64,000 bases of DNA, from assembly GCF_018398315.1 (NCBI RefSeq), contig NZ_JAHBRW010000001.1, positions 554,001-618,000 on the forward strand, written 5' to 3'. Under the pieces are notes generated by a model, which saw nothing but the letters and a program-made list of their open reading frames with translations, was not told the DNA's origin and ran no database searches. Every line of letters starts with the position of its first letter. The stretch's first letter is position 1. Position numbers and translations under genes: made by a program. Positions 1 through 64,000 of the stretch are shown here, in pieces. The DNA is from Chelatococcus sp. YT9 (GTDB lineage Bacteria > Pseudomonadota > Alphaproteobacteria > Rhizobiales > Beijerinckiaceae).

Positions 1-615
1 GTAGAAGGTCCAGAAGGGGGCAGGCACGGCTGGGGGCTTGTCCATCATCCCGCCGACAGCATTGCTGCCGTAGGCGAAGAGCTGGTAGATTCCCATGGGG
101 CCCATATCGAGGCTCTCATCCTTCGTCCAACCGAATAGGCTGGAATAGAAAGCGAGGGCCGCCTTGTGATCGGTGGTCATCAGCTCATGCCAGCCCACAT
201 GGCCGTTGGCCCCCGGCGCCGCATCCGGCTGGTCCTCCCCCTGGCCCTTGAACAGCGTGAAAACCGCACCTTGGGGATCCGCGACGACGGCAAACCGCCC
301 AACCTCCGGAATGTCCTCCGGAGCACGGTAGATCTTGCCGCCAGCTTTCGCGACGGCGTCCGCCTTGGCATCAACATCCTCGACGCCGATGTAACCCATC
401 CATCCCGGCTTGGCGCCGGCATCGCAGGCATCCTGCGGCAGAGTCATCAGGCCACCGATCGGCTGCTCGCCCACATGGAGGATGGTGTATGGAAAATCGA
501 CCATCCCGGAATCCTGCATCGTCCATCCTACGACGCTCTTGTAAAACGCCTCGGCAGCCCCCTTGTCGCTGGTGGCCAGCTCATACCACACGAACTTGCC
601 TTGTGGCCCCGCCAT
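1..615 (-). CDS. Two-domain VOC (glyoxalase/dioxygenase-fold) protein, C-terminus outside window
   Basis: The frame runs leftward from ATG at 615 and is still open at base 1, so about 205 residues are seen and the end is missing. A GGAGG ribosome site lies just upstream of the start. Two similar halves are visible: the first begins FVWYELATSD and has AFYKSVVGW, the second begins HVGWHELMTTD and has AFYSSLFGW. This is the paired beta-alpha-beta-beta-beta layout of two-module VOC proteins. Family members include glyoxalase-like and antibiotic-binding proteins; the substrate cannot be read from the sequence. It is the last gene of a leftward group with the DUF1579 and DUF899 genes. Confidence 0.85.
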   Translation of the reverse strand, partial: MAGPQGKFVWYELATSDKGAAEAFYKSVVGWTMQDSGMVDFPYTILHVGEQPIGGLMTLPQDACDAGAKPGWMGYIGVEDVDAKADAVAKAGGKIYRAPEDIPEVGRFAVVADPQGAVFTLFKGQGEDQPDAAPGANGHVGWHELMTTDHKAALAFYSSLFGWTKDESLDMGPMGIYQLFAYGSNAVGGMMDKPPAVPAPFWTFY

Positions 616-657
616 CGCATGTCCTCCCATTTGCAAAACGCTTCAGAACAGCGGAAA

Positions 658-1161
658 TCACGCCTTTCGGCGATAATGCATTGTCATCACCGGCTTCCAC
701 GTCCCATCCTCGGCGAGAAAGCGGGATGACAGCGTACGGTTGTTATCGTCTTCAATTGTGATGATATCCTGATAGCGCGTGCTCTTGGTGGGGTCCTCGA
801 ACGCCGGCCCCACCGTATCGAGCGTCAGGATCTTGCCTGTCGGGTCGAGCGTGCCCTCATAGACCCAAAGATGTGTCATCATCGAGCCGATCCAGGTTCC
901 GACATAACGCTGCTTGGCTGGATCGTAACCAAGAGTCAGCTGGTTTGTGCCTGCTCCACCGCCTGGCATCTCGCCGCTCCCCTCCGAAATCAGCCAGACG
1001 CCATGGAGCATGCGCGCCGTTTCGGACCAAGGCTCAGGTGGCGCCCCGGATGAAGCCTCCGAGCCGTCGTCACAGGAGGGCATGGATACTGTCCACTCAC
1101 CGACAAGTTGCTCGAGCCAGCGATGTTCTTTCTGAGGTTCGACTTTCATGAAAGTGCTCAT
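658..1161 (-). CDS. DUF1579 family protein
   Basis: A 167-residue protein with the DUF1579 pattern: an N-terminal HRWLEQLVGEW, a central GTWIGSMMTHLWVYEG and a C-terminal TMHYRRKA. The family forms a small beta-barrel of unknown function, and members often sit beside VOC and DUF899 genes, as here. ATG at 1161 overlaps the stop of the upstream DUF899 gene (ATGA), which suggests translational coupling. An alternative start at 1149 (MKVEPQ) has a better spaced AAGGA. No signal peptide is visible. Expression probably follows the MarR-controlled promoter upstream of the DUF899 gene. The family call is fairly firm; the role is unknown. Confidence 0.8.
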   Translation of the reverse strand: MSTFMKVEPQKEHRWLEQLVGEWTVSMPSCDDGSEASSGAPPEPWSETARMLHGVWLISEGSGEMPGGGAGTNQLTLGYDPAKQRYVGTWIGSMMTHLWVYEGTLDPTGKILTLDTVGPAFEDPTKSTRYQDIITIEDDNNRTLSSRFLAEDGTWKPVMTMHYRRKA

Positions 1162-1895
1162 CCTTGTGAATGACAACAGATGGACTGCGATTGATCCTGA
1201 TATTCATCGTGACGGCGCACGAAATCCATTACGGTCTTCTCATTGCGTCCCTTCGGCGCCCGATCGAGCACCATCATGGCGCCCAGGAGCTCCTCAAGGC
1301 CCCGCGCGTAGCCGGAATAAGTATGGAACACATCTCCGGCTTCGTTTCTCGTGAAAGCGCTCAACCCGTGGAGTTCATTCAGATCCCCGAACGGTGGCAT
1401 CATACCGAAATTATAGAATATACTGCCGCTGGCGAGCTCTTCCGGCGAAAAGGATACATGAAAATCGAAGTTGAAGTCATTACCATAGGATGAAACCCAT
1501 GGCAGCTGCCAACCCATTCGCTGCTTGTAAGCCTGCAGCTTCTGAAGCGGAGCCCGCGACACAAGCGTCAAGGTGACGTCATGATGCTCCAGATGGGGCA
1601 AGGCGCCATCGAGATGATCTGCGAGGAATGAACAGCTTGGACAGCCGGCTTCCCAGTCCGGTCCGAACATGAAATGATAGATCACGAGCTGGCTGCGCCC
1701 GGCGAACAGTTCCCCCAGATCCCTCGGCCCACCCGGCGTATCGAAGACATAGGCCTTCTCGACCTTCGTCCAGGGCAGGGCCAGCCGCGCGGCGTTCACC
1801 GCATCGCGCAGCCGCGTCATTTCCTTTTCCTTCTCCAACAGGGCCTTGAGCGCGGTGAGCCATTCGTCGCGCGACACGACAGGATTGCCTTGCAT
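1158..1895 (-). CDS. DUF899 family thioredoxin-like protein
   Basis: A 245-residue protein matching the DUF899 family: N-terminal VSRDEWLTALKALLEKEKE, a GPDWEAGCPSCSF segment around residue 90 and a DFNFDFHVSF segment in the second half. The CPSC motif sits where thioredoxin-fold proteins carry CxxC, but the biochemical role of DUF899 proteins is not established. The start is well supported by AAGGAGG placed 5 bases upstream of ATG. It is transcribed divergently from a MarR regulator across about 70 bp holding a perfect 12-bp palindrome, so that MarR protein probably represses it. It leads the DUF899-DUF1579-VOC group. Confidence 0.85.
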   Translation of the reverse strand: MQGNPVVSRDEWLTALKALLEKEKEMTRLRDAVNAARLALPWTKVEKAYVFDTPGGPRDLGELFAGRSQLVIYHFMFGPDWEAGCPSCSFLADHLDGALPHLEHHDVTLTLVSRAPLQKLQAYKQRMGWQLPWVSSYGNDFNFDFHVSFSPEELASGSIFYNFGMMPPFGDLNELHGLSAFTRNEAGDVFHTYSGYARGLEELLGAMMVLDRAPKGRNEKTVMDFVRRHDEYQDQSQSICCHSQG

Positions 1896-1929
1896 TGCGG
1901 CCTCCTTGCAGCAGATATGAGCTTATGGC

Positions 1930-1958
1930 TTGACAATTACGTTGATATCAACATTATT
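1930..1958. promoter_or_regulatory. Promoter with MarR-type operator between DUF899 gene and marR
   Basis: TTGACA at 1930-1935 is followed, after about 16 bases, by CATTAT, a plausible rightward promoter for the MarR gene. The spacer ends in the perfect 12-bp palindrome GTTGATATCAAC at 1941-1952. Inverted repeats of this size and place are typical MarR binding sites, so autorepression and repression of the divergent DUF899 gene is the simplest reading. Confidence 0.55.
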
Positions 1959-1963
1959 AAGCC

Positions 1964-2410
1964 ATGTCAAAGCACGTCGAGATACCTTTTGAAACGACTA
2001 TTCTGGTGCGAGATACGTGCCTGTGCCTCCATGTGCAGCGCGCAGCCCGCGCATTGGCGCGGCGTTTCGACGAGGCGCTCCGGCCTCTTGGGCTGACGAA
2101 CGGGCAGTTTTCATTGCTGATGTCGCTCAATCGGCCACATCCACCGGCAATCGGTTCAGTGGCTTCACTGCTGGCGATGGACAGGACGACGCTGACGGCT
2201 GCCCTGAAGCCCCTCGAACGGCGCGACCTTATCACGATTGCCCCGGACCCTAAGGATAAGCGCAGCCGCCTCCTGTCTCTGACAGCCGGTGGCAAGGCCT
2301 TGCTGGCGGAAGCAGTCCCGATCTGGAAACGCGAACATGCCGTTGTTGATGCCTTGCTCGGCCCCGGCGGCCCTGCACGTATTCGCCACGACCTAGCCCG
2401 AATTGCCTGA
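1964..2410 (+). CDS. MarR family transcriptional regulator
   Basis: A 148-residue winged-helix regulator. The N-terminal helix holds RAARALARRFDEALRPLGL, followed by the recognition region around TNGQFSLLMSL and LLAMDRTTLTAALKPLERR, and the wing PDPKDKRSRLLSLTAGG, all diagnostic for MarR proteins. The length is normal. It starts 69 bp from the divergent DUF899 gene and probably controls that gene and itself through the palindrome at 1941-1952. The ligand is unknown; the neighbouring VOC and DUF899 genes suggest an electrophile or oxidant response, but that is inference. Confidence 0.9.
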   Translation: MSKHVEIPFETTILVRDTCLCLHVQRAARALARRFDEALRPLGLTNGQFSLLMSLNRPHPPAIGSVASLLAMDRTTLTAALKPLERRDLITIAPDPKDKRSRLLSLTAGGKALLAEAVPIWKREHAVVDALLGPGGPARIRHDLARIA

Positions 2411-2623
2411 TGGCATCGTTATACCTTGCATCCACGGGATGGACCTAGGCGAGGACGGTCTGCGGTTCCCAAGTGCTGCTCTGACGAGCAGGGGTGTGGA
2501 AATCCGCGCGCCTCTCCCTGGGTGAGCTCGCCTGATATCTCTTGGGCACAGTTCAACGCTCACAGATCACCGTAACGAGAATGACCGGATACACATATCT
2601 GGCCAAGCATGGAAGGAAACCTC

Positions 2624-3031
2624 ATGATCAAGAGCATATTTGTGAATGTACCTGTCAAGAATCTTGATTCATCAATCTCATTTTTCAAGTCACTAGGCTT
2701 CACGTTTAACGCTCAATTCACGGATGAGACCGCCTCCTGCATGGTCATGAGCGATACCATCTATGCAATGCTATTGACGGAAGCGAAGTTCAAGGAATTC
2801 ACCCCACGCAATATCTGTGACACGTCGAAGGATGCCGAGGTCCTGATCGCCCTATCCCTGGAAAGCCGCGAAGCTGTCGACGCTTTAGTGAGCAAGGCGG
2901 TCGCCGCGGGTGGGAAGACCTATAGCGAACCGAAAGACTACGGCTTCATGTACCAGCATGCTTTCCAGGACCTTGATGGTCACGCCTGGGAAATCTTCTA
3001 TATGGATCCGAGCTTCGTCCAGCCCACCTGA
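2624..3031 (+). CDS. Single-domain VOC family protein (glyoxalase-like)
   Basis: A protein of about 135 residues beginning MIKSIFVNVPVKNL, with SISFFKSLGF near the start and DLDGHAWEIFYMDPS at the end, the usual single-module VOC layout. The start at 2624 is preferred over an in-frame ATG at 2609 because AAGGAA lies at proper distance and family proteins begin at this point. Related proteins are annotated as extradiol dioxygenase or glyoxalase-like, and the true reaction is unknown. It ends just before a strong hairpin shared with the convergent SRPBCC gene. Confidence 0.85.
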   Translation: MIKSIFVNVPVKNLDSSISFFKSLGFTFNAQFTDETASCMVMSDTIYAMLLTEAKFKEFTPRNICDTSKDAEVLIALSLESREAVDALVSKAVAAGGKTYSEPKDYGFMYQHAFQDLDGHAWEIFYMDPSFVQPT

Positions 3032-3062
3032 GACGTCTTCTTTATCCCACCGATGTCTCGAC

Positions 3063-3095
3063 TGCCGCAAGGCCGCCTGCAGCAGCCTTGCGGCA
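3063..3095. terminator. Bidirectional terminator hairpin
   Basis: TGCCGCAAGGC at 3063-3073 pairs perfectly with GCCTTGCGGCA at 3085-3095 around an 11-base loop. It lies between the convergent ends of the VOC gene (3031) and the SRPBCC gene (3100). The T-tract is poor on both sides, so termination may be inefficient or protein-assisted. Confidence 0.6.
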
Positions 3096-3099
3096 TGCT

Positions 3100-4092
3100 T
3101 CACACCGAGAAGCGCTTGGCGTAATCGTCCTCGACACCCTCGAAGAGCTGCCAGAATGACGGCGGGGTCAGTCCGGCCAGCCTGTGCGCCAATACGGCCA
3201 GGTGCGGCTGCCAGCCGCCGGACACATTGACCATGTCCTTGATCGCGCCGAGACGACTGTGCGTCAGGACGAGCCGCACCTTGTCCCCGATCTGCGAGAG
3301 CTCGAACCGAACCTCCGACTTGTCCTCAATGCCATCACCCCACGTGAAGGCAAGGACATGCGGTGGCTCGAAACAGATCATGCGATGGGGGCTGTCAATG
3401 CCACCTTCATATTCCTTGAAGCGGGCCGGCGTTTCCTGCTTGTGCGGCGACAGCGACATATGATCGAAGCGGATCGTGAAAATCGCGCCGGCTGCGCTGG
3501 GCATCGCGCCAGAAGCCAGCCATTGGCCGCGTTTGTCCGACTCGGTGAGATAAGCCCAGACTCGCTCGATAGGGCCAGGCAAGAGCCGCTCGAAACGAAC
3601 CGTATGCGCATCAATCTTCTCGCCGGGCCGCTCGTCGAGTTGGAAGAGCCCTGCGAGGCTGTCGAACATCAAGGTCCAGCCGTGAGCGGTTCCTCCTTCA
3701 GCAGCGTCACCTTCCTTGGCGATTTCCTTCGCGATGTCGTCCCCTTCCTGGGTGAAAACCATGCGCGCGCGGTCACCATCTGCTTCGATTTCAACAGTTA
3801 TCAGATCGCTATTGCGTGAGAACTGAGGCATTGCAAAGGTAAAGGCGAGTCTGTGGGGCGCGTCGACCTCAGTATACTCACCGACCGCCGTGTAATCCTC
3901 GCCGCCTCGCCGGTCGGTAACCGTCCAGTGGCCGCCGACACGCACATCCAGCTTGTGGTTGTTCCTCTCGCTTTGAGGGGAGGTGAAAAGCCAGCGCCGG
4001 GCCAGCGAGGGCTCGGTCCATGCGGCGTACAGGGCTTCAGGTGACGTGTTGAATGTTCGCACGAGGCGGAGTTTACGAGGCCCGGAAGTCAC
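3100..4092 (-). CDS. Fused double SRPBCC/AHSA1-domain protein
   Basis: A 330-residue protein made of two START/Bet v1-like AHSA1 domains. The first covers about residues 5-155 (RTFNTSPEALYAAWTEP, WTLMFDSLAG) and the second about 165-315 (RFERLLPGPIERVWAYLTES, GWQPHLAVLAHRLAG). These folds have a hydrophobic ligand cavity; single-domain members are about 150 residues, so this is a fusion. The start is GTG at 4092 with GGGAG upstream. It follows an ArsR gene by 57 bases in the same direction, the widespread ArsR-SRPBCC pairing in which the repressor controls the ligand-binding protein. The ligand is unknown. Confidence 0.85.
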   Translation of the reverse strand: MTSGPRKLRLVRTFNTSPEALYAAWTEPSLARRWLFTSPQSERNNHKLDVRVGGHWTVTDRRGGEDYTAVGEYTEVDAPHRLAFTFAMPQFSRNSDLITVEIEADGDRARMVFTQEGDDIAKEIAKEGDAAEGGTAHGWTLMFDSLAGLFQLDERPGEKIDAHTVRFERLLPGPIERVWAYLTESDKRGQWLASGAMPSAAGAIFTIRFDHMSLSPHKQETPARFKEYEGGIDSPHRMICFEPPHVLAFTWGDGIEDKSEVRFELSQIGDKVRLVLTHSRLGAIKDMVNVSGGWQPHLAVLAHRLAGLTPPSFWQLFEGVEDDYAKRFSV

Positions 4093-4148
4093 TGTGCGTC
4101 TCCCTCTTCTTCCACTTCCACGGCGGTGCTACGAGCGACCCTCTTCTC

Positions 4149-4493
4149 TCATGCGCCGCCAGCAGTGTCTTCAGCATTGAGCAAGGCCTCCAGCCCATCC
4201 AAGCGAGCGGACCAGAAGCGCTGATAAAACCGCAACCATTCGTCGGCCATCGCCAATGGCTCGGGAGCGATGCGGCAGATATGAGACCTGCCTTGGATAC
4301 GGCGCTTCACGAGGCCAGCGCCCTCCAGCACACGGATGTGCTTCGAGGCTGCTGCGAATGACATGGCGAAAGGCTCAGCCAGTTCTCCGATCGCACGGTC
4401 CTGCTGCGATAAGGCGCGCAGCATCGCCCTGCGCGTCGGATCCGCGAGGGCATGGAAAACACGATCGAGCGACGCCGGCTGTTGTTCAACCAT
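4149..4493 (-). CDS. ArsR family regulator of the SRPBCC gene
   Basis: A 114-residue winged-helix repressor: RVFHALADPTRRAMLRAL is the classic ArsR N-terminal motif and FAAASKHIRVLEGAGLVKRR is the recognition helix and wing. The metal-binding ELCVC motif of arsenic sensors is absent, so it belongs to the non-metal group that accompanies AHSA1 genes. Its start codon lies inside a 12-bp palindrome AACCATATGGTT, and a near copy is found 39 bp upstream, which suggests tight autoregulation. Confidence 0.9.
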   Translation of the reverse strand: MVEQQPASLDRVFHALADPTRRAMLRALSQQDRAIGELAEPFAMSFAAASKHIRVLEGAGLVKRRIQGRSHICRIAPEPLAMADEWLRFYQRFWSARLDGLEALLNAEDTAGGA

Positions 4494-4542
4494 ATGGTTT
4501 AATTAGCCGGTGCATTCCTATCAGTCAACCACTTGGTTTAAT
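4487..4542. promoter_or_regulatory. Two ArsR operator candidates
   Basis: CAACCATATGGTTTAAT at 4487-4503 and CAACCACTTGGTTTAAT at 4526-4542 match at 15 of 17 positions in the same orientation. The first contains the perfect palindrome AACCATATGGTT and includes the arsR start codon (4491-4493). Paired sites 39 bp apart fit cooperative autorepression. Confidence 0.6.
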
Positions 4543-4574
4543 GATCGATGCGGCCCTCGCGCCGCTTCGTTGGG

Positions 4575-5447
4575 TCAGCGCAGGCGCGCATCGAAGCGGT
4601 CGCGCATCCAGTCGCCGATCAGGCTGACGGACAAGGTGGTGAGCACGATGACGGCACCGGGCACGGCCGCCATCCACCACGCGAGCACGATGTAGTTGCG
4701 GCTCTCGTTGACGAGAAGGCCGAGCGAGGTAAGCGGCGGCTGGACGCCGAGGCCGAGGAAGCTGAGGCCTGTCTCCAAAAGGATGACCTCGGGGAAGTTG
4801 AGCGTCATCTGCACAATGAGCGCGCCGACGATATTGGGCAGGATATGCCTTAGATAGATGCGTGGCGAGCCGGCGCCCAGCGCCCTGAGGGCCCCCGCGT
4901 AGCCGGCCGTCTCGGCATCGAGCACGAGCCCGCGCGCAAGCCGGGCGTAACGCTCCCAGCCGGCAAAGCCGACGATAATGACAAGGAGCCAGAAGCTCTT
5001 GCCGAAGAAGGCGACGACCGTAATCGCGAAGATGATGAAGGGAAGAGAGGCCTGGATGTCGACGAGCATCATGATCGCCTCCTCCCACCAGCCACGCAGA
5101 CGCGCCGCCAGCATCCCGAGCGCTACCCCGATGAGCATGCCTATGAGCGTGCCGAACAGCGCGATGATGATGGAAAAGCGAATGCCGTAAAGTGTGCGGC
5201 TGAAGACATCGCGGCCGAGATGATCACTGCCGAAGAGGAAGGGATTGTCATAGCCGAGGAGAGCTGGCGGCTTCAAACGCAGGAGAGGCTGCTGCTCCGC
5301 GTAGCCGAAGGGCGCGATGACCGGCGCCGCGATCGAGGCCACAAGGATCACCGTGATCCAGATGAAGGCGACCGCGATCGCCAGCGGTACGGGCTTGCCC
5401 CCGCCCCGGCCGATCCGGAAGCCACGGCCGAAATCGATGACGCTCAT
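4575..5447 (-). CDS. ABC importer permease, DppC/OppC type
   Basis: A 290-residue inner-membrane subunit of a peptide/nickel-type importer. A first membrane segment (AFIWITVILVASIAAPVIAPF) is followed by the conserved FGSDHLGRDVFSRTLYGIRFS and the ATPase-contacting loop with RALGAGSPRIYLRHILPN, then [11 protein letters not shown] near the end; all are hallmarks of DppC. It is the last gene of the leftward operon that starts with the binding protein at 10972. The permeases come after the ATPases and a hydrolase, an order unlike the usual SBP-B-C-D-F. Substrate is discussed under the hydrolase. Confidence 0.9.
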   Translation of the reverse strand: MSVIDFGRGFRIGRGGGKPVPLAIAVAFIWITVILVASIAAPVIAPFGYAEQQPLLRLKPPALLGYDNPFLFGSDHLGRDVFSRTLYGIRFSIIIALFGTLIGMLIGVALGMLAARLRGWWEEAIMMLVDIQASLPFIIFAITVVAFFGKSFWLLVIIVGFAGWERYARLARGLVLDAETAGYAGALRALGAGSPRIYLRHILPNIVGALIVQMTLNFPEVILLETGLSFLGLGVQPPLTSLGLLVNESRNYIVLAWWMAAVPGAVIVLTTLSVSLIGDWMRDRFDARLR

Positions 5448-5448
5448 C

Positions 5449-6369
5449 TCAGTGCCGCCTGCGGATTTTCGGATTGAGGAAGCCGTAGGCCAGGTCGACG
5501 GACAGGTTGGCGAGCGTCATCGTCGTCGCAAAGAGCATCACCAGCGCCTGCACGACGGCGAGATCACGCATGCCGACGACATCGACCAGCAGCCGTCCGA
5601 CTCCGGGCCAGCCGAAGACCTGCTCGACGATGATGGAGCCGCCGACGAGGCCGCCGAGCGAGAAGCCGATGATCGTGACGATGGGGATCGCCGCGTTAGG
5701 CAGGACATGGTTCAGGATCGCCTGCCGGCGCGTCTCGCCCGCCGCGATCGCCGCGCGCACATAGGGCTGTTCAAGCACCTCGAGCACGGCGGAGCGCGTG
5801 AACCTGGCGATGACCGCCGCGCCGGAAAAGCCAAGCGTGATGACGGGCATCACAAGATGGGCGGGTGTCGCGCTGCCCGAACTCGGCAAGAGGCGCAATC
5901 CCACCGCCAGGAAGAAGATCAGCGTCACGCCAAGCACGAAATTCGGCAGACTGTAGCCGAGCGAGCAGAACAGCATCATGACCTGATCGAGCGGTCGGCC
6001 GCGATTGAGCGCGGCGATGATGCCGCCGGGAATGCCGATGGCGAGTACGAGCGCGAAGGCGGTGCCGGTCAGGGTCAAGGTGGCGGGCAAGCGCTCCAGC
6101 ACCACGGTCAGCGCCTCACGCCCGTTGGCGAGGGACTGGCCGAAATCGCCATGCATGAGGTTGTTGAGATAGACGACATACTGCGTCCACAGGGTTTGAT
6201 CGAGCCGCCAGCGGGCGCGGAAGAGCGCGATCACCTCCTCCGTTGCGTTGTCCGGCAGGAGCTCGCGAGCGGGATCGCCCGTCAGGCGCATGAAGACGAA
6301 GGCGAAGGTCATCACCGCCCACAGCGTGATGATGGCCCGCACAATCTTGATGATCGCGAAGCTGAACAT
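5449..6369 (-). CDS. ABC importer permease, DppB/OppB type
   Basis: A 306-residue membrane protein with the DppB signature: an N-terminal helix (IIKIVRAIITLWAVMTFAFVF), GDFGQSLANGR, and the coupling segment RAAIAAGETRRQAILNHVLPN, then EQVFGWPGVGRLLVDVV. About six membrane helices are visible. It pairs with the DppC-type gene, whose start lies one base after this gene's stop, and follows the hydrolase gene by 6 bases, so all three are co-transcribed. Confidence 0.9.
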   Translation of the reverse strand: MFSFAIIKIVRAIITLWAVMTFAFVFMRLTGDPARELLPDNATEEVIALFRARWRLDQTLWTQYVVYLNNLMHGDFGQSLANGREALTVVLERLPATLTLTGTAFALVLAIGIPGGIIAALNRGRPLDQVMMLFCSLGYSLPNFVLGVTLIFFLAVGLRLLPSSGSATPAHLVMPVITLGFSGAAVIARFTRSAVLEVLEQPYVRAAIAAGETRRQAILNHVLPNAAIPIVTIIGFSLGGLVGGSIIVEQVFGWPGVGRLLVDVVGMRDLAVVQALVMLFATTMTLANLSVDLAYGFLNPKIRRRH

Positions 6370-6375
6370 GGGGCG

Positions 6376-7236
6376 TCAGGCGCGGAAGGTAACCGCGAGC
6401 GGCTGATGGTCGGAGGCGTCGGCATCGCGCAGCACCTCGGCCGACGCGACCTTGGCCCTGAGGCCGGGCGTCACCATGATATAGTCGATGCGCTTGCCAG
6501 TCCTGGCGTCCCAGTCGAGATAGATGGTATCGCCTTCATTCTCCGCATGACCGGCGGCCACCCAGGCATCACAGAAGCAGTCGGGCGGATTGAGACGGCC
6601 GTACATGCCGCTGGTCGGGCCGACGAGGAGCTCGTAGACCGGGCTGTCCGGCGTCAGATTGAGATCCCCCATCAGGATCGCCTCGGCGGGCACCGCCGGC
6701 GGCGGTTCCTCCAGCCACGAGGTATCGGGATGTCCGCCGGCCGACACCGGGCCGTCGATCAGGGCACGGCGATGCACGTCGAGCGTCGTCTGCGCGTGGA
6801 TGAGCCGCTCCTCGTCGCAGAGATGCGAGAAATGGCTGGAATAGACGCGAATGAGGCCGAGCGGCGTCTCGATCGTCGCCTCCGTGACGCCGCGCTGGAT
6901 GGCGTGGGCCGTGAGCGGGGTCAGCTTCGGAAACAGAAAGGTGCGCGTGGTGATGATCCGCCAGCGGGAGAGAATGGCATTGCCGAACTGGCGGCGGACA
7001 TGCCGGCCGTCCAGATGCTTGTCGATGTCCACCGTCGCGCCGTAGACGGCGTGGTAGTCGCCCAGGCGCTCCACGATGCGCTCGACCTGGTGGATATTGC
7101 CCGAGCGCTCCCAATAGGCCTCGATCTCCTGCAGGCCGATGATGTCGGCGCCGATGAGCACATCGGCGACCCGATCGATGTCATAACGGCCATCGCGGCC
7201 CTTGCCGTACTGGATGTTGTAGGTGACGACGCGCAT
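6376..7236 (-). CDS. Endonuclease/exonuclease/phosphatase (EEP) fold hydrolase inside an ABC operon
   Basis: A 286-residue, signal-less and thus cytoplasmic protein with the full EEP metal-hydrolase motif set: N7 (TYNIQYG), E37 (GLQEIEAYWER), H135 (SSHFSH), D191 and N193 (GDLNLTPDSP), D251 (RIDYIMV) and the terminal D276-H277 pair (SDHQPL). EEP enzymes cut phosphoester or phosphodiester bonds in DNA, sphingomyelin, inositol phosphates and similar molecules. The start at 7236 is chosen for GAAAGAGG upstream. It sits between the ATPase and permease genes of a family 5 importer with a Pho-box-like site at its head, so a role in cleaving an imported phosphodiester is likely but inferred. DNA repair is less likely in this context. 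Confidence 0.85.
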   Translation of the reverse strand: MRVVTYNIQYGKGRDGRYDIDRVADVLIGADIIGLQEIEAYWERSGNIHQVERIVERLGDYHAVYGATVDIDKHLDGRHVRRQFGNAILSRWRIITTRTFLFPKLTPLTAHAIQRGVTEATIETPLGLIRVYSSHFSHLCDEERLIHAQTTLDVHRRALIDGPVSAGGHPDTSWLEEPPPAVPAEAILMGDLNLTPDSPVYELLVGPTSGMYGRLNPPDCFCDAWVAAGHAENEGDTIYLDWDARTGKRIDYIMVTPGLRAKVASAEVLRDADASDHQPLAVTFRA

Positions 7237-7270
7237 TGAGATGCCTCTTTCCATAGAATGGCTGTGGCGG

Positions 7271-8335
7271 TCAGGCGCTGGCCTGCCGCAGCGGCGGACC
7301 TGCCGGGAGGGATGTGGTTGCCATCACCGCACCCTCGGCAGTGGCGGCGGCGAAGTGGCACGCGGCCACATGGCTTCCTTCGATGGCGGCGAGACCCGGC
7401 AAATGCGCGCGGCAGACATCCTGCGCGAGGGCGCAGCGTGGATGGAAGGGACAACCTGCGGGGATCGCGGCGGGACTTGGGGGCTCGCCGGCGAGCCGCA
7501 CCCGCTTGCCTCGGGCTCCGAGCGCAACGCGTGGCACGGAGGATACCAGCGCGCGGGTGTAGGGATGGGCCGGCGCCGCGAACACCGTCGCTATAGGCCC
7601 CTCCTCGACCACGCGGCCGAGATACATGACGGCAATGCGGTCCGCGATATGGCGCACGACCCTGAGGTCATGGGAAATGAAGACCGACGCAAAGCCGCGC
7701 TGGCGCTGCAGGCTGCGGATGAGCGCGATGATCTGGGCCTGGACCGACACGTCGAGCGCCGAGACCGGTTCGTCGAACACGACGAAATCTGGCTCCGTCG
7801 CCAGGGCCCGCGCTATTACGACGCGCTGGCGCTGGCCGCCTGACAGCTGATGCGGGAAGCGCTCGCCTAGCGCCGGCGCGAGGCCGACATCCGCAAGGAG
7901 CTGTTCGATGGGCGGCGCGCCGGCAGGCCCATCCGCGCGATGAATGCGGAATGGCTCGAGAATCTGCTGGCCGATCGTCATGCGTGGATCGAGCGCGGCC
8001 AAGGTATTCTGGAAGACGAGCTGCATGCGCGCCCTGAGATGCCGGAGCCGGCGCTCCCCCAGTGCCGCGAGATCCTGTCCGTCGAACAGCACCTGTCCTT
8101 GCGTGGGAAGCTCCAGGCCGAGCAGGAGGCGGCCGAGCGTGCTCTTGCCGCAGCCGCTCTCACCCACGATGGCGAGGGTTTCCCCGCGCCTGATGGCGAG
8201 GTCGATATGGGCAACCGCGGCGATGGTACGGCTTGGCCCGAGCCAGCCGCCCGCGCTGAAGGTTCTCCCAACGCCCCGCGCCTCGACCAGCGCGCCGGCT
8301 GACATGTGATCAACCGACATACGATCAACCGACAT
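7271..8335 (-). CDS. ABC importer ATPase, DppF/OppF type
   Basis: A 354-residue ATPase with Walker A GESGCGKS (residues 58-65), Q-loop QLVFQNTLAALDPR, signature LSGGQRQR, Walker B FVVFDEPVSALD and H-loop ISHDLRV. The C-terminal extension has the Cys-containing CPFHPRCALAQDVC segment seen in oligopeptide-type ATPases. It overlaps the end of the DppD-type gene by 11 bases; GGAG upstream supports the start at 8335. Its first codons contain a short tandem duplication ([12 protein letters not shown]), so an in-frame start at 8305 is possible. Confidence 0.92.
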   Translation of the reverse strand: MSVDRMSVDHMSAGALVEARGVGRTFSAGGWLGPSRTIAAVAHIDLAIRRGETLAIVGESGCGKSTLGRLLLGLELPTQGQVLFDGQDLAALGERRLRHLRARMQLVFQNTLAALDPRMTIGQQILEPFRIHRADGPAGAPPIEQLLADVGLAPALGERFPHQLSGGQRQRVVIARALATEPDFVVFDEPVSALDVSVQAQIIALIRSLQRQRGFASVFISHDLRVVRHIADRIAVMYLGRVVEEGPIATVFAAPAHPYTRALVSSVPRVALGARGKRVRLAGEPPSPAAIPAGCPFHPRCALAQDVCRAHLPGLAAIEGSHVAACHFAAATAEGAVMATTSLPAGPPLRQASA

Positions 8336-9413
8336 GGCGGCGCTCCGGTGACAACGCGCCTATCGGGGGTAGAGGATATCCCAGCGCCTGCGATTGGGGA
8401 GGAACCTTCCGGGGAGCCGGTGGCATCCGGGGCTCGCTGCGATGGCAGGCCGCGCGATGGCTGCCGCTGACGACATCCGACGGCGGGCGTTGCGCGCAAA
8501 GCGCGATCGCATCGCGGCAGCGCGGCTGGAAAGGGCAGCCGGTGCCGGCGGCCAACCGATCACCCGGCGAGCCGGCAATGGGGCGCGGCGGTTCCGACTG
8601 GGCAAGATCGGGCATCGCAGCAAGGAGCGCCTGGGTGTAAGGGTGCCAGGACGCGCCGAGCACGTCCGCCGCTTCGCCCGTCTCCATCACGGCGCCGCCG
8701 TAGAGCACGACCACGCGCTGCGCCATCTCCGCGACAACGCCGAGGTCGTGGGTGATGAGCAACACGCCGAGCCCCGTCTCCGCCTGGAGATCTTCGAGAA
8801 GATCGAGGATCTGTGCCTGCGTGGTCACGTCGAGCGCAGTCGTCGGCTCGTCGGCGATGAGGAACTGAGGCCCGGCGGCAAGCGCCCCGGCGATCATCAC
8901 CCTTTGGGCCATTCCACCCGAAAGTTCATGCGGAAAGGCGCCCATGACCCGGCCAGGGTCGCCAAGCCCCACGCGCGCCAGCATGTCGAGGGCAGCCGTC
9001 TCAGCCAGGCGCTGGCTCGTGGCGCCATAGCGCCGGAACTGGCCAGTGAGATAGCGTCCCACCGTCCACCGCGGGTCAAGCGAGGCCTGCGGATCCTGAA
9101 AGATCGCCGCAATCTGCCGCCCGCGCACTACTGCGTGAGACCCGGTAAGGCCGGTGACATCCATGCCGTTGAGCCGCACCTTACCCGCGAGTTGGCGGAT
9201 GCCGCGCGGCAGGAGGCCGAGAATGGCGAGCGCCGTCAGGCTCTTGCCGGAGCCGCTTTCGCCGACGAGGGCGACGATTTCGCCACTCGACACGGCGAGA
9301 TCGACGCCATCGACGAGAATGTCCCCGGCCGCCGAGGCGAGGGTGAGCCCCTCGACCTCGACGCGCACCATCGAACGTTCAGCCATGCCCGAGGTCTTTC
9401 CGACCAAGCTCAT
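8325..9413 (-). CDS. ABC importer ATPase, DppD/OppD type
   Basis: A 362-residue ATPase with Walker A GESGSGKS (residues 51-58), signature LSGGMAQR, Walker [14 protein letters not shown]-loop ITHDLGV and the oligopeptide-type C-terminal [14 protein letters not shown] segment. Its start overlaps the stop of the binding-protein gene (ATGA at 9410-9413). It works with the DppF-type partner to power the two permeases downstream. Confidence 0.92.
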
Positions 9414-10972
9414 CCCGCGAAGGAGAGATTATAGGGCCGCAGGTCCATGAACTCGAAGCTCACCGGCTTCCAGTTGATGTCCCGACGGATGCCGTAGATC
9501 TCGACCGGGCGATAGAGCACCGCGCCGGGCGCCTCGTCTTCCCAGATGTCGAGGAGACGCTGGAAAGCGCCCCGGCGGTCGTCGCCGTCGGGCATGCTCG
9601 CGACCTGCGCGGCGAGATCGTTGAAGGCCTGGGGAGCCTTCCAGCCGTGGACGGTCTGCACGGAGCCCTTCGGACCCCAGTCGCTCGGCAGGGGGGTCGC
9701 CGCATCGGGCATCTGGAAACCGTTCGACCAGTTGCGGATCTGCAGGCCCGGCGCCAGCACCTGGCTCCACTGGTCGACGATCTCCATGCGTGCGTCGATA
9801 CCGACGGCCTTCCACATCTCCAGCATCATCTGAATCGCGGCGACCGAATTCACGTAATAATCGTTGAGCGTACGGAAGGTAATCGGCTCGCCTTTGTAGC
9901 CGGCCGCCTTCACCAATTCGCGCGCCGCAGCCGGATCATGCTTGAAGCCCGGGCGTTTCGGGTCATACACCGCGCCATATTGCGGGATCTGGAACCCGTT
10001 GGTGATGCCGGCGACACCACCCCAGAGCGTCTTGTTGATCAAGTCGCGGTCGATGCTGAGGTTGAGGGCCTGGCGCATGCGCTTGTCGGAAAGAGCCGGC
10101 GCATCGGACTGATACACGACAAGGTGCACGTTCTCGATCTGCGACGAACGGGCCTCGACGTGGGACTGGGAAGCCAGCAGCGGCAGGTTGTCAGGTGTCA
10201 GGGCGCAGACGATGTCATAGTCGCCGCTGATGAGGCCGGCGGCGCGGGTGGCGACTTCCGGCACCACCTGGAAGGTGACGCGCGAGGCCGTGGGCCGCCC
10301 GAGATAGTATTCGTCAAACGCTTCGAGGACGACGCGATCGCCGGGGATGAATTCGACGAGCTTGTAGGGTCCTGTGCCGACCGGCTTCAGGCCGAAGGCT
10401 TCCGGCCCCTGCTCGCGATAGAGCTTTTCCGGAACGACCCAGGCGATCCACGAGGCAAGGCGCTTCTCGAGGCTGAAGTCATCGACCTTGGTCTTGAAGC
10501 GAACGGTTTTGTCGTCGATCGCTTCCACGCTCTCGAAATTTGCGGAGAACAGCGGGCCGCGTGGCACCATGGGCTTGGCGCCCCACGTGCGGTCGGCCGA
10601 GAACGTGAAGGCGACATCCTTAGCCGTGACCACATCGCCATTGTGGAACTTGATGCCGTCGGCGATCGTCACGGTGAGCGTACGCGCATCGTCCCGTTTC
10701 CAGGATTTAGCGATGGCCGGCACGAGAGCCGTCGCCGAGCCGGAGCCGTCCGCGAAGAAATCGCGCCGGATCAACGTATCGAATAGCGCGTTGGTGACAC
10801 GATTGCCGACATTGCCGATGGCATTGACGGGCTCGAGCGTGACAGGCAGGCCCTGAACCGCTATACGCAGCTCTGGGCGCTTGGCCTGCGCCGATGCCCC
10901 GCTCGCCGCAAGCGCGGCCGCAGCGGCGCTTCCCGCCATGAATGAACGACGTGACAGATCCAGCATACCCAT
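9410..10972 (-). CDS. Family 5 solute-binding protein of an ABC importer, Tat-exported
   Basis: A 520-residue periplasmic binding protein. The N-terminus LSRRSFMAGSAAAAALAASG is a Tat signal ending near ASA-Q. The mature protein shows family 5 features: LRIAVQGLPVTLEPVNAIGN, SWKRDDARTLTVTIADGIKFHNGDVVTAKDV and LNLSIDRDLINKTLW. The family binds peptides, nickel complexes, opines and sugar phosphodiesters. It is the first gene of a six-gene leftward operon and has a Pho-box-like site 46 bp upstream, so the cargo may contain phosphorus; this is inference. An in-frame ATG 6 bases downstream is an alternative start. Confidence 0.9.
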   Translation of the reverse strand: MGMLDLSRRSFMAGSAAAAALAASGASAQAKRPELRIAVQGLPVTLEPVNAIGNVGNRVTNALFDTLIRRDFFADGSGSATALVPAIAKSWKRDDARTLTVTIADGIKFHNGDVVTAKDVAFTFSADRTWGAKPMVPRGPLFSANFESVEAIDDKTVRFKTKVDDFSLEKRLASWIAWVVPEKLYREQGPEAFGLKPVGTGPYKLVEFIPGDRVVLEAFDEYYLGRPTASRVTFQVVPEVATRAAGLISGDYDIVCALTPDNLPLLASQSHVEARSSQIENVHLVVYQSDAPALSDKRMRQALNLSIDRDLINKTLWGGVAGITNGFQIPQYGAVYDPKRPGFKHDPAAARELVKAAGYKGEPITFRTLNDYYVNSVAAIQMMLEMWKAVGIDARMEIVDQWSQVLAPGLQIRNWSNGFQMPDAATPLPSDWGPKGSVQTVHGWKAPQAFNDLAAQVASMPDGDDRRGAFQRLLDIWEDEAPGAVLYRPVEIYGIRRDINWKPVSFEFMDLRPYNLSFAG

Positions 10973-11017
10973 GTTCCTTGGATGAATATATATTGAATTT
11001 TAACTTATTTCATCCAT

Positions 11018-11035
11018 GAATCAGTTTTATGACAG
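11018..11035 (-). promoter_or_regulatory. Pho-box-like site upstream of the family 5 importer operon
   Basis: Read on the minus strand, this is CTGTCATAAAACTGATTC: a perfect CTGTCAT half-site, an AT-rich 4-base spacer, and a second half-site that keeps only CTG. The PhoB box is two CTGTCAT repeats 11 bp apart. It lies 46 bp before the binding-protein start within AT-rich DNA. The second half-site is weak, so confidence is moderate. Confidence 0.5.
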
Positions 11036-11106
11036 AGCAAAATTACATTGATAAAATACAATAATACTAGTTATATCCATATCGATCGCGAATATAAAAG
11101 AATTTA

Positions 11107-11718
11107 TTATTTGTATTTGACTATGAATTCTTCTGCCGGCATCCGCCGGAAATCGGGCAGCGCCCGATGCAGCTTGTCATGCGGCCAGTCCCACCAGGCA
11201 AGGTCAAGCAGCGCCTGCGCGACCTCATCACGAAACCGCTGGCGGATTGTCTTCGCAGGTACGCCGACTGCAATTGCGAAGTCGGGCACATCCCGTGTCA
11301 CGACCGCGTTGGAGCCCACAACCGCGCCGGTCCCGATCGTCACACCCGGCATTACGACTGCACCATGACCGATCCACGTATCGTGGCCGATCGTGATGCG
11401 TTTGCCTGCCCGCCAGTCGAAGAAGTCTGCATCGTCGGCCTCTCCATCGAAATACCAGCTGGACCGATAGGAGAAGTGGTGCAGAGAGGCGCGATCCATG
11501 GGATGCATGCTGGCGTAGATGCGGACATGCGCTGCGATATTGGAGAACTTCCCGATATCCGCATAGGCGATCTGCGTTCCCTCGACAGCATAGGAATAGT
11601 CACCCATGCGCGAGCGCGCGACATGGCACCTAGCGCCGATCTCGACATAACGGCCCAACTCGCTGTCCTTGACCTCCGCAGTCGGGTGGATCAGCGCCGT
11701 TTCAGACAATTTGGTCAT
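11107..11718 (-). CDS. Phosphonate-locus hexapeptide-repeat transferase
   Basis: A 203-residue left-handed beta-helix acyltransferase. Hexapeptide repeats run through [20 protein letters not shown] and [31 protein letters not shown] (given here in parts: [24 protein letters not shown]), with [14 protein letters not shown] at the end. This matches the hexapeptide transferase family typical of alphaproteobacterial phn operons. Its ATG overlaps the phnL stop, making it the last gene of the phnGHIJKL operon. Its acceptor is not established; a role in acetylating aminophosphonates or a pathway intermediate, in place of the GNAT enzyme PhnO, is a guess. Confidence 0.88.
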
Positions 11719-12437
11719 GCAGCCCTCTGAAACTGTGCAACTTCAAACAGGCGATCAGCGACCGCATCGCGCACTTCTGCGTCGTGGAAGATGCCGACAA
11801 CAGCGGTGCCACGAGCCTTCGCCTCGCGGATCAGCGCGATTACGGTCTGCCGATTAGCCGCGTCGAGCGAAGCCGTCGGCTCGTCGAGGAGAAGAACAGG
11901 ATAGTCGACGACAAAGCTGCGGGCGATGTTGACCCGCTGCTGCTCCCCTCCCGAAAAGGTCGCCGGAGCAATGGACCACAACCGCCGAGAAATATTGAGC
12001 CGGCTAAGAAGATCGCCCGCCCGTGCTTCAGCCTGTTCCCGTGACAGCCCCCGCATCTGTGCCGGATCTGCGACGATGTCGAGTGTTGAAACACGCGGAA
12101 TGACGCGCAGGAACTGGCTGACATAGCCCATCGTGCGTCGGCGAACATCCACCACGCGCCAGGGCTCGGCGCTGGCGAGATCGACCGCCGCGCCGTCGTG
12201 CATCACCAGGATCTCGCCACTGTCCGGCTTGTAGTTAGCGTAAAGCGAGCGCAGCAGCGTCGACTTGCCGGCACCGGACGGCCCGTGCAGGCATACGCAT
12301 TCACCGGCATGAACCTTCAGGTCGAGGTCAGCGAATACGGGTATTCGCACGCCTCCTTGCGTGTGGAGGACGAAGCTCTTGCTGAGCGCCCTGACGTCTA
12401 TTCTTGTCGTCATCGTTACAATCCTTGCGGCGCTCAT
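11715..12437 (-). CDS. phnL: C-P lyase system ATP-binding protein PhnL
   Basis: A 240-residue ABC-type ATPase with Walker A GPSGAGKS (residues 52-59), Q-loop [13 protein letters not shown], signature FSGGEQQR and Walker [26 protein letters not shown] is characteristic of PhnL. In the C-P lyase machinery PhnL is a dissociable ATPase that acts with the PhnGHIJ-K core and is needed with PhnG, H and I for formation of the ribose-triphosphate phosphonate. The start overlaps the phnK stop; an in-frame ATG at 12413 has a better AAGGAT site and may be the main one. Confidence 0.95.
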
Positions 12438-13273
12438 GCCTGCAACACGGATGAGACCAAAAGCTGCGTGTAGGGATGATGGGGATCGTCGAGGACTTGG
12501 TCGGTTAGCCCCTCCTCCACCACGTCACCGCGCCACATCACCATCAGCCTGTCGGCAAGCAGCCGCACCACCGCAAGATCATGGGTGACCACCACCGCCG
12601 CTATCCCAAGATCGCGCACCAACCCGCGCAGGAGATCCAGCAGCCGCGCCTGCACCGAGACGTCGAGGCCGCCGGTGGGCTCATCCATGAAGACCAGGCG
12701 GGGGCGGGTCACCAGATTGCGGGCAATCTGCAGGCGCTGCTGCATGCCGCCGGAGAACACGCGCGGCTTGTCATCGATGCGGCTGACGTCGATCTCGACC
12801 CGAGTCAGCCAGTCCTCTGCCTCCCGGCGGATATCGCCGTAGTGGCGCGCGCCGATGGCCATCGGCCGCTCGCCGATATTGCCGCCGGCGCTGACCGCCA
12901 TGCGCAGCCCATCGCGCGGATTCTGATGCACAAAGCCCCAGTCAGTGCGCATCAGCATGCGCCGCTCGGGTTCGGACAGCGTAAGAATATCGACAAGAGG
13001 CGCATCATCGCCGTCCCGCCGCAGGTCATAGGACACTGAGCCGCCGTCAGGGGCCATTCTGCCCGAGATGCAATTCAGCAGCGTCGACTTGCCGGAGCCG
13101 GATTCACCAACAATGCCGATGACCTCACCCGCGTAGAGCGTGAGATCGATGTTGCGGCAGGCGACGGTCCGTCCGAAGGTCTTGCTGAGACCTTGCACTT
13201 TCAGCAGTGGCTTGCGAGCTCCAGGTGACACGGGCGGCAGACTATCCGACACGGAAGCGAAAACCGCGCTCAT
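12434..13273 (-). CDS. phnK: C-P lyase system ATP-binding protein PhnK
   Basis: A 279-residue ABC-type ATPase: Walker A GESGSGKS (56-63), the PhnK-typical [17 protein letters not shown], signature FSGGMQQR, Walker [13 protein letters not shown] and H-loop VTHDLAV. PhnK docks on PhnJ in the core complex and couples ATP hydrolysis to C-P lyase function. The protein is about 27 residues longer than the E. coli one, mostly through an N-terminal extension rich in Ser and Pro; an internal start is possible. ATGA overlap with phnJ upstream. Confidence 0.95.
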
Positions 13274-14157
13274 GGCATCGTCTCCCCGGTGAGCGCGGCA
13301 TCAACGTCCGGCTGCTCACCGACATGGCCGGCGGCCCGCCGCTGGCCGCAATAGTCCGTGTCGGAGCAGACGAACATGCGGTTGCCCTTGTCGTCGAGCA
13401 CCACCTCGTCGAGGTAGCTGTCGGCCGCGCCGCAAAGCGCGCAGGCACCGTTCCACCGTTGGATCGCAAACGGATGATCGTCGAAATCGAGGCTCCTCAC
13501 GCTTGTATAAGGTGGAATGGCGTAAATTCGCTTCTCGCGACCAGCACCAAATAGTTGGATCGCCGGATTGTGCTCCATCTTCGGGTTATCGAACTTCGGA
13601 ATCGGCGACGGCGCGGTGAGATAGCGGCCGTTCACGATGACGGGATAGTCGTAGGTTGTCGCGATGTAGCCGAACTGGGCGATGTCTTCGTAGAGCTTCA
13701 CTTGCATCAACCCATATTCGCCATAGGCGTGCATTTTGCGCGTCTCTGTCTCCCGCGGCTCCAGCCGGCGGAGCGGTTCCGGCTGCGGCACCTGGTAGAC
13801 GAGGATCTGCCCCTCGACCAAGGGCGCCTCCGGAATACGGTGGCGTGTCTGGATGATGGTGGCGTCCGTCGTCGATTCGGTTGTCGCGACATCGGCGACA
13901 CGCTCGAAGAACCTGCGGATCGACACCGCATTCGTGGTGTCGTCGGCCCCTTGGTCGATCACCTTCAGGACGTCCTCAGGCCCGATGACACTTGCCGTGA
14001 CTTGGATTCCGCCGGTGCCCCAGCCATAGGCAAGCGGCATCTCGCGGCCGCCGAACGGCACCTGGTAACCGGGAATGGCAAGCGCCTTCAAAAGCGTCCT
14101 GCGGATCATCCGCTTGGTCTGCTCATCGAGGTAGGCGAAGTTGTAGTCGCTGGTCAT
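13270..14157 (-). CDS. phnJ: C-P lyase PhnJ (radical SAM)
   Basis: A 295-residue catalytic subunit that cleaves the carbon-phosphorus bond of ribose 1-phosphonate 5-phosphate to give the 1,2-cyclic phosphate and a hydrocarbon. All key features are present: the N-terminal YNFAYLDEQTKRMIRR, the glycine corresponding to the reported Gly32 radical site at residue 30 (AIPGYQVPFGG), and the Cys-X2-Cys-X21-Cys-X5-Cys cluster motif at residues 239, 242, 264 and 270. The offset of two residues from E. coli PhnJ is constant along the protein. ATG overlaps the phnI stop. Confidence 0.97.
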   Translation of the reverse strand: MTSDYNFAYLDEQTKRMIRRTLLKALAIPGYQVPFGGREMPLAYGWGTGGIQVTASVIGPEDVLKVIDQGADDTTNAVSIRRFFERVADVATTESTTDATIIQTRHRIPEAPLVEGQILVYQVPQPEPLRRLEPRETETRKMHAYGEYGLMQVKLYEDIAQFGYIATTYDYPVIVNGRYLTAPSPIPKFDNPKMEHNPAIQLFGAGREKRIYAIPPYTSVRSLDFDDHPFAIQRWNGACALCGAADSYLDEVVLDDKGNRMFVCSDTDYCGQRRAAGHVGEQPDVDAALTGETMP

Positions 14158-15251
14158 TCCGCGGCCTCCCGCGGTTCGACCCGCGCCTGCTCCGCCCGCA
14201 TCTTGCGCACGAGTTCAAGCTCTGCCTGGAAGTCCACGTAGTGAGGCAGCTTGAAATGGGTGACGAAGCCGACGGCCTCCACATTGTCGGTGTGCGAGAG
14301 GACGAATTCATCGTCCTGCGCGGGATAGAGCGCATCCTCACCCAGTTCCTTGCAGCGCAAGGCCCTGTCGACGAGCGACATGGCCATCGCCTTGCGCTCG
14401 CAATGTCCAAAGCTCAACCCGTAGCCGCGGGTGAATTGCGGCGGTTTCTCCGTGGAGCCTTTGAACTGATTGATCATCTGGCATTCGGTGACGGTGATCT
14501 CACCGATGTCGATGGGAAAGCCGAGCTCTTCCGGCACAATCTCGACGGACACTTCCCCGAGCCGCAATTCACCGACGAAGGGATGGCTGCCGCCATAGCC
14601 CCGCGTCGTCGAATAGGCGAGCCCGAGAACAAAGCCTTCGTCGCCGCGGGCGAGGTTCTGCAGTCGCTGGTCTCGTCCGGCGGGGAAGGACATGGGATCG
14701 CGGGTGACGTCGAAGACGGGTCCGCCTTCGCGATCTGGAATCTCCTCCTCGATCAGGCCCTCATGGGCGAGGATGTCGAGCACCGGCGGCATCGTTTCCG
14801 GCAGGGGCGCTTCAGCTCTTTCGGCCCGAGGCGCCTCGTCGCCCTCCGCCGCCAGCGCAAAATCAAGCAGGCGGTGGGTGTAGTCGTAGGTCGGGCCAAG
14901 AACCTGCCCCCCGGGCATGTCCTTGTAAGCGGCCGAGATGCGGCGGCGCACCGCCATTCCAACCGTTTCGATCGGCCGGGATACCGCAATCCGCGGCAAG
15001 GTGGTGCGATAGGCGCGGAGAAGGAAGATGGCTTCCACGCTGTCGCCCTGGGCCTGCTTCAAAGCGAGCGCCGCGAGTTCGGGATCGTAGACCGAGCCTT
15101 CGTTCATGACGCGATCGACGGCAAGGCGGAACTGCTCGGTAATCTGCGCGAGGCTGAGTTCGGCGATCGCGGGATCTCCGCGACGCTCCTCCGCCACAAG
15201 CTTGTGGGAATTCAGGATGGCGCGCTCGCCACCCTTCACCGCGACATACAT
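14154..15251 (-). CDS. phnI: C-P lyase core subunit PhnI
   Basis: A 365-residue core subunit, close to the 354 of E. coli. It opens MYVAVKGGERAILNSHKLVAEERRG (shown in part), a hallmark of PhnI, and has FVLGLAYSTTRGYGGSHPFVGELR and GYGLSFGHCERKAMAMSLVDRAL in the second half (segments abbreviated to GYGGSHPF and GHCERKAMAMSLVDR). With PhnG, H and L it attaches the phosphonate to ATP-derived ribose with loss of adenine. An AAGGAG site lies in the last codons of phnH, 3 bases before the phnH stop, which couples the two genes. Confidence 0.96.
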   Translation of the reverse strand: MYVAVKGGERAILNSHKLVAEERRGDPAIAELSLAQITEQFRLAVDRVMNEGSVYDPELAALALKQAQGDSVEAIFLLRAYRTTLPRIAVSRPIETVGMAVRRRISAAYKDMPGGQVLGPTYDYTHRLLDFALAAEGDEAPRAERAEAPLPETMPPVLDILAHEGLIEEEIPDREGGPVFDVTRDPMSFPAGRDQRLQNLARGDEGFVLGLAYSTTRGYGGSHPFVGELRLGEVSVEIVPEELGFPIDIGEITVTECQMINQFKGSTEKPPQFTRGYGLSFGHCERKAMAMSLVDRALRCKELGEDALYPAQDDEFVLSHTDNVEAVGFVTHFKLPHYVDFQAELELVRKMRAEQARVEPREAAE

Positions 15252-15253
15252 GG

Positions 15254-15859
15254 CTACTCCTTAACCGCGATACCCCGGGGCATACCCACGACCGCGTCGC
15301 CGCACGTAAAAAGGACGTCCACACCGAGCGGATAAAGCCCCTGGTTGAGCGCCCAATCCCCCCAGAACCAGTCTGGCAAGCCGGCGATCGCGACCGTCCG
15401 GCGTCGGAGAATGCCGGGTCCTGACCACTGACGCTGCGGCCCCTCGGTCAGCGAAGGCACCGCCACAACAAGCGTGGCCGAGCGATCAGGATAACGCTCG
15501 TCGCCCAATGCAAAGGCCGCGAGGCGCGGCATCACCGCCGTATCGCCGATCAGCGCGAAACGTGCCTCTGCCGGCTCTGTCACGAGCGGCGCGCCGCAAT
15601 GAAAGCGCAGATAGGTGGACACCGGCTCGCTTGTCAGCGCCGCGTCGCACCAGACAGGCGTGTCGAGATCGCACAAGGTCAGCACGACTGCCGCCATCGC
15701 CGGCGTGAGCCCCTCGGGCGCGCCCGGCCGCCGTGCGAACTGCTCGATCGCGCCAGGATAGGCGATGGCATTCAGCACATTGCGGAATACGGACTGACTG
15801 TCGAAAACCGGATTGGAGAAGCCAGGCTCAAGTCCAGCGGAATCGAATGCAAGCGTCAT
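15254..15859 (-). CDS. phnH: C-P lyase core subunit PhnH
   Basis: A 201-residue core subunit. It begins with GFSNPVFDSQSVFRNVLNA and AYPG, has VLTLCDLDTPVW near residue 70, and ends with GIDVLFTCGD-type sequence (here GVDVLFTCGDAVVGMPR), all standard for PhnH. PhnH joins the PhnGIJ core through its interface with PhnJ. The ATG overlaps the phnG stop. Confidence 0.95.
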   Translation of the reverse strand: MTLAFDSAGLEPGFSNPVFDSQSVFRNVLNAIAYPGAIEQFARRPGAPEGLTPAMAAVVLTLCDLDTPVWCDAALTSEPVSTYLRFHCGAPLVTEPAEARFALIGDTAVMPRLAAFALGDERYPDRSATLVVAVPSLTEGPQRQWSGPGILRRRTVAIAGLPDWFWGDWALNQGLYPLGVDVLFTCGDAVVGMPRGIAVKE

Positions 15860-16341
15860 CGCGGATTGTCTCCCCGTGCCATCGTGAAGAACTCGACCTT
15901 GGTCGACGCCGCCTTGCGGCTGCGTGCATCTCGCCGAGCCGCCTGAGCCGCGGCAAGCGGCTCAAGAACGACCTTCTCAAGGTCCGCCCGGCGCTCCGGC
16001 ACCTGCAACAGCGCGTCGAGAATCGCGGCGATTTCCGCGCAGCGGCGATCGCGCCCCTGTACGTATCCAAGACCAATGGTGCCATCTGCGAGTTGCAAGG
16101 CGCACCGGGTCACCGTCATTTCACCGAGGTTGAAAGCATTGCCGCTACCACCGGCGCGTCCCTGCACCATGACGAGACCAATCTCCGGCTGGCGCAGGAA
16201 CTGATGCGCGGGGCATTCCGGTACCTTCGCGAAAGCGGCCTCCAGCTCCTCGCGCGGTGCGCGCGCAAGCACGCTCAGCCACGATTGCCTCGCCGCAACC
16301 CCGTTTTCATCACCCTGGCCGACTGCCTGCATGCTCGTCAT
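15856..16341 (-). CDS. phnG: C-P lyase core subunit PhnG
   Basis: A 161-residue protein, first gene of the leftward C-P lyase operon. It contains RQSWLSVLARAPREELE, PEIGLVMVQGRAGGSGNAFNLGE and CALQLADGTIGLGYVQGRDRR (parts: GRAGGSGNAFNLGE, GYVQGRD), the central PhnG motifs. AGGAGG lies 12 bases before the chosen ATG and 21 before an in-frame ATG at 16332, so the exact start is uncertain. Upstream DNA up to phnF carries a PhnF-like operator at 16434-16451. Confidence 0.94.
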   Translation of the reverse strand: MTSMQAVGQGDENGVAARQSWLSVLARAPREELEAAFAKVPECPAHQFLRQPEIGLVMVQGRAGGSGNAFNLGEMTVTRCALQLADGTIGLGYVQGRDRRCAEIAAILDALLQVPERRADLEKVVLEPLAAAQAARRDARSRKAASTKVEFFTMARGDNPR

Positions 16342-16433
16342 CCGCGTCGGTCGCCTCCTGCCTTCCGCAGGTCAGGACACGAATGCGGGGCTCCCGCGGT
16401 CCGCTCGCCTGTCCTGGAAAGCATATCTTTCAT

Positions 16434-16451
16434 GAAAGGTCCGTACCTTTC
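16434..16451. promoter_or_regulatory. Candidate PhnF operator
   Basis: GAAAGGTCCGTACCTTTC has perfect 7-base arms around a 4-base centre. Its GGT-N4-ACC core has the same geometry as the mycobacterial PhnF site (GGT-ATAG-ACC). It lies 93 bp upstream of phnG and 159 bp upstream of phnF, in the shared divergent region, so it could serve both. Confidence 0.5.
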
Positions 16452-16481
16452 TGATAGCATGCGGATGTCTACGCCGCCAAT

Positions 16482-16499
16482 ATATCATTTGGATGACAT
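16482..16499 (-). promoter_or_regulatory. Weak Pho-box-like site upstream of phnG
   Basis: On the minus strand this reads ATGTCAT-CCAA-ATGATAT, which fits the CTGTCAT repeat at 6 of 7 and 4 of 7 positions with the correct 4-base spacing. It faces phnG. The match is too weak to rely on without comparison to related genomes. Confidence 0.25.
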
Positions 16500-16609
16500 T
16501 GCGGCGGGACACACGACGGGACTATGAGTGGGGTGTATACGCGTGTCATATCGCAACAGTACGACAGGCCGCGCCACCTATCCGCACGGGGTAAACGGAC
16601 CGAAACGAC

Positions 16610-17356
16610 ATGGAAGCATCGCCATCCAGAGAAAGCTCACCCAAGGCGCGGAAGGCGGCCCCTCCCCTGTGGCAGAAGGTTGCAACGGCCCTTCGCACCG
16701 AGATTCGCGATCAGACACTGAAGCCCGGCGAACAGATCATGCCTGAGGCCGCGCTGTCAGAGCACTTCTCCGTCAGCCGCTTCACGACCCGCAGGGCGCT
16801 CGCCGAACTCGAGAAGGAAGGGCTCATCCGCATCGAGCACGGCCGCGGCCTCTTCGTCGCCGAAGATACCGTGCCCTACGCGGTGGGAGAGCGAACGCGT
16901 TTCACCGACAATATGCGCCGCTTCAACATCGCCGGGGACCGCGAGATCCTCTCGACCGCCATCGAGACGGCCGATCCGCTCGTCTGTGAGCGGCTTGAGC
17001 TTGCGCGCGGCGCGGACGTTCTTGTTATCGACACCCTGTCGTCGGTTGAAGGACGCCCCATGGGCCTCACACAGAATTTCTACCCGGCCGACCGCTTCCG
17101 TGGGTTCGACACCGTATTGCGTGAGACGGTTTCGCATACCAATGCCTTGAAGGCATTCGGCATTCACGATTACACGCGTAAATGCACATGGATCATAAGC
17201 CGGATGCCGACAGCCCGCGAGGCTCGCCTCTTGAAGATCGCGCGAACGCGGCCGATTCTTGAAACGCAGAAGGTTGACATCGACGCTAGTGGCCGCCCCA
17301 TCGCCTTCGGCATCAGCGCCAACAGCGGTGACCGCATGCAGATCATCATTGAATAG
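16610..17356 (+). CDS. phnF: Phosphonate metabolism GntR-type regulator PhnF
   Basis: A 248-residue HutC-subfamily regulator. The N-terminal winged helix covers about residues 20-90 (LWQKVATALRTEIRDQTLKPG, LPEAALSEHFSVSRFTTRRALAELE in part) and a UTRA ligand domain covers about 105-240 (RLELARGADVLVIDTLSSVEGRPMG in part, ending SGDRMQIIIE). The position between phnG and phnC, divergent from phnG, identifies it as PhnF rather than a generic HutC protein. It probably represses the locus when phosphonate or a pathway intermediate is absent. Confidence 0.93.
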   Translation: MEASPSRESSPKARKAAPPLWQKVATALRTEIRDQTLKPGEQIMPEAALSEHFSVSRFTTRRALAELEKEGLIRIEHGRGLFVAEDTVPYAVGERTRFTDNMRRFNIAGDREILSTAIETADPLVCERLELARGADVLVIDTLSSVEGRPMGLTQNFYPADRFRGFDTVLRETVSHTNALKAFGIHDYTRKCTWIISRMPTAREARLLKIARTRPILETQKVDIDASGRPIAFGISANSGDRMQIIIE

Positions 17357-17705
17357 TGCGTTGTGGGTGGGCAGCTGATCAGGAATAAGAATTGCGGATC
17401 GCGACAAGTATTTAGCCAGGCCAATATTAGCCAGCGTAATTTTATCAACACTATACACATAGTGCAGAAGCAGCCGAAAAGGTGCGAAGCACGATGTCAC
17501 GGAACTGTTGCACGATATCCTTATAGCCTATTCATCAACGTAGCCTGGAGGCTGCGGGATCAACTGCGGCCCACGGTGTTGGCGTCCGCAGCCGCCGCTG
17601 CATCAGGCGGTGTTCATAATCGTCGAAGCTGCGACGGCTGATCTCTGATTGAACAGGGATGGCCAGGCGCAGCAGCGGGTAGCTTTTCTTGCTGCGGAGG
17701 GATTC
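17357..17705. other. Non-coding region between phnF and phnC
   Basis: About 350 bases with no supported gene. The one recognisable element is the Pho-box-like site at 17494-17511. In-frame codons precede the TTG start of phnC, but no ribosome site supports a longer protein. Confidence 0.6.
17494..17511 (+). promoter_or_regulatory. Pho-box-like site upstream of phnC
   Basis: ATGTCAC-GGAA-CTGTTGC. The first half matches the alphaproteobacterial half-site CTGTCAC at 6 of 7 positions, the second at 5 of 7, with the right 4-base spacer and 11-base period. It lies about 195 bp before the phnC start and points toward it. Phosphate control of phnCDE is well established in enteric bacteria and rhizobia. 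Confidence 0.5.
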
Positions 17706-18518
17706 TTGCTCAGCATTCGCGATGTCTCGCGCCAGTTTGCGACGAAGACGGCCGTCGACAAGGTTTCGCTGGATATCGACACCGGCGGCTTTATCGGGGT
17801 GATCGGCAGATCCGGCGCTGGAAAATCCACTTTGCTGCGCATGATCAACAGGCTTGTCGACCCCACCAGCGGTCGCATTGTCTTTGACGGCGTCGACGTC
17901 ACAGCCCTGCATGGGCGCGAACTCCGCCGATGGCGTCAATCCGCCGCTATGATATTTCAGCAGTTCAATCTTTCCGGCCGGCTCGATGTGCTCACCAATG
18001 TGCTCATGGGCCGGCTTAATCATGTTCCGGCCCCGCGGGCGGTGCTGAAGATGTGGTCCGAGGAAGACAAGGCCATCGCGCTGTCGGCGCTTGAACAATT
18101 CGACATTGCGGGCCTCGCCGCGCAACGTGCCGAAAGCCTGTCCGGCGGCCAACAGCAGCGTGTCGCGATCGCCCGGGCGCTCGTGCAGGAGCCGCAGATA
18201 GTCCTCGCGGACGAGCCGGTCGCGTCACTCGATCCGCGCAACACGAAGATCGTGATGGACGCGTTGCTGCGCATCAACAAGCACTACGGCATCACGGTCC
18301 TGTGCAACCTGCATTCGCTAGATCTCGCGCGGACCTATTGTGATCGCCTCATCGGCATTGCGGCAGGCCGAGTCGTCTTCGATGGCGCGCCCGAAGCGCT
18401 CACGGACGACGTGGCGCGCGATCTCTACGGCCTGGAAGCCGAGGAAGTGCTCGGAAAAGCAACTGCCATACCGCGACCGCAGGCCGCGATGGCAAGCGCC
18501 CTATCGATTCCGGCTTGA
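17706..18518 (+). CDS. phnC: Phosphonate ABC importer ATPase PhnC (TTG start)
   Basis: A 270-residue ATPase: Walker A GRSGAGKS (residues 34-41), Q-loop [23 protein letters not shown] (part), signature LSGGQQQR, Walker [13 protein letters not shown] and H-loop CNLHSLDLA, the last two being PhnC-specific in wording. No ATG fits; TTG at 17706 is chosen because GGAGG stands 6 bases upstream and the protein then has the usual PhnC length and N-terminus ([10 protein letters not shown]). It powers the PhnE permeases downstream with PhnD as receptor. Confidence 0.93.
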
Positions 18519-18563
18519 TCGACAGGACTTTTGGTTGATCAGACAGCGTACACGAATCCTGAA

Positions 18564-18588
18564 GCACGGCGGCAACGCCGAGCGTTTT
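18564..18588 (+). terminator. Hairpin with GNRA loop between phnC and phnD
   Basis: CGGCG-GCAA-CGCCG at 18567-18580, extended by GC/GC beyond an A-A mismatch, is followed by GCGTTTTC. It could be an attenuator or a 3-prime stability element that lets phnC and phnD be expressed at different levels. Confidence 0.4.
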
Positions 18589-18668
18589 CATACGAATTCG
18601 CATTCAAACTCCGCGAATGCATTCGAATACGTAACGTAGCGCACAATATAATTCACTCGGAGACCACA

Positions 18669-19574
18669 ATGTTCAACCATCGTCTCGTTATCGCGGCCGC
18701 TGTCGGCCTCTTCACCACGGGTGCCGCGTTCGCGCAGGACTGGAAGTCTCAGTATCCGGAACTCACCTTCGCGATCATTCCTGCTGAGAACGCCTCCGGC
18801 GTAACTGAGCGCTTCAACCCGCTGATGGCCTATCTCACGAAGGAACTCGGCGTTCCCGTAAAGCTGCGCATTGCCAATGACTATGCGGCCGTCATCGAAG
18901 GCCAGCGGTCCGGCAACATCCACATTGCCTCCTACGGCCCCTCCTCCTTCGCCCGGGCGCTGATGACCGGCGTGAATACGGAAGCCTTCGCGATCGAGAC
19001 CAACCTCGATGGCACGAAGGGCTACTACTCCGTCTTCTACGTAAAGAAGGACAGCCCCTATCAGAAGATCGAGGATCTGAAGGGCAAGAATCTCGGCCTC
19101 GTCGACCCCAACTCCACGTCCGGCAACAACGTTCCGCGCTTTGCCCTCGATCAGATGAAGATCGACCCCGCGGCCTTCTTCGGCAAGGTCGTCTACACCG
19201 GCAGCCACGAGAACGCCGTCATTGCCCTGAACCAGGGCACTGTCGATGTGGCCGCCAACTGGTGGAACGACGAGCAGGAATCGAACCTCCTGCGTATGGC
19301 CCGCAAGAACATGGTCAACGCTGACGATTTCCGCATCATCTTCAAGTCCGAGCAGATCGTGAACTCGCCGATCGCCATGCTCTCCAATCTGCCGCCGGAC
19401 CTGAAGACCAAGATCCGCCAGGCGTTCATGGACATCCAGGCGAAGGACAAGGCCGCCTTCGACAAGATCTATGAAGGCAAGCAGGGTCCTTGGCAGCCGG
19501 TCGACAACGCCGCCTACAAGCCGATCATCGAGCTCAACAGCTTCGTCGACAGCCTGCGCAAGAAGTCGAGCTGA
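18669..19574 (+). CDS. phnD: Phosphonate-binding periplasmic protein PhnD
   Basis: A 301-residue binding protein with a Sec signal (FNHRLVIAAAVGLFTTGAAFAQ, cleavage near AFA-Q). The mature start LTFAIIPAENASGVTERFNPL matches PhnD, and FALDQMKIDPAAFFGKVVYTGSHENAV and DVAANWWNDEQE correspond to the ligand-pocket segments (shown in parts: TGSHENAV, VAANWWND). The start is ATG 18669; open codons upstream lack a signal peptide. It delivers phosphonates to PhnE. Confidence 0.94.
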   Translation: MFNHRLVIAAAVGLFTTGAAFAQDWKSQYPELTFAIIPAENASGVTERFNPLMAYLTKELGVPVKLRIANDYAAVIEGQRSGNIHIASYGPSSFARALMTGVNTEAFAIETNLDGTKGYYSVFYVKKDSPYQKIEDLKGKNLGLVDPNSTSGNNVPRFALDQMKIDPAAFFGKVVYTGSHENAVIALNQGTVDVAANWWNDEQESNLLRMARKNMVNADDFRIIFKSEQIVNSPIAMLSNLPPDLKTKIRQAFMDIQAKDKAAFDKIYEGKQGPWQPVDNAAYKPIIELNSFVDSLRKKSS

Positions 19575-19646
19575 CGAACGTCCGCCCACTCGGGCCATGG
19601 AAAAGCCATCCAGGCTTGGGTCCGTGATCCATGCACAGGAAGCCGC

Positions 19647-19676
19647 ATTCATCGGGGTCATAGCGCCCCGATGAAT
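19647..19676 (+). other. Strong hairpin between phnD and phnE
   Basis: ATTCATCGGGG at 19647-19657 pairs perfectly with CCCCGATGAAT at 19666-19676 around an 8-base loop. No T-tract follows. Such structures after binding-protein genes commonly protect the upstream mRNA from 3-prime decay and raise the binding protein over the permease. Confidence 0.5.
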
Positions 19677-19696
19677 TGCATGATTGCAGATTGGTC

Positions 19697-20575
19697 ATGA
19701 CCGCATCCGTCCCTACCCTGCCGCCTGCGCAGAGCCAAGCGCTCGCCCTTCGGTATGACCAGGAGGTTGCGAACAGGCGGCGCCGCGTTCTCCTCGGCAT
19801 CGCGATCTTCATCGCTGCCATGGTGACCTCGGGGTGGATGACGGAGGTCGATCTCGGCAAACTCTTCCAGAATATCGGCGCTTTCGCCTCCTATATCGTC
19901 CGCCTTGGCCATCTTTCGAATGGCGACCCCGTCTGGACGGACTTCAATGAATGGTTTTGGGGCCTCGGCAAGTGGGCGCGCCTTCTCGGCGAGACGCTGA
20001 TCATCGCCTATCTGGGCACGGCGCTCGGCGCCATCTGCGCGTTTATCCTGAGCTTCCCCGCCGCCCTCAATCTCACGCCCTCCCCCCGGGTTCGCTTTGT
20101 GGCGCGGCGCTTCCTGGAATTCTGCCGCAGCGTGCCCGAAATCGTCTTCGCGCTCGTCTTCGTCATCGCCTTCGGGCTAGGCCCCATACCTGGCGTGCTC
20201 GCACTCGCCATCCACGGCACCGGGGCGCTGGGCAAACTGTTCTCCGAGATCGTCGAGAACATCGATATGGCGCCGGTCGAGGGCATCCGTGCCACCGGTG
20301 CCGGCCGCGTCGCTGTGATCCGTTTCGCGGTTCTGCCCCAGGTCTTGTCGGGCTTCGTCAGCTACGCCCTGCTGCGCTTCGAGATCAATGTGCGCAGCGC
20401 CGCGGTGATGGGCTTCGTAGGCGCCGGCGGCATCGGCCAGGACCTTTTGGAAGCCATCCGCAAGTTCTACTATTCGGATGTCAGCGCCATCCTTATCCTG
20501 ATCATCATCACCGTCATGATAATCGACATGATCACAGAGCGCGTCCGCCATGCGCTGACGGGGATGCCCTCATGA
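19697..20575 (+). CDS. phnE: Phosphonate ABC importer permease PhnE (first copy)
   Basis: A membrane protein of about 292 residues with roughly six helices, the coupling-loop motif EGIRATGAGRVAVIRFAVLPQ and the end motif RSAAVMGFVGAGGIGQDL, both diagnostic for PhnE. The start at 19697 (MTASVPT) is preferred to an in-frame ATG at 19676, which would overlap the hairpin stem, though neither has a good ribosome site. The stop overlaps the start of the second phnE. Confidence 0.92.
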   Translation: MTASVPTLPPAQSQALALRYDQEVANRRRRVLLGIAIFIAAMVTSGWMTEVDLGKLFQNIGAFASYIVRLGHLSNGDPVWTDFNEWFWGLGKWARLLGETLIIAYLGTALGAICAFILSFPAALNLTPSPRVRFVARRFLEFCRSVPEIVFALVFVIAFGLGPIPGVLALAIHGTGALGKLFSEIVENIDMAPVEGIRATGAGRVAVIRFAVLPQVLSGFVSYALLRFEINVRSAAVMGFVGAGGIGQDLLEAIRKFYYSDVSAILILIIITVMIIDMITERVRHALTGMPS

Positions 20576-21486
20576 ACGCGCCATCATCCCTCGTCCGCAG
20601 CACTCCATCCCGAGACCGCGTCAGTCGCCTGCGCGAGGATGCCCTGCGCGATCTGCCGCAACTGCGCGCCCGGCATGCTGACGCGTTCCGCCGCGTGTCG
20701 CGCAACGGCGCCCTTGGCGTGATGCTGGCTGCAGTGCTGCTTGCCATCTTCATCTACGGCTTCGCGGAACTCGGCTTCTCCTTCGCGAAAATGATCGCAG
20801 GTCTCGATCAGCTCGGCACCTTCGTCGTTCTCATGTGGCCGCCGACGCCCGGCACGATGAGCCGCTTCCTTCTTTTCATGCATGCCCTTGGCGAAACCGT
20901 AGCGATTGCGGCGCTCGGAACGGTGCTGGCAGCTTGCATCGCCCTGCCCTTCGGGTTTCTTGCCGCGAAAAACGTCGTTGCCAATCGTATCGTGCATTTT
21001 CTGTCACGCCGCCTGCTCGATACGGTAAGGGGCGTCGATACCCTGATATGGGCCCTGCTCTGGGTCAATGTCGTTGGGCTCGGTCCCTTCGCCGGAGTCC
21101 TCGCCATCATGTGCTCCGATGCCGGCGCCCTCGGGAAGCTCTTCTCCGAGGCGATCGAAACCGCGAGCCGGCGGCCGGTCGAGGGTGTGATGTCAGCGGG
21201 CGGCGGGCGCCTTGCGGCCGTGCGTTTTGGCATCCTTCCCCAGGTGCTGCCGGTGTTCGCGAGCCAGGTGCTCTATTTCTTCGAATCCAATACGCGTTCC
21301 GCAACCATCATAGGTATTGTCGGCGCGGGGGGAATCGGGCTTCATCTCTCCGAGCAAATTCGCACGCTTGAATGGCAGCATGTGGCATTTCTCGTCATTC
21401 TCATTCTGGCAACGGTTGCTATCATCGACACGCTTTCCACACGGCTGCGAACCGCGATCATCGGTGCGCGACCGACAGCCGTATGA
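20572..21486 (+). CDS. phnE: Phosphonate ABC importer permease PhnE (second copy)
   Basis: A 304-residue membrane protein paralogous to the gene before it: EGVMSAGGGRLAAVRFGILPQ in the coupling loop and RSATIIGIVGAGGIGLHL near the end. The true start is ATG 20572, overlapping the previous stop as ATGA; open codons to the left are antisense-like noise in the frame of the first phnE. Tandem phnE genes suggest a heterodimeric permease, as in several rhizobia. Confidence 0.93.
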   Translation: MNAPSSLVRSTPSRDRVSRLREDALRDLPQLRARHADAFRRVSRNGALGVMLAAVLLAIFIYGFAELGFSFAKMIAGLDQLGTFVVLMWPPTPGTMSRFLLFMHALGETVAIAALGTVLAACIALPFGFLAAKNVVANRIVHFLSRRLLDTVRGVDTLIWALLWVNVVGLGPFAGVLAIMCSDAGALGKLFSEAIETASRRPVEGVMSAGGGRLAAVRFGILPQVLPVFASQVLYFFESNTRSATIIGIVGAGGIGLHLSEQIRTLEWQHVAFLVILILATVAIIDTLSTRLRTAIIGARPTAV

Positions 21487-21549
21487 GGGTGCGTTATAGC
21501 AGCCCGCGATCGGCACCGACCGCAACATGTGAGCGACGAATACCCTTGA

Positions 21550-21580
21550 CCCACCCCGCGCGGTGGGCGAAAGCCTTTTT
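21550..21580 (+). terminator. Hairpin upstream of phnM
   Basis: CCCACC (21550-21555) and GGTGGG (21562-21567) form a 6-bp stem, followed after 8 bases by a run of five T. It lies between the second phnE and phnM and may act as a weak terminator or attenuator between transport and metabolism genes. Confidence 0.35.
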
Positions 21581-21592
21581 CTAGAGAGTTCC

Positions 21593-22765
21593 ATGAACAA
21601 GCACGTTCCGCACACCCACTCCACTGGCACGCTTTCGCTGGCTGCCCGCCGCCTTGTCCTCGCTGATCGCGAGATTGCAGGCACCGTTCATGTGGAGCAT
21701 GGTCTCATCGTCGGCATCGAGGAGGATGTGATTGCGGAAGGCGCGATCAACTGCGGTGATGACCTCCTGATCCCTGGGCTCGTCGAGCTGCATACCGACC
21801 ATCTGGAACCCCATTTCACTCCACGGCCCAAGGTCAATTGGGATTCCTTCTCCGCCGTCTTCTCCTATGACGCGCAGATCGCGGCTGCCGGCATCACCAC
21901 AGTGCTCGACAGCCTCCGGGTCGGCCGCGACTTCGATAACGCGAAGGGAGCCGGCTCCGCGTTGTTCGAGCTCGGCGAAGCCATTGCGCGTGCCCGCAAC
22001 ACGGGCCTCCTGCGCGCGGACCATTACACCCACCTGCGGTGCGAAATACCCTGCGAGGGCATGGTGGACGACGCGCGCCAATATCTCGCCCATTTCGATG
22101 TCCGGCTGATGTCGCTCATGGATCACACGCCGGGCGAACGCCAGTTCAGAGATGAGGAAAAGCTGCGCAATTACTATCGCGGCAAGACCACGAAAACGGA
22201 AGCTGATCTCGACGAATACTTCGCGGAGCGGAAGCGCTACGCAAAATTGTTCGCTGCTCCTAACAAGGAGGGGATCGTCGCGCTGGCCAAGACCCATGGC
22301 ATCGCCATGGCGAGCCATGATGACACCACCGAGGACCACGTCGCCGAGTCGCTCGCGCTCGGCGTGGCGGTGGCCGAGTTTCCCACCACCATTGAGGCCG
22401 CGGCAGCTTCCCATGGGGCCGGCCTGTCGGTGCTGATGGGCGCGCCCAATGTTCTCCTTGGCGGGTCCCATTCCGGCAATGTCTCCGCGCGCCATCTCGC
22501 CGAAGAGGGACTATTGGACATCCTTTCGTCGGACTACGTTCCGGCGAGCCTGCTGGCCGGCGCGATCGCGCTCGCCGACGTGCCCGCCATCGGCGGCATT
22601 CCCGGCGCCATCCGTCTCGTTACGCAAACGCCGGCAAAGGTCGCGGGCTTCGCCGATCGAGGCGAGATCGCTGTTGGAAAGAGAGCCGACCTTTTGCTCG
22701 TGGCACTGGTCGACGGCTATCCTGTCGTCCGGGAGGTTTACCGGCAGGGCAACCGGGTCGCGTAA
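21593..22765 (+). CDS. phnM: Ribose-triphosphate phosphonate diphosphatase PhnM
   Basis: A 390-residue amidohydrolase-superfamily enzyme that removes pyrophosphate from 5-triphosphoribosyl 1-phosphonate, the step before PhnJ. The metal motif HTDHLEPH is at residues 67-74, with ASHDDTT and GGSHSGNVSA later as expected for PhnM. The start ATG 21593 has GAGAG upstream; an in-frame GTG at 21563 would sit in a hairpin. The gene is separated from phnE2 by about 100 bases. Confidence 0.95.
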   Translation: MNKHVPHTHSTGTLSLAARRLVLADREIAGTVHVEHGLIVGIEEDVIAEGAINCGDDLLIPGLVELHTDHLEPHFTPRPKVNWDSFSAVFSYDAQIAAAGITTVLDSLRVGRDFDNAKGAGSALFELGEAIARARNTGLLRADHYTHLRCEIPCEGMVDDARQYLAHFDVRLMSLMDHTPGERQFRDEEKLRNYYRGKTTKTEADLDEYFAERKRYAKLFAAPNKEGIVALAKTHGIAMASHDDTTEDHVAESLALGVAVAEFPTTIEAAAASHGAGLSVLMGAPNVLLGGSHSGNVSARHLAEEGLLDILSSDYVPASLLAGAIALADVPAIGGIPGAIRLVTQTPAKVAGFADRGEIAVGKRADLLLVALVDGYPVVREVYRQGNRVA

Positions 22766-22767
22766 TC

Positions 22768-23373
22768 ATGAATGGCGAAACGGACGTGAGCCTGATGTCG
22801 CAAGCGCACATCGCACCGCGGGAGCGTATCGGCCCTGGCCGCCTCGTGCTCGTGGTCGGCCCGAGCGGCGCCGGCAAGGACAGTGTTCTGCGAGGAGCCC
22901 GCGCCCGTCTTGCCCATGATGCCCGCTTCGTCTTTCCGCGCCGCAGCGTGACACGCCCCCCTTCCGCCGATGAGGACAACCTCAGCCTCAACGAGGATGC
23001 CTTCGTTGCTCTTATCGATGCGGATGCCTTCGCGCTGCACTGGCGCGCGCATGGCCATCGCTACGGCGTTCCTCGGGCGATCGACACCGCCATCGCCCAT
23101 GGCTCCACGGTCATCTGCAATGTTTCGCGCACGGTGCTGGATGCTGCGCGGCTGCGTTACCAGCACGTGACTGTGGTGGGGATTACCGCCTCGCGTGATA
23201 TTCTCGCAGCGCGCATCTTCGGCCGTGCCCGGGAAAGCGAGGACGAGGCGACGAAGCGGCTGGATCGCGCCGCCGCGCTGCGCGACGTCCACGTTGACGT
23301 GGAGATCGACAATGGCGGCGCGCTCGATGACGCGGTGGCGGCCTTCATAACCGCGGTGGCACGGCCGAACTGA
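22768..23373 (+). CDS. phnN: Ribose 1,5-bisphosphokinase PhnN
   Basis: A 201-residue P-loop kinase with Walker A GPSGAGKD (residues 31-38), RRSVTRPPS and HGSTVICNVSRTVLD, typical of PhnN, which phosphorylates ribose 1,5-bisphosphate to PRPP and closes the C-P lyase pathway. The ATG lies one codon after the phnM stop. MSQAHIA ten codons in is an alternative start. It ends the rightward phn operon before two hairpins. Confidence 0.93.
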   Translation: MNGETDVSLMSQAHIAPRERIGPGRLVLVVGPSGAGKDSVLRGARARLAHDARFVFPRRSVTRPPSADEDNLSLNEDAFVALIDADAFALHWRAHGHRYGVPRAIDTAIAHGSTVICNVSRTVLDAARLRYQHVTVVGITASRDILAARIFGRARESEDEATKRLDRAAALRDVHVDVEIDNGGALDDAVAAFITAVARPN

Positions 23374-23376
23374 GTT

Positions 23377-23436
23377 GCCCGCGTTGCAGCGCGGGCTTCG
23401 TCTGGAAAAGCAAAGGCCGGGGACAAGCCCGGCCTT
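23377..23436. terminator. Two terminator hairpins after phnN
   Basis: GCCCGCG (23377-23383) pairs with CGCGGGC (23390-23396), then AAGGCCGGG (23413-23421) pairs with CCCGGCCTT (23428-23436). They separate phnN from the convergent aldo/keto reductase gene. No long T-tract is present. Confidence 0.6.
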
Positions 23437-23464
23437 GCCAAGAGCGGCTACAGTCGCCCGCCCC

Positions 23465-24445
23465 CTAAGCCAGCGGCATCGCCGCATGGGGCACGTAAGG
23501 TTCCTCGAGCCGTGCTATCTCATCGGGCGTGAGGTTGAGCGACAGCGCGGCGATGGCATCATCGTAGTGGCTGAGCTTCGACGCCCCGATGATCGGGGCT
23601 GACACGCCGGGCTTCTGGATGACCCAGGCAAGCGCCACCTGAGCGCGCGAAACTCCCCGGGCGGTTGCGACTTCGGCCACCCGCTCGATGACCCTGCGAT
23701 CCGCGTCCTGGGTGGCATCGTAGAGACGATGCATGACACGGTCCGTGCGCGTACGCTCCGTTTCCTCGTTCCAGTCACGCGTCAGACGCCCGCGCGCCAT
23801 GGGGCTCCAGGGAATAAGCCCGACGCCCTGGTCCTGGCAAAGCGGCAGCATCTCGCGCTCCTCCTCGCGATAGAGCAGGTTGAGGTGGTTCTGCATGGTC
23901 ACGAAACGCGTCCAGCCGTTGCGCTCGGCGATGTGCTGCGCCTTGGCGAAACGCCACGCCTGCATCGAGGAGGCTCCGATATAGCGCGCCTTGCCCGCTT
24001 TCACCACGTCGTGCAGGGCCTCCATGATCTCCTCCGCCTCGACATTCGGGTCCCAGCGGTGGATCTGGTAGAGATCGACATAGTCCATGCCGAGGCGGCG
24101 CAGGCTATGGTCGATCTCGGTCATAATCGCCTTGCGCGACAGGCCCGCGCCGTTGGGCCCGGGGCGCATGCGGTTGAAGACCTTTGTCGCGACCACGATC
24201 TCGTCACGGCGCGTGAGTTCCTTCAACGCACGGCCGATGATCTCCTCCGAGGTGCCGTCGGAATAGACATTCGCCGTGTCGAAGAAGTTGATGCCCGCTT
24301 CCACGGCCTTGCGCAGCAAGGGCTTGCTTTCATCCTCCGGCAGCGTCCAGCTGTGATCGCCCCGGCTCGGCTCGCCGAAGGTCATGCACCCGAGGCATAG
24401 ACGCGAGATCTCCGTGCCGGTCGTACCCAATCTGCCATATTGCAT
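23465..24445 (-). CDS. Aldo/keto reductase
   Basis: A 326-residue NADPH-dependent reductase of the YajO/Tas-like group. The catalytic tetrad is visible: Asp and Tyr in FFDTANVYSDG, Lys in IVVATKV and His in LYQIHRWD. The N-terminus YGRLGTTGTEISRLCLGCMTFG (part) and GLIPWSPMARGRL are typical. An AGGAGG-like sequence precedes the ATG. It stands alone, convergent with phnN; substrate unknown. Confidence 0.9.
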   Translation of the reverse strand: MQYGRLGTTGTEISRLCLGCMTFGEPSRGDHSWTLPEDESKPLLRKAVEAGINFFDTANVYSDGTSEEIIGRALKELTRRDEIVVATKVFNRMRPGPNGAGLSRKAIMTEIDHSLRRLGMDYVDLYQIHRWDPNVEAEEIMEALHDVVKAGKARYIGASSMQAWRFAKAQHIAERNGWTRFVTMQNHLNLLYREEEREMLPLCQDQGVGLIPWSPMARGRLTRDWNEETERTRTDRVMHRLYDATQDADRRVIERVAEVATARGVSRAQVALAWVIQKPGVSAPIIGASKLSHYDDAIAALSLNLTPDEIARLEEPYVPHAAMPLA

Positions 24446-24790
24446 CGCGGTCCTCCTGTACGGGTCCGTTATTGTTTGGCTTTGATGACCGCGGGCTCAA
24501 GGAAATCCCCGCAGCTATCCGACCGGCACGATATTCCCTGCGACAGGGAATATCGAGCGCGGCAGCTTCATGGCCCCGCGACCGCGCCATGCGGGCGACA
24601 CAACACTCACTTGCGGGGACGCACTGGCCTAGCCTGAGTGCTTGCTGACCTATGTCATATCCCTGAAATCAGCAACGTGGCCTTATGTGCCGGGGTTCGA
24701 ATGTGACGACGATCTCGTGATATGCACCGCATATTTTTGCGGCAGACGTTCACTGATCACATGGATATGATCGCCGCATAGGGATGATAT
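24446..24790. other. Non-coding region between aldo/keto reductase and CYTH-CHAD genes
   Basis: About 345 bases between divergent genes. It contains the 27-bp near-perfect palindrome at 24529-24555, and otherwise no recognisable gene or RNA. Confidence 0.6.
24529..24555. promoter_or_regulatory. 12-bp-arm palindrome in divergent promoter region
   Basis: CGATATTCCCTG and CAGGGAATATCG are exact complements around CGA. The centre is 97 bp upstream of the aldo/keto reductase start. With no T-tract and lying between divergent genes, it looks more like an operator or a small RNA hairpin than a terminator. No cognate regulator gene is adjacent. Confidence 0.45.
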
Positions 24791-26407
24791 ATGAGTGGGA
24801 GTATAAAGTTGGACGCGATGCCCAGCGATGTGGACCACTCGGAAGGCAGCGCCTCGAGATCTCCGCCGGGCGAGCCGCCGCGCGAGATTGAGCTGAAGCT
24901 TTTGGCTCCTCCTGGCGTGCTCGAGCGAATCCATGACGCGCCGATCATCACGCAACACGCCCGAAACAAGGGCAACGTCCGGCATCTGGAAGCCGTTTAT
25001 TTCGACACACCGGACCATAAACTCTCCGCGCATGGCGTTTCTCTCCGGGTGCGGCGCAGCGGCAAGCGGTTTATCCAGACCATCAAACTGCCATCCGACA
25101 CCCACGAGCTGAGCCGTCCGGAATGGGAAACGCCGGTGTCCGGCATGGAGCCGGAACTCGGCTTGTTCCCCCTCGCCGAGATCGGCGACCCTATTGAAAG
25201 TCTCAGCGCCAGCGAGATTGGGCCCGTGTTCACCACGCGTGTACGCCGGTGGACGCGCATGGTCGCGCTCCCCAACGCAATGGTCGAGTTGGCTTTCGAT
25301 GAAGGCACCATCGTGGCCGGAGACAAACAAGCTCCGCTCAGCGAGATCGAGCTGGAGCTGAAAGGCGGCGATATCGGCGCTCTCTATGACTTCGGGCTCG
25401 CGCTGCTCGATCTCGCGCCACTGCAATTGGGCACGGAGAGCAAGGCCGAACGGGGCTATGCCCTTGCGCGCGACGCCGCTCCGGCGGCCACACGCGCTGC
25501 ACCGTCTGAACTCCGCCAGGGCGATAGCGTCGATGCATCCATCGCCAAGCTGCTGATGGGATGCCATGCGCATATGGCTCGCAATATGGCGGCGGCAGCG
25601 CATGGGCGGACGCAGGAAGGCGTCCATCAGATGCGTGTCGCCCTGCGGCGCATGCGCACCGCGTTATCCCTGTTTCACCGCGAGATTCCAGCTCCGTGCC
25701 TGACGAATCTCTCAGCGGACGCGAAGGTCATTGCGCGGTCCCTCGGCGACGCGCGCAATTGGGACGTATTCTGCACTTCGACCGTGCAGACCCTCGCGGA
25801 TCTGAGCCTGCCCGGTTTCGATCCCGGGGCGCTGCGCTCAGCGGCCGAACCCATTCGCCAGCAGAGGTACACGGACGTGCGTGCCATGCTGGCCGCACAG
25901 CAGACGAACCGCTTTTCATTGTCGCTCGGAAGGATCGTGGCGCGGCGGGCCTGGCGCAATGACATCGATAGCGAGACCCTGACCATCCTCACCGAGCCGG
26001 TCGCTGCGCTCGCGGAGCGCGCCCTGTCGCGTCTGCATCGGAAGGCACTGAAGCAGGGCTCCAGCTTTCACGAGCTGGAGCCGGAAGCCCGGCACAGCCT
26101 GCGCCTGACATTAAAGAAGCTGCGCTACGCCACGGAGTTCTTCCTGCCGCTCTTCGCGAATGGCCATCAGGCCAAGGCCTATCTCAAACGTCTTGCCAAA
26201 CTGCAGGACGCGTTGGGCGTCGACAACGATGTCACGACGACGGAACAGCTTCTTGACGCCATCATCGTGCGATCACAAGAACCGGCTGTTCATCGAAGCA
26301 TCGGGCTCATGACCGGCTGGTTGGCGCGCGACCGGACCGAGGCGATGAAATCCCTCAGTAGCCGGTGGAAGGCTTTCAAACGAGCCGAGCCGTTCTGGAA
26401 AGCCTGA
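24791..26407 (+). CDS. CYTH-CHAD domain protein (putative inorganic triphosphatase)
   Basis: A 538-residue protein. The CYTH domain (about residues 32-225) carries the ExExK signature as EIELK near residue 33 and further charged strands of the triphosphate tunnel. The helical CHAD domain (about 250-530) has HQMRVALRRMRTALSLF, DARNWDVF and LRLTLKKLRYATEFF, with the conserved His and Arg/Lys residues that bind polyphosphate. Bacterial CYTH-CHAD proteins hydrolyse inorganic triphosphate, and CHAD binds polyphosphate granules. The start has AGGGA upstream. Neighbouring phn genes give a loose phosphate context. Confidence 0.88.
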   Translation: MSGSIKLDAMPSDVDHSEGSASRSPPGEPPREIELKLLAPPGVLERIHDAPIITQHARNKGNVRHLEAVYFDTPDHKLSAHGVSLRVRRSGKRFIQTIKLPSDTHELSRPEWETPVSGMEPELGLFPLAEIGDPIESLSASEIGPVFTTRVRRWTRMVALPNAMVELAFDEGTIVAGDKQAPLSEIELELKGGDIGALYDFGLALLDLAPLQLGTESKAERGYALARDAAPAATRAAPSELRQGDSVDASIAKLLMGCHAHMARNMAAAAHGRTQEGVHQMRVALRRMRTALSLFHREIPAPCLTNLSADAKVIARSLGDARNWDVFCTSTVQTLADLSLPGFDPGALRSAAEPIRQQRYTDVRAMLAAQQTNRFSLSLGRIVARRAWRNDIDSETLTILTEPVAALAERALSRLHRKALKQGSSFHELEPEARHSLRLTLKKLRYATEFFLPLFANGHQAKAYLKRLAKLQDALGVDNDVTTTEQLLDAIIVRSQEPAVHRSIGLMTGWLARDRTEAMKSLSSRWKAFKRAEPFWKA

Positions 26408-26416
26408 TATCCCCCG

Positions 26417-27466
26417 TCACAGATTGATGGGAATATGGGTCACGAGCACGTAGCTCATGGCGAGCAGTGCAGCCATGGAGGCGAGCACCGCGACCGTGGC
26501 GCGAAGGCCGGTCTTGCGCAGGCTGGCGAAATTCACACCAAGTCCTAGAGCTGCCATCGCTAATACCGTGAAAACCGTGGCGGTCTGGCGGATCACCGGA
26601 ATGACGGCATCGGGGATTACCCCGAGTGAGCGCGCAACGCTGAGCGTGGCAAAACCGATCACGAACCAAGGCACAAGCTTGAAGAAGGACAGGCGTACCG
26701 CACCTTGACTGGTATCCCGCGAGGCGAGCGCGGCGGCGAACACGACTGGGCCGAGCATCAACACCCGGATCAGCTTGACCAGTGTGCCGATCTGCGCGCT
26801 GACGAGGCCGACCGGCATCGTTGCCGCAAGCACCTGCGGCACCGCGTAGACCGTCAGACCCGCCATAGCGCCATACTGGAGTTCCGTCATCTCAAGAAGC
26901 GGCACGCTGAGCGGCAGCAACAGCACCATGACGACGCCGAGCAGGGCCGTGAAGGCGACCGCCGCTGCCACATCATTGCCGTCTGCCCGCATGACCGATG
27001 CGACGGCCGCAATCGCCGAGTTGCCGCAGATGGAATTGCCGGAGGCAACCAGCACCGCCATGGTATGCGGCAAGCCGCACAGGCGGCTGAGCGCATAGCT
27101 GACGAACAGCGAGCAAACCACGACACCAGCGATGCCGATGAGCAGCGGCCCGCCCGCCGCGATGATCGAGGTCGCGCTCAATGACGCGCCGAGCATCATG
27201 ACCGCCACTTCAAGCAAGGTCTTGGCGCTGAACTGGATACCCGGGGTGAAGACTTTGCTCGGAGACCAGACGGCGCGAATGCCGGCGCCGATCAAGATCG
27301 CTAGAACGAGGGCCTCGATATAAGGGTGCCCGCTGATGCGGTATTCGACCGCCTCGATAAGCCACGCAATGCTTCCGATGGCCGCGCATAGCACGACCCC
27401 GGGCAAGACGGTGAAGGCGGGCAGCTGGCGCCGATCCGAAGCGAGCGCAGACACGAACGAGACCAT
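26417..27466 (-). CDS. YeiH/UPF0324 family membrane transporter (putative sulfate/sulfite-type exporter)
   Basis: A 349-residue membrane protein with about ten helices. The PYIEALVLAILIGAGIRA segment, GIQFSAKTLLEVAVMMLGA (part), CGNSAIAAVA and GLGVNFASLRKTG are characteristic of the YeiH family. Members are annotated as putative sulfate exporters, and some act in taurine or cysteate metabolism. The divergent LysR gene is the usual partner and probable activator. Transport substrate here is unproven. Confidence 0.87.
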   Translation of the reverse strand: MVSFVSALASDRRQLPAFTVLPGVVLCAAIGSIAWLIEAVEYRISGHPYIEALVLAILIGAGIRAVWSPSKVFTPGIQFSAKTLLEVAVMMLGASLSATSIIAAGGPLLIGIAGVVVCSLFVSYALSRLCGLPHTMAVLVASGNSICGNSAIAAVASVMRADGNDVAAAVAFTALLGVVMVLLLPLSVPLLEMTELQYGAMAGLTVYAVPQVLAATMPVGLVSAQIGTLVKLIRVLMLGPVVFAAALASRDTSQGAVRLSFFKLVPWFVIGFATLSVARSLGVIPDAVIPVIRQTATVFTVLAMAALGLGVNFASLRKTGLRATVAVLASMAALLAMSYVLVTHIPINL

Positions 27467-27490
27467 TTTCCTAATGTGAATTGATTTCGC

Positions 27491-27519
27491 CGGGATGCAA
27501 ACGCATAGTTCTCATCCCG
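27491..27519. promoter_or_regulatory. Inverted repeat between yeiH-like gene and lysR
   Basis: CGGGATG at 27491-27497 and CATCCCG at 27513-27519 are complementary arms 15 bases apart in the 81-bp divergent region. LysR regulators bind interrupted dyads of this size between themselves and their target, so this is a candidate site. Confidence 0.4.
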
Positions 27520-27547
27520 ACATGACTTAAATTCATAGGGATGGGCG

Positions 27548-28471
27548 ATGGCCCTAAATCTGCATCTCCTGCGCCTGTTCACCACAGTCGCTCAATGCGA
27601 GAGCTTCTCGCGGGCCGGCGATGCGCTCGCTATCAGCCAGTCCGCCGTCTCGAAGGGGGTCCGCGAGTTCGAGCGACAGGTTGGAGTTGCCCTGCTCGAC
27701 CGCACGCGCGGCAGCGTCGTCCTGACGGATGCCGGCCAGGCTCTGCTTCATCACGCGACACTTCTTTTCACGATCGAGAGGGGGGCGGAGGCGGAGCTGC
27801 AGGCCTTTCGCGGCATTGAGCGCGGCGGCCTCCATATCGGCGCCAGCACGACGATAGCGACTTATATATTGCCTCCGATCCTCGGCCTTTTCCACGAGGC
27901 GCACCCGACGATCCAGTTGCGGTTGACGAGCGCGAACACGCGCGACATCGCGAATCTGCTCACCTCCCGTTCGGTCGATCTCGCCTTTGTGGAGGGGCCT
28001 GTCGATCTTCCTGGCCTGACGCTGACACCCTGGCGCGTCGACGAGTTGGTGATCGTCTCGGCGCCCTCGCATCCACTCGCCATGGCGCGGAAGGCGACTG
28101 CCCGGGATCTGGCCCGACATCGTCACATCGTCCGCGAACACGGTTCCGGCACCCGCGACGTCGTCGACAGCGCGCTTCGCGATCTCGGCGTCATACCCAC
28201 TGAGACGATGGAGGTCGACAGCACCGCGGCCATCATGCAAGCGGTCGCTGCCGGGCTCGGCATCGCCGTGATTTCGCGCACAGCCGCCGCTGACATGCTC
28301 GCGCTGGGCAAACTGCAGATCATCAAGCTGCCTGGTGTAACCATCGGCCGTTCTTTGAACCGCCTCACGGTCGCCGGACGGCCGTTGTCATCGGCTGCGC
28401 TGATGTTCGATCGCTTCGCGGCCAGATCCGAGGCAGATCACGCCAAACAACAGATTGATTATGTTATTTAA
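27548..28471 (+). CDS. LysR family regulator, divergent from YeiH-type transporter
   Basis: A 307-residue LysR protein: N-terminal winged helix (LRLFTTVAQCESFSRAGDALAISQSAVSKGVREFE, shown as LAISQSAVSKGVREFE) and a periplasmic-binding-like effector domain from about residue 90 (GGLHIGASTTIATYILPP in part). The pairing with a YeiH gene recalls YeiE-type regulators of sulfite-linked transport. It probably regulates the divergent transporter and itself. Confidence 0.92.
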   Translation: MALNLHLLRLFTTVAQCESFSRAGDALAISQSAVSKGVREFERQVGVALLDRTRGSVVLTDAGQALLHHATLLFTIERGAEAELQAFRGIERGGLHIGASTTIATYILPPILGLFHEAHPTIQLRLTSANTRDIANLLTSRSVDLAFVEGPVDLPGLTLTPWRVDELVIVSAPSHPLAMARKATARDLARHRHIVREHGSGTRDVVDSALRDLGVIPTETMEVDSTAAIMQAVAAGLGIAVISRTAAADMLALGKLQIIKLPGVTIGRSLNRLTVAGRPLSSAALMFDRFAARSEADHAKQQIDYVI

Positions 28472-28523
28472 ATAAATCTACAAACATGATTGACTGAGTG
28501 GAGAATTTACCGAATGGCCTCGC

Positions 28524-28853
28524 ATGATCCTGACTCTCAAGCACAGTCTTCTGAGACTATTGAGCTTGGCTTTCGAGCCTCCCGCCATCCCGTCCCCGGG
28601 TTCGGGTGACCGCTGGATCGGTCGGCGGTTGACGATCATCGCGGTCGATGACCAGGGTCTGACGGTTCAGGACGGACGGGGCACCATCGAGACGCTTCCC
28701 CTCAGCTACGGCCTGCAACAGGCGCTTTCAAACACCATGCGCGATACGGGACGCGACACGCCCGCCGGCTTCGTTCTCCTGCGCGAGCCCTTCGACGTGG
28801 ATGGCCTGCCTTTCTGGCGATGGGCCGTCCTACCACACCCGCTGGAACTATGA
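28524..28853 (+). CDS. Hypothetical protein
   Basis: A 109-residue reading frame of unknown family. The first 25 residues are amphipathic (ILTLKHSLLRLLSLAFEPP) and the rest is hydrophilic (GRRLTIIAVDDQGLTVQDG, PFWRWAVLPHPLEL). Codon use from about 28600 on has the G/C third positions of local genes, so the C-terminal part is probably real. The N-terminus is doubtful: an overlapping frame from ATG 28514 has a better GGAG site but stops after 31 codons, which raises the possibility of a frameshift near 28605. No function can be given. Confidence 0.5.
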   Translation: MILTLKHSLLRLLSLAFEPPAIPSPGSGDRWIGRRLTIIAVDDQGLTVQDGRGTIETLPLSYGLQQALSNTMRDTGRDTPAGFVLLREPFDVDGLPFWRWAVLPHPLEL

Positions 28854-29039
28854 AGCCGCCGCCTTAAATGCGTTACGGCCGGCGCGGCTGAGCACATCGA
28901 TGGCGATCACAAGCCTTTCAGTCTTGGTGATATGACCCACGCCGCGGCCCACGTGGCGCGGAAAACATCTCGTGCGGTTTACGGATTTGAATTTCCTGGG
29001 CGCGAATGCCATCACAGAGTGGAGCTTCAGATCCATCAA
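28848..29039 (-). CDS. Possible small protein or gene remnant
   Basis: A 63-codon leftward frame whose C-terminal half (GHITKTERLVIAIDVLSRAGRN, shown in part) has normal codon use for this DNA. It overlaps the end of the hypothetical gene by 6 bases and fills the gap before nikR. It has no recognisable domain and no clear ribosome site, so it may be the remnant of a longer gene or chance. Confidence 0.25.
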   Translation of the reverse strand: MMDLKLHSVMAFAPRKFKSVNRTRCFPRHVGRGVGHITKTERLVIAIDVLSRAGRNAFKAAAS

Positions 29040-29080
29040 ACGTGGCTGCCGGCAATGGCAGCCAGAGAGAATGCCGCGCC

Positions 29081-29569
29081 ATGCAACGGATCACCGTGAC
29101 GATTGACGACGACCTCCTGGCCGGCATCGACGCCTACTGTGAACGCAAGGGATACCAGAGCCGCTCCGAGGCCTTGCGGGATGTCATTCGCGCCGAGTTC
29201 TCGCGCAAGGAGACGATGGAAGAAGCCTTGCCGCCCAGCAGGGCACAGGGCCACGGTGTTCTTTCCTACGTTTATGAGCATCACACCCGTGCGCTGGCGA
29301 GCCGGCTGACCTCGAACCACCACGACCACTCGGATCTGTCAGTCGCGACGATGCACGTCCATGTGGACCATGATCTTTGCCTCGAGGTGTCAATTCTCAA
29401 AGGCACTGTCCACGCCATGCAGCATTTCGCCGACAGCGTTTCAAGCCAGCGCGGCGTCCGCCACGGCCATCTGCATGTGATGCCAGCCGGCTCTGATGAC
29501 ACGCATGACCAGGGGCGCTCTCATTCCCATCCACCCGGCGCCCATAGTCACCATCATCACGACGATTGA
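29081..29569 (+). CDS. nikR: Nickel-responsive repressor NikR with His-rich tail
   Basis: A 162-residue ribbon-helix-helix regulator. The DNA-binding part is residues 1-45 (RITVTIDDDLLAGIDAY, SRSEALRDVIR). The ACT-like sensor domain keeps the high-affinity Ni ligands: H81, H92, H94 and C100 (TMHVHVDHDLCLE), equal to E. coli H76, H87, H89 and C95. Residues from about 139 onward form an extra tail with ten His, including four in a row, absent from standard NikR of about 133 residues. ATG 29081 is the RHH start. It lies 160 bp before nikA and should repress it through the site at 29672. Confidence 0.95.
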   Translation: MQRITVTIDDDLLAGIDAYCERKGYQSRSEALRDVIRAEFSRKETMEEALPPSRAQGHGVLSYVYEHHTRALASRLTSNHHDHSDLSVATMHVHVDHDLCLEVSILKGTVHAMQHFADSVSSQRGVRHGHLHVMPAGSDDTHDQGRSHSHPPGAHSHHHHDD

Positions 29570-29578
29570 TCGAAGGCC

Positions 29579-29597
29579 GGGCGCGCGCGCCGCGCCC
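29579..29597 (+). terminator. GC-rich hairpin after nikR
   Basis: GGGCGCG and CGCGCCC flank a 5-base loop ten bases after the nikR stop. No T-tract follows. It may end the nikR transcript, separating it from the nikA promoter. Confidence 0.4.
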
Positions 29598-29671
29598 CCG
29601 TCACAAGCCCATAAAATACTGGGCCTCAACAACATTTCGATCAGCATCGCTAAATGCCGATTGCACCTGCA

Positions 29672-29699
29672 GTATGATATTTCTATAAAATCATCATAC
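29672..29699. promoter_or_regulatory. NikR operator, exact match to GTATGA-N16-TCATAC
   Basis: GTATGA at 29672-29677 and TCATAC at 29694-29699 are separated by exactly 16 bases. This is the consensus bound by E. coli NikR, matched at all 12 fixed positions. It lies 31 bp upstream of the nikA start, where bound NikR would block transcription. Confidence 0.9.
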
Positions 29700-29729
29700 T
29701 TGAGTGGTAGCAACAGGTGAGGCTCAGCA

Positions 29730-31316
29730 ATGCGCAAGTTGTTCCGATGGATCGGCGGGGCAAGTTTCGCACTGGCAGCCGCCTGCATAGCGCCGGCGCA
29801 GACGGCGAGTGCCCAGACGCTCAACTTTTCCTGGCCGCAGAATGTCGGCCCCCTTAATCCCCATCTCTATTCGCCGAACCAGATGTTCGCGCAAGCGATG
29901 GTCTATGAGCCGCTGGTCCGCTACCAGGCGGACGGCAAAGTCGTGCCGTGGCTCGCGCAGTCCTGGGACGTCTCCGAAGACGGCAGAACCTACACTTTCA
30001 AGCTGCGGCCCGGCGTGAAATTCTCGAACGGCGAGCCTTTCAACGCCGAGGCTGCCGTCGCCAATTTCGATGCGATCCTCGCCAATCGCGAACGCCATGC
30101 CTGGCTCGAGCTGGCCAACCAGATCGTGAAGGCCGAGGCGATCGACGAGGCGACGCTGCGGCTGACCCTGAAGGATGCCTATTACCCGGTATTGCAGGAA
30201 CTCGCCCTCCCCCGGCCATTCCGCTTCATCGCTCCCTCGCAGTTCGGCGAGAAGGGCAGCACGATGGACGGCATCAAGGCGCCGATCGGGACCGGTCCCT
30301 GGACGCTCGATGCGATCAGCCTGGGCGAACATGACATCTTCAAGCGCAATGCCAACTACTGGGGTGAGAAGCCCGCGTTCGAGCGGGTCGTCATCAAGGT
30401 CATTCCCGATCCCAACACCCGCGCCGTCGCTTTGGAAACCGGAGAGATCGACCTGATCTATGGGGCCGACGGCCCCATCTCGCCGGATACCTTTGCGCGC
30501 TTCAAGCAGGGCAAAACCTACAACGCGCGCCTCTCCGAACCGCTGGAGACACGGCCGCTGGCCATCAACACCAGGCTGGCGCCGACCAATGAACTCGCCG
30601 TGCGGCAGGCGATCAACCATGCCGTCGACAAGAACACCATGATCAGGACGGTGCTCTACGGCACCCAGAAGCGCGCCGACACCCTGTTCGCGCCCAACGT
30701 GCCCTATGCCGACATCGGTCTGAAACCCTATGCGTACGATCCCGCTCAGGCCGAGATGCTTCTCGAGAACGCCGGTTGGGTACGGCCGAAAGGGAATCCG
30801 ATCCGCGTCAAGGACGGCAAGCCGCTCGCGATCGAGCTGAACTTTGTCGGTCCCGACGCCGTGGCGAAATCAATGGCGGAAGTGATTCAAGCGGATTTGC
30901 GGAAGGTCGGCATCGACGCCGTCCTCGTGGGCGAGGAGGAGAGCAGCATCTATGCCCGTCAGCGCGACGGGCGCTTCGGCATGATCTTCAATCGGACATG
31001 GGGGGCGCCCTATGACCCGCATGCCTTCCTCAGTTCGATGCGGCTGCCTTCGCACGCGGACTATCAGGCGCAGCTCGGTCTACCGAACAAGGCCGAGATC
31101 GACGCTGACATCAGCGAGGCCCTCATCTCCACGGACGAGGAGAAGCGCCGAGCGCTCTACGCGAAAATTCTCACCAGCCTCCACGAGCAAGCCGTCTATC
31201 TGCCGCTGACCTATGTGACAGCGATAGCCGTCGCCAAGCCAACCCTGGCCGAGGTTCCCTTCGGAGCGATGTCGAGCGAAATCCCGTTCGACAAGATCAA
31301 GCCTGCAAGCCACTGA
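29730..31316 (+). CDS. nikA: Nickel-binding periplasmic protein NikA
   Basis: A 528-residue family 5 binding protein with a Sec signal (LFRWIGGASFALAAACIAPA, cleavage near ASA-Q). NFSWPQNVGPLNPHLYSPNQMFAQ at the mature N-terminus is typical of NikA (shown as GPLNPHLYSPNQMFAQ), with NRTWGAPYDPHAFLSSMR near residue 430. AGGTGAGG stands before the ATG. It is the first gene of nikABCDE and binds nickel chelates for the importer. Assignment rests on sequence, the NikR gene and the operator. Confidence 0.94.
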   Translation: MRKLFRWIGGASFALAAACIAPAQTASAQTLNFSWPQNVGPLNPHLYSPNQMFAQAMVYEPLVRYQADGKVVPWLAQSWDVSEDGRTYTFKLRPGVKFSNGEPFNAEAAVANFDAILANRERHAWLELANQIVKAEAIDEATLRLTLKDAYYPVLQELALPRPFRFIAPSQFGEKGSTMDGIKAPIGTGPWTLDAISLGEHDIFKRNANYWGEKPAFERVVIKVIPDPNTRAVALETGEIDLIYGADGPISPDTFARFKQGKTYNARLSEPLETRPLAINTRLAPTNELAVRQAINHAVDKNTMIRTVLYGTQKRADTLFAPNVPYADIGLKPYAYDPAQAEMLLENAGWVRPKGNPIRVKDGKPLAIELNFVGPDAVAKSMAEVIQADLRKVGIDAVLVGEEESSIYARQRDGRFGMIFNRTWGAPYDPHAFLSSMRLPSHADYQAQLGLPNKAEIDADISEALISTDEEKRRALYAKILTSLHEQAVYLPLTYVTAIAVAKPTLAEVPFGAMSSEIPFDKIKPASH

Positions 31317-31325
31317 GCTGCCCAA

Positions 31326-32270
31326 ATGGCCTCCTTCATCGCCCGGCGTATCCTGCTCCTCGTTCCGATGCTGCTCGGAGCCTCCCTCGTCATCTTTCTG
31401 ATGCTGCGCCTGGGGCCAAGCGACCCTGCGCTCGATTATCTCCGGCTGTCGCGTATTCCGCCCACCGACCAGGCACTTGTCGAAGCACGCGCCATACTCG
31501 GCTTGGACAAGCCGCTGCTGACCCAGTATCTCCTCTGGCTGTGGGATGCGCTGCGGCTCGATTTCGGCACGTCCTATGCCTTGCAGCGACCCGTCTTGCC
31601 GGAGGTGCTGCATTTCCTGCCTGCAACGCTTCAACTCGCCGGCATCGCGCTCGCCTTCACCCTCCTCGTTTCCGTGCCGCTCGGCATGTGGGCCGCCCGG
31701 CATCGCGACAGGTGGCCCGATCAGGTAGTGCGCGGCATCGCCTTCCTTGGTGTCTCAATGCCCAACTTCTGGCTTGGCTTCCTGCTGGTGCTGCTCTTCT
31801 CCCTGCAGCTCGGCTGGCTGCCACCGATGGGCCGCGGCACTCCCGCGCATCTCATCATGCCGGTCATCGCCATTTGCTTCATGTCGCTGGCCATCAACGC
31901 GCGGCTCCTACGTGCCAGCATGCTTGAAGTCGCAGGCCAGCGGCATGTGTACTATGCGCGCCTCCGGGGCCTGAGCGAGGGCAAGGTCGAGCGCAGCCAT
32001 GTGCTGCGCAACGCCATCCTGCCGATCATCACCGCGACTGGCATGCATGCAGGTGAACTCATCGGCGGCACGCTGGTGATCGAAAGCGTCTTCGGCTGGC
32101 CGGGTCTCGGCCGCTATGCGGTCTCGGCCATTTTCAACCGGGACTATCCCGTCATCCAGTGCTTCACACTCATGATGGTGCTGATCTTCGTGCTGTGTAA
32201 CCTCCTCGTCGACATCTTCTACGCCTGGGCTGACCCGCGCATCCGCCTCAATGCCGGGAGCGCCGAATGA
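31326..32270 (+). CDS. nikB: Nickel ABC importer permease NikB
   Basis: A 314-residue DppB-type membrane protein with [31 protein letters not shown] and [24 protein letters not shown] (part). The coupling loop holds [21 protein letters not shown]. It lies 9 bases after nikA and overlaps nikC by 4 bases. Confidence 0.93.
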
Positions 32271-33145
32271 CAGCGCTCGTCGAACACGACAGCGGCGCCT
32301 TAGCACCGCCCCGCGGCTTCTTCGCCAGCATGCGGTGGAGTTCTCGCATCGCATGCTGCCTCGTCGCGGTCCTTCTTCTGACTGCCATCGCCGCGCCCCT
32401 GATTGCGCCCTACGATCCGAATGCCGTCGACCTGCCAGGTCGCCTTCAGGGGCCGAGCCTCGCTCATTGGATGGGCACCGATCATCTCGGGCGCGACATG
32501 CTCTCCCGCCTGATCCACGGTTCCCGTGTGTCGCTCGGTGCGGTCGCCATCGCGCTCACAGGGATCATCGCGCTCGGCATCCTCATCGGCGGTACCTCGG
32601 CCGTGCTTGGCGGCCGTGCCGACCAGCTCATCATGCGCTGCTGCGACGTGTTCCTGACGTTCCCCACCATCGTGCTCGCCCTCTTCATGGTGGGTATGCT
32701 CGGCACCGGCCTCGTCAACGTCATCATCGCGATCGTGCTGTCGCACTGGGCGTGGTACGCGCGCATCGTGCGCGGGCTTGTTCTCTCCTTCAAACGCCGC
32801 GATTTCATCCTGGCGGCACGTGTCGCCGGCGCCAGCCGCACGCGCATCTTCATCGAGCATCTCATGCCGCCGACCATCGCTCAGCTCGTGGTGCTGGCGA
32901 CGCTCGACATTGGCCATATCATGCTGCACGTCTCCGGCCTGTCGTTTCTCGGTCTCGGCGTGATGGCGCCGACAGCGGAATGGGGCGTCATGATCAACGA
33001 CGCACGGCAGTTCGTCTGGACGGAACCGATGCTGCTGTTCTGGCCGGGTCTCGCGCTGTTCGTCGCAGTGGCCGCGTTCAATCTCGCGGGTGATGCCATT
33101 CGCGACAAGCTCGATCCGCATCTCGCAGCGGAGCATCAGCACTGA
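32267..33145 (+). CDS. nikC: Nickel ABC importer permease NikC
   Basis: A 292-residue DppC-type membrane protein with [21 protein letters not shown] (part), coupling loop [18 protein letters not shown] and [16 protein letters not shown]. The ATG overlaps the nikB stop, and its own TGA shares a base with the nikD ATG. Confidence 0.93.
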
Positions 33146-33927
33146 TGCCCACGCTCACGATCGAAGACCTCACCATCACGACACATCGGCATGGCCGGCA
33201 CATCCCGCTCGTCGACGGGCTCACGCTCACCCTGGAGACAGGGCATATCCTCGCCCTCGTGGGGCCGAGCGGTTCGGGCAAATCCCTCACGGCAAGCGGC
33301 GCGCAGGGCGTTCTGCCAGCCGGGGTGGCCCGCAGGTCCGGTCGTATCCTGCTGGATGGAGAGGAAAAGCCGGCCGCGACACTCCGCGGACGCACCATCG
33401 CCACCATCATGCAGAACCCGCGCAGCGCCTTCAATCCGGTGAAGACCATGCGCGCCCACGCGGTGGAAACGCTGGCCGCCGTTGGCCATCGGGACGCCGG
33501 CTCCGAAGACGCCATCCGTGACACCATGGCGGAGGTTGGGCTGGACGATCCCGCGCGAATCCTCGCGCTCCATCCGTTCGAGATGAGCGGCGGCATGCTC
33601 CAGCGCATGATGATCGCGCTCGCGCTCTTGTCGCGCGCGCCTTTTCTCTTTGCCGACGAGCCGACGACGGACATCGACCTCGTCGTGCAGGCGCGCCTGC
33701 TCGATCTCATCGAGCGCGTCGCCCGGGAGCGCAATCTCGGCGTCCTCCTCATCACCCACGACATGGGCGTTGTAGCACGCCTCGCCGATGGCATGGCTGT
33801 CATGAGTGCCGGCCGGATCGTGGAACGCGGTTCGGTGCGCTCGATCTTCGACGCGCCGGCGCACCCGATCACCCAGAGCCTCATCGCCGCGCATCTCGCG
33901 CTCTATGTCGAGGAGGAGGTGGCGTGA
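33145..33927 (+). CDS. nikD: Nickel ABC importer ATPase NikD
   Basis: A 260-residue ATPase with Walker A GPSGSGKS, signature MSGGMLQR, Walker [13 protein letters not shown] (the D-loop has TDIDL where most have ALD) and H-loop [23 protein letters not shown] and the short length without the oligopeptide C-terminal extension are typical of NikD. Confidence 0.93.
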
Positions 33928-34733
33928 CCGCTTTGATCGAAGCGCGCGGCGTCGGCCGTAGCTATCGCACCTTTTCACTGGTCGGCCGCGCCGCGCCGAA
34001 GACGGTGCTCGATAGCATCGACCTGGCGATCCAGCCGGGCGAGACGCTCGGCTTGCTCGGCCGGAGCGGTTGCGGCAAGAGCACCCTGGGCCGGCTCATC
34101 CTCGGCTTGGAGAAGCCGGACCGTGGCGATATCCGCTTCAAGGGCACATCGCTCAGCGCGCTCGGCGGCGCGAGCCTCGCCGCCTTCCGCCGCGCTGTGC
34201 AGGTGGTGTTCCAGGACTCATTGGAGGCTGTGAACCCGCGACACAGCGTGGAACGCATCATTGCCGAGCCCCTGCGCCACCTCACCGACCTCGACGAGCG
34301 CCAGCGGGCCGCGCGCATTCGCGAGCTCCTGGTGGAGGTTGGGCTCACACCCGATGATGCAGCGAAACTGCCCGCGCAGATGAGTGGCGGACAATTGCAG
34401 CGTGTCTGCATTGCCCGTGCCCTCGCACCGCAGCCCGAGCTCATCGTTTTGGACGAAGCGGTCTCGAACCTCGACCTCGTGCTGCAGATCCAGACCATCG
34501 ACCTGTTCAAGCAGATCCAGGCGACGCGCAGCACCGCCTTTCTCTTCGTCACCCACGACCTCAGGCTAGTCCACCGTTTCTGCAAGCGCGTGGTCGTCAT
34601 GGATGGAGGCCGCATCGTCGAGGATGTACCGGTGACACGCCCGCTTCACTTCAAGCACCCGGCCGCACGCGCCCTGCAAGGCGCAGTGCTGCCCGCGAGA
34701 CCGGCCCAACGTCACGAACAGCCGACGCCCTGA
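33924..34733 (+). CDS. nikE: Nickel ABC importer ATPase NikE
   Basis: A 269-residue ATPase with Walker [10 protein letters not shown]-loop [14 protein letters not shown], signature MSGGQLQR, Walker [13 protein letters not shown] and H-loop [19 protein letters not shown] is the NikE version of Walker B. The last gene of the nik operon; ATGA overlap with nikD. No terminator is visible in the short gap to the convergent GlcG-like gene. Confidence 0.93.
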
Positions 34734-34789
34734 TCGAGCGCGCCGCGCGACACCGTCTTCGCACGCCTGGATGAAGAGCGAGAAACCGT

Positions 34790-35203
34790 TCAACGAATTG
34801 CATTCAACCCTGCGCGAGCCGCGGCAATATCGGTCTCCGCGTCTCCTCCGCTGACGCCGATACCGCCAGCGACGCCACCCTCTGCCCCGATCGGCAATCC
34901 GCCCGGCAAGGGCGACAGCCGTCCACCGAACTGGATATTGGCCCCGAACCCCGGCTGGCCGGGCTGCACGACGGCCGCGAGTTCATGGGTCGCGCGCTGG
35001 TGAGCCGCCGCCGTCCAGGCCTTGTTGACGGCCATCTCGACGGTCGTCAGCCGCGCGCGGTCGTCGCGCAGGAGGACGAGCGGCGTGCCGGTCGCGTCGA
35101 CCACGCAGACCGCGAGCGCATGGCCGCGCCCGGCGCCCGCCTCGAGCGCCGCCGACGCGGCCTTCAAAGCCTCGGTCGTCTCGATGCTGATGATCTGACG
35201 CAT
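34790..35203 (-). CDS. GlcG/HbpS family heme-binding-like protein
   Basis: A 137-residue protein with ALAVCVVDATGTPLVLLRDD and the Gly-rich C-terminal half GGLPIGAEGGVAGGIGVSGG, which define the GlcG/HbpS family. Some members bind heme; many accompany oxidation of hydroxy acids or sugar acids and their role is unclear. It follows the sugar ABC ATPase by 10 bases and is the last gene of that operon. No signal peptide in the chosen form. Confidence 0.85.
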   Translation of the reverse strand: MRQIISIETTEALKAASAALEAGAGRGHALAVCVVDATGTPLVLLRDDRARLTTVEMAVNKAWTAAAHQRATHELAAVVQPGQPGFGANIQFGGRLSPLPGGLPIGAEGGVAGGIGVSGGDAETDIAAARAGLNAIR

Positions 35204-35213
35204 CGCGATCGCC

Positions 35214-36332
35214 TCAATGACCGACCGCGAGGCCCGACGCCACATCAAACCAGCGCGTGCGGCCGGCGTGAGACGCCTTGAGGCTGACCGTCTCGCCGGG
35301 TTGCGTCGTGACATCGGCCGGCAGGAAAGCGGTGACGAGCGTATCACCGATATCGGCGCGCATCAGGCACCGCGAGCCGAGGAACTCGACCGTCCTCACC
35401 ACTCCGGTCAGCTCGGCCTCGTCAGCCCGGCAAAGCACGAGATCCTCGGGCCGAATGCCGGCACACAGCTTGCCGGGGCCTGCCTTCACGGTCGGTGGAA
35501 GCGCGATCGCGACGCCCTGCCCGCGCAGCCGGCCATCGCCGATGTCGCCGTTCAGGATGTTCATGCCAGGCTCGCCGAGAAAGCGCGCCACGAACAGATT
35601 GGCTGGCCGGTCGTAGAGCTCGCGCGGCGCGCCCACCTGCTCGATGCGCCCGGCCGACATCACGGCGATGATGTCCGACAGGGTCATCGCCTCACCCTGA
35701 TCGTGGGTGACGTAGAGCATGGTGGCGCCGAGCCGCTGGTGGAGATCCTTCAGCTCGGAGCGCATCTGCACCCTCAGCTGCTGGTCGAGGTTCGAAAGCG
35801 GCTCATCCAGGAGATAGATGGTCGGCGTGCGCACCATCGCTCGCCCCAGCGCGACGCGCTGGCGCTGACCGCCGGAGATCTCGCGGGGGAACCGCTCCAA
35901 GAGCTTGTCAAGACCGAGCATCCGCGCCGCGTCCTTCACCTTCCGGTTGACCTCCGTCTCGGTGGTGCGCCGGCGCTTCGCTCGAAGGGGGAAGGCGATG
36001 TTCTCGAAGATCGTGAGATGCGGATAGAGCGCGTAGGACTGGAATACCATGGCGATGTCCCGGTCCGCCGGAGGGACCGTCGTCACATCCCTCTCGCCGA
36101 TATAGATATGCCCCTGGCTCGGCAGCTCCAGTCCAGCGATCATGCTGAGCGTCGTCGACTTCCCGCAGCCAGAAGGGCCGAGCAGCGTCACGAACTGTCC
36201 CGGCGCGATGGTCAGGTTGACATCGCCGACCGCCGTGACGGAGCCGAAGCGCTTGGCGACATCGACGAAGCGGACCGAACGCGCGGAGGCGCCTACGGCG
36301 CGCGATGCGATATCCTGGCTGTGCACGTTCAT
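35214..36332 (-). CDS. Sugar ABC importer ATPase, MalK/UgpC type
   Basis: A 372-residue ATPase with Walker A GPSGCGKS, Q-loop MVFQSYALYPHLT, signature ISGGQRQR, Walker B IYLLDEPLSNLD and a C-terminal TOBE/OB region from about residue 245 (GIRPEDLVLCRAD, FLGSRCLMRADIG). This C-terminal layout is that of carbohydrate importers. The start at 36332 (MNVHSQD) is preferred over an upstream ATG at 36392. It energises the permeases at 36426-38185. Confidence 0.92.
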   Translation of the reverse strand: MNVHSQDIASRAVGASARSVRFVDVAKRFGSVTAVGDVNLTIAPGQFVTLLGPSGCGKSTTLSMIAGLELPSQGHIYIGERDVTTVPPADRDIAMVFQSYALYPHLTIFENIAFPLRAKRRRTTETEVNRKVKDAARMLGLDKLLERFPREISGGQRQRVALGRAMVRTPTIYLLDEPLSNLDQQLRVQMRSELKDLHQRLGATMLYVTHDQGEAMTLSDIIAVMSAGRIEQVGAPRELYDRPANLFVARFLGEPGMNILNGDIGDGRLRGQGVAIALPPTVKAGPGKLCAGIRPEDLVLCRADEAELTGVVRTVEFLGSRCLMRADIGDTLVTAFLPADVTTQPGETVSLKASHAGRTRWFDVASGLAVGH

Positions 36333-36425
36333 TCCTTGGCTCTCACATTGCGAAAAAGCGTCTGGGCGGAATAGCGTCTGGCTGCCCGTCATCCGGCGGG
36401 CGGATCGCGCTGGCGCCGGTGGGGG

Positions 36426-37259
36426 TCACCCCTTCACCGAGCCTTCCGAGAAGCCGCCGATCAGATACCGTCGATAGACGAGGAAGAGGACGACGGGCGG
36501 CAGCGTGGCGATGACCACGCCCGCCATCAACGCGCCCCAGTCCCGCCCGTGGAAACCCTGGAAGAAGATGAGGGCAACCGGCAACGTGCGAAGATCGGGC
36601 GATTCCACCATCGTCGTGGCGGTGATGTAGTCGTTCCAGGCATAGAGGAAGCCGAAGGCGGAAGCCGCGATCAGGGCCGGGCGCGCGCCGGGGATGATGA
36701 CCTTCCACACCGCCTCGAAACGAGAATACCCATCGACGAGCGCCGCCTGCTCGAGCTCGCGCGGCACGGTTGCGAAATGCGCCCGGGTCATCCACACCGC
36801 GAAGGGAATGACGTGGGCGGCATAGAGGATCGGGAGCGCGAGCCGCGTGTCGAAGATCCCGAGCCGCACGAAGATAACCTGCGTCGGCAGGAGAAGCGCG
36901 TAGCTCGGGATCGACATGACTCCCATGAACAGGATGAGCAGCGCGCGCTTGGCCGGGACGGGATAGCGCACCAGCGCGTAGCCGGCGGTGCCTCCGACGG
37001 CGACCGCGAAGGCGACAGCGACCACGGTGTAGAAGGCGCTGTTGAGGAAGCTCCATTGCACGCCTTCCGCGAGAAGGCGCTGGAAATGCATCAGCGTGGG
37101 CTCATCGGGGATGAGACGCGGCGGCACCGCGAAAATGTGGTTGTCCGACTTCAGCGACGTGGACACCGCCCAGATGATCGGGCCGAGCACCACCACGGTG
37201 GCAATCGCCGACGCGGCGAGAAGGGCCGCGCGGCCGGACAGGCGCATGCTCTGGTTCAT
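36426..37259 (-). CDS. Sugar ABC importer permease, MalG type
   Basis: A 277-residue membrane protein with about six helices. PRELEQAALVDGYSRFEAVWKVIIP is the MalG coupling-loop EAA motif (shown as EQAALVDGYSRFEAVWKV), and the C-terminus YRRYLIGGFSEGSVKG is typical. It overlaps the MalF-type gene by 4 bases. Confidence 0.93.
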   Translation of the reverse strand: MNQSMRLSGRAALLAASAIATVVVLGPIIWAVSTSLKSDNHIFAVPPRLIPDEPTLMHFQRLLAEGVQWSFLNSAFYTVVAVAFAVAVGGTAGYALVRYPVPAKRALLILFMGVMSIPSYALLLPTQVIFVRLGIFDTRLALPILYAAHVIPFAVWMTRAHFATVPRELEQAALVDGYSRFEAVWKVIIPGARPALIAASAFGFLYAWNDYITATTMVESPDLRTLPVALIFFQGFHGRDWGALMAGVVIATLPPVVLFLVYRRYLIGGFSEGSVKG

Positions 37260-38185
37260 GCCTCACCACCCTTCCTGTTGCCGAGGAGTTGGACATAGCC
37301 GACGATGAGCACGAGATTGATCAGGAACATCACCACGGCGATGGCATTGCCGCGGCCCTGGTCCAGCTCCACAAAACCGGTGAGGTAGAGCTGGTAGGCG
37401 AGCGTCGTCGTGGAGCGGATGGGTCCGCCCGACGTCAGTCCGATGATGACCTGGACCTCGTTGAAATAGCTGATCGTCAACATCGACAGGACGATCAGGA
37501 TCGACGGCGCGAGCAACGGCACGGTGATGCGCGAGAAACGCTCCATCGCCGTCAGGCCATCGACGGCGGCCGCCTTGTAGAGATCCTTCGGGATCTGACC
37601 GAGGCCGGCCGTCAGGATGATGGCGGCAAAGGCGAAGGTCCGCCAGACCGCGACCGCGATCACCGTCGGCATCGCCCACGTCGGATTGGACAGGAGGTTG
37701 GCGGGCGGCATGCCGAAGGTGGCTAAGATAGACGCGAAGAGACCGCCCGGCGACGGCAGGAGGATCCACTTCCACAGGAGCGCGACGACGATCGGGCTCA
37801 TCGCCCACGGCACCAGCAGAATGGTGAGCAGGATGCGGCCACGCGCGCCGAGCTCACGAACCGCCAGCGCCGCGAGCAGCGCCAGCGGAACAGCAAGTGC
37901 CAGCGCTCCGAAGGTAAAGATGAGCGACCGGCCGATCGCCTCCCAGGTTACGGGATCGGCGAAAAGTGCCCTGAAATTGTCGAGCCCGGCGAAACCTTCA
38001 TCGCCGAAGAAGAAGATCTTGCGCAGGCTCGAGTAGAAGCCGAAGAACGCCGGCAATATATTGACGGCGATGACGACGAGTACCGCCGGACCAACCAGCG
38101 TCGTGCCGATGCGGCGCCCGGCACGTGCCGCATCCTCGATCGATCGGGTGAATGTTGTCGTACCAGACGCTGGAACGCTGACCAT
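37256..38185 (-). CDS. Sugar ABC importer permease, MalF type
   Basis: A 309-residue membrane protein. DLYKAAAVDGLTAMERFSRITVPLL is the EAA motif (part: YKAAAVDGLTAMERFSRI), preceded by a long N-terminal tail and helix (VLVVIAVNILPAFFGFYSS). SGGPIRSTTTLAYQLY is typical of MalF-type subunits. It lies 13 bases after the binding-protein gene. Confidence 0.92.
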   Translation of the reverse strand: MVSVPASGTTTFTRSIEDAARAGRRIGTTLVGPAVLVVIAVNILPAFFGFYSSLRKIFFFGDEGFAGLDNFRALFADPVTWEAIGRSLIFTFGALALAVPLALLAALAVRELGARGRILLTILLVPWAMSPIVVALLWKWILLPSPGGLFASILATFGMPPANLLSNPTWAMPTVIAVAVWRTFAFAAIILTAGLGQIPKDLYKAAAVDGLTAMERFSRITVPLLAPSILIVLSMLTISYFNEVQVIIGLTSGGPIRSTTTLAYQLYLTGFVELDQGRGNAIAVVMFLINLVLIVGYVQLLGNRKGGEA

Positions 38186-38198
38186 CTGTCGCGGTTTC

Positions 38199-39500
38199 CT
38201 ACCAGTTGAGCGACGTCTTGGCGCGCGCGAGGATCGCTTCGACCTTCTCGTCCGTGCCGATGATCTCCTGCAGAGACGTATTGAGCACTGCGAAGATCTT
38301 GGTGATATCGGGCACGCGCTGCGGGAAGACGAAAGCGCCCTTGCCCGACAGAAGCTCGAAGAAATTCCGCGTGACCGCCGCCTCTGGCTTCTCGAACCAC
38401 GGGTCTTTCATGACGGAGCGCCGGTCGGGAATGAGACTCGCGTCCTTCGCCCAGCGCATCGACGCCTCGGGCGTGTATAGCGATTCCAGGAAAGCGACAG
38501 CCGCCTCGTTGTTCTGCGACGTGGCGGCAAGGCCGACCGTCCAGTAAGGCCCGAGCAGCACGGCGGGCGGGCGCCCACCGAAGGACGGCCAAGCGGAAAT
38601 AGCGAGTTCCTTCGGATCGTAGCCGGCGGCGATCTTCTGGTATTGCTGGAAGCGCGGCGCGAAGGCCTGCGCCATGGCGAAGCGACCGGCGGCGAACTGG
38701 TCCTGGATGTCGTCACCCATCGCGTTCAGCAGGGTTTTCGACACCGCGCCCCTTGCCACCAGCGTCCGCACCACATTCGCCGTCTCGATCGCCTGCGCGC
38801 CTGTGAGATCGATACGCCCGGTCGTCTTGTCGAAGATCTCCGGGCCGAAACCCGTCATGATGTTGATGAAGGCCGACACGCTGTTGTCGCTCGTCGGCAG
38901 GCCGAAGCCGATGCGGTCACCCTTCGTGAGCTTGGCAGCCGCGTCTGTGAACGTGTCCCAGGCGAGCGGCGGCGCGTCGAGGCCGATCTCCCGCAAGGCG
39001 TCCTTGCGGTAGAAGATGATCTGCGCCGGCGATGGCCAGATCGGCAACGACACGCGCTTGCCGTCGAAGACCGACTTCTGAGTGAAGACATCGAACATGT
39101 CCGGCAGCGCGTCGCGCTTGAAGTCCGGTGTCAGCACCTCGTTCAGATCCGCCAATCCCTTGCGGTCGACGACGAGGCTGAGGAAGGTGTCGCGCAGCCA
39201 CACGAGATCCGGCGCACGCTTTTGTGCGACCGCCGCGACGAATTTTGTTTCGAGTTCCTGGAAGGGTTGCGGCTCGACGACCACCTTGACCTTGTTCTTC
39301 GCTTCGAATTCGTCGATCAACGCCTTGAAGACCTTCTCGCGCGGCGACTGTCCTTCAGCGCTCATGAAAGTCCAGATGCGGACACTGCCCGCGCCCTGCG
39401 CGAAGCCCGACCGCGCAATGAACGGCATTGCGACTCCCGCCGCGAGACCGCCCTTGAGTGCCGATCGACGATCGATCAGCCTGGATCCTGTGCCTGCCAT
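38199..39500 (-). CDS. Family 1 sugar-binding protein, Tat-exported
   Basis: A 433-residue periplasmic binding protein. The N-terminus IDRRSALKGGLAAGVAMPF with cleavage near GFA-Q is a twin-arginine signal. The mature part (VRIWTFMSAEGQSPREKVF, LPIWPSPAQIIFYRKDAL) and the C-terminal YTPEASMRWAKDASLIPDR match carbohydrate-binding family 1. First gene of the leftward importer operon; a repeat shared with the enolase promoter lies just upstream. Given the dehydratase and GMC oxidoreductase nearby, a sugar or sugar acid is likely, but the exact ligand is unknown. Confidence 0.9.
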   Translation of the reverse strand: MAGTGSRLIDRRSALKGGLAAGVAMPFIARSGFAQGAGSVRIWTFMSAEGQSPREKVFKALIDEFEAKNKVKVVVEPQPFQELETKFVAAVAQKRAPDLVWLRDTFLSLVVDRKGLADLNEVLTPDFKRDALPDMFDVFTQKSVFDGKRVSLPIWPSPAQIIFYRKDALREIGLDAPPLAWDTFTDAAAKLTKGDRIGFGLPTSDNSVSAFINIMTGFGPEIFDKTTGRIDLTGAQAIETANVVRTLVARGAVSKTLLNAMGDDIQDQFAAGRFAMAQAFAPRFQQYQKIAAGYDPKELAISAWPSFGGRPPAVLLGPYWTVGLAATSQNNEAAVAFLESLYTPEASMRWAKDASLIPDRRSVMKDPWFEKPEAAVTRNFFELLSGKGAFVFPQRVPDITKIFAVLNTSLQEIIGTDEKVEAILARAKTSLNW

Positions 39501-39535
39501 ATCCCCACATCCTCCCTGACGGACAGATTCTCGTC

Positions 39536-39548
39536 CTGTCTGACTAAT
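39536..39548. promoter_or_regulatory. Candidate GntR (FCD) operator at the importer operon
   Basis: CTGTCTGACTAAT, 36 bp upstream of the binding-protein start. The reverse-strand copy CTGTCTGACTAGT lies at 40296-40308 before the enolase-superfamily gene. The 12 of 13 match on both sides of the GntR gene points to a shared operator. Confidence 0.6.
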
Positions 39549-39564
39549 TTTGAGCTCGACACGC

Positions 39565-40263
39565 CTACAGGCGCAGTGTTCCGAGAAAGCGCGCCCGGCC
39601 GTTCAACAGATGCCGGCGGATTGCGAAGCGCGCCTGGTCGGGCTTGCGTTCCACGATCGCGTTGATGATCTCGCCGTGCTCGGCCGCAATGATTTCACGG
39701 CGCTCACCGAGCGTGAGAATGCCGCGCTCACGCGTCTGCCCGCTCCAGCGAAAGATGTGATTGGCCAGCGCGCCCACGCCATCCAGGAGCTTCCCATTAT
39801 GCGCCGCGACGGCGATGGAGCGATGGAATTCGGCGTCCTCAGCCTGGCCGTGCTCGCTCTCGAGCTTGGCCATCAACGCGTCCTGCGCCGTATGAATGCG
39901 AGCCAGATCAGCATCATCGCGCCGCTCCGCCGCCAGCGCCGCGACTTCGCTTTCGAGGGCAACACGGAACTCGTGCCAGTCGATGAGATCCTGGACCGAA
40001 TCGATCGCCGAGAGGCGAACAAGCTCCGCCGGCAAGCCGCGAGCCGTGAAGGTGCCGGAGCCGCGGCGCGAGACCGCCCGCCCCTCCGCCCTGAGGCGGG
40101 CCAGCGCCTCACGAATGCTGGCGCGTGACAGGCCGAAGCGCTCCACGAATTCACTCTCCGACGGCAGGCGACTGCCCTCGGGCACGTTCTCACGTTCGAT
40201 GTAGGCGACGAGGTGCCTGTAGGCCGCATCGACCCGGCTCTCCTGCTCGCTGATATCGGACAT
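39565..40263 (-). CDS. GntR regulator of the FadR/FCD subfamily
   Basis: A 232-residue protein with an N-terminal winged helix (LPSESEFVERFGLSRASIREALARL in part, residues about 25-60) and an all-helical FCD ligand domain (about 85-215) with the metal/ligand pattern DAEFHRSIAVAAHN and the later EHGEIINAIVERKPDQAR. FCD regulators usually bind sugar acids or carboxylates and repress catabolic genes. It sits between the importer operon and the divergent dehydratase gene, with matching repeats on both sides. Confidence 0.92.
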   Translation of the reverse strand: MSDISEQESRVDAAYRHLVAYIERENVPEGSRLPSESEFVERFGLSRASIREALARLRAEGRAVSRRGSGTFTARGLPAELVRLSAIDSVQDLIDWHEFRVALESEVAALAAERRDDADLARIHTAQDALMAKLESEHGQAEDAEFHRSIAVAAHNGKLLDGVGALANHIFRWSGQTRERGILTLGERREIIAAEHGEIINAIVERKPDQARFAIRRHLLNGRARFLGTLRL

Positions 40264-40295
40264 TGACGCGCTCCAAGTTATCGGACTACAACGAT

Positions 40296-40308
40296 ACTAG
40301 TCAGACAG
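40296..40308. promoter_or_regulatory. Candidate GntR (FCD) operator at the dehydratase gene
   Basis: ACTAGTCAGACAG, the reverse complement of CTGTCTGACTAGT, lies 63 bp upstream of the dehydratase start and 33 bp upstream of gntR, so one site could control both divergent genes. Confidence 0.6.
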
Positions 40309-40370
40309 ATCGGCGTTGACAAGTGCCTTTGCACAGAACCGACAAGCGCCGCGGACGGAGACCGCCCACC

Positions 40371-41573
40371 ATGAGCACACCGACGGCAGCACGGCCAGGC
40401 AGCCGCATCACACGCGTCGAGATTCACGAATTTGACTATAAGGTTGAAGGCCTTGGCCGTGATGCCAGCGGCAACCGCTGTGTCATGAAAGGTGCCACCA
40501 GCGAGGTGCCGTCTTTCGCCCTGTCCATTGAAACGGCCGACGGGCAGCGGGGTGAATATTGCACCGCCCACAGCGGCAAGAACGGCGTTCTTGTCGGACA
40601 GGTTCGCGGCCTCGCCGCGCATATCCTCGGTGAGGATGCCGAGGCGCGCGAGGCCATCTACAACAAGCTCAAGCGCATGCACCGACATTTCATGGCCGTC
40701 GGGCATTCCGCGCTCGACATCGCGCTCTGGGACCTCGCCGGCAAATCCGTCGGCAAGCCTGTCTGGCGGCTGCTCGGCGGCTATCGCACCCGCCTGCCCA
40801 CCTATGCCAGCACCCTCAACGGCGGCCGCGCCGGCATCCTGGACAGCAAGGAGGCCTATGCCGACTTTGCCGAGGAATGCCTGGAGCTCGGCTTCCGCGG
40901 CTACAAGATCCATGGCTGGGGCGAAGGCGACCGCCGCGAGGAGGCGGAAAACCTACTCCACTGCGCCGCCCGCGTCGGCGGCAAGATGACGTTGATGTAC
41001 GACGCCGCCAGCGAGCTCAAGACCTTCGCCGACGCCATCTATGTCGGCAAGGCCTGCGACGAGGGCAACTACTACTGGTACGAGGACCCCTTCATGGACG
41101 CCGGCTGGTCACCGCATGCCGCGCGCCAGCTCAAGGAGCATGTAAAGACACCGCTGCTCCTGACCGAGCACGTGCGCGGCCTCGAGGCCAAGGTGCCCTG
41201 GCTGACCGATCGCGCCACGGACTTCATCCGCACCGATCCCGACTACGACATGGGCATCACCGGCGCGATGAAGATCGCCCATCTCGCCGAGGCCTTCGGT
41301 CTCGATTGCGAGATCCATGCCGCCGGCCCTTCGCAACGCCATTGCATGGCGGCGATGCGCAACAGCAACTGGTACGAGCTGTCGCTGGTCGCGCCGGGCG
41401 TGCGCAATCCCATGCCGCCCGTCTTCGGCTCCGGCTACAGCGACGAGCTGGAGGCGATCGGCGAGGACGGCTGCATGCCCGTGCCAGAAGGCCCCGGCCT
41501 CGGCGTCGACTACGACTGGGATTACATCGCCCGGCACCGCAAGGCGCTCCACGTCTTCACCCCCGAGCGCTGA
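40371..41573 (+). CDS. Mandelate racemase/enolase superfamily enzyme (putative sugar-acid dehydratase)
   Basis: A 400-residue enzyme of the mandelate racemase subgroup. An N-terminal capping domain is followed by a barrel with K179-x-H181 (GYKIHGWG), metal ligands near D211 (MYDAAS), E238 (YEDPF) and E266 (LTEHVRG), and the Asp-His dyad D289 (RTDPDYD) and H316 (EIHAAGP). These residues abstract a proton alpha to a carboxylate; most relatives dehydrate sugar acids. The KxH in place of the usual KxK argues against mandelate racemase itself. Start ATG 40371 has GGAG. Likely co-transcribed with the GMC gene. Confidence 0.88.
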   Translation: MSTPTAARPGSRITRVEIHEFDYKVEGLGRDASGNRCVMKGATSEVPSFALSIETADGQRGEYCTAHSGKNGVLVGQVRGLAAHILGEDAEAREAIYNKLKRMHRHFMAVGHSALDIALWDLAGKSVGKPVWRLLGGYRTRLPTYASTLNGGRAGILDSKEAYADFAEECLELGFRGYKIHGWGEGDRREEAENLLHCAARVGGKMTLMYDAASELKTFADAIYVGKACDEGNYYWYEDPFMDAGWSPHAARQLKEHVKTPLLLTEHVRGLEAKVPWLTDRATDFIRTDPDYDMGITGAMKIAHLAEAFGLDCEIHAAGPSQRHCMAAMRNSNWYELSLVAPGVRNPMPPVFGSGYSDELEAIGEDGCMPVPEGPGLGVDYDWDYIARHRKALHVFTPER

Positions 41574-41665
41574 AGAGGGCGCCGAGGCCGCCACCGCGGC
41601 ATACGAACTCCATGTCCACGACCATAAAAAGTCCGCGACAAGCACGAGTCCATGAAGAGCACATC

Positions 41666-43396
41666 ATGACGCAGCATTGGGACTTCATCATCGTCGGCGG
41701 CGGCTCCGCCGGCTGTGTCCTCGCCAATCGCCTCTCGGCGCCGGGCGCCAACCGGGTGCTCCTGCTGGAGGCGGGCGAAGACCATCTTCCCGGCGAGGAG
41801 CCGGATGAGATCAAGGATGTTTATCCGTACCGCGCCGCCTTCAATGCCAACTACCAATGGCAAGGGCTGAAAGCCTATTTCGAGCCCGTGCCGCACAATG
41901 ACCCGCGCCGGCCGCCGCTGAAACCCTACGGCCAGGCACGCGTCATGGGCGGCGGCTCGACCATCAACGGCGAGCTCGGTAATCGTGGCACGCCGGACGA
42001 CTATGATGAATGGGCGGAACTCGGCGCGGCCGGCTGGGACTGGGCCTCGGTCCTGCCCTATTTCCGCAAGCTCGAAACCGACCTCGACTATACCGGCCCG
42101 CTTCATGGCGCGGACGGCCCGATCACCATCAGCCGTGTGCCCGAGGCGATCTGGCCGGGCTTCACCAAGGCGGCCGCCGGCGCCTTCAAACGGCTGGGCT
42201 ATCGCAACATCGAAGACCAGAACGGCTGTTTTGACGACGGCTGGTTTCCGATGGCCCTGACGACCGATCGCAAGCAGCGCCGGTCGGCGGCGATGGGCTA
42301 TCTCGACGCGACGACCCGCGCCCGCCGGAACCTGACGATTCGCGCCCGTGCCGTCGTCTCGCGCATCGTCGTGGAAGAGGGCCGCGCGGTCGGCGTCGAG
42401 GTCAACGGCGAGGTCGTTCGCGGCCGCGAGATCATCCTCGCCGCGGGCGCCCTGCGCTCACCGGCGATCCTTCTCAGGGCCGGCATCGGCCCCGCCGCAG
42501 ACCTGCGCGCCATCGGCGTCCCGGTCGTCCATGATCTGCCCGGCGTCGGCGCCAATCTGCAGGAACATCCGTCGATGTCGATGTCGGCCTGGATCAAGCC
42601 CGGCGCGCGCATGGGCGAGACCCCGCGCCGCCATGTGCAGATGGCGCTGCGCTACACCTCGGACCTGCCGGACGCGCCCGCCAACGACATGTTCACCGTC
42701 GTCGTCGCGAAATCCGCGTGGCACCCCATCGGCCGGCGGATAGGCTCGCTGTTCAGCTGGATCAACAAGCCCTACAGCCAGGGCTGGGTGAAACTGACCT
42801 CCCCCGATCCGAACGTCTATCCGGAAGTCGCCTTCCAGCTGCTGACCGACCCGCGCGACCTCACGCGCATGAAGGCCGTCTTCCGCAGGATGGCGGCAAT
42901 CTTCGCGACGCCCGAGATGCGGGCGGCAGCGCTCGACCCCTTCGCCTCGACCCATGGGGCCATGGCCGCCCTTGTCGGACAGATCAGCGCCCGCAACTGG
43001 CTGATGACCATCGGGCCCGCGCTTCTGACGGACGGGCCGGCGGCCCTGCGGCGGCAGGTCATCCAGCGGCTTATGGCGCCCGGCCCGACGCTTGCGGCCA
43101 TCCTCGCGGACGACGACCTGCTGGAGGTCACTGTCCGCAAACACACCATCGGCGGCTGGCACGCATCCGGCACCTGCCGCATGGGCGATCCCGCCGACCC
43201 GCTCGCCGTCGTCGACGCCCGCAGCGGCCGGGTCATCGGCGTGGGCGGCCTCAGCGTCGTCGATGCCTCGGTCATGCCGACCGTGCCGCGCGCCAATACC
43301 AACCTGCCGACCATCATGATCGCCGAGAAGAAGGCCGACCAGATCCTGGCGCGCCACGAGAGCGAGAAGGCCCGGAGCTACCAGCTGTCGGCTTGA
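41666..43396 (+). CDS. GMC family FAD-dependent oxidoreductase
   Basis: A 576-residue flavoenzyme of the glucose-methanol-choline family. FAD site DFIIVGGGSAGCVLANRL at the start, GMC signature 1 as QARVMGGGSTINGELGNRG, signature 2 as GALRSPAILLRAGIGP, and the C-terminal catalytic region GGWHASGTCRMGDP and ANTNLPTIMIAE. It oxidises an alcohol to an aldehyde or ketone. The start ATG 41666 is chosen by alignment of the FAD motif; an in-frame ATG at 41612 is possible. It lies 92 bases after the dehydratase and probably acts on the same sugar-derived compound. Confidence 0.92.
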   Translation: MTQHWDFIIVGGGSAGCVLANRLSAPGANRVLLLEAGEDHLPGEEPDEIKDVYPYRAAFNANYQWQGLKAYFEPVPHNDPRRPPLKPYGQARVMGGGSTINGELGNRGTPDDYDEWAELGAAGWDWASVLPYFRKLETDLDYTGPLHGADGPITISRVPEAIWPGFTKAAAGAFKRLGYRNIEDQNGCFDDGWFPMALTTDRKQRRSAAMGYLDATTRARRNLTIRARAVVSRIVVEEGRAVGVEVNGEVVRGREIILAAGALRSPAILLRAGIGPAADLRAIGVPVVHDLPGVGANLQEHPSMSMSAWIKPGARMGETPRRHVQMALRYTSDLPDAPANDMFTVVVAKSAWHPIGRRIGSLFSWINKPYSQGWVKLTSPDPNVYPEVAFQLLTDPRDLTRMKAVFRRMAAIFATPEMRAAALDPFASTHGAMAALVGQISARNWLMTIGPALLTDGPAALRRQVIQRLMAPGPTLAAILADDDLLEVTVRKHTIGGWHASGTCRMGDPADPLAVVDARSGRVIGVGGLSVVDASVMPTVPRANTNLPTIMIAEKKADQILARHESEKARSYQLSA

Positions 43397-43427
43397 GCAA
43401 GCGGCCAGCAACTTCCGCCCTGGCCAT

Positions 43428-44606
43428 CTACTCCTGAGGATCGTCGTAGCGGGCGCGGGGGCGGATGAGGCGGCCGTCCTCAAGCTGCTCCAACGCGTGG
43501 GCAATCCATCCCGCCGTGCGGCCGACCGCGAACAACGTGAAGGCCGCGCCGCGCGGCAACCCGAGCGCCCGCCGCAGGGAAACGAGCGCGAAATCCACAT
43601 TCGGCTTCTTGCCCAGCGCGCCGACGGCGGCGATGAGCGCGTCGCGCTGTCCATCAAGCGGGAGCCGGCCGAGCAGCGCCAGGGCGCGCGGGTCACCATC
43701 CGGATAAAGCGGATGGTCGAAGCCCGGCAGGAGGTCACCGCGCCACAGGCGCTCATCGACCACGCGCGCGGCATCACCCGTGCGCTCGATCTCGTCGAAG
43801 AGGATTTCGACCAGGCTCGTCGTGCCGCCGTGGCGCGGCCCGCTCAAGGCCGCGAGCCCGCCGGCGAGCGCGGCAGCGAGTGAAGCGCCGGTGGAAGCCA
43901 CGACGCGCACCGCGAAGGCGGATGCGTTGAGCTCATGATCGGCGAGCAGCACGAGCGCCGCGCGCAAATGGTCAACGCTCTGGTGACCGGGCGCAAGCCC
44001 CCATGCCTCCGCGAGGACATCCGCGATCGGCGCGGCGCGCGGCGCACGGCCGACCGCGGCGGCAGCCATCGTCCGCAGCAGCGCGGCAGCATTGGGCCAG
44101 ATGAGACGCGGTTCGCGCCGCCAGAGCGTCGCGCTGGCGCCGGGCATGAGGGGAAGCAGCACGCCGCAACGCTCCGGCAGGGAACGCGCCGCCATCAACC
44201 GCGACAGTTCACCCCAGGCGTCCCCCACCGCCGGCATGGGCGCTGCGAAGGGATCGCTGTCGCCGCAGCCCCAGAGCAAAGCGGCCACCGCCTCGAAGGA
44301 CGCGGCCTTGGCGAGCTCCGTCGCGTCATGGCCGCGATAGCTCAGTTGGCCACCTTCTATACGCGTGACGTGCGACGTGAGCACGGGCAGCCCCCAGTCG
44401 AGCGTGCTCGCCGCGATGCGCTCCGGCTTGCGCCCGCGCCGCTTGCGCGTGACGAGACCATCGATATCGGCGGCGCTGTAAAGGCTGCGTCGCGGATCGT
44501 CCGCATCCGGCACGGCGCGCACAAGTCCGCGGCTCACATAGGCATAGAGCGTGGCCCGGCTGACCCCCAGCCTCTCCACCGCCTCGCCCGCATCGATGAC
44601 GTCCAC
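43428..44606 (-). CDS. Citrate synthase-family protein with N-terminal MerR-like HTH
   Basis: A 392-residue protein. Residues 1-55 form a helix-turn-helix (AVERLGVSRATLYAYVSRGL). The rest is a citrate synthase domain with DHELNASAFAVRVVAST, SGPRHGG and NVDFALVSLRRALG, but the catalytic-His segment reads GFDHPLYPDGDPRA where synthases have GHRVY, so the Arg and surroundings are changed. HTH citrate synthase-like proteins occur widely next to a normal citrate synthase gene, as here (divergent, 84 bp). A role as a metabolite-sensing regulator rather than a housekeeping enzyme is plausible but unproven. Confidence 0.88.
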   Translation of the reverse strand: MDVIDAGEAVERLGVSRATLYAYVSRGLVRAVPDADDPRRSLYSAADIDGLVTRKRRGRKPERIAASTLDWGLPVLTSHVTRIEGGQLSYRGHDATELAKAASFEAVAALLWGCGDSDPFAAPMPAVGDAWGELSRLMAARSLPERCGVLLPLMPGASATLWRREPRLIWPNAAALLRTMAAAAVGRAPRAAPIADVLAEAWGLAPGHQSVDHLRAALVLLADHELNASAFAVRVVASTGASLAAALAGGLAALSGPRHGGTTSLVEILFDEIERTGDAARVVDERLWRGDLLPGFDHPLYPDGDPRALALLGRLPLDGQRDALIAAVGALGKKPNVDFALVSLRRALGLPRGAAFTLFAVGRTAGWIAHALEQLEDGRLIRPRARYDDPQE

Positions 44607-44619
44607 GTGGCCACCTTAT

Positions 44620-44643
44620 ATTGATCATATCAATCAATATTGA
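44620..44643. promoter_or_regulatory. Operator region between the two citrate synthase genes
   Basis: ATTGAT-CAT-ATCAAT (44620-44634) is a perfect inverted repeat, and TCAATATTGA (44634-44643) is a perfect palindrome touching it. Both lie in an AT-rich island 14-48 bp from the divergent starts, in a position for control of both genes by the HTH protein. Confidence 0.55.
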
Positions 44644-44690
44644 CGATTTATATCAGTACATCAAGCTATCTCCGACAAAGGAGACACGCA

Positions 44691-45767
44691 ATGTCTATTG
44701 GACTTGATGACGTCGTCGCGGCCGAAACCGCCCTGAGCCACGTCGATGGCGAGGCCGGGCGCCTGATCATCCGCGGCTTCGACCTTGAACAGCTCGCCGG
44801 ACGCCAGAGCTTCGAGGCGGTGACGAGCCTGTTGTGGCGCGGTCTGTCGGCGGCCGGCGACGAGGCCGAGGTCAGCCGGGCGCTCGGGGCCGCCCGTGTC
44901 GCCGCCTTCCCCGTCGCCGAGCGCCTGCTGCCGATGATCGCGGATTTGAGCCCGGTCGAAGCGTTGCGACTGATGCTGTCGGCGCTGCCCGACGCATCGC
45001 CCGTTCCGGGCCACGTCCTGGTGACGGCGGCCATGCCGGTCTTCGTCGCCGCCATCACCCGCCATCGCGACGGACTGGCCCCCGTCGCGCCGGATGCCGC
45101 GCTGGGACAGGCGGCGGATCTGCTGCGGATGCTCCGCGGCCGAGCCGCATCGGATGCGGAGATCCATGCGCTCGACACCTATCTCGTCACGGTCATCGAC
45201 CACGGCCTCAACGCCTCGACCTTCACCGCGCGGGTGGTTGCCTCCACGCGGGCGGGCATGGTGTCGTCGGTGGTCGCGGGGCTCTGCGCGCTCAAGGGGC
45301 CGCTGCACGGCGGCGCGCCCGGCCCGGTGCTCGACATGCTCGATGAGATCGGCACGCCGGAGCGGATCAGGCCATGGCTGGAACAGGCGCTCGACAACGG
45401 CGAGCGGCTGATGGGCTTCGGGCACAGAGTCTACCGCGTGCGCGATCCCCGGGCCGACGTCCTGAAGCAAGTGGCGGCAACCCTTCGCGAGGGCGGCAAC
45501 CGCATTCGTTTCGCCGATGAGGTGGAAAAGGCCGCGCTCGCCATCCTAGCGGAGCGCAAGCGCTCGCGTCCGCTGCAGACCAACGTGGAGTTCTACACCG
45601 CCCTGGTGCTCGAGGCGCTGGCCCTGCCGCGCGAGACATTCACCCCGGTCTTCGCGGTCGGACGCGTTGCCGGCTGGGCGGCGCACGTCCTGGAGCAGGA
45701 GGCGGCGAACCGGCTGATCCGCCCGCAATCCCGCTATGTCGGTCCGTTGCCGAAAAGGGCCGCGTGA
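44691..45767 (+). CDS. Citrate synthase/methylcitrate synthase family enzyme
   Basis: A 358-residue enzyme with DHGLNASTFTARVVAST, KGPLHGGAPG, MGFGHRVYRVRDPRAD and NVEFYTALVLEAL. The two catalytic His are present. The catalytic acid position is Glu in NVEFYT where classical enzymes have Asp, as in the citrate/methylcitrate subgroup paired with HTH partners. It condenses an acyl-CoA (acetyl or propionyl) with oxaloacetate. AAAGGAG lies 7 bases before ATG 44691. Divergent from the HTH homologue; acyl-CoA specificity cannot be read. Confidence 0.88.
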   Translation: MSIGLDDVVAAETALSHVDGEAGRLIIRGFDLEQLAGRQSFEAVTSLLWRGLSAAGDEAEVSRALGAARVAAFPVAERLLPMIADLSPVEALRLMLSALPDASPVPGHVLVTAAMPVFVAAITRHRDGLAPVAPDAALGQAADLLRMLRGRAASDAEIHALDTYLVTVIDHGLNASTFTARVVASTRAGMVSSVVAGLCALKGPLHGGAPGPVLDMLDEIGTPERIRPWLEQALDNGERLMGFGHRVYRVRDPRADVLKQVAATLREGGNRIRFADEVEKAALAILAERKRSRPLQTNVEFYTALVLEALALPRETFTPVFAVGRVAGWAAHVLEQEAANRLIRPQSRYVGPLPKRAA

Positions 45768-45796
45768 ACCGGCACGGGAATGCAAGCCGAGCTTTA

Positions 45797-45818
45797 TGGA
45801 GCTGCCATGGCAGCTCCA
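45797..45818. terminator. Perfect 22-bp palindrome, bidirectional terminator candidate
   Basis: TGGAGCTGCCATGGCAGCTCCA is fully self-complementary. It sits between the convergent ends of the citrate synthase (45767) and MarR (45832) genes. Confidence 0.55.
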
Positions 45819-45831
45819 CTCCAGACGTCTT

Positions 45832-46317
45832 TCACACTGCCTTGAAATCCTCGGACTGGGCCTTGGCCGACAACTCCTGCAGCACGCTGAGGAAGACGTC
45901 GAAACGCGCATGGCCTACTTCCTGCGCCCATTCCCTATGGAGGCCGCGCAGGCAAGCGAAGATGGTCGCGGCAACCGCACCGCCTCGCTCTGTCAGATGG
46001 ACGAGCCGCCTGTCGCTCGTCTCCGCTACGCGCCGCTCGACATAACCAAGGTCCTCGAGCTGAGCGATCAGGTAATTCATGGCCTGCCGCGACATGCGCT
46101 TCTGCCGTGCCAATTCCGACGGCCGCACGCCATCTGGAAGGGGATAGGAGAACACCGCGAAATGCGCATCCTGGAAATCCGTGAAGCCGGCTTCACGGAT
46201 CGCCTCGAGCATTTTGCCGCGCACATGCTGCCAGGTCACGCGCAGCAGAGCCCCAAAGAAGGGCGGCCCCGCATTTTCACTGCCGTTGGAACCGGCCGTA
46301 TTCCTAAATTCACACAA
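45832..46317 (-). CDS. MarR family regulator, divergent from cupin gene
   Basis: A 161-residue winged-helix protein: PSELARQKRMSRQAMNYLIAQLEDLGYVERR is the recognition helix and start of the wing (part shown: RMSRQAMNYLIAQLEDLG), followed by ETSDRRLVHLTERG. No ATG fits the N-terminus; the frame opens with TTG at 46317 and an upstream in-frame stop closes it. It probably binds the two GTAAAGT inverted repeats in the gap to the cupin gene. Confidence 0.85.
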   Translation of the reverse strand: MCEFRNTAGSNGSENAGPPFFGALLRVTWQHVRGKMLEAIREAGFTDFQDAHFAVFSYPLPDGVRPSELARQKRMSRQAMNYLIAQLEDLGYVERRVAETSDRRLVHLTERGGAVAATIFACLRGLHREWAQEVGHARFDVFLSVLQELSAKAQSEDFKAV

Positions 46318-46348
46318 TGCTCGTCATCCGCCGCTCTTGACATCAGGT

Positions 46349-46388
46349 GTAAAGTGACTTTACGTCAGGATATGTAAAATCACTTTAC
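46349..46388. promoter_or_regulatory. Two MarR operator candidates upstream of the cupin gene
   Basis: GTAAAGTGACTTTAC at 46349-46363 is a perfect 15-bp inverted repeat; GTAAAATCACTTTAC at 46374-46388 differs at one arm position. Centres are 25 bp apart. A TTGACA at 46337-46342 suggests a promoter that the sites would occlude. Confidence 0.7.
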
Positions 46389-46404
46389 AGAGCGAGGAAC
46401 GACA

Positions 46405-46836
46405 ATGGAAGCGCGCAGCGACAACGTGGTCCGCATCGGCGAGCTGGAGCTGAGATTCCTGGTCGATGAAAATCAGGGAACCGACAATCTCGTGATGTTC
46501 GAATTCACGGTGCCCCCCGAGGCCCGCGTTCCAGCACCCCATTTCCATCGCGAGGTTGATGAAGCGGCTTACGGGCTGGCCGGAACCTTCACGATGACTA
46601 TTGACGGTGAAAAGCGGGAACTCCGTGCCGGCGAGACCATCTTTATTCCTCGGGGCACCGTGCATCATCATGAGAACAGACATGCCGAGACGGCTCGCGC
46701 GCTCGTGGTCCTGACCCCGGGTTCGATTTCCAAGCGCTATTTCGAAGAAATGGCTGATGCCATCAACGTCGCCGGCAAGCCCGACATTGAAAAGGTGAAG
46801 TCGATCATGCTCGCGCACGGGCTGGTGCCCGCCTGA
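46405..46836 (+). CDS. Cupin-domain protein
   Basis: A 143-residue single-domain cupin. Motif 1 is PAPHFHREVDEAAYGLAG and motif 2 is GETIFIPRGTVHHHEN, with metal-binding His and Glu in place. Such proteins are often enzymes or sensors for small phenolic, quinone or sugar ligands. The AGCGAGGA site precedes ATG. It is paired with the divergent MarR gene, likely the target of its repression. Substrate unknown. Confidence 0.87.
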   Translation: MEARSDNVVRIGELELRFLVDENQGTDNLVMFEFTVPPEARVPAPHFHREVDEAAYGLAGTFTMTIDGEKRELRAGETIFIPRGTVHHHENRHAETARALVVLTPGSISKRYFEEMADAINVAGKPDIEKVKSIMLAHGLVPA

Positions 46837-46871
46837 TCGGCCTTCCCCCAAAAACTGGCGTCAGATCTACG

Positions 46872-47792
46872 TCAGCCCGTCAAGCCCCAACGCGCCATTT
46901 CGCTCTTCAGGATATCCTTGTCGCCGGGATCGAGCACCGGCAATCCCGGCAGGCGCACAGGCCCAACGGGAAGGCCGAGGAGACCGAGCGCTTCCTTGAC
47001 GACGGTGACATTGGCGCCGTTGCCGTATTTGGTGCGCAGGGTCTCGAACCGTGCGATCTCGGCCACGCGCTCTCGCGCCAGGGCATAGTCGCCAGCCTCG
47101 AGCGCAGCGTGAATTGCCAGCGAGCGCTTTGGATCGACATTGACAAAGCCCGAGGTGAAGCCCCGCGCTCCGAGCGCATAGAATGGCGGTGCCCAGCCCT
47201 CGGCCAATCCGCAAACCCAGATTGCAGTCCCGGCGCTGCTGGCCCGCACGCATTCCGCCAGCAGCATCAGATTCGTCGTGGCGAATTTTACGCCGGCGAC
47301 GTTGGGGTGATTGGCGATCGACAAGAGATCGTCCGGCTTCATCGCATCCGAGCGCACATAGGCGACGAGCGGCAAATCGACCTCTTCGGCGATCGCGCGG
47401 AAATAGGCCGCCTGTGCCTGGGGTGCCGCGAAGGGGTCGAGCGGCTGATGCGACATCACGGCATCCGCGCCGATCTCCTTGGCGCGGCGCCCGAGCGCGA
47501 TCGCTTCCTTAAGCGAGCGGCCCACCGCGGCTGTCACGCGACTCCGGCCGGCGGCCGTGGCCACTGCCGTATCATGCACAACGCGCACCTCGTCCGGTGT
47601 GAGCGCGTAGAACTCACCCGTATTGCCAGCCGCCACGACATTGTGGATACCGCCCGCGACGATGCGCTCGATGATTTCGGCGAGAACCTTGCGATCTATG
47701 CCCCCATCCCTGTCGTAAGGCGTGGCGTGCACACCGGAAATCCCGGCAAGCGCCGTCCGCAAAGCCGATCCCGATCCGTTGGCGTTTCCCAT
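46872..47792 (-). CDS. Dihydrodipicolinate synthase (DHDPS) family lyase
   Basis: A 306-residue class I aldolase-type protein. GNTGE at residues 56-60, Tyr145 and the Schiff-base Lys169 (NVAGVKFATTN) are all in place. The segment after Tyr145 reads YVRSD rather than the YNVP of true DHDPS, so it belongs with the sugar-acid lyases and dehydratases of this family. AGGAG precedes ATG 47792. It follows the GntR gene in the same direction and faces the enolase-type dehydratase operon, which suggests it cleaves the 2-keto-3-deoxy acid made there. Confidence 0.88.
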   Translation of the reverse strand: MGNANGSGSALRTALAGISGVHATPYDRDGGIDRKVLAEIIERIVAGGIHNVVAAGNTGEFYALTPDEVRVVHDTAVATAAGRSRVTAAVGRSLKEAIALGRRAKEIGADAVMSHQPLDPFAAPQAQAAYFRAIAEEVDLPLVAYVRSDAMKPDDLLSIANHPNVAGVKFATTNLMLLAECVRASSAGTAIWVCGLAEGWAPPFYALGARGFTSGFVNVDPKRSLAIHAALEAGDYALARERVAEIARFETLRTKYGNGANVTVVKEALGLLGLPVGPVRLPGLPVLDPGDKDILKSEMARWGLTG

Positions 47793-47805
47793 ATCCTTAA
47801 CTCCT

Positions 47806-47923
47806 AGAGCATTTTCAAGCGAAGTGGACACCGGCTCGCGTGAAGAAAATGCATGAAAAGAAAGACTTCGCGAAAAGAAATACTTGGAGCATGTGCGGTG
47901 AACCGGAGTTCACCGCACATGCT
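47806..47923. repeat. Intergenic repeat element resembling a family common in Rhizobiales
   Basis: The left part has arms GCATTTTC (47809-47816) and GAAAATGC (47845-47852) around AGCGAAGTGGACACCGG, a sequence I recall from many Rhizobiales intergenic regions. The right part is a perfect 16-bp stem: 47888-47903 pairs with 47908-47923 around CGGA, ending right at the gntR stop. It fills the gap between gntR and the DHDPS-family gene and could terminate or process their transcript. Confidence 0.6.
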
Positions 47924-48598
47924 TTAGCGGCGTTCGAAGGCTGTCTGCACATGCTGTTTGCCCGACCGCACGATGTGATCGCGCATCGCCCGTTCCGCGC
48001 CATCCTCATCGCGCGCCTCAAGAGCGGCGAAGATGGCGAGATGCTCCCCGAGCGCGCGGCCTCGCTCGTCTGTGTCGCTGAGGAGAAATCGCCGCGCCGC
48101 CTTGTCGTAGATGAGCTGTCCGACGAGCAGGCGCTTGAGATAGTGGCAGCCGGAAGCCGCATGGATTGCGTCGTGAAATGCCTCATTGAGCTCGATAAGC
48201 CGACTGACCGCGCCCGACTGGGTCGCCTTCTTCATGCCTTCGGTGATGCCGCGGATCTGGGCGAGGGCCTCGTCGGTGATGCGGGCGGCCGCGAGCCGCG
48301 CGATCATGCTTTCAAGAGCTGCACGCGCCAGCGCCATCTCCTCGGCCTGCCCCGCATCGAAGGTCACGCGAATGCCCCGTCGCGGCTCCGTCCTCACCAG
48401 ACCCTCATGCTCGAGCCGACGCAGCGCCTCCTTCAAGGGCGTCGTCGACACGCCGAGCTCGGCCGCGACCTTGCGCTCGTTGAGCAACGTCCCTGTCGGC
48501 AGCCGCCCCGCGATGATCGCCTGGCGGAGCTTTTCGTGAACATGTTCACGCAACCCCTTCAACAGGTTGGGATCGAGGGACTCCAGAGAGTGTAGCAA
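47924..48598 (-). CDS. GntR regulator of the FCD subfamily
   Basis: A 224-residue regulator with winged helix (RKVAAELGVSTTPLKEALRRLEHEGLV in part, residues about 35-70) and FCD domain with NEAFHDAIHAASG, the later EHLAIFAALEARDEDGA and MRDHIVRSGKQH, which carry the usual metal-binding Asp/His positions. It precedes the DHDPS-family gene and is divergent from the dehydratase gene. A perfect 18-bp palindrome in the shared promoter region is its probable operator. Confidence 0.92.
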   Translation of the reverse strand: MLHSLESLDPNLLKGLREHVHEKLRQAIIAGRLPTGTLLNERKVAAELGVSTTPLKEALRRLEHEGLVRTEPRRGIRVTFDAGQAEEMALARAALESMIARLAAARITDEALAQIRGITEGMKKATQSGAVSRLIELNEAFHDAIHAASGCHYLKRLLVGQLIYDKAARRFLLSDTDERGRALGEHLAIFAALEARDEDGAERAMRDHIVRSGKQHVQTAFERR

Positions 48599-48665
48599 GC
48601 GGACCTCTTCATAATGCGCTCCCGCGGGACAGCGGCGAGGTGATATCTGACGCCTGATATATTGG

Positions 48666-48683
48666 ATCTTGATATATCAAGAT
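48666..48683. promoter_or_regulatory. Perfect 18-bp palindrome, GntR operator candidate
   Basis: ATCTTGATATATCAAGAT is fully self-complementary. It lies 68 bp upstream of gntR and 179 bp upstream of the dehydratase. FCD regulators bind palindromes with TTGATATATCAA-like cores. Confidence 0.7.
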
Positions 48684-48861
48684 TCTTAAGCTAGGTCTAG
48701 TCAAAGACGCGGTCGAAGCTCGGCGATCAGCGTCGCCGGAACTCGATGCGGCCCGGTTTTCGGGGCTTGGCCCGGTTCTCAGGTGGGATCTTATCGAGGT
48801 GGCTTTGCTGGTCCCCTAGAGAGTTCCCGATCAAGAAGCGACGGGCATTTGGAGGGCGCAT

Positions 48862-50064
48862 ATGAAGATTGATCGTCTGCGAACCTATATGACGCGCGAC
48901 AAGGACCGTCCGCGCCTTCTGGTCGCGATCGACACCGACGAGGGCATCACCGGCTGGGGCGAATGCTACAATCACGGGCCCGACCGTGCGTTGGCGCCGC
49001 TGCTCGAATATCTCTTCACCTTCCTCGAAGGTCGCGACCCGCGCCGCATCGAGTTCATCATTCAATATCTGCTTCAGCAATCGCGCTTTCCACCGGGCGC
49101 CATGACATTGGCTGCGATCTCGGCGATCGACCATTGTCTCTGGGACATTTCCGCCAAGGCCCTCGGCGTGCCGGTCTACATGTTGCTCGGCGGGAACGCC
49201 CGGGACAGAGTACGCGTCTACGCCGGCGTCTACACCGCACCCGACGCGCCCGCAGCACGGGACGAATTCGACCGACTCAACGAAGGCTGGGGCTTCACCG
49301 CCTTCAAGCTGAGCCCCTACCGCATCAATATTCACCAGAACAGATGGGGCGAAGTCGTGCGCACGAGCGCGGAATATTTCCGCAGCCTCCGGGAAACCGT
49401 ACGCAATGACTACGAAATCGCCTTCGATGCGCACGCGCGCATCTTCGAGCCCCACCAGGCGGTCCAGCTTGGTAATGCGCTCGCCCCTTACGATCCCATG
49501 TTCTTCGAGGAACCGGTGCGGCCGGAGAACGTGGAAGTCTGGGGCGACATGAAGCGCCAGATGACCTGCACTCTGGCCACGGGCGAATCCCTTTACAATC
49601 GGTTCGAGTTCCTGCGCCTCCTGAACGTCCGCGGCGCGGATATCATCCAGCCGGACATCTGCGTCATCGGCGGGCTCCTCGAGATGCGCAAGATCGCAGC
49701 GATCGCCGAAGCCCATTACGTCACCGTCGCACCCCATAACCCGATGGGGCCCCTCGCCACCGCGGTGAACCTGCACTTCTCAGCCGCCCAGCCCAACTTC
49801 CGGATTCTGGAATATCGCCTGCCACAAGGTCCGGGCTACTTCCTGCAAGGCGGCGGCGAGGAAAAGCCCGTCGAGCGCGCGGGGCTCGAAGGAACGTGGT
49901 ATGTAAAGGACCCCTACCTGCCGAAGGACGGGTACCTCGAACTCCGCCCGGATCGGCCAGGCTGGGGCGTCGAGATCGACGAAGATGTCCTCAAAACCGA
50001 CGCCTACGTGCATTGGGAGCGCCGTGTAGCAACACGGCCCGACGGCTCGACCGCCTTCCCGTGA
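48862..50064 (+). CDS. Enolase superfamily dehydratase (galactonate/mannonate-type)
   Basis: A 400-residue enzyme of the mandelate racemase group. D189-x-H191 (FDAHAR), E217 (FFEEPVRPEN), E242 (TGES) and H292 (APHNPMGP) match the D-galactonate/mannonate/gluconate dehydratase arrangement, in which the His of the DxH motif acts as an acid-base residue. It converts a sugar acid to its 2-keto-3-deoxy form. GGAGG precedes ATG 48862. It leads the rightward importer operon and faces the DHDPS-family gene. Exact substrate unknown. Confidence 0.88.
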   Translation: MKIDRLRTYMTRDKDRPRLLVAIDTDEGITGWGECYNHGPDRALAPLLEYLFTFLEGRDPRRIEFIIQYLLQQSRFPPGAMTLAAISAIDHCLWDISAKALGVPVYMLLGGNARDRVRVYAGVYTAPDAPAARDEFDRLNEGWGFTAFKLSPYRINIHQNRWGEVVRTSAEYFRSLRETVRNDYEIAFDAHARIFEPHQAVQLGNALAPYDPMFFEEPVRPENVEVWGDMKRQMTCTLATGESLYNRFEFLRLLNVRGADIIQPDICVIGGLLEMRKIAAIAEAHYVTVAPHNPMGPLATAVNLHFSAAQPNFRILEYRLPQGPGYFLQGGGEEKPVERAGLEGTWYVKDPYLPKDGYLELRPDRPGWGVEIDEDVLKTDAYVHWERRVATRPDGSTAFP

Positions 50065-50242
50065 TGGCAGCCGCGGCCTTGGCGCGCATTCAGTCGCAAT
50101 GGGCCATTGGCCGCGTCGGGATTTGAGGTATTGTTTTCGGGCGAGGGCGGGCCACCCAACGAGCCTGCCCACAATAATCAAAACCACGTGCATCGAAGGG
50201 CAGAAAGCCCGGCACCACCAGTCCATCGAGGGAGGACACCTT

Positions 50243-51826
50243 ATGAGATATCGACTTCTGGCCGGGCTCGCGGCAGTAGCGCTGATCACTGGCGCTAATG
50301 GCGCGTTTGCGGCCTCCCCATCCAATGCGCTCGTCATCGGCACCAATCTCGGAGCCATCCCGGCGCTTGATCCTGCCGCCATCAACGCGCGCACAGTGTC
50401 GGAAGTCGTGTCGAACCTCTACGATAATCTGGTCATCGTGAACCCGGACGATCTCACCACAATCCGGCCGATGCTGGCGGAGAAGTGGACGATCTCCGAC
50501 GACAAGCGCACGATCACCATGACCATCCGCAAGGGCGCGACATTCTCTTCGGGCAATCCCGTGACCGCCGAGGACGCCGCCTGGTCGATCCAGCGCGTCA
50601 TCAAGATGGGCGCCGTCGGCTCGACTGACGTCGCGCTCTGGGGTTTCACCAAGGACAATGTGGACAGTCTGGTCCAGGCGACTGACCCGCAGACGCTGGT
50701 CATCAAGCTGCCCGAACCGGTCTCGACGGATCTCGTGCTGTATTCGCTGGCCGGCGCGTCGCTCGGCATCGTCGACAAGAAGACGGTGCTTGCCAACGAG
50801 AAGAACGGCGATCTCGGCCAGAACTGGCTGAAGAGCAACAGCGCGGGCAGCGGGCCCTTCAAGCTCACACAATGGCGGCCAAACGACATCCTGCTGACGG
50901 ATGCCCGCGCCGACTATTGGGCCGGCGCACCCGCGATGAAGCGCGTCGTCATGCGGCACGTGCCGGAATCCGGCAATATGCGCCTGCAGATCGAGGCGGG
51001 CGATATCGACGTGGGCCAGTATATGGCCAGTGGAGATATCGAGGCGCTGGAAGCCAAAGGCGCGACGATCGATCCTGGCCCCGGTCTCGGCTTCTACTAC
51101 ATCGCGTTGAACACGCAGGATCCTGACCTTGCCAAGCCGAAGGTGCGCGAAGCCTTCCAGCATATTCTAGACTGGAAGCCGCTCGCGGCCACCACAATGA
51201 AGTATAACGGCTTCCCATGGCAGTCGATTATTCCGAAGGGAATGGCCGGCGCGCCCACAGGCGAACCCACGGGCCATGAATACGATCCCGAAAAGGCCAA
51301 GAAGCTTCTGGCTGAAGCCGGTTATCCCAATGGCCTGAAGAAGACGCTCTTTCCGTCATCGGATGCGCTGCTGAAGATGGCCGTCGCGCTCCAGGACAGC
51401 GCGCGCAAGGCTGGCGTCGAGTTCGAGATCGTTCCCGGCGAACACACCCCCGACTTCCGCGCCCGCAAGTTCCAGGTTCTCGTCGGCAATTCTGGTACGC
51501 GCCTACCCGATCCGTTCGGCACGCTCGTGCAATATGCCTATAACCCGGACAATCGCGACGAGGCGAAGCTCGGCGGCTACTACCTCTGGCGCACCGCGCT
51601 CGATGCACCGGAACTGACGAAGCTCGTCGACCAGTCAAAGGCAGAAACCGATCCCGAGAAGCGCAAGGCGCTCTTCGAGCAGGTGGACAAGGGCTATCAG
51701 GCTCTCCCACCGACGCTGATCGTCACCCTCCAGCGCACGGACCCTTACGTCATCAAGAAGGGTGTCTCCGGTTATGTCGGTCACCCCACCTGGTCGACAC
51801 GTTGGTTTGATGTGAAGAAAAACTAA
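50243..51826 (+). CDS. Family 5 solute-binding protein
   Basis: A 527-residue periplasmic binding protein with a Sec signal (RYRLLAGLAAVALITGANG, cleavage near AFA-A). Mature features: LVIGTNLGAIPALDPAAINAR, EKWTISDDKRTITMTIRKGATFSSGNPVTAEDA (part) and SGPFKLTQWRPNDILL. GGGAGGA lies 8 bases before ATG 50243; in-frame codons to the left have no signal. It lies 178 bases after the dehydratase. A family 5 receptor next to a sugar-acid dehydratase suggests a glycoside or sugar-acid conjugate instead of a peptide. Confidence 0.9.
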   Translation: MRYRLLAGLAAVALITGANGAFAASPSNALVIGTNLGAIPALDPAAINARTVSEVVSNLYDNLVIVNPDDLTTIRPMLAEKWTISDDKRTITMTIRKGATFSSGNPVTAEDAAWSIQRVIKMGAVGSTDVALWGFTKDNVDSLVQATDPQTLVIKLPEPVSTDLVLYSLAGASLGIVDKKTVLANEKNGDLGQNWLKSNSAGSGPFKLTQWRPNDILLTDARADYWAGAPAMKRVVMRHVPESGNMRLQIEAGDIDVGQYMASGDIEALEAKGATIDPGPGLGFYYIALNTQDPDLAKPKVREAFQHILDWKPLAATTMKYNGFPWQSIIPKGMAGAPTGEPTGHEYDPEKAKKLLAEAGYPNGLKKTLFPSSDALLKMAVALQDSARKAGVEFEIVPGEHTPDFRARKFQVLVGNSGTRLPDPFGTLVQYAYNPDNRDEAKLGGYYLWRTALDAPELTKLVDQSKAETDPEKRKALFEQVDKGYQALPPTLIVTLQRTDPYVIKKGVSGYVGHPTWSTRWFDVKKN

Positions 51827-51846
51827 GCTCTGCTTCGAGGCGCCGG

Positions 51847-52893
51847 ATGACGACTTACGAAGCCTTCAATAGACCGCAACGTTTCCTGCGCCTGCGCCAG
51901 TTCTCGGGCAAGGCCGTTTCCATCGTGGTCACTCTGGTCGGCCTGCTGCTGCTGACCTTCACGATGGGGAGGCTCTTGCCCGCGGACCCCGTCCTTGCTG
52001 TCACCGGCTCGGAGGTGGACCGGGCCACCTACGAGCGCGTCTACAACGAACTCGGCCTCGGCGAACCCATCTGGAGGCAGTTCGCGTCCTATATCGGCCG
52101 CATCGTGACAGGCGACATGGGACAATCGCTGACCACGGGCCGCCCTGTCGCGCAGGACCTTCTCACGGTCTTTCCAGCAACGATCGAACTCGCGCTTGTC
52201 GCCATGCTGTGCGGCACTTTGATCGGCGTTCCGCTCGGCATCGTCGCCGCCATCAATCGCGGCAAGCTCATCGACCATATCGCGCGCATCGTCGGCCTCG
52301 CCGGCCATTCCATCCCGATCTTCTGGCTCGGTCTGATGGCGCTCTTCGTCTTCTATGCCAAGCTGCAATGGGTGTCGGCCTCCGGGCGCATCGACATCCT
52401 CAATGAGGGGCTCGTGCCGCCGATCACCGGGCTCATGCTGCTGGACACCGCCTTGCAGGGGGAATGGGACGTGTTTCGCGACGCGCTATCCCACATCATC
52501 CTGCCCGGTGCGATCCTGGGCTACTATTCGGTGGCCTATATCAGCCGCATGACCCGCAGTTTCATGCTGGAACAGCTCGGGCAGGAATACATCATCTCGG
52601 CGCGCGCCAAGGGCGTTTCGCGACGCCAGATGATCTGGAGCCATGCCTTCAAGAACATTCGCGTGCAGCTGCTCACGGTGCTGGCGCTGACCTTTGGCGG
52701 ACTGCTCGACGGCGCCGTGCTGATCGAGACCGTGTTCGGCTGGCCTGGCCTTGGCCAGTATCTCACCCGGGGGCTGAAGATGAACGACATGAACGTGGTG
52801 ATGGGAGCTGTTCTGCTCATCGGCGTCGTCTTCCTGACCATCAACATCATCTCCGACAAGCTCTACCGCATCCTGGACCCGCGCACACGATGA
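51847..52893 (+). CDS. ABC importer permease, DppB/OppB type
   Basis: A 348-residue membrane protein, longer than usual through an N-terminal tail. TGDMGQSLTTGRPVAQDLL, coupling loop SARAKGVSRRQMIWSHAFKN and [21 protein letters not shown] (part) fix the family. It lies 20 bases after the binding protein. Confidence 0.92.
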   Translation: MTTYEAFNRPQRFLRLRQFSGKAVSIVVTLVGLLLLTFTMGRLLPADPVLAVTGSEVDRATYERVYNELGLGEPIWRQFASYIGRIVTGDMGQSLTTGRPVAQDLLTVFPATIELALVAMLCGTLIGVPLGIVAAINRGKLIDHIARIVGLAGHSIPIFWLGLMALFVFYAKLQWVSASGRIDILNEGLVPPITGLMLLDTALQGEWDVFRDALSHIILPGAILGYYSVAYISRMTRSFMLEQLGQEYIISARAKGVSRRQMIWSHAFKNIRVQLLTVLALTFGGLLDGAVLIETVFGWPGLGQYLTRGLKMNDMNVVMGAVLLIGVVFLTINIISDKLYRILDPRTR

Positions 52894-53813
52894 CGGCGAT
52901 CATGACATCCCCCGGCGCGCGGCCGAAGAGCTGGCTCAAGACCGACACGCCGAAGGACGCTTTCCAGGCCAGCGTGCAGCAGCTCTATCAAGGCTGGCGC
53001 CGCTTCGCGATCCATCCGCTGGGGCTCCTGGGGCTCGGCATCATCCTCATTCTGGTCGCCACAGCCGTCGCAGCCCCCTGGCTGACGCCCTACGATCCTG
53101 CCGCCCAGAACATGATGGGGCGCCTGCAGCCACCCTCATCAGCCCATTGGCTCGGCACGGATGAGTTCGGACGAGACGTGTTCACGCGCGTCGTCTATGG
53201 CGCGCGGACCACGCTTTACATCATCATGCTCGTCACGGTGATCGTTGCGCCGATCGGTCTGATCATTGGCGCGTGCGCCGGCTATCTCGGTGGCTGGGCT
53301 GATGAAGTCCTGATGCGCGTCACGGACATCTTCCTCTCTTTCCCCGGCCTCGTGCTGGCGCTCGGCTTTGCAGCCGCCCTCGGCCCCGGCATCACCAACG
53401 CGATCATCGCTATCGCGCTCACCGCCTGGCCGCCCATGGCGCGTCTGGCCCGCGCCGAGGCTCTGTCGCTGCGCAACGCGGATTTCATCGCGGCCGTGCG
53501 ACTGCAGGGCGCCTCGAGAACACGCATCGTCACGCGCCACATCCTGCCGATGTGCCTGCCGTCCGTGATCGTGCGCATCACCCTCAACATGGCGGGCGTC
53601 ATCCTGACGGCGGCGGGCCTCGGCTTCCTCGGCCTCGGCGCGCAGCCGCCCATGGCCGAATGGGGCGCCATGGTCTCCACGGGGCGCGAATACATGCTGG
53701 ATTCCCCCTGGGTCGTGGCAGCGCCCGGCATCGCCATCGCCGTGGTGAGCCTCGCCTTCAATCTCGCGGGTGATGCGCTCCGCGACGTGCTCGATCCGAA
53801 GGCAGGCGAATGA
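52890..53813 (+). CDS. ABC importer permease, DppC/OppC type
   Basis: A 307-residue membrane protein: LGTDEFGRDVFTRVVYGART, VRLQGASRTRIVTRHILPM and GLGFLGLGAQPPMAEWGAMV. The real start is ATG 52890, overlapping the previous stop; open codons to the left are not supported. Confidence 0.92.
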   Translation: MTAIMTSPGARPKSWLKTDTPKDAFQASVQQLYQGWRRFAIHPLGLLGLGIILILVATAVAAPWLTPYDPAAQNMMGRLQPPSSAHWLGTDEFGRDVFTRVVYGARTTLYIIMLVTVIVAPIGLIIGACAGYLGGWADEVLMRVTDIFLSFPGLVLALGFAAALGPGITNAIIAIALTAWPPMARLARAEALSLRNADFIAAVRLQGASRTRIVTRHILPMCLPSVIVRITLNMAGVILTAAGLGFLGLGAQPPMAEWGAMVSTGREYMLDSPWVVAAPGIAIAVVSLAFNLAGDALRDVLDPKAGE

Positions 53814-54691
53814 CCGACACAGCGAAGGCCGCGACCAAGCCCCTGATAGAGGCCCAAAATCTTCGTATCGCCTTCGGCCGAGGCGAGGCGGCCGTGGAGG
53901 TCGTCCACGGCATCTCGTTCACACTCGGCCGGGAAAAGCTCGGTATCGTGGGCGAATCCGGCGCCGGCAAGTCGACGATCGGCCGCGCGATCATGCGCCT
54001 CTCGCCGCCTGGAGCGCGCGTCACGGCCGACCGGCTCACCTTCAAGGACGTGGACCTGCTCAAGGCCAGCGAGAAGGAGATGATGGGCCTGAGGGGCCGG
54101 CGCATCGGCCTCATCCTGCAGGATCCGAAATATTCGCTCAATCCTGTCGTGCCGGTGGGCGAGCAGATCGCCGAGGCCTGGCGGCTGCACCATCCCGGAC
54201 GCGCAGGGGCGCGCGAGGCGGCCGAACGCACCCTATCCATTCTGGAAGCGGTGAAGATCCGCGATCCCAGGCGCGTCGCCAAGCTCTATCCGCACGAGAT
54301 TTCCGGCGGCATGGGCCAACGCGTGATGATCGCCATGATGCTCATCGCCGGCCCCGATGTGCTGATCGCCGACGAGCCGACGTCCGCGCTCGACGTCACC
54401 GTTCGGCTGGAGGTGCTGACGCTGCTCGACGAACTCATCGAGAGCCGCGGCCTCGGCCTGATCCTCATCAGCCACGACCTCAACCTCGTGCGCCGCTTCT
54501 GCGACCGTGTCGTCATCATGTATGCCGGGCGCATCATGGAAACACTGAAGGCATCCGAGCTCGACAAGGCCGAGCATCCCTATACGCGCGGGCTCCTCGG
54601 CTCCCTGCCCTCCATTCACAGCGAGCAGCACCGCCTGCCGGTGCTCACGCGCGATCCGGCATGGCTTCTCGGCGCGGGGGCGGCACGATGA
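53810..54691 (+). CDS. ABC importer ATPase, DppD/OppD type
   Basis: A 293-residue ATPase with Walker A GESGAGKS, Q-loop LILQDPKYSLNPV, signature ISGGMGQR, Walker B VLIADEPTSALD and H-loop ISHDLNL. It is shorter than typical DppD because the Cys-containing C-terminal extension is missing. ATGA overlaps on both sides. Confidence 0.92.
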   Translation: MTDTAKAATKPLIEAQNLRIAFGRGEAAVEVVHGISFTLGREKLGIVGESGAGKSTIGRAIMRLSPPGARVTADRLTFKDVDLLKASEKEMMGLRGRRIGLILQDPKYSLNPVVPVGEQIAEAWRLHHPGRAGAREAAERTLSILEAVKIRDPRRVAKLYPHEISGGMGQRVMIAMMLIAGPDVLIADEPTSALDVTVRLEVLTLLDELIESRGLGLILISHDLNLVRRFCDRVVIMYAGRIMETLKASELDKAEHPYTRGLLGSLPSIHSEQHRLPVLTRDPAWLLGAGAAR

Positions 54692-55455
54692 TCGAGGTCG
54701 AGGATCTCAACATCCGCTTCGCCCATGACGCGCCGCTCGTCGTCGCGGGCCTGTCGTTCAAGGTCGCCACGGGCTCGACCTTCGGCCTTGTCGGGGAGTC
54801 GGGCTGCGGCAAGTCCACGGTTCTGCGCGCACTGGCGGGTCTCAACACCAATTATTCCGGCGAGATCCTGCTGGATGGCACCCCGCTGCCGCCTCACCGC
54901 CCGAAAAGCTTCTTCAAGCGGGTCCAGATGGTCTTCCAGGATCCCTACGGCTCCCTGCATCCCCGCCAGACGATCCAGGCACAGCTGCTGGAGCCGCTAC
55001 GCAATCAGGGAATCCACAAGCCGATCACGGTGGTCGGCGAGGCGCTGGAATCAGTCGGCCTGCCGCGCGCCGCCGCCTTCCGCTTCCCGCATCAGCTCTC
55101 CGGCGGACAGCGTCAGCGCGTCGCCATCGCCCGTGCGCTCATGCTGGAGCCCGACGTCCTGCTGCTCGACGAGCCGACATCCGCGCTCGACGTCTCGGTG
55201 CAGGCGGAAATCCTCAACCTGCTCATGGACCTGCGCGCTGAGCGCAATCTCACCTATGTGCTGGTGAGCCACGATCTCGCCGTCATCGCCCACATGTGCC
55301 ACGACATCGCCGTGATGCAGGGCGGCCGCATCGTCGACAGCTTCGATGCCGCGCAACTGCGCGCCGGCAATCTCACGCATCCCTATACGCGGGAGTTGCT
55401 GACGGCGAGCGAGGCCTATGGCGAGGGACCCGCGCCGCAGGTGCAGCTGGCTTGA
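54688..55455 (+). CDS. ABC importer ATPase, DppF/OppF type
   Basis: A 255-residue ATPase with Walker A GESGCGKS, Q-loop MVFQDPYGSLHPRQ, signature LSGGQRQR, Walker [13 protein letters not shown] and H-loop VSHDLAV. Start ATG 54688 overlaps the previous stop. It also lacks the C-terminal extension, like its partner. Last gene of the six-gene operon. Confidence 0.92.
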   Translation: MIEVEDLNIRFAHDAPLVVAGLSFKVATGSTFGLVGESGCGKSTVLRALAGLNTNYSGEILLDGTPLPPHRPKSFFKRVQMVFQDPYGSLHPRQTIQAQLLEPLRNQGIHKPITVVGEALESVGLPRAAAFRFPHQLSGGQRQRVAIARALMLEPDVLLLDEPTSALDVSVQAEILNLLMDLRAERNLTYVLVSHDLAVIAHMCHDIAVMQGGRIVDSFDAAQLRAGNLTHPYTRELLTASEAYGEGPAPQVQLA

Positions 55456-55804
55456 ACATGCGGGCGTGATCCCCTTCCCGTCGCTGCGCGACGCCGGGAT
55501 GATACGCGGGAACCGCCCCCTGATCCCTCCCCCTTGGGGGAGGGTGGCCTCGCGCCAGCGAGGTCGGGTGGGGGCACGAGGCCGGGAACGATGCTCCGCC
55601 CGCCATGCAGCGCTTACCCCAAGCCCGTCGAGACACCCCCACCCGGCGCCTGCGGCGCCCCCCTCCCCCAAGGGGGAGGGATCAGCGCGGCGTCCAGGGC
55701 AGCGAGGATAGGCGCCGACCCATCCGCTTGTCGTCCCCGGCGTCGCGCAGCGACGGGAAGGGGATCCATCGCCGCCGCAAATGCTTGTCGAGCGCGACGC
55801 TATT
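55456..55804. other. Non-coding region filled by inverted repeats
   Basis: About 350 bases between convergent ABC genes. Nearly all of it is occupied by the nested inverted repeat at 55468-55766, and no gene is supported. Confidence 0.7.
55468..55766. repeat. Nested inverted-repeat element
   Basis: Outer arms of 31 bases (55468-55498 and 55736-55766) are exact reverse complements. Inner arms of 23 bases (55522-55544 and 55661-55683) are also exact complements, and each is itself a hairpin of CCCTCCCCC and GGGGGAGGG. Between them GGGTGGGGG and CCCCCACCC add a further match. No open frame or target-site duplication was seen. The arrangement looks like a non-autonomous repeat and likely forms a long RNA hairpin that ends both converging transcripts. 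Confidence 0.7.
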
Positions 55805-56581
55805 CTAATGTCCAGCGGGAAAGCCGAGCTCCGTATAGATCCGCCGGCAGTATTCGCCGAAGTTCTCATGCGTCTTCAAGGCGACGGTGCGTTCGCCGGG
55901 AAACGTAATCGGAAAATAATCCGCCATGCGGGCAGGGCCTGCCGTCAGCACGGCGCAGTGGGTTCCCAGGAACACCGCCTCCTGGATGCTGTGAGTAACG
56001 AAGATAATCGTCTTGCCGCTCTCGCCCCAGATGCGCAGCATCTCGATGTGCATGTGCTCCCGCGTCATGGCGTCGAGCGCGCCGAACGGCTCGTCCATGA
56101 GGATGAGCTTCGGGTCATGGATCAAGGCGCGGGCGATGGCTGCGCGCTGCTGCATGCCGCCTGAGAGTTCCTGCGGATATTTCTCCGCGAACCCGCCGAG
56201 GCCGACCATCGCGAGGAGGTGCTTCGCCCGTTCGCGCGCCTCGCGCATCGGCAGGCCAACGATTTCCGCCGGCAGGAGCACGTTGTCCATGATGGTGCGC
56301 CACTTCAGAAGCAACGCCTGCTGGAACACCATGCCGACGTCACGCCCGGGGTTGAACGGCGTGCCCGCGTTGCCGATCGCGACCGTGCCGCCATCGGCCG
56401 TATGCAGCCCGGCGAGGATCTTGAGCACTGTGGTTTTGCCGCAGCCCGAGGGGCCGACGAGAGACACCATCTCGCCCTCGGCGATATCCATGGTCACGTC
56501 CGAGACAGCGAGGAATTCCCGCGAGCCGGAGCCATAGACCTTGCGCACATTGCGCAGACTGATGAAGGGCGCTCCGCTCAT
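55805..56581 (-). CDS. ABC importer ATPase, SsuB/TauB type
   Basis: A 258-residue ATPase with Walker A GPSGCGKT, Q-loop MVFQQALLLKWRTIMDNV, signature LSGGMQQR, Walker B LILMDEPFGALDAMTRE and H-loop VTHSIQEAVFL, the wording typical of nitrate/sulfonate/thiamine-precursor importers. Start ATG 56581 overlaps the stop of the DHDPS-family gene. Partner subunits are the permease at 59631 and the binding protein at 61423. Confidence 0.93.
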   Translation of the reverse strand: MSGAPFISLRNVRKVYGSGSREFLAVSDVTMDIAEGEMVSLVGPSGCGKTTVLKILAGLHTADGGTVAIGNAGTPFNPGRDVGMVFQQALLLKWRTIMDNVLLPAEIVGLPMREARERAKHLLAMVGLGGFAEKYPQELSGGMQQRAAIARALIHDPKLILMDEPFGALDAMTREHMHIEMLRIWGESGKTIIFVTHSIQEAVFLGTHCAVLTAGPARMADYFPITFPGERTVALKTHENFGEYCRRIYTELGFPAGH

Positions 56582-57642
56582 GCCAGCCACCGTTCGAGAT
56601 TGGCCCGGACGAAGTCGTCGTCGCCGAGATCGGCATGCTCCACGCGCACACGGTCGATCTCGGCCTTCTGGCCCGGCCCGAGGCCCTCCTCGGGGTCGAG
56701 GCACCAGATGCCTTCGAGCAGGCCCTGCAGGCGCAGGATCTCATGGCAGCCGGCAATGCAGCCGTGGAAATTGTTGGCGACGTCGAAGAAGGCGGCGTTG
56801 CAATCCGTGACGCGCGCGTCGAGCGCCAGGAGATCGGCATCGACATGGCCGGCGTCGCGCGCCGCGCGACAGCGCTTCATCAGTTCCACGGCCTTCGATG
56901 TCCAGACCGACCAATGCCCGAGCAGGCCGCCGCGGAAGCGCACCCGCGCCGTCTCGCCGTTGCCGCGACGCACGTCGAAGGGCGTCACCAGATCGAGCAC
57001 GATGTGGTCGTCATTGCCGGTATAGAGCGTCACGCGATCCTCGGCGCGGGCGAGCGCGACGCCGCGCGCGACATCGAGCGTGCGATAGCGGTGGAAGGGC
57101 GCCACCTTGATCGCCACCACATTGTCGATCGCCGCGAAGCGCTGCCAGAAATCGACGCCGAGCGTCATGCCGCCGACGGCGCTTTGCAGATAGAAGCCGA
57201 TAAGCGGGATTTCCCGCGACACGGCCTCGCAATGGGCGATCAGCGCATCGACGCTCTCGCCCTTCATGGCGGCGAGGCTGAGGAGGCCCGCGTGGTAGCC
57301 GTTGGCGACGGCGATCTTCGCCTCGCGGATCGCCTGTTCGGTCGCGCCGCACAACCCGGCCACCATGACCAGAGGCCGGTCCGTCCAGGCCCGCGCCGTC
57401 TCGGCTGCAAGCTTCAGCACCGGCTCGTAGAGCCCGACATCGCGGATGGCGAATTGCGTGGTGTGCACGCCAACCGCAAGTCCACCGACGCCAGCATCGA
57501 GATAATAGCGCGTCAGGGCGCGCTGGCGGCGCTCGTCGAGCTGGCGCGCGGCGTCGAGTGCCAGCGGATGCGCCGGGATGACGGCCCCTTCACGCAGAAG
57601 GCCAAGAACATCCGGGCTCAGGTCCGTGTGATGCAATCCCAT
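56578..57642 (-). CDS. DHDPS-family protein, divergent active site
   Basis: A 354-residue protein of the dihydrodipicolinate synthase superfamily. Schiff-base Lys179 (VVAIKVAPFHRYRTLD) and Tyr151 (IGFYLQSAVGG) are present, but the usual GxTGE loop reads GVHTTQFAI around residues 58-66. The protein is about 50 residues longer than normal, mainly at the C-terminus (LEGIWCLDPEEGLGPGQ). It likely makes or cleaves a C-C bond through a Schiff base on a non-standard substrate. It is embedded in the NMT1-type importer operon. Confidence 0.82.
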   Translation of the reverse strand: MGLHHTDLSPDVLGLLREGAVIPAHPLALDAARQLDERRQRALTRYYLDAGVGGLAVGVHTTQFAIRDVGLYEPVLKLAAETARAWTDRPLVMVAGLCGATEQAIREAKIAVANGYHAGLLSLAAMKGESVDALIAHCEAVSREIPLIGFYLQSAVGGMTLGVDFWQRFAAIDNVVAIKVAPFHRYRTLDVARGVALARAEDRVTLYTGNDDHIVLDLVTPFDVRRGNGETARVRFRGGLLGHWSVWTSKAVELMKRCRAARDAGHVDADLLALDARVTDCNAAFFDVANNFHGCIAGCHEILRLQGLLEGIWCLDPEEGLGPGQKAEIDRVRVEHADLGDDDFVRANLERWLA

Positions 57643-57700
57643 GATTCAGCCTCTTGCTTCAGCCTCTGCAACAGTTCATCGCGCCCTTTCGGCGCAGTCT

Positions 57701-58564
57701 TCAGCCGTATTCGGGCCCGGCTCCGGCCATGAATTCACTGCCAAAACCTGCGAGATCCTGCGCCCCGCGCACCATGCGCAGGAACGGGCGCTCCTCGATG
57801 AAGCCACGCGCGATGAGATGCGCGCGAAGGGCCTCGCGGCCCGCCGCAAGATCGATCACCAGTTCGCCGGGCTCGCCGGCCAGAATGCTGTCGACCAGCG
57901 CCGACGCACGCGCCTCGTCGGTCGCGAGGATCGGGCCGAGCTGGCGCGCCTTGCGGCCGTCGCGCAGGAGCGCAATCGCCTCGCCCTGCTGATGGAGCCG
58001 CGAGCCCGCGCGGCCGACCATCTCGTTCAGGACCGCCGCGCGGCTGAAACCGAAGACGGCCTCGTCAGCCGCGACGAGGGTGGCGACATCCCCCTCCCCG
58101 CTCCCACTCCGCGCAAGGTCCGGCGGCACAATCACCGGCTTGACACTCGCGAGCTTGCGGCGCAGGCGCACCAGATCGCCCGCCGGCCGAAAGCCGAGCT
58201 GTTCATAAACCGTGGCGCCCGCCGGCGTCGCATCGAGCCAGCAGGTCAGGGAGCGTTCGTCGGCAACCGCGAGGCAGCGCATCATCAGCGCCGTCGCCAG
58301 TCCCCGGCGACGCCAGTCCGCATGGACGAGCACGAGGCTGATCCAGGCTGCCGGCGGATAAGGTAGGAGCGCCGCCGTGGCGACAACCCGGCCATCAGGT
58401 GTACGTGCCGCGAAGACATCGGCCATCGCGAGGAACAGGCGCCAGTCATCCGCCGTCTGGTTCCAGCCGGCGGCATCGGAGAGGGCAAGCCCTGCCGCCT
58501 CCTCGCCTGGCTTGAGGCGACCGAGGCTGATCCCGTCTTCGGCTATGGCCTCAGTAGCGCCCAT
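57701..58564 (-). CDS. GNAT N-acetyltransferase with C-terminal YitH-like domain
   Basis: A 287-residue protein with two GNAT-like parts. The N-terminal half (residues about 10-135) has the acetyl-CoA motif [16 protein letters not shown]. The C-terminal half (about 150-275), with [15 protein letters not shown] and [20 protein letters not shown], looks like the YitH/Acetyltransf_18 domain. The acceptor is unknown. It overlaps the epimerase-like gene and belongs to the same leftward operon. Confidence 0.82.
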
Positions 58565-59603
58565 CCCGCACCTCGAACTTGGTCGGCTTGCCGTGGCTCG
58601 GCATTTCGCGCGCCACCCAGTCTGCCGTCCACTCGATCATCTGCGCCGTTGAGACGACAGGCTCACCGAACAGGCTGACCGCGAGTGAGGTATCGGTAAG
58701 CCACGCCGTGGGCGCTTCCGTGCCGGTGATGACCGGAGCCTTGCCGAGCCGCTCGCCCATGCGGACCGCGAGATCGCGCACCGCCAGGATCTCGGAGCCG
58801 CTGACATTGATCGGGCTCGTCGGCGTGGTGCAGTGCTTCAGGCAACGCAGCGCCTGCGCGGAGGCATCGCCCTGCCAGATCACATTGACATGGCCCATGG
58901 TGACATCGATGGGCTTGCCGGCGAGGACCTTGGAGGCGATGTCGTGCAGCACGCCGTAGCGCATGTCGATGGCGTAATTCAGCCGGAAGAGACGGCCCGG
59001 CGTCCCGAACTTCCCCGAGAAATACTCGAAGAAGCGCTCGCGGCCCACGCAGGACTGGGCATATTCGCCCGGCGGATCGGCCGCGACGCTTTCATCGGCG
59101 CCGCGCCCGTCTACGGGCACGAAGGGATAGACGCAGCCCGTCGAGAAGGCGACGATGCGCGAGGCGCGGAAAGCCTGTGCCACGATGCCCGGAACATGGA
59201 CATTCATCGCCCAGGTCAGGCCGAGATCGCCCTCGGCGCCGAACTTGCGCCCCGCCATGAAGATGATGTTCTCGACCTTGGGCAGCGCCGCGACCGCCGC
59301 CTCGTCGAGCAGGTCGCAGACGATGGTCTCGATCCCGCGCGCCTCCAGGGCCTCTTTCAGGCCCGGCTCCGAGAAACGCGCCACGCCGATGACGCGCTTG
59401 TGCGGCGCGGCCGCCTTGGCGAGACCGGCGACCGTCGGCCCCATCTTGCCCCCGACGCCGACGATCATGATGTCGCCATCAATGGCGGCAAGATCGTCGA
59501 TCAGGGCCTGCGAGGGCAGGCACAGCAGATCGTCGAGCTCCGCGATCGAGGTGATGCGCGCAGGCAGGGATGCCGCGGTGAGCACTGACGGGGTCGATGT
59601 CAT
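58551..59603 (-). CDS. NAD(P)-binding epimerase/dehydratase-like protein lacking YxxxK
   Basis: A 350-residue extended-SDR-like protein. The dinucleotide loop reads GVGGKMG (residues 49-55), and FSTGCVYPF at 153-161 fits the central Ser region. The position of the catalytic YxxxK motif reads Y181-AQS-C185, so the Lys is replaced by Cys, though the Tyr and the following GRERFFEYF are kept. Normal epimerase chemistry uses that Lys to lower the Tyr pKa, so the enzyme may work differently or bind nucleotide for another purpose. Operon member between the permease and GNAT genes. Confidence 0.8.
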
Positions 59604-59630
59604 GTGGACCTCTTTGGACCGCTTGGGACC

Positions 59631-60446
59631 TTATTGAACGCGGACGTCCTTGACGATGACCAGACGCTCCAGGAGGAGCACGAGGCCATAGAGCAGGATG
59701 CCGAGAAGCGTGAGAAGGATGACGGCCATCAGCATGGCCGGCGTATCGAGCGAAGACTGCACCTGGATCATCAGGTAGCCGAGGCCGCGCTCGGAGGCGA
59801 TGAACTCACCGACGACCGCACCCGCAACAGCGAGAATGGCGCCGACCTTCATGCCGGAAAACACGTAGGGCAGCGCGCCGGGTAGCTGGATCTTGCGAAA
59901 GAGCTGCCAGCGCGTGCCTTTGAGCGAGCGCACCAGATCGAGCAGGTCGGGATCGACCTCGCCAAGACCACGTGCCGTCGTCAGGAGGATGGGAAAGAAG
60001 CAGATGCTGAAGGCGATCAGAATATTCGGTATGATCCCATAGCTGAACCACACGATGAACAGCGGTCCAAGCGCCACTTTCGGAATCATGTTCAAGGTCA
60101 CGAACAGCGGCAGGAAGATAAGCGCCAGCCAGCGCGACCATGAAAACAGAAGAGCAAGTGTCACACCAATGATGACGCCGAGGCCATAACCGCCGAAAAT
60201 CTCGGCCGCCGTGACAAGCGTATTGGAAACCCAGGCATACTGGTCTGAGCCGAGCGTCGCCAGAGTAGCGGCTGGGGACGGCAGGATGAAGGCCGGTATC
60301 GCGAACCAATCCACCGCCCATTGCCACAGCAAGAGCACAGCGAGATGCGCGGCGACAATCACGCCCGCCCGGCTCAACGATCGCCAGCGCGCCGCAGAGA
60401 TCTCAGCGGATTGATCGCGGATGACAGGGATAGATTGCTCCGACAC
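59631..60446 (-). CDS. ABC importer permease, SsuC/TauC type
   Basis: A 271-residue membrane protein with about six helices. VRSLKGTRWQLFRKIQLPGALPYVFSGMKVG is the coupling motif (part: RSLKGTRWQLFRKIQLPGAL), and GEFIASERGLGYLM is standard. The start is GTG 60446 with AGGAG 8 bases before. It heads the leftward operon of five genes. A TetR-type operator lies 55 bp upstream. Confidence 0.9.
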   Translation of the reverse strand: MSEQSIPVIRDQSAEISAARWRSLSRAGVIVAAHLAVLLLWQWAVDWFAIPAFILPSPAATLATLGSDQYAWVSNTLVTAAEIFGGYGLGVIIGVTLALLFSWSRWLALIFLPLFVTLNMIPKVALGPLFIVWFSYGIIPNILIAFSICFFPILLTTARGLGEVDPDLLDLVRSLKGTRWQLFRKIQLPGALPYVFSGMKVGAILAVAGAVVGEFIASERGLGYLMIQVQSSLDTPAMLMAVILLTLLGILLYGLVLLLERLVIVKDVRVQ

Positions 60447-60500
60447 CGTTCCCGCTCCTTTCAGGATTGCCGGGAGGCTAGAGCAATGTCGATCACAAAT

Positions 60501-60515
60501 CAACCAACTAGTTGA
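60501..60515. promoter_or_regulatory. TetR operator candidate, permease operon side
   Basis: CAACCAACTAGTTGA, containing the perfect palindrome CAACTAGTTG at 60505-60514. It touches the tetR stop codon and lies 55 bp before the permease start. A copy with one difference is at 61231-61245. Confidence 0.6.
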
Positions 60516-61172
60516 TTATTTGATGAGGATGGAGCTCATCACAAGGTCGACTATATGGCGGCGCCGGGCCTTTACCGCCGCCTGTGCCATCAAGTCTTTC
60601 TTGAAAATGGCGGAAAGCGTCGGCGCATTGGAGAAGTAGAAATAGCCGAGGCCCGCAATCGAGATATAGAGCTGCATCGGGTCGATGCCAGGCCGGAAAA
60701 CGCCCTCCCTGGTCCCCTTTTCCAGGGTCTCGGCGATCAGCGCGACGAACGGCGAATGCATCTCCGGCAGCATGGCGGACGCCTTCACGTGGCTGGCGCC
60801 ATGGCGGTTCTCGTCATTGAGCAGCGCCACGAAATCGGGATGATCCTTGAGATGGTCGAAGGAGGTCTCGATCAGGCGTTTGATGGCCTTTTCCGGCGCC
60901 AGCCCGCGCAGATTGAGCGTGCGTTCCTGTGCACGGATCTCATCATAGATCCATTCGAGCACAGCGAGATAGAGACCGTCCTTGTCACCGAAATAGTGAT
61001 AGACGAGCTGCTTGTTGACCCCGGCGCGCGCGGCGATCTCGTCGACCCGCGCCCCGGCCAGTCCCTTCTGGGCGAACTCGACACGCGCGGCGGCCATCAG
61101 GGCCTGCCGGCTCGCCACGGGATCGCGTCGCGCGCGCGGCGGTCGAGTTCCCGCACTGATCACCTCGGTCAT
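60516..61172 (-). CDS. TetR family regulator of the NMT1-type importer genes
   Basis: A 218-residue regulator with N-terminal HTH (ARVDEIAARAGVNKQLVYHYFGDKDGLY in part, residues about 30-75) and a C-terminal domain with ERGTREGVFRPGIDPMQLYISI-like sequence (here EGVFRPGIDPMQLYISIAG) of the RutR/AcrR C-terminal type. Start 61172 is preferred over 61193 since GGAGG lies before it. Operator copies flank the gene on both sides, so it likely controls the leftward operon, itself and the divergent binding protein. Confidence 0.92.
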   Translation of the reverse strand: MTEVISAGTRPPRARRDPVASRQALMAAARVEFAQKGLAGARVDEIAARAGVNKQLVYHYFGDKDGLYLAVLEWIYDEIRAQERTLNLRGLAPEKAIKRLIETSFDHLKDHPDFVALLNDENRHGASHVKASAMLPEMHSPFVALIAETLEKGTREGVFRPGIDPMQLYISIAGLGYFYFSNAPTLSAIFKKDLMAQAAVKARRRHIVDLVMSSILIK

Positions 61173-61230
61173 TACGGCCTCCTTCAGCCCCACGCCCCGC
61201 CGGCGAGCTTATCATTACATCGCACGCTAC

Positions 61231-61245
61231 CAACCAACTGGTTGA
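61231..61245. promoter_or_regulatory. TetR operator candidate, binding-protein side
   Basis: CAACCAACTGGTTGA, 14 of 15 identical to the site at 60501-60515. It lies 59 bp before tetR and 178 bp before the binding-protein gene, between divergent promoters. Confidence 0.6.
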
Positions 61246-61422
61246 AAAGTATTTGACGCCCGCCAACAGGGTTGGTAGCGATTTATGGATCGCGCGACAA
61301 GCACGATGGCAATGAGACCACGACCGCGGCACCAAGGATCTGGCAGCATCGCGCGTGCTGCGGGAATTGTCAGCCGCGCTGGCATATCGGACGCGTGCTT
61401 TGACGAACAGAGGGGAATTGTC

Positions 61423-62433
61423 ATGAAGATTGTCCAGATGATCGGCACCGCCGCGCTGGCCTTGTCGGTCGCCAGTGGCGCAGCTCAAGCAGCCGAGAAG
61501 CTCAATCTTATTCTGAATTGGACACCGACTGCTGACCACGCGCCTTATTACTATGCGAAAGCGCAGGGCTGGTACGAGAAGGCCGGCATTGATCTCAACA
61601 TTGAAGTCGGCAAGGGCTCAGGTGTCGCGGCGCAGAAGGTCGGCGCCGGGCAGTCGGAGCTCGGCATCGCCGATCTCGCCACGGCGATCGTCGCGCGGGG
61701 CAAGGGCGCCGACGTCGTCGCGGTCATGAGCGTCTACGCCAATACGCCGCAAGGCTTCTACTGGCTCAAGAGTTCGGGCATCAACGGCGCCAAGGACTTC
61801 CCGGGCCGCAAGATCGGCAACCCGCCGGGTGACGCCTCGCGCGTGATGTGGCCGGCGTTTGCCAAGGCGGCCGGCATCGACCCGAAGGCGGTCAGCTTCG
61901 TCAACATCACGCCGCAGGCCAAGATGCCGTCGCTGAAGAGCAAGGCGGTCGACATCATCAGCGATTTCTACAACGAGCATGACCTCAAGGTGCGCGAATT
62001 CGGCGACGACCTCGGCTATCTCTCGTGGAAGGAAGTTGGCCTCAATCCTTATGGCAATTCCATCATCGTCAATGGCGCCTATCTCGCCAAGAACGAGAAG
62101 GTCGTCGAGGACTTCGTCAAGGTGAGCCAGAAGGGTTTTGCCGCCTGCGTGGCCGATGTGAATCCCTGCCTCGACGCGCTTGTCGCCGCGACGTCCGGCC
62201 TCGACCGGCAGGTGCAGGCCAACCAGTGGGAGCGCATCAAGGAGATGATGACGGACGAGTTCACCGTCTCCAAGGGCCTTGGCTGGATCGACGCGGATCG
62301 CGCCAAGAAGGACTACGAACTGGTCTCCACGATGATCGGTCTCGACAAGCCCTTCGACGCCGCCGCCATTTCCACCACGAAGTTCCTCGATCCGTCGATC
62401 AAGATGGACGCGAGCAAGGTGAAGAAGCAGTAA
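61423..62433 (+). CDS. NMT1/SsuA-type solute-binding protein
   Basis: A 336-residue binding protein with a Sec signal (KIVQMIGTAALALSVASGA, cleavage near AQA-A). The mature start LNLILNWTPTADHAPYYYAKAQGWYEKAGIDLN (part: NWTPTADHAPYYYAKAQGWY) matches the NMT1/ThiY group that binds pyrimidine thiamine precursors, taurine and similar small molecules. GLGWIDADRAKKDYELVS follows later. AGGGGA precedes ATG 61423. Its membrane and ATPase partners are in the leftward operon across tetR. Confidence 0.9.
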   Translation: MKIVQMIGTAALALSVASGAAQAAEKLNLILNWTPTADHAPYYYAKAQGWYEKAGIDLNIEVGKGSGVAAQKVGAGQSELGIADLATAIVARGKGADVVAVMSVYANTPQGFYWLKSSGINGAKDFPGRKIGNPPGDASRVMWPAFAKAAGIDPKAVSFVNITPQAKMPSLKSKAVDIISDFYNEHDLKVREFGDDLGYLSWKEVGLNPYGNSIIVNGAYLAKNEKVVEDFVKVSQKGFAACVADVNPCLDALVAATSGLDRQVQANQWERIKEMMTDEFTVSKGLGWIDADRAKKDYELVSTMIGLDKPFDAAAISTTKFLDPSIKMDASKVKKQ

Positions 62434-62445
62434 GGCCCCGAGGCC

Positions 62446-63366
62446 TCAATACCCCGCCGTGCGATCGACAAGGCCGCGCGGCGGCTTGCCGTTTCTGAGC
62501 GCCTCGATCGCCTGTGCCACCTGCGCCGCGGCCGTCGCCGGCACCGTCCAGCTTGCGGCATGCGGCGTGACGGTCACCGCGGGATGGGTCCAGAACGGAT
62601 GGTCCGGCGGCAGCGGCTCCTGCCGGAACACGTCGAGCGTTGCCCCCGCAAGATGCCCCTCGTCCAGGAGGGCGATGAGATCCGCTTCGACGAGATGCTC
62701 GCCCCGGCCCGCATTGATGAGATAGGCGCCTCGTGGCAAGCGGGAAAGGCGCGCGCGGTCGAGAAGGTCCTCCGTCGCGGCCGTCTGCGGCAAGAGCGAG
62801 ACGAGAATGTCGCTCTGTGCGAGACAGGCGGACAAACCATCGTCACCGGAGAAGACGTCCACGCCTTCGACAGGGCGGCCGCGCCGGCTCCATCCGCTCA
62901 CGGCATAGCCGAGCGACAGGAACTGCCGCGCGCAGGCCTGGCCGAGCTCCCCCATACCGAGAATGCCGATTCGCGCGGGGACGACATCGGGACGAGCCCA
63001 GCGGCGGTCGCGTTGATGGGCGGTCATCACCTCCCAGCGGCGATGGTGATGCAAGGCGGCGAGCACCACATATTGCACCATGTTGCGCGTCAGGGACGGG
63101 TCGATCATGCGGATGACCGGGAGGTTCGTCGGCACCGTGGGATCGGAGAGAATATGGTCGACGCCGGCGCCCAGCGAGAAGATGCCCTTGAGATTGGGGA
63201 AGCTCGCGATGACGCCCCGGTCGGCCGCCCATGTCAGGACGAATTCGACATCGTCGGCCGGCCCGGTCTCTGGCCAGACACGCACGTCGAGATCGGGGCA
63301 TTCGTGGGCGAGCGCCTCCAGCCATGCGGCCACGGGCGCGGTCTTGCGGATGATGACGAGGCTCAT
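62446..63366 (-). CDS. D-2-hydroxyacid dehydrogenase, GhrA-like (glyoxylate/hydroxypyruvate reductase)
   Basis: A 306-residue NAD(P)-dependent dehydrogenase. The cofactor loop GILGMGELGQACARQFLSLGY is at about residues 133-153 (part), with the catalytic Arg in NAGRGEHLVE, Glu in DVFRQEPLP and His in VTPHAASWT. The layout is that of GhrA. It reduces 2-oxo acids to 2-hydroxy acids or the reverse. It overlaps the oxidase gene upstream by 4 bases, so the two are co-transcribed. Confidence 0.9.
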   Translation of the reverse strand: MSLVIIRKTAPVAAWLEALAHECPDLDVRVWPETGPADDVEFVLTWAADRGVIASFPNLKGIFSLGAGVDHILSDPTVPTNLPVIRMIDPSLTRNMVQYVVLAALHHHRRWEVMTAHQRDRRWARPDVVPARIGILGMGELGQACARQFLSLGYAVSGWSRRGRPVEGVDVFSGDDGLSACLAQSDILVSLLPQTAATEDLLDRARLSRLPRGAYLINAGRGEHLVEADLIALLDEGHLAGATLDVFRQEPLPPDHPFWTHPAVTVTPHAASWTVPATAAAQVAQAIEALRNGKPPRGLVDRTAGY

Positions 63367-64000
63367 GGTTTCTCCCCTGCCGCGGCGGACGGTTGCTTAA
63401 AGCGATCCGGGCGGAACGCCTCGACGGGTGTCGGACTGCGGCCATCACAAATCAGTTCGCAGAGCACCTCGCCAACGGCCGGCGCGATCTGGAAGCCACC
63501 TCCGCTGAACCCGAAGGCGTGGAAAAGGCCCGGCACGCCGGCGCTCTCCCCGATGAAGGGGCTCTTGTCGGCGGTGTAACCCTCGATCCCGGCCCAGATG
63601 CGGATGACGCGGGCGTGGCGCAAGGCCGGCAGAATGGCCGCGGCACGGCCGCCGATGCGCGCCAACGCGCTACTGTCGGGACGGGAGGCGCCATCGCCGC
63701 TCGCCACGCCGAAGCCGCCGCCCATCACGAGATTGCCGCGCTCGACCTGCCGTCCGTAGAAGCCGCCGCCCTCGACGCCGATATTGACGCTGACGATCGG
63801 CGGAAGCGGCTCGGTGACGAGAATGGTCGGGTAGTCGACACGCATGGGAATATGGTCATCCAGCGCCGCCGCGATCTCCGCCCCCCACGCGCCCGCCGCA
63901 TTGACCAGCCGGCGGGCGCGCACCGTGACGGCCTCGCCGCACCGCAGCAGAAAGCCGTCGCCCGCGCGCGTGATGGCGGTCACCGGGCAACGCTCGATCA
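63363..64000 (-). CDS. FAD-dependent amino acid/amine oxidase (DAO family), N-terminus outside window
   Basis: The leftward frame is open at base 64000 and ends at 63363, giving the C-terminal 212 residues. ARRLVNAAGAWGAEIAA is the DAO-family FAD motif, GIEGYTADKSPFIGESAGVPGLFHAFGFSGGGFQIAPAVGE contains the C-terminal flavin site (parts: PFIGESAGVPGLFHAFGFSG, GGGFQIAPAVGE). Relatives include glycine, sarcosine and opine oxidases. The product of such oxidations (for example glyoxylate) would be a substrate for the co-transcribed GhrA-like dehydrogenase. The N-terminal GxGxxG lies outside the window. Confidence 0.88.
   Translation of the reverse strand, partial: IERCPVTAITRAGDGFLLRCGEAVTVRARRLVNAAGAWGAEIAAALDDHIPMRVDYPTILVTEPLPPIVSVNIGVEGGGFYGRQVERGNLVMGGGFGVASGDGASRPDSSALARIGGRAAAILPALRHARVIRIWAGIEGYTADKSPFIGESAGVPGLFHAFGFSGGGFQIAPAVGEVLCELICDGRSPTPVEAFRPDRFKQPSAAAGEKP

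Follow-up and report, generated by a model that had tools for sequence, protein, structure and literature searches.

What compound is served by an operon that combines an importer of the NMT1 type with a DHDPS-like protein, a GNAT acetyltransferase and an SDR that lacks its lysine? The question is raised by positions 55805 to 62433 of a 64,000-nucleotide stretch of the Chelatococcus sp. YT9 genome, hereafter the window. No published description of this gene set was found in the literature covered, which was mostly or wholly without subscription papers and preprints. The locus and its right-hand neighbours comprise the following features.

55805..56584, minus strand: ATPase of an ABC importer, nitrate/sulfonate/taurine type (PF00005)
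56578..57642, minus strand: DHDPS/NAL-superfamily protein, subfamily unassigned (PF00701, 29.4 bits against a cut-off of 22.1)
57701..58564, minus strand: two-domain GNAT acetyltransferase (PF00583 and PF18014)
58551..59603, minus strand: extended SDR of the NAD-dependent epimerase/dehydratase fold, with YAxSCxGRER in place of YxxxK (PF01370, 25.1 bits against a cut-off of 20.9)
59631..60503, minus strand: ABC importer permease, likely start a GTG near 60446 (PF00528)
60501..60515, no strand: predicted operator 1, CAACCAACTAGTTGA, between the TetR stop and the likely permease start (sequence match)
60516..61193, minus strand: TetR-family regulator, RutR-like (TetR_N and PF17938; TIGR03613, 62.8 bits against a cut-off of 368)
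61231..61245, no strand: predicted operator 2, CAACCAACTGGTTGA, in the intergenic region between the TetR and binding-protein genes (sequence match)
61423..62433, plus strand: periplasmic binding protein of the NMT1/THI5 fold (PF09084)
62446..63366, minus strand: GhrA-like 2-hydroxyacid dehydrogenase, a neighbour judged to be outside the unit (profile match)
63363..64000, minus strand: DAO-type FAD oxidase, cut by the window end, a neighbour judged to be outside the unit (PF01266)

In the ORF list of the window, the genes for the ATPase, DHDPS-like protein, GNAT protein, Lys-less SDR and permease form a leftward run at 55805-60503. A sequence-only reading had described these five as one operon with overlaps or gaps below 60 bp, and the spacings bear this out: the ATPase and DHDPS-like genes overlap by 7 bp and the GNAT and SDR genes by 14 bp, while gaps of 58 and 27 bp separate the DHDPS-like gene from the GNAT gene and the SDR gene from the permease gene. 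That reading placed tetR and the binding-protein gene beyond the operon, which is correct for the binding-protein gene, divergent from the TetR gene. The TetR gene itself is on the same strand as the run and directly upstream of the permease gene (a gap of 12 bp, or 69 with the GTG as permease start), which makes it a member of the leftward run, with one operator inside. A suggested link to the oxidase/dehydrogenase pair that follows did not survive. The pair is real, and three other genomes of the window's genus are the only ones in which it was seen at this position; it was not found with the set in any of the nearest 80 of at least 583 loci, no operator copy lies beside it, and on these grounds it was rejected as a member of the pathway.

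The core CAACCAACTNGTTGA matches exactly at both promoters (60501-60515 and 61231-61245); the window holds one more match, with 2 mismatches, and 0.11 matches are expected in shuffled sequence. The matching sites that had been noticed there are two near-identical palindromes, and at up to 1 mismatch the whole 6.74 Mb genome yielded no third copy. Operator-like sites were present in both intergenic regions in 55 of 56 comparable loci, which were drawn from a separate locus set and searched with the core taken from the window. With predicted operators at the two promoters and at no other site of the genome, the locus appears to be one regulated unit, and its TetR seems to control this locus only.

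Searching for co-occurrence of the operon proteins, one check that the sequence-only reading had named, showed the set to be conserved. Among the 80 loci closest to the window, out of at least 583 that encode the DHDPS-like protein, all seven genes are present in 65 and keep exact order and orientation in 53, and the set spans at least ten named genera. Bradyrhizobium accounts for 37 of the 53 exact-order loci and 16 lie outside this genus. Identity at the same position in the 53 loci is 68-79% for the ATPase and 61-81% for the permease, and falls to 31-50% for the GNAT protein, the fastest-changing member of the set; the DHDPS-like protein is 68-79% identical where the order is the same, also in the 16 loci outside Bradyrhizobium. 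The locus is kept as a block within the window's genus, and Burkholderiales carry the same members in other arrangements. In further lineages the SDR and DHDPS-like pair stands beside other importers, namely tripartite tricarboxylate (TctABC), carbohydrate ABC and MFS transporters, and an ALDH gene occurs in L042, L068, L115, L130 and L147 (by clustering, with Pfam checked for L042).

The DHDPS/NAL superfamily is defined by a TIM-barrel fold and a catalytic Schiff-base lysine, together with a conserved catalytic tyrosine, replaced by glutamate in KdaD (PMC13398020). The modelled DHDPS-like protein (pLDDT 87.2, pTM 0.90) has this fold and this lysine position, which places it in the superfamily, and Schiff-base formation is predicted; all 50 Foldseek matches listed belong to the superfamily, at 13-21% identity to those solved chains. 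Among family rows, which count short and repeated gene copies too, the Schiff-base lysine K179 is kept in 112 of 112. A GVHTTQ motif, whose H60 is likewise kept in 112 of 112, replaces G[ST]TGE, the carboxylate-binding loop of the superfamily. Tyrosine Y151, present in 102 of 112 rows, falls at the superfamily tyrosine by HMM alignment and is shifted from it by one residue when a single canonical member is aligned with MAFFT. The protein scored 19.8 bits against a cut-off of 374 for the KdgD equivalog, and no DapA equivalog was found among NCBIfam matches at E up to 0.001.

That the SDR lacks its lysine, as had been read from the window, proved to be a family trait. Of the YxxxK pair, the tyrosine is present in 109 of 110 rows (one gap), and the lysine position holds cysteine (100) or valine (10) and never lysine; the rows include repeated copies. 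The protein has the Rossmann SDR-e fold (model pLDDT 91.0) and lacks the classical extended-SDR YxxxK pair. Its nearest solved relative by both sequence and fold is TerB (6d2v, 6nd7; 22-24% identity), and the next structure matches are mostly nucleotide-sugar epimerases and related enzymes. In one clade, C185V of the SDR and Y151S/A of the DHDPS-like protein change together, each in its active-site motif (11 S/A cases, or 7 once near-identical rows were dropped for the tree; four SDR sequences that departed from the search pattern are not in this C/V count), as would be expected if both enzymes serve one pathway.

CoA-linked genes are present in the clade with this joint change. One branch also encodes a CoA transferase, an enoyl-CoA-hydratase-type protein and FAD_oxidored; it is one clade of 7 in the tree of 110, and the window gene lies outside it.

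Partner genes lie elsewhere in the same genomes. An unusual enolase-superfamily protein of about 480 residues is far more frequent in bearers (22 of 25 genomes tested) than in non-bearers (2 of 40; Fisher 4.5e-12), and by genus the counts are 8 of 11 against 2 of 32 (4.4e-5). The 25 bearers were hand-picked from three listings, with 11 of the 30 in one listing omitted, as was G010 of another, which gave no enolase match and whose inclusion makes the count 22 of 26; the 40 non-bearers were picked from genomes with no match or a weak match only (G021, G058), and the SDR was found in none of the 40. In the window genome, and likewise in its genus, the enolase gene is at a separate locus that also holds a second NMT1-type importer. 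Other genomes have it in an operon with Gfo/Idh/MocA, DUF993 and xylose-isomerase-like (SPI) genes, a trio present in 9 of 11 further enolase loci, two of the nine being from the two non-bearers that have the enolase. The Gfo and DUF993 genes also share a fetched stretch (up to about 21 kb) with the SDR or DHDPS-like gene in ten loci, nine with SPI, in a count that includes short and repeated copies, and the window genome has the trio at a third place. The best scores of the Gfo and SPI proteins are to keto-sugar or polyol enzymes (IolG, IolO, levoglucosan dehydrogenase and others), far below the cut-offs. DUF993 alone is unspecific, with 22 of 25 bearers and 10 of 40 non-bearers positive, and it occurs without matches to the Gfo and SPI proteins of the trio in L163 (bearer G383) and L164 (a non-bearer).

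The enolase family carries KxK..D..E..DE..K, presumably the pattern of the MLE subgroup, and these motifs look MLE-type rather than His-type, which speaks against a sugar-acid dehydratase, and that reading was dropped. DUF993 is not put forward as a second DHDPS: an IK and a YTGxDD stretch occur in both families, but profile comparison gave a probability of 3.3%. No match to the window operator at 14 or more of 16 positions was found in the enolase loci, which counts against shared regulation through it.

We consider the chances somewhat better than even that the window operon belongs, as a single module, to a catabolic system that has not been described, is spread over several loci and acts on a small polyhydroxylated compound, with Schiff-base cleavage as its last step. 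The sequence-only reading had seen an importer and a three-enzyme pathway under one TetR; that set is indeed conserved and apparently undescribed, but because the importer is swapped and partner genes lie elsewhere, it was drawn too small. As the two operators suggest, TetR would repress the NMT1-type importer genes and the three enzymes, and binding of the compound or of an intermediate to TetR would lift this repression. The importer would take up the small compound, most likely sugar-acid-like or cyclitol-like, and its hydroxyl or keto groups may be oxidised or reduced by NAD(P)-linked enzymes, in this locus the Lys-less SDR and at another the Gfo/Idh/MocA protein. Its rearrangement would fall to two enolising isomerases from distant loci of the same genome, namely the MLE-type enolase and the xylose-isomerase-like protein. 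The DHDPS-like protein would then form a Schiff base through K179 and cleave or dehydrate a 2-oxo acid, the simplest products being pyruvate and an aldehyde; some loci hold an aldehyde dehydrogenase (ALDH). The GNAT protein may acylate an intermediate or a side product. A broader proposal, to which we give slightly less than an even chance, is a widespread and undescribed catabolic hub in which the Lys-less SDR, usually with the GVHTTQ enzyme, and the MLE-type enolase of about 480 residues act on a common intermediate fed by many compounds, with the importer and the upstream enzymes differing from lineage to lineage.

Several observations count against the favoured catabolic system. NMT1-type binding proteins are not known to carry sugars. 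The GNAT gene is absent from several loci with the SDR and DHDPS-like genes. The SDR occurs with GNAT and without a DHDPS-like gene in the stretches L131, L133, L138 and L139, and without either in L136 and L144; the genomes of L131, L133, L136 and L139 hold a DHDPS-like gene at another locus, and that of L144 lies about 40 kb away, in L158. Three haloarchaeal plasmid stretches carry the SDR with no DHDPS-family gene annotated, and four bearers, G383, G512, G073 and G010, gave no enolase match; G073 has a DHDPS-like gene and no SDR in its fetched stretch.

Other explanations draw on parts of the same evidence. Degradation of a ring of aromatic, quinone-like or pyrone-like type, reduced by a TerB-like SDR and opened by CoA-linked steps, would suit both the co-crystallisation of TerB with polyporic acid and the CoA branch of the tree. 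We regard it as unlikely, given the low identity to TerB, the nucleotide-sugar epimerases that follow it, a CoA branch confined to one clade without the window gene, and partner enzymes mostly of the sugar type. The sugar-type trio is left unexplained by an amino-compound route, in which GNAT would acylate an amino acid, the enolase epimerise the acyl derivative and an amidase remove the acyl group, as modelled on N-succinylamino-acid racemase operons. The MLE-type pattern of the enolase, an amidase in 5 of the 54 loci that were compared (L042, L043, L115, L130 and L136, with Pfam checked for L136) and serine ammonia-lyase genes near two plasmid copies fit such a route; the GNAT and enolase genes are nevertheless apart from each other in many loci, and we judge it decidedly unlikely.

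Salvage or catabolism of pyrimidines, including the thiamine pyrimidine, with TetR as a pyrimidine-sensing relative of RutR, seems very unlikely. RutR is the best NCBIfam model for this TetR, which is the best RutR match of the window genome in a family search, and the palindrome is presumably similar to the RutR box; the score is nonetheless far below the cut-off. The binding-protein profile matches 3ix1, a FAMP-binding protein (3.4e-27), and THI5 (3e-26), both ranking after 4nmy (3.7e-41). No TPP riboswitch was found by Rfam in five sources, where one tRNA was the only match at gathering scores and the window had none. Among the matches listed for the nine proteins scanned, no family of thi, rut or pyd enzymes scored above its cut-off; the DAO fragment scored 41.8 bits against 250.8 for ThiO. 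The other importers found beside the SDR and DHDPS-like pair also speak against such a route, and the enolase, Gfo and xylose-isomerase-like partners have no place in it. A TPP riboswitch upstream of ThiXYZ is usual but not universal, and a thiamine link was rejected on its lack in the window. A chance neighbourhood that reflects recent shared ancestry, without a joint pathway, could appeal to the block in the window's genus and to the weight of Bradyrhizobium among exact-order loci. It is already contradicted by the order outside Bradyrhizobium, the Burkholderiales arrangements, the operator-like sites across loci and the enolase co-occurrence by genus, and its probability is close to nil.

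If the catabolic system is as proposed, a breakdown route for an unnamed compound would be common to hundreds of bacterial species, judging by the at least 583 loci that encode the DHDPS-like protein. It would be built on the GVHTTQ protein, the Lys-less SDR, the 480-residue enolase and DUF993, for which no assigned function was found. The combined gene list and the importer swaps offer a concrete route to the substrate.

The window importer has the fold family and architecture of the ThiY/THI5 (NMT1 family) pyrimidine-binding proteins and of the ThiXYZ, SsuABC and TauABC importers, but no TPP riboswitch was found in the window, the enzymes of the locus do not fit and the transporter equivalog scores are below the cut-offs. 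RutR, the pyrimidine regulator, is the closest family model for the window TetR, which falls far short of it and has no rut enzyme among the nine proteins scanned. The class I aldolases DapA, NanA, KdgD and KdaD share the TIM barrel and the lysine with the DHDPS-like protein, which differs in GVHTTQ and an extra C-terminal part (354 aa). TerB, an NADP-dependent oxidoreductase of terfestatin biosynthesis, is the closest solved relative of the SDR, whereas the window family has cysteine or valine for the YxxxK lysine and a catabolic setting with importer genes. Oxidative sugar-acid pathways, such as uronate oxidation through KdgD, combine the same enzyme classes (a dehydrogenase, an enolase-superfamily member and a DHDPS-type protein). 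None is known to include GNAT, DUF993 or an NMT1-type importer, and the enolase has, judging by its motifs, the MLE-type lysine pair in place of the histidine of acid-sugar dehydratases.

The unit at positions 55805-62433 comprises genes for an ATPase, a DHDPS-like protein, a GNAT protein, a Lys-less SDR, a permease and a TetR regulator, together with a divergent NMT1-type binding protein gene. The ORF positions and family names of the sequence-only reading were confirmed by ORF listing and family search. The DHDPS-like protein matched PF00701 (29.4 bits, cut-off 22.1), the SDR matched PF01370, NAD-dependent epimerase (25.1 bits, cut-off 20.9), the GNAT protein has two domains, and the remaining products were assigned as ABC ATPase, ABC permease, TetR with PF17938, and NMT1 binding protein (PF09084). 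The leftward run is compact, with spacings of -7, 58, -14, 27 and 12 bp from ATPase/DHDPS-like through permease/TetR. A pattern search of the window placed two operator-like sites:

60501-60515, operator-like site 1, exact copy of CAACCAACTNGTTGA
61231-61245, operator-like site 2, exact copy of CAACCAACTNGTTGA

No third copy was found at one mismatch or fewer in the 6.74 Mb genome, where the reversed control pattern gave 0 matches, and from this exclusive pair of sites the TetR regulator looks dedicated to the unit's place.

Joint conservation, which the sequence-only reading had left, for the five operon proteins, to a search of genome collections, was found for all seven genes. Scanning one genome per species for DHDPS-like relatives gave at least 583 places, and among the best 80, some of which are short contigs, all seven genes occur in 65. 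The exact gene order of the window is kept in 53 of those 80 loci, with the same orientation in 53/53; identity to the window is 31-50% for GNAT and 53-81% across the remaining six genes. By record titles, Bradyrhizobium accounts for 37 of these 53, and among the remaining 16 are Rhodoplanes, Ferrovibrio, Roseomonas, Phreatobacter, Microvirga, Nitratireductor, Variovorax, Rhodopseudomonas and Pseudochrobactrum. Tistrella and Sulfitobacter plasmids carry the arrangement of the window, and Burkholderiales loci have the same members in a different order. A 13-position operator core from the window's sites was scored in 56 loci with the binding-protein/TetR/permease arrangement, and a score of at least 10 was reached in both intergenic regions in 55; in the single exception one of the regions was examined over just 30 bp. 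Mean scores were 11.5 and 12.2 in the two regions, compared with 8.5 and 8.3 in shuffles. Wider sampling found the DHDPS-like protein in 12/398 genomes of the phylum at E up to 1e-40 and the SDR in 30/347 genomes of the order at E up to 1e-30. The unit is thus coherent, though patchy in its distribution.

Family alignments showed K179 of the DHDPS-like protein in 112/112 sequences, H60 of GVHTTQ in 112/112 and Y151 in 102/112. For KdaD, PMC13398020 gives Glu in place of the superfamily's Tyr. The predicted DHDPS-like model (pLDDT 87.2, pTM 0.90) matches DHDPS/NAL superfamily structures, with a best E of 4.8e-11 and 13-21% identity among the 50 matches listed. In the SDR the Tyr of YxxxK is conserved in 109/110, its Lys in 0/110 and GRER in 109/110, and the structure nearest to the predicted model (pLDDT 91.0) is TerB. 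A DHDPS-like tree of 110 sequences plus outgroup groups the seven that have Ser or Ala at Y151 into a single clade (support 100/100). Before redundancy removal there were 11 such cases, and the adjoining SDR has Val for Cys at 185 in 11/11; the other 104 pairs combine Tyr with Cys, four SDRs not fitting the residue pattern of this count. ECH and FAD_oxidored genes accompany 6/6 Ser/Ala cases with enough flank, the other five being short copies of the same genes. As a single evolutionary event, the paired change favours, short of proof, a shared pathway for the two enzymes.

A recurrent neighbour of the SDR, with both present in 29 loci, is a divergent protein of about 480 residues from the enolase superfamily. 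Across 23 aligned sequences it conserves KxK, LDxNE, EQP, DExD and SxKxCKG, a motif set that presumably resembles that of the MLE subgroup. The enolase occurs in 22/25 genomes bearing the SDR/DHDPS-like system versus 2/40 non-bearers (Fisher p = 4.5e-12), or in 22/26 bearers when G010, a further bearer genome without an enolase match, is included. By genus, with G010 again left out, the counts are 8/11 versus 2/32 (p = 4.4e-5), a comparison that only partly removes relatedness. Alongside the enolase, 9 of 11 further enolase loci carry a trio of Gfo/Idh/MocA, DUF993 and xylose-isomerase-like (SPI) genes; an NMT1-type importer is also present in seven of these nine, the remaining two loci being from the two non-bearer genomes. 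DUF993 alone is less specific than the enolase (22/25 bearers versus 10/40 non-bearers). Ten loci (L032, L037, L049, L077, L083, L085, L091, L113, L132 and L134) have Gfo and DUF993 in one fetched stretch with an SDR or DHDPS-like gene, SPI being unmatched in L091 and SDR in L113. The window's own genome holds these partners at the following places:

C1:1599824-1601161, enolase copy 1, accompanied by two TetR genes and a second importer of NMT1 type (locus L127, 7655-17485)
about 3.58 Mb, enolase copy 2, in a paralogous operon with an NMT1-type importer (locus L110, 6208-16395)
C2, Gfo-DUF993-SPI trio (locus L161, 7060-14795)

Unit, enolase and trio are thus all present in this genome, but scattered. 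The two TetR proteins beside copy 1 are about 49% identical to that of the window. The paralogous operon encodes a binding protein, enolase, ATPase, permease, SDR, a DHDPS-like protein in which Ser replaces Tyr, a CoA transferase, an ECH-type protein and FAD_oxidored. Several neighbouring features were also noted. The copy 1 cluster adjoins genes for an MlrC-like protein and a class-III aminotransferase, and the trio adjoins two hydantoinase/oxoprolinase-like genes, all named by eye. Rhodococcus and Glaciihabitans plasmids carry enzyme sets related to the paralogous operon, with a CaiB-type CoA transferase, and in one genus relative the enolase copy of the paralogous operon (G003:C1:1655418-1656779) has an in-frame TGA.

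On annotated plasmids the SDR and DHDPS-like genes, adjacent or with one TetR gene between them, stand beside other importers:

Nitratireductor plasmid, tripartite tricarboxylate system and Dpp-type importer
Rhodococcus and Prescottella plasmids, MFS
Glaciihabitans, Paenibacillus and Streptomyces plasmids, carbohydrate ABC importers

In three haloarchaeal plasmid stretches the SDR is present and the annotation shows no DHDPS-family gene. Over all gathered loci, short and repeated ones included, the SDR is in 133, the DHDPS-like gene in 131 and both in 123. In L131, L133, L138 and L139 the fetched stretch has SDR and GNAT but lacks a DHDPS-like gene, and in L136 and L144 it has the SDR but neither GNAT nor a DHDPS-like gene; in five of these six (not L138) a DHDPS-like gene lies at another fetched place of the same genome. 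MetE-like (PF01717; L138 12303-13325) and PhyH (PF05721; L091 3592-4359) genes each occur near the SDR in 6 of 54 loci compared.

The suggested link of the unit to the GhrA-like dehydrogenase (62446-63366) and DAO-type oxidase (63363-64000) was not borne out. Neither gene was found in any of the 80 best of at least 583 loci, the genome search at one mismatch or fewer gave no operator copy serving them, and the pair was seen at the same place only in the three other genomes of the genus; we treat the two as neighbours. At the unit's other end, a rightward dipeptide/oligopeptide-type ABC importer operon (51847-55455) leads up to it and is kept there in the three genus relatives. Between them lies a perfect 31-bp inverted repeat (55468-55498 / 55736-55766) enclosing a 49-bp imperfect one. 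With its 21-base core occurring eight times in the genome at two mismatches or fewer, two of them here, the repeat may be a dispersed palindromic element.

The importer and enzyme families, the genome-unique operator-like pair, the linkage and the conserved residues are direct observations. An imported compound would be oxidised or reduced by SDR and Gfo, isomerised by the enolase and xylose-isomerase-like protein, and cleaved through Schiff-base chemistry. Aldehyde dehydrogenases are in 5 of 54 loci compared (L042, L068, L115, L130 and L147). Because the partners and importers are of carbohydrate type, a polyhydroxylated compound is the likeliest class of substrate, an assignment about as apt to be right as wrong. 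Profile comparison relates the binding protein to pyrimidine binders, but a pyrimidine ligand is supported neither by a riboswitch match (Rfam, window) nor by a pyrimidine enzyme family reaching its cut-off among the matches listed for the nine proteins scanned. No description of this gene set was found in the literature searched. All of the enzymes except DUF993 belong to known superfamilies, several in unassigned subfamilies, and the system is therefore classed among the importer-linked catabolic systems.
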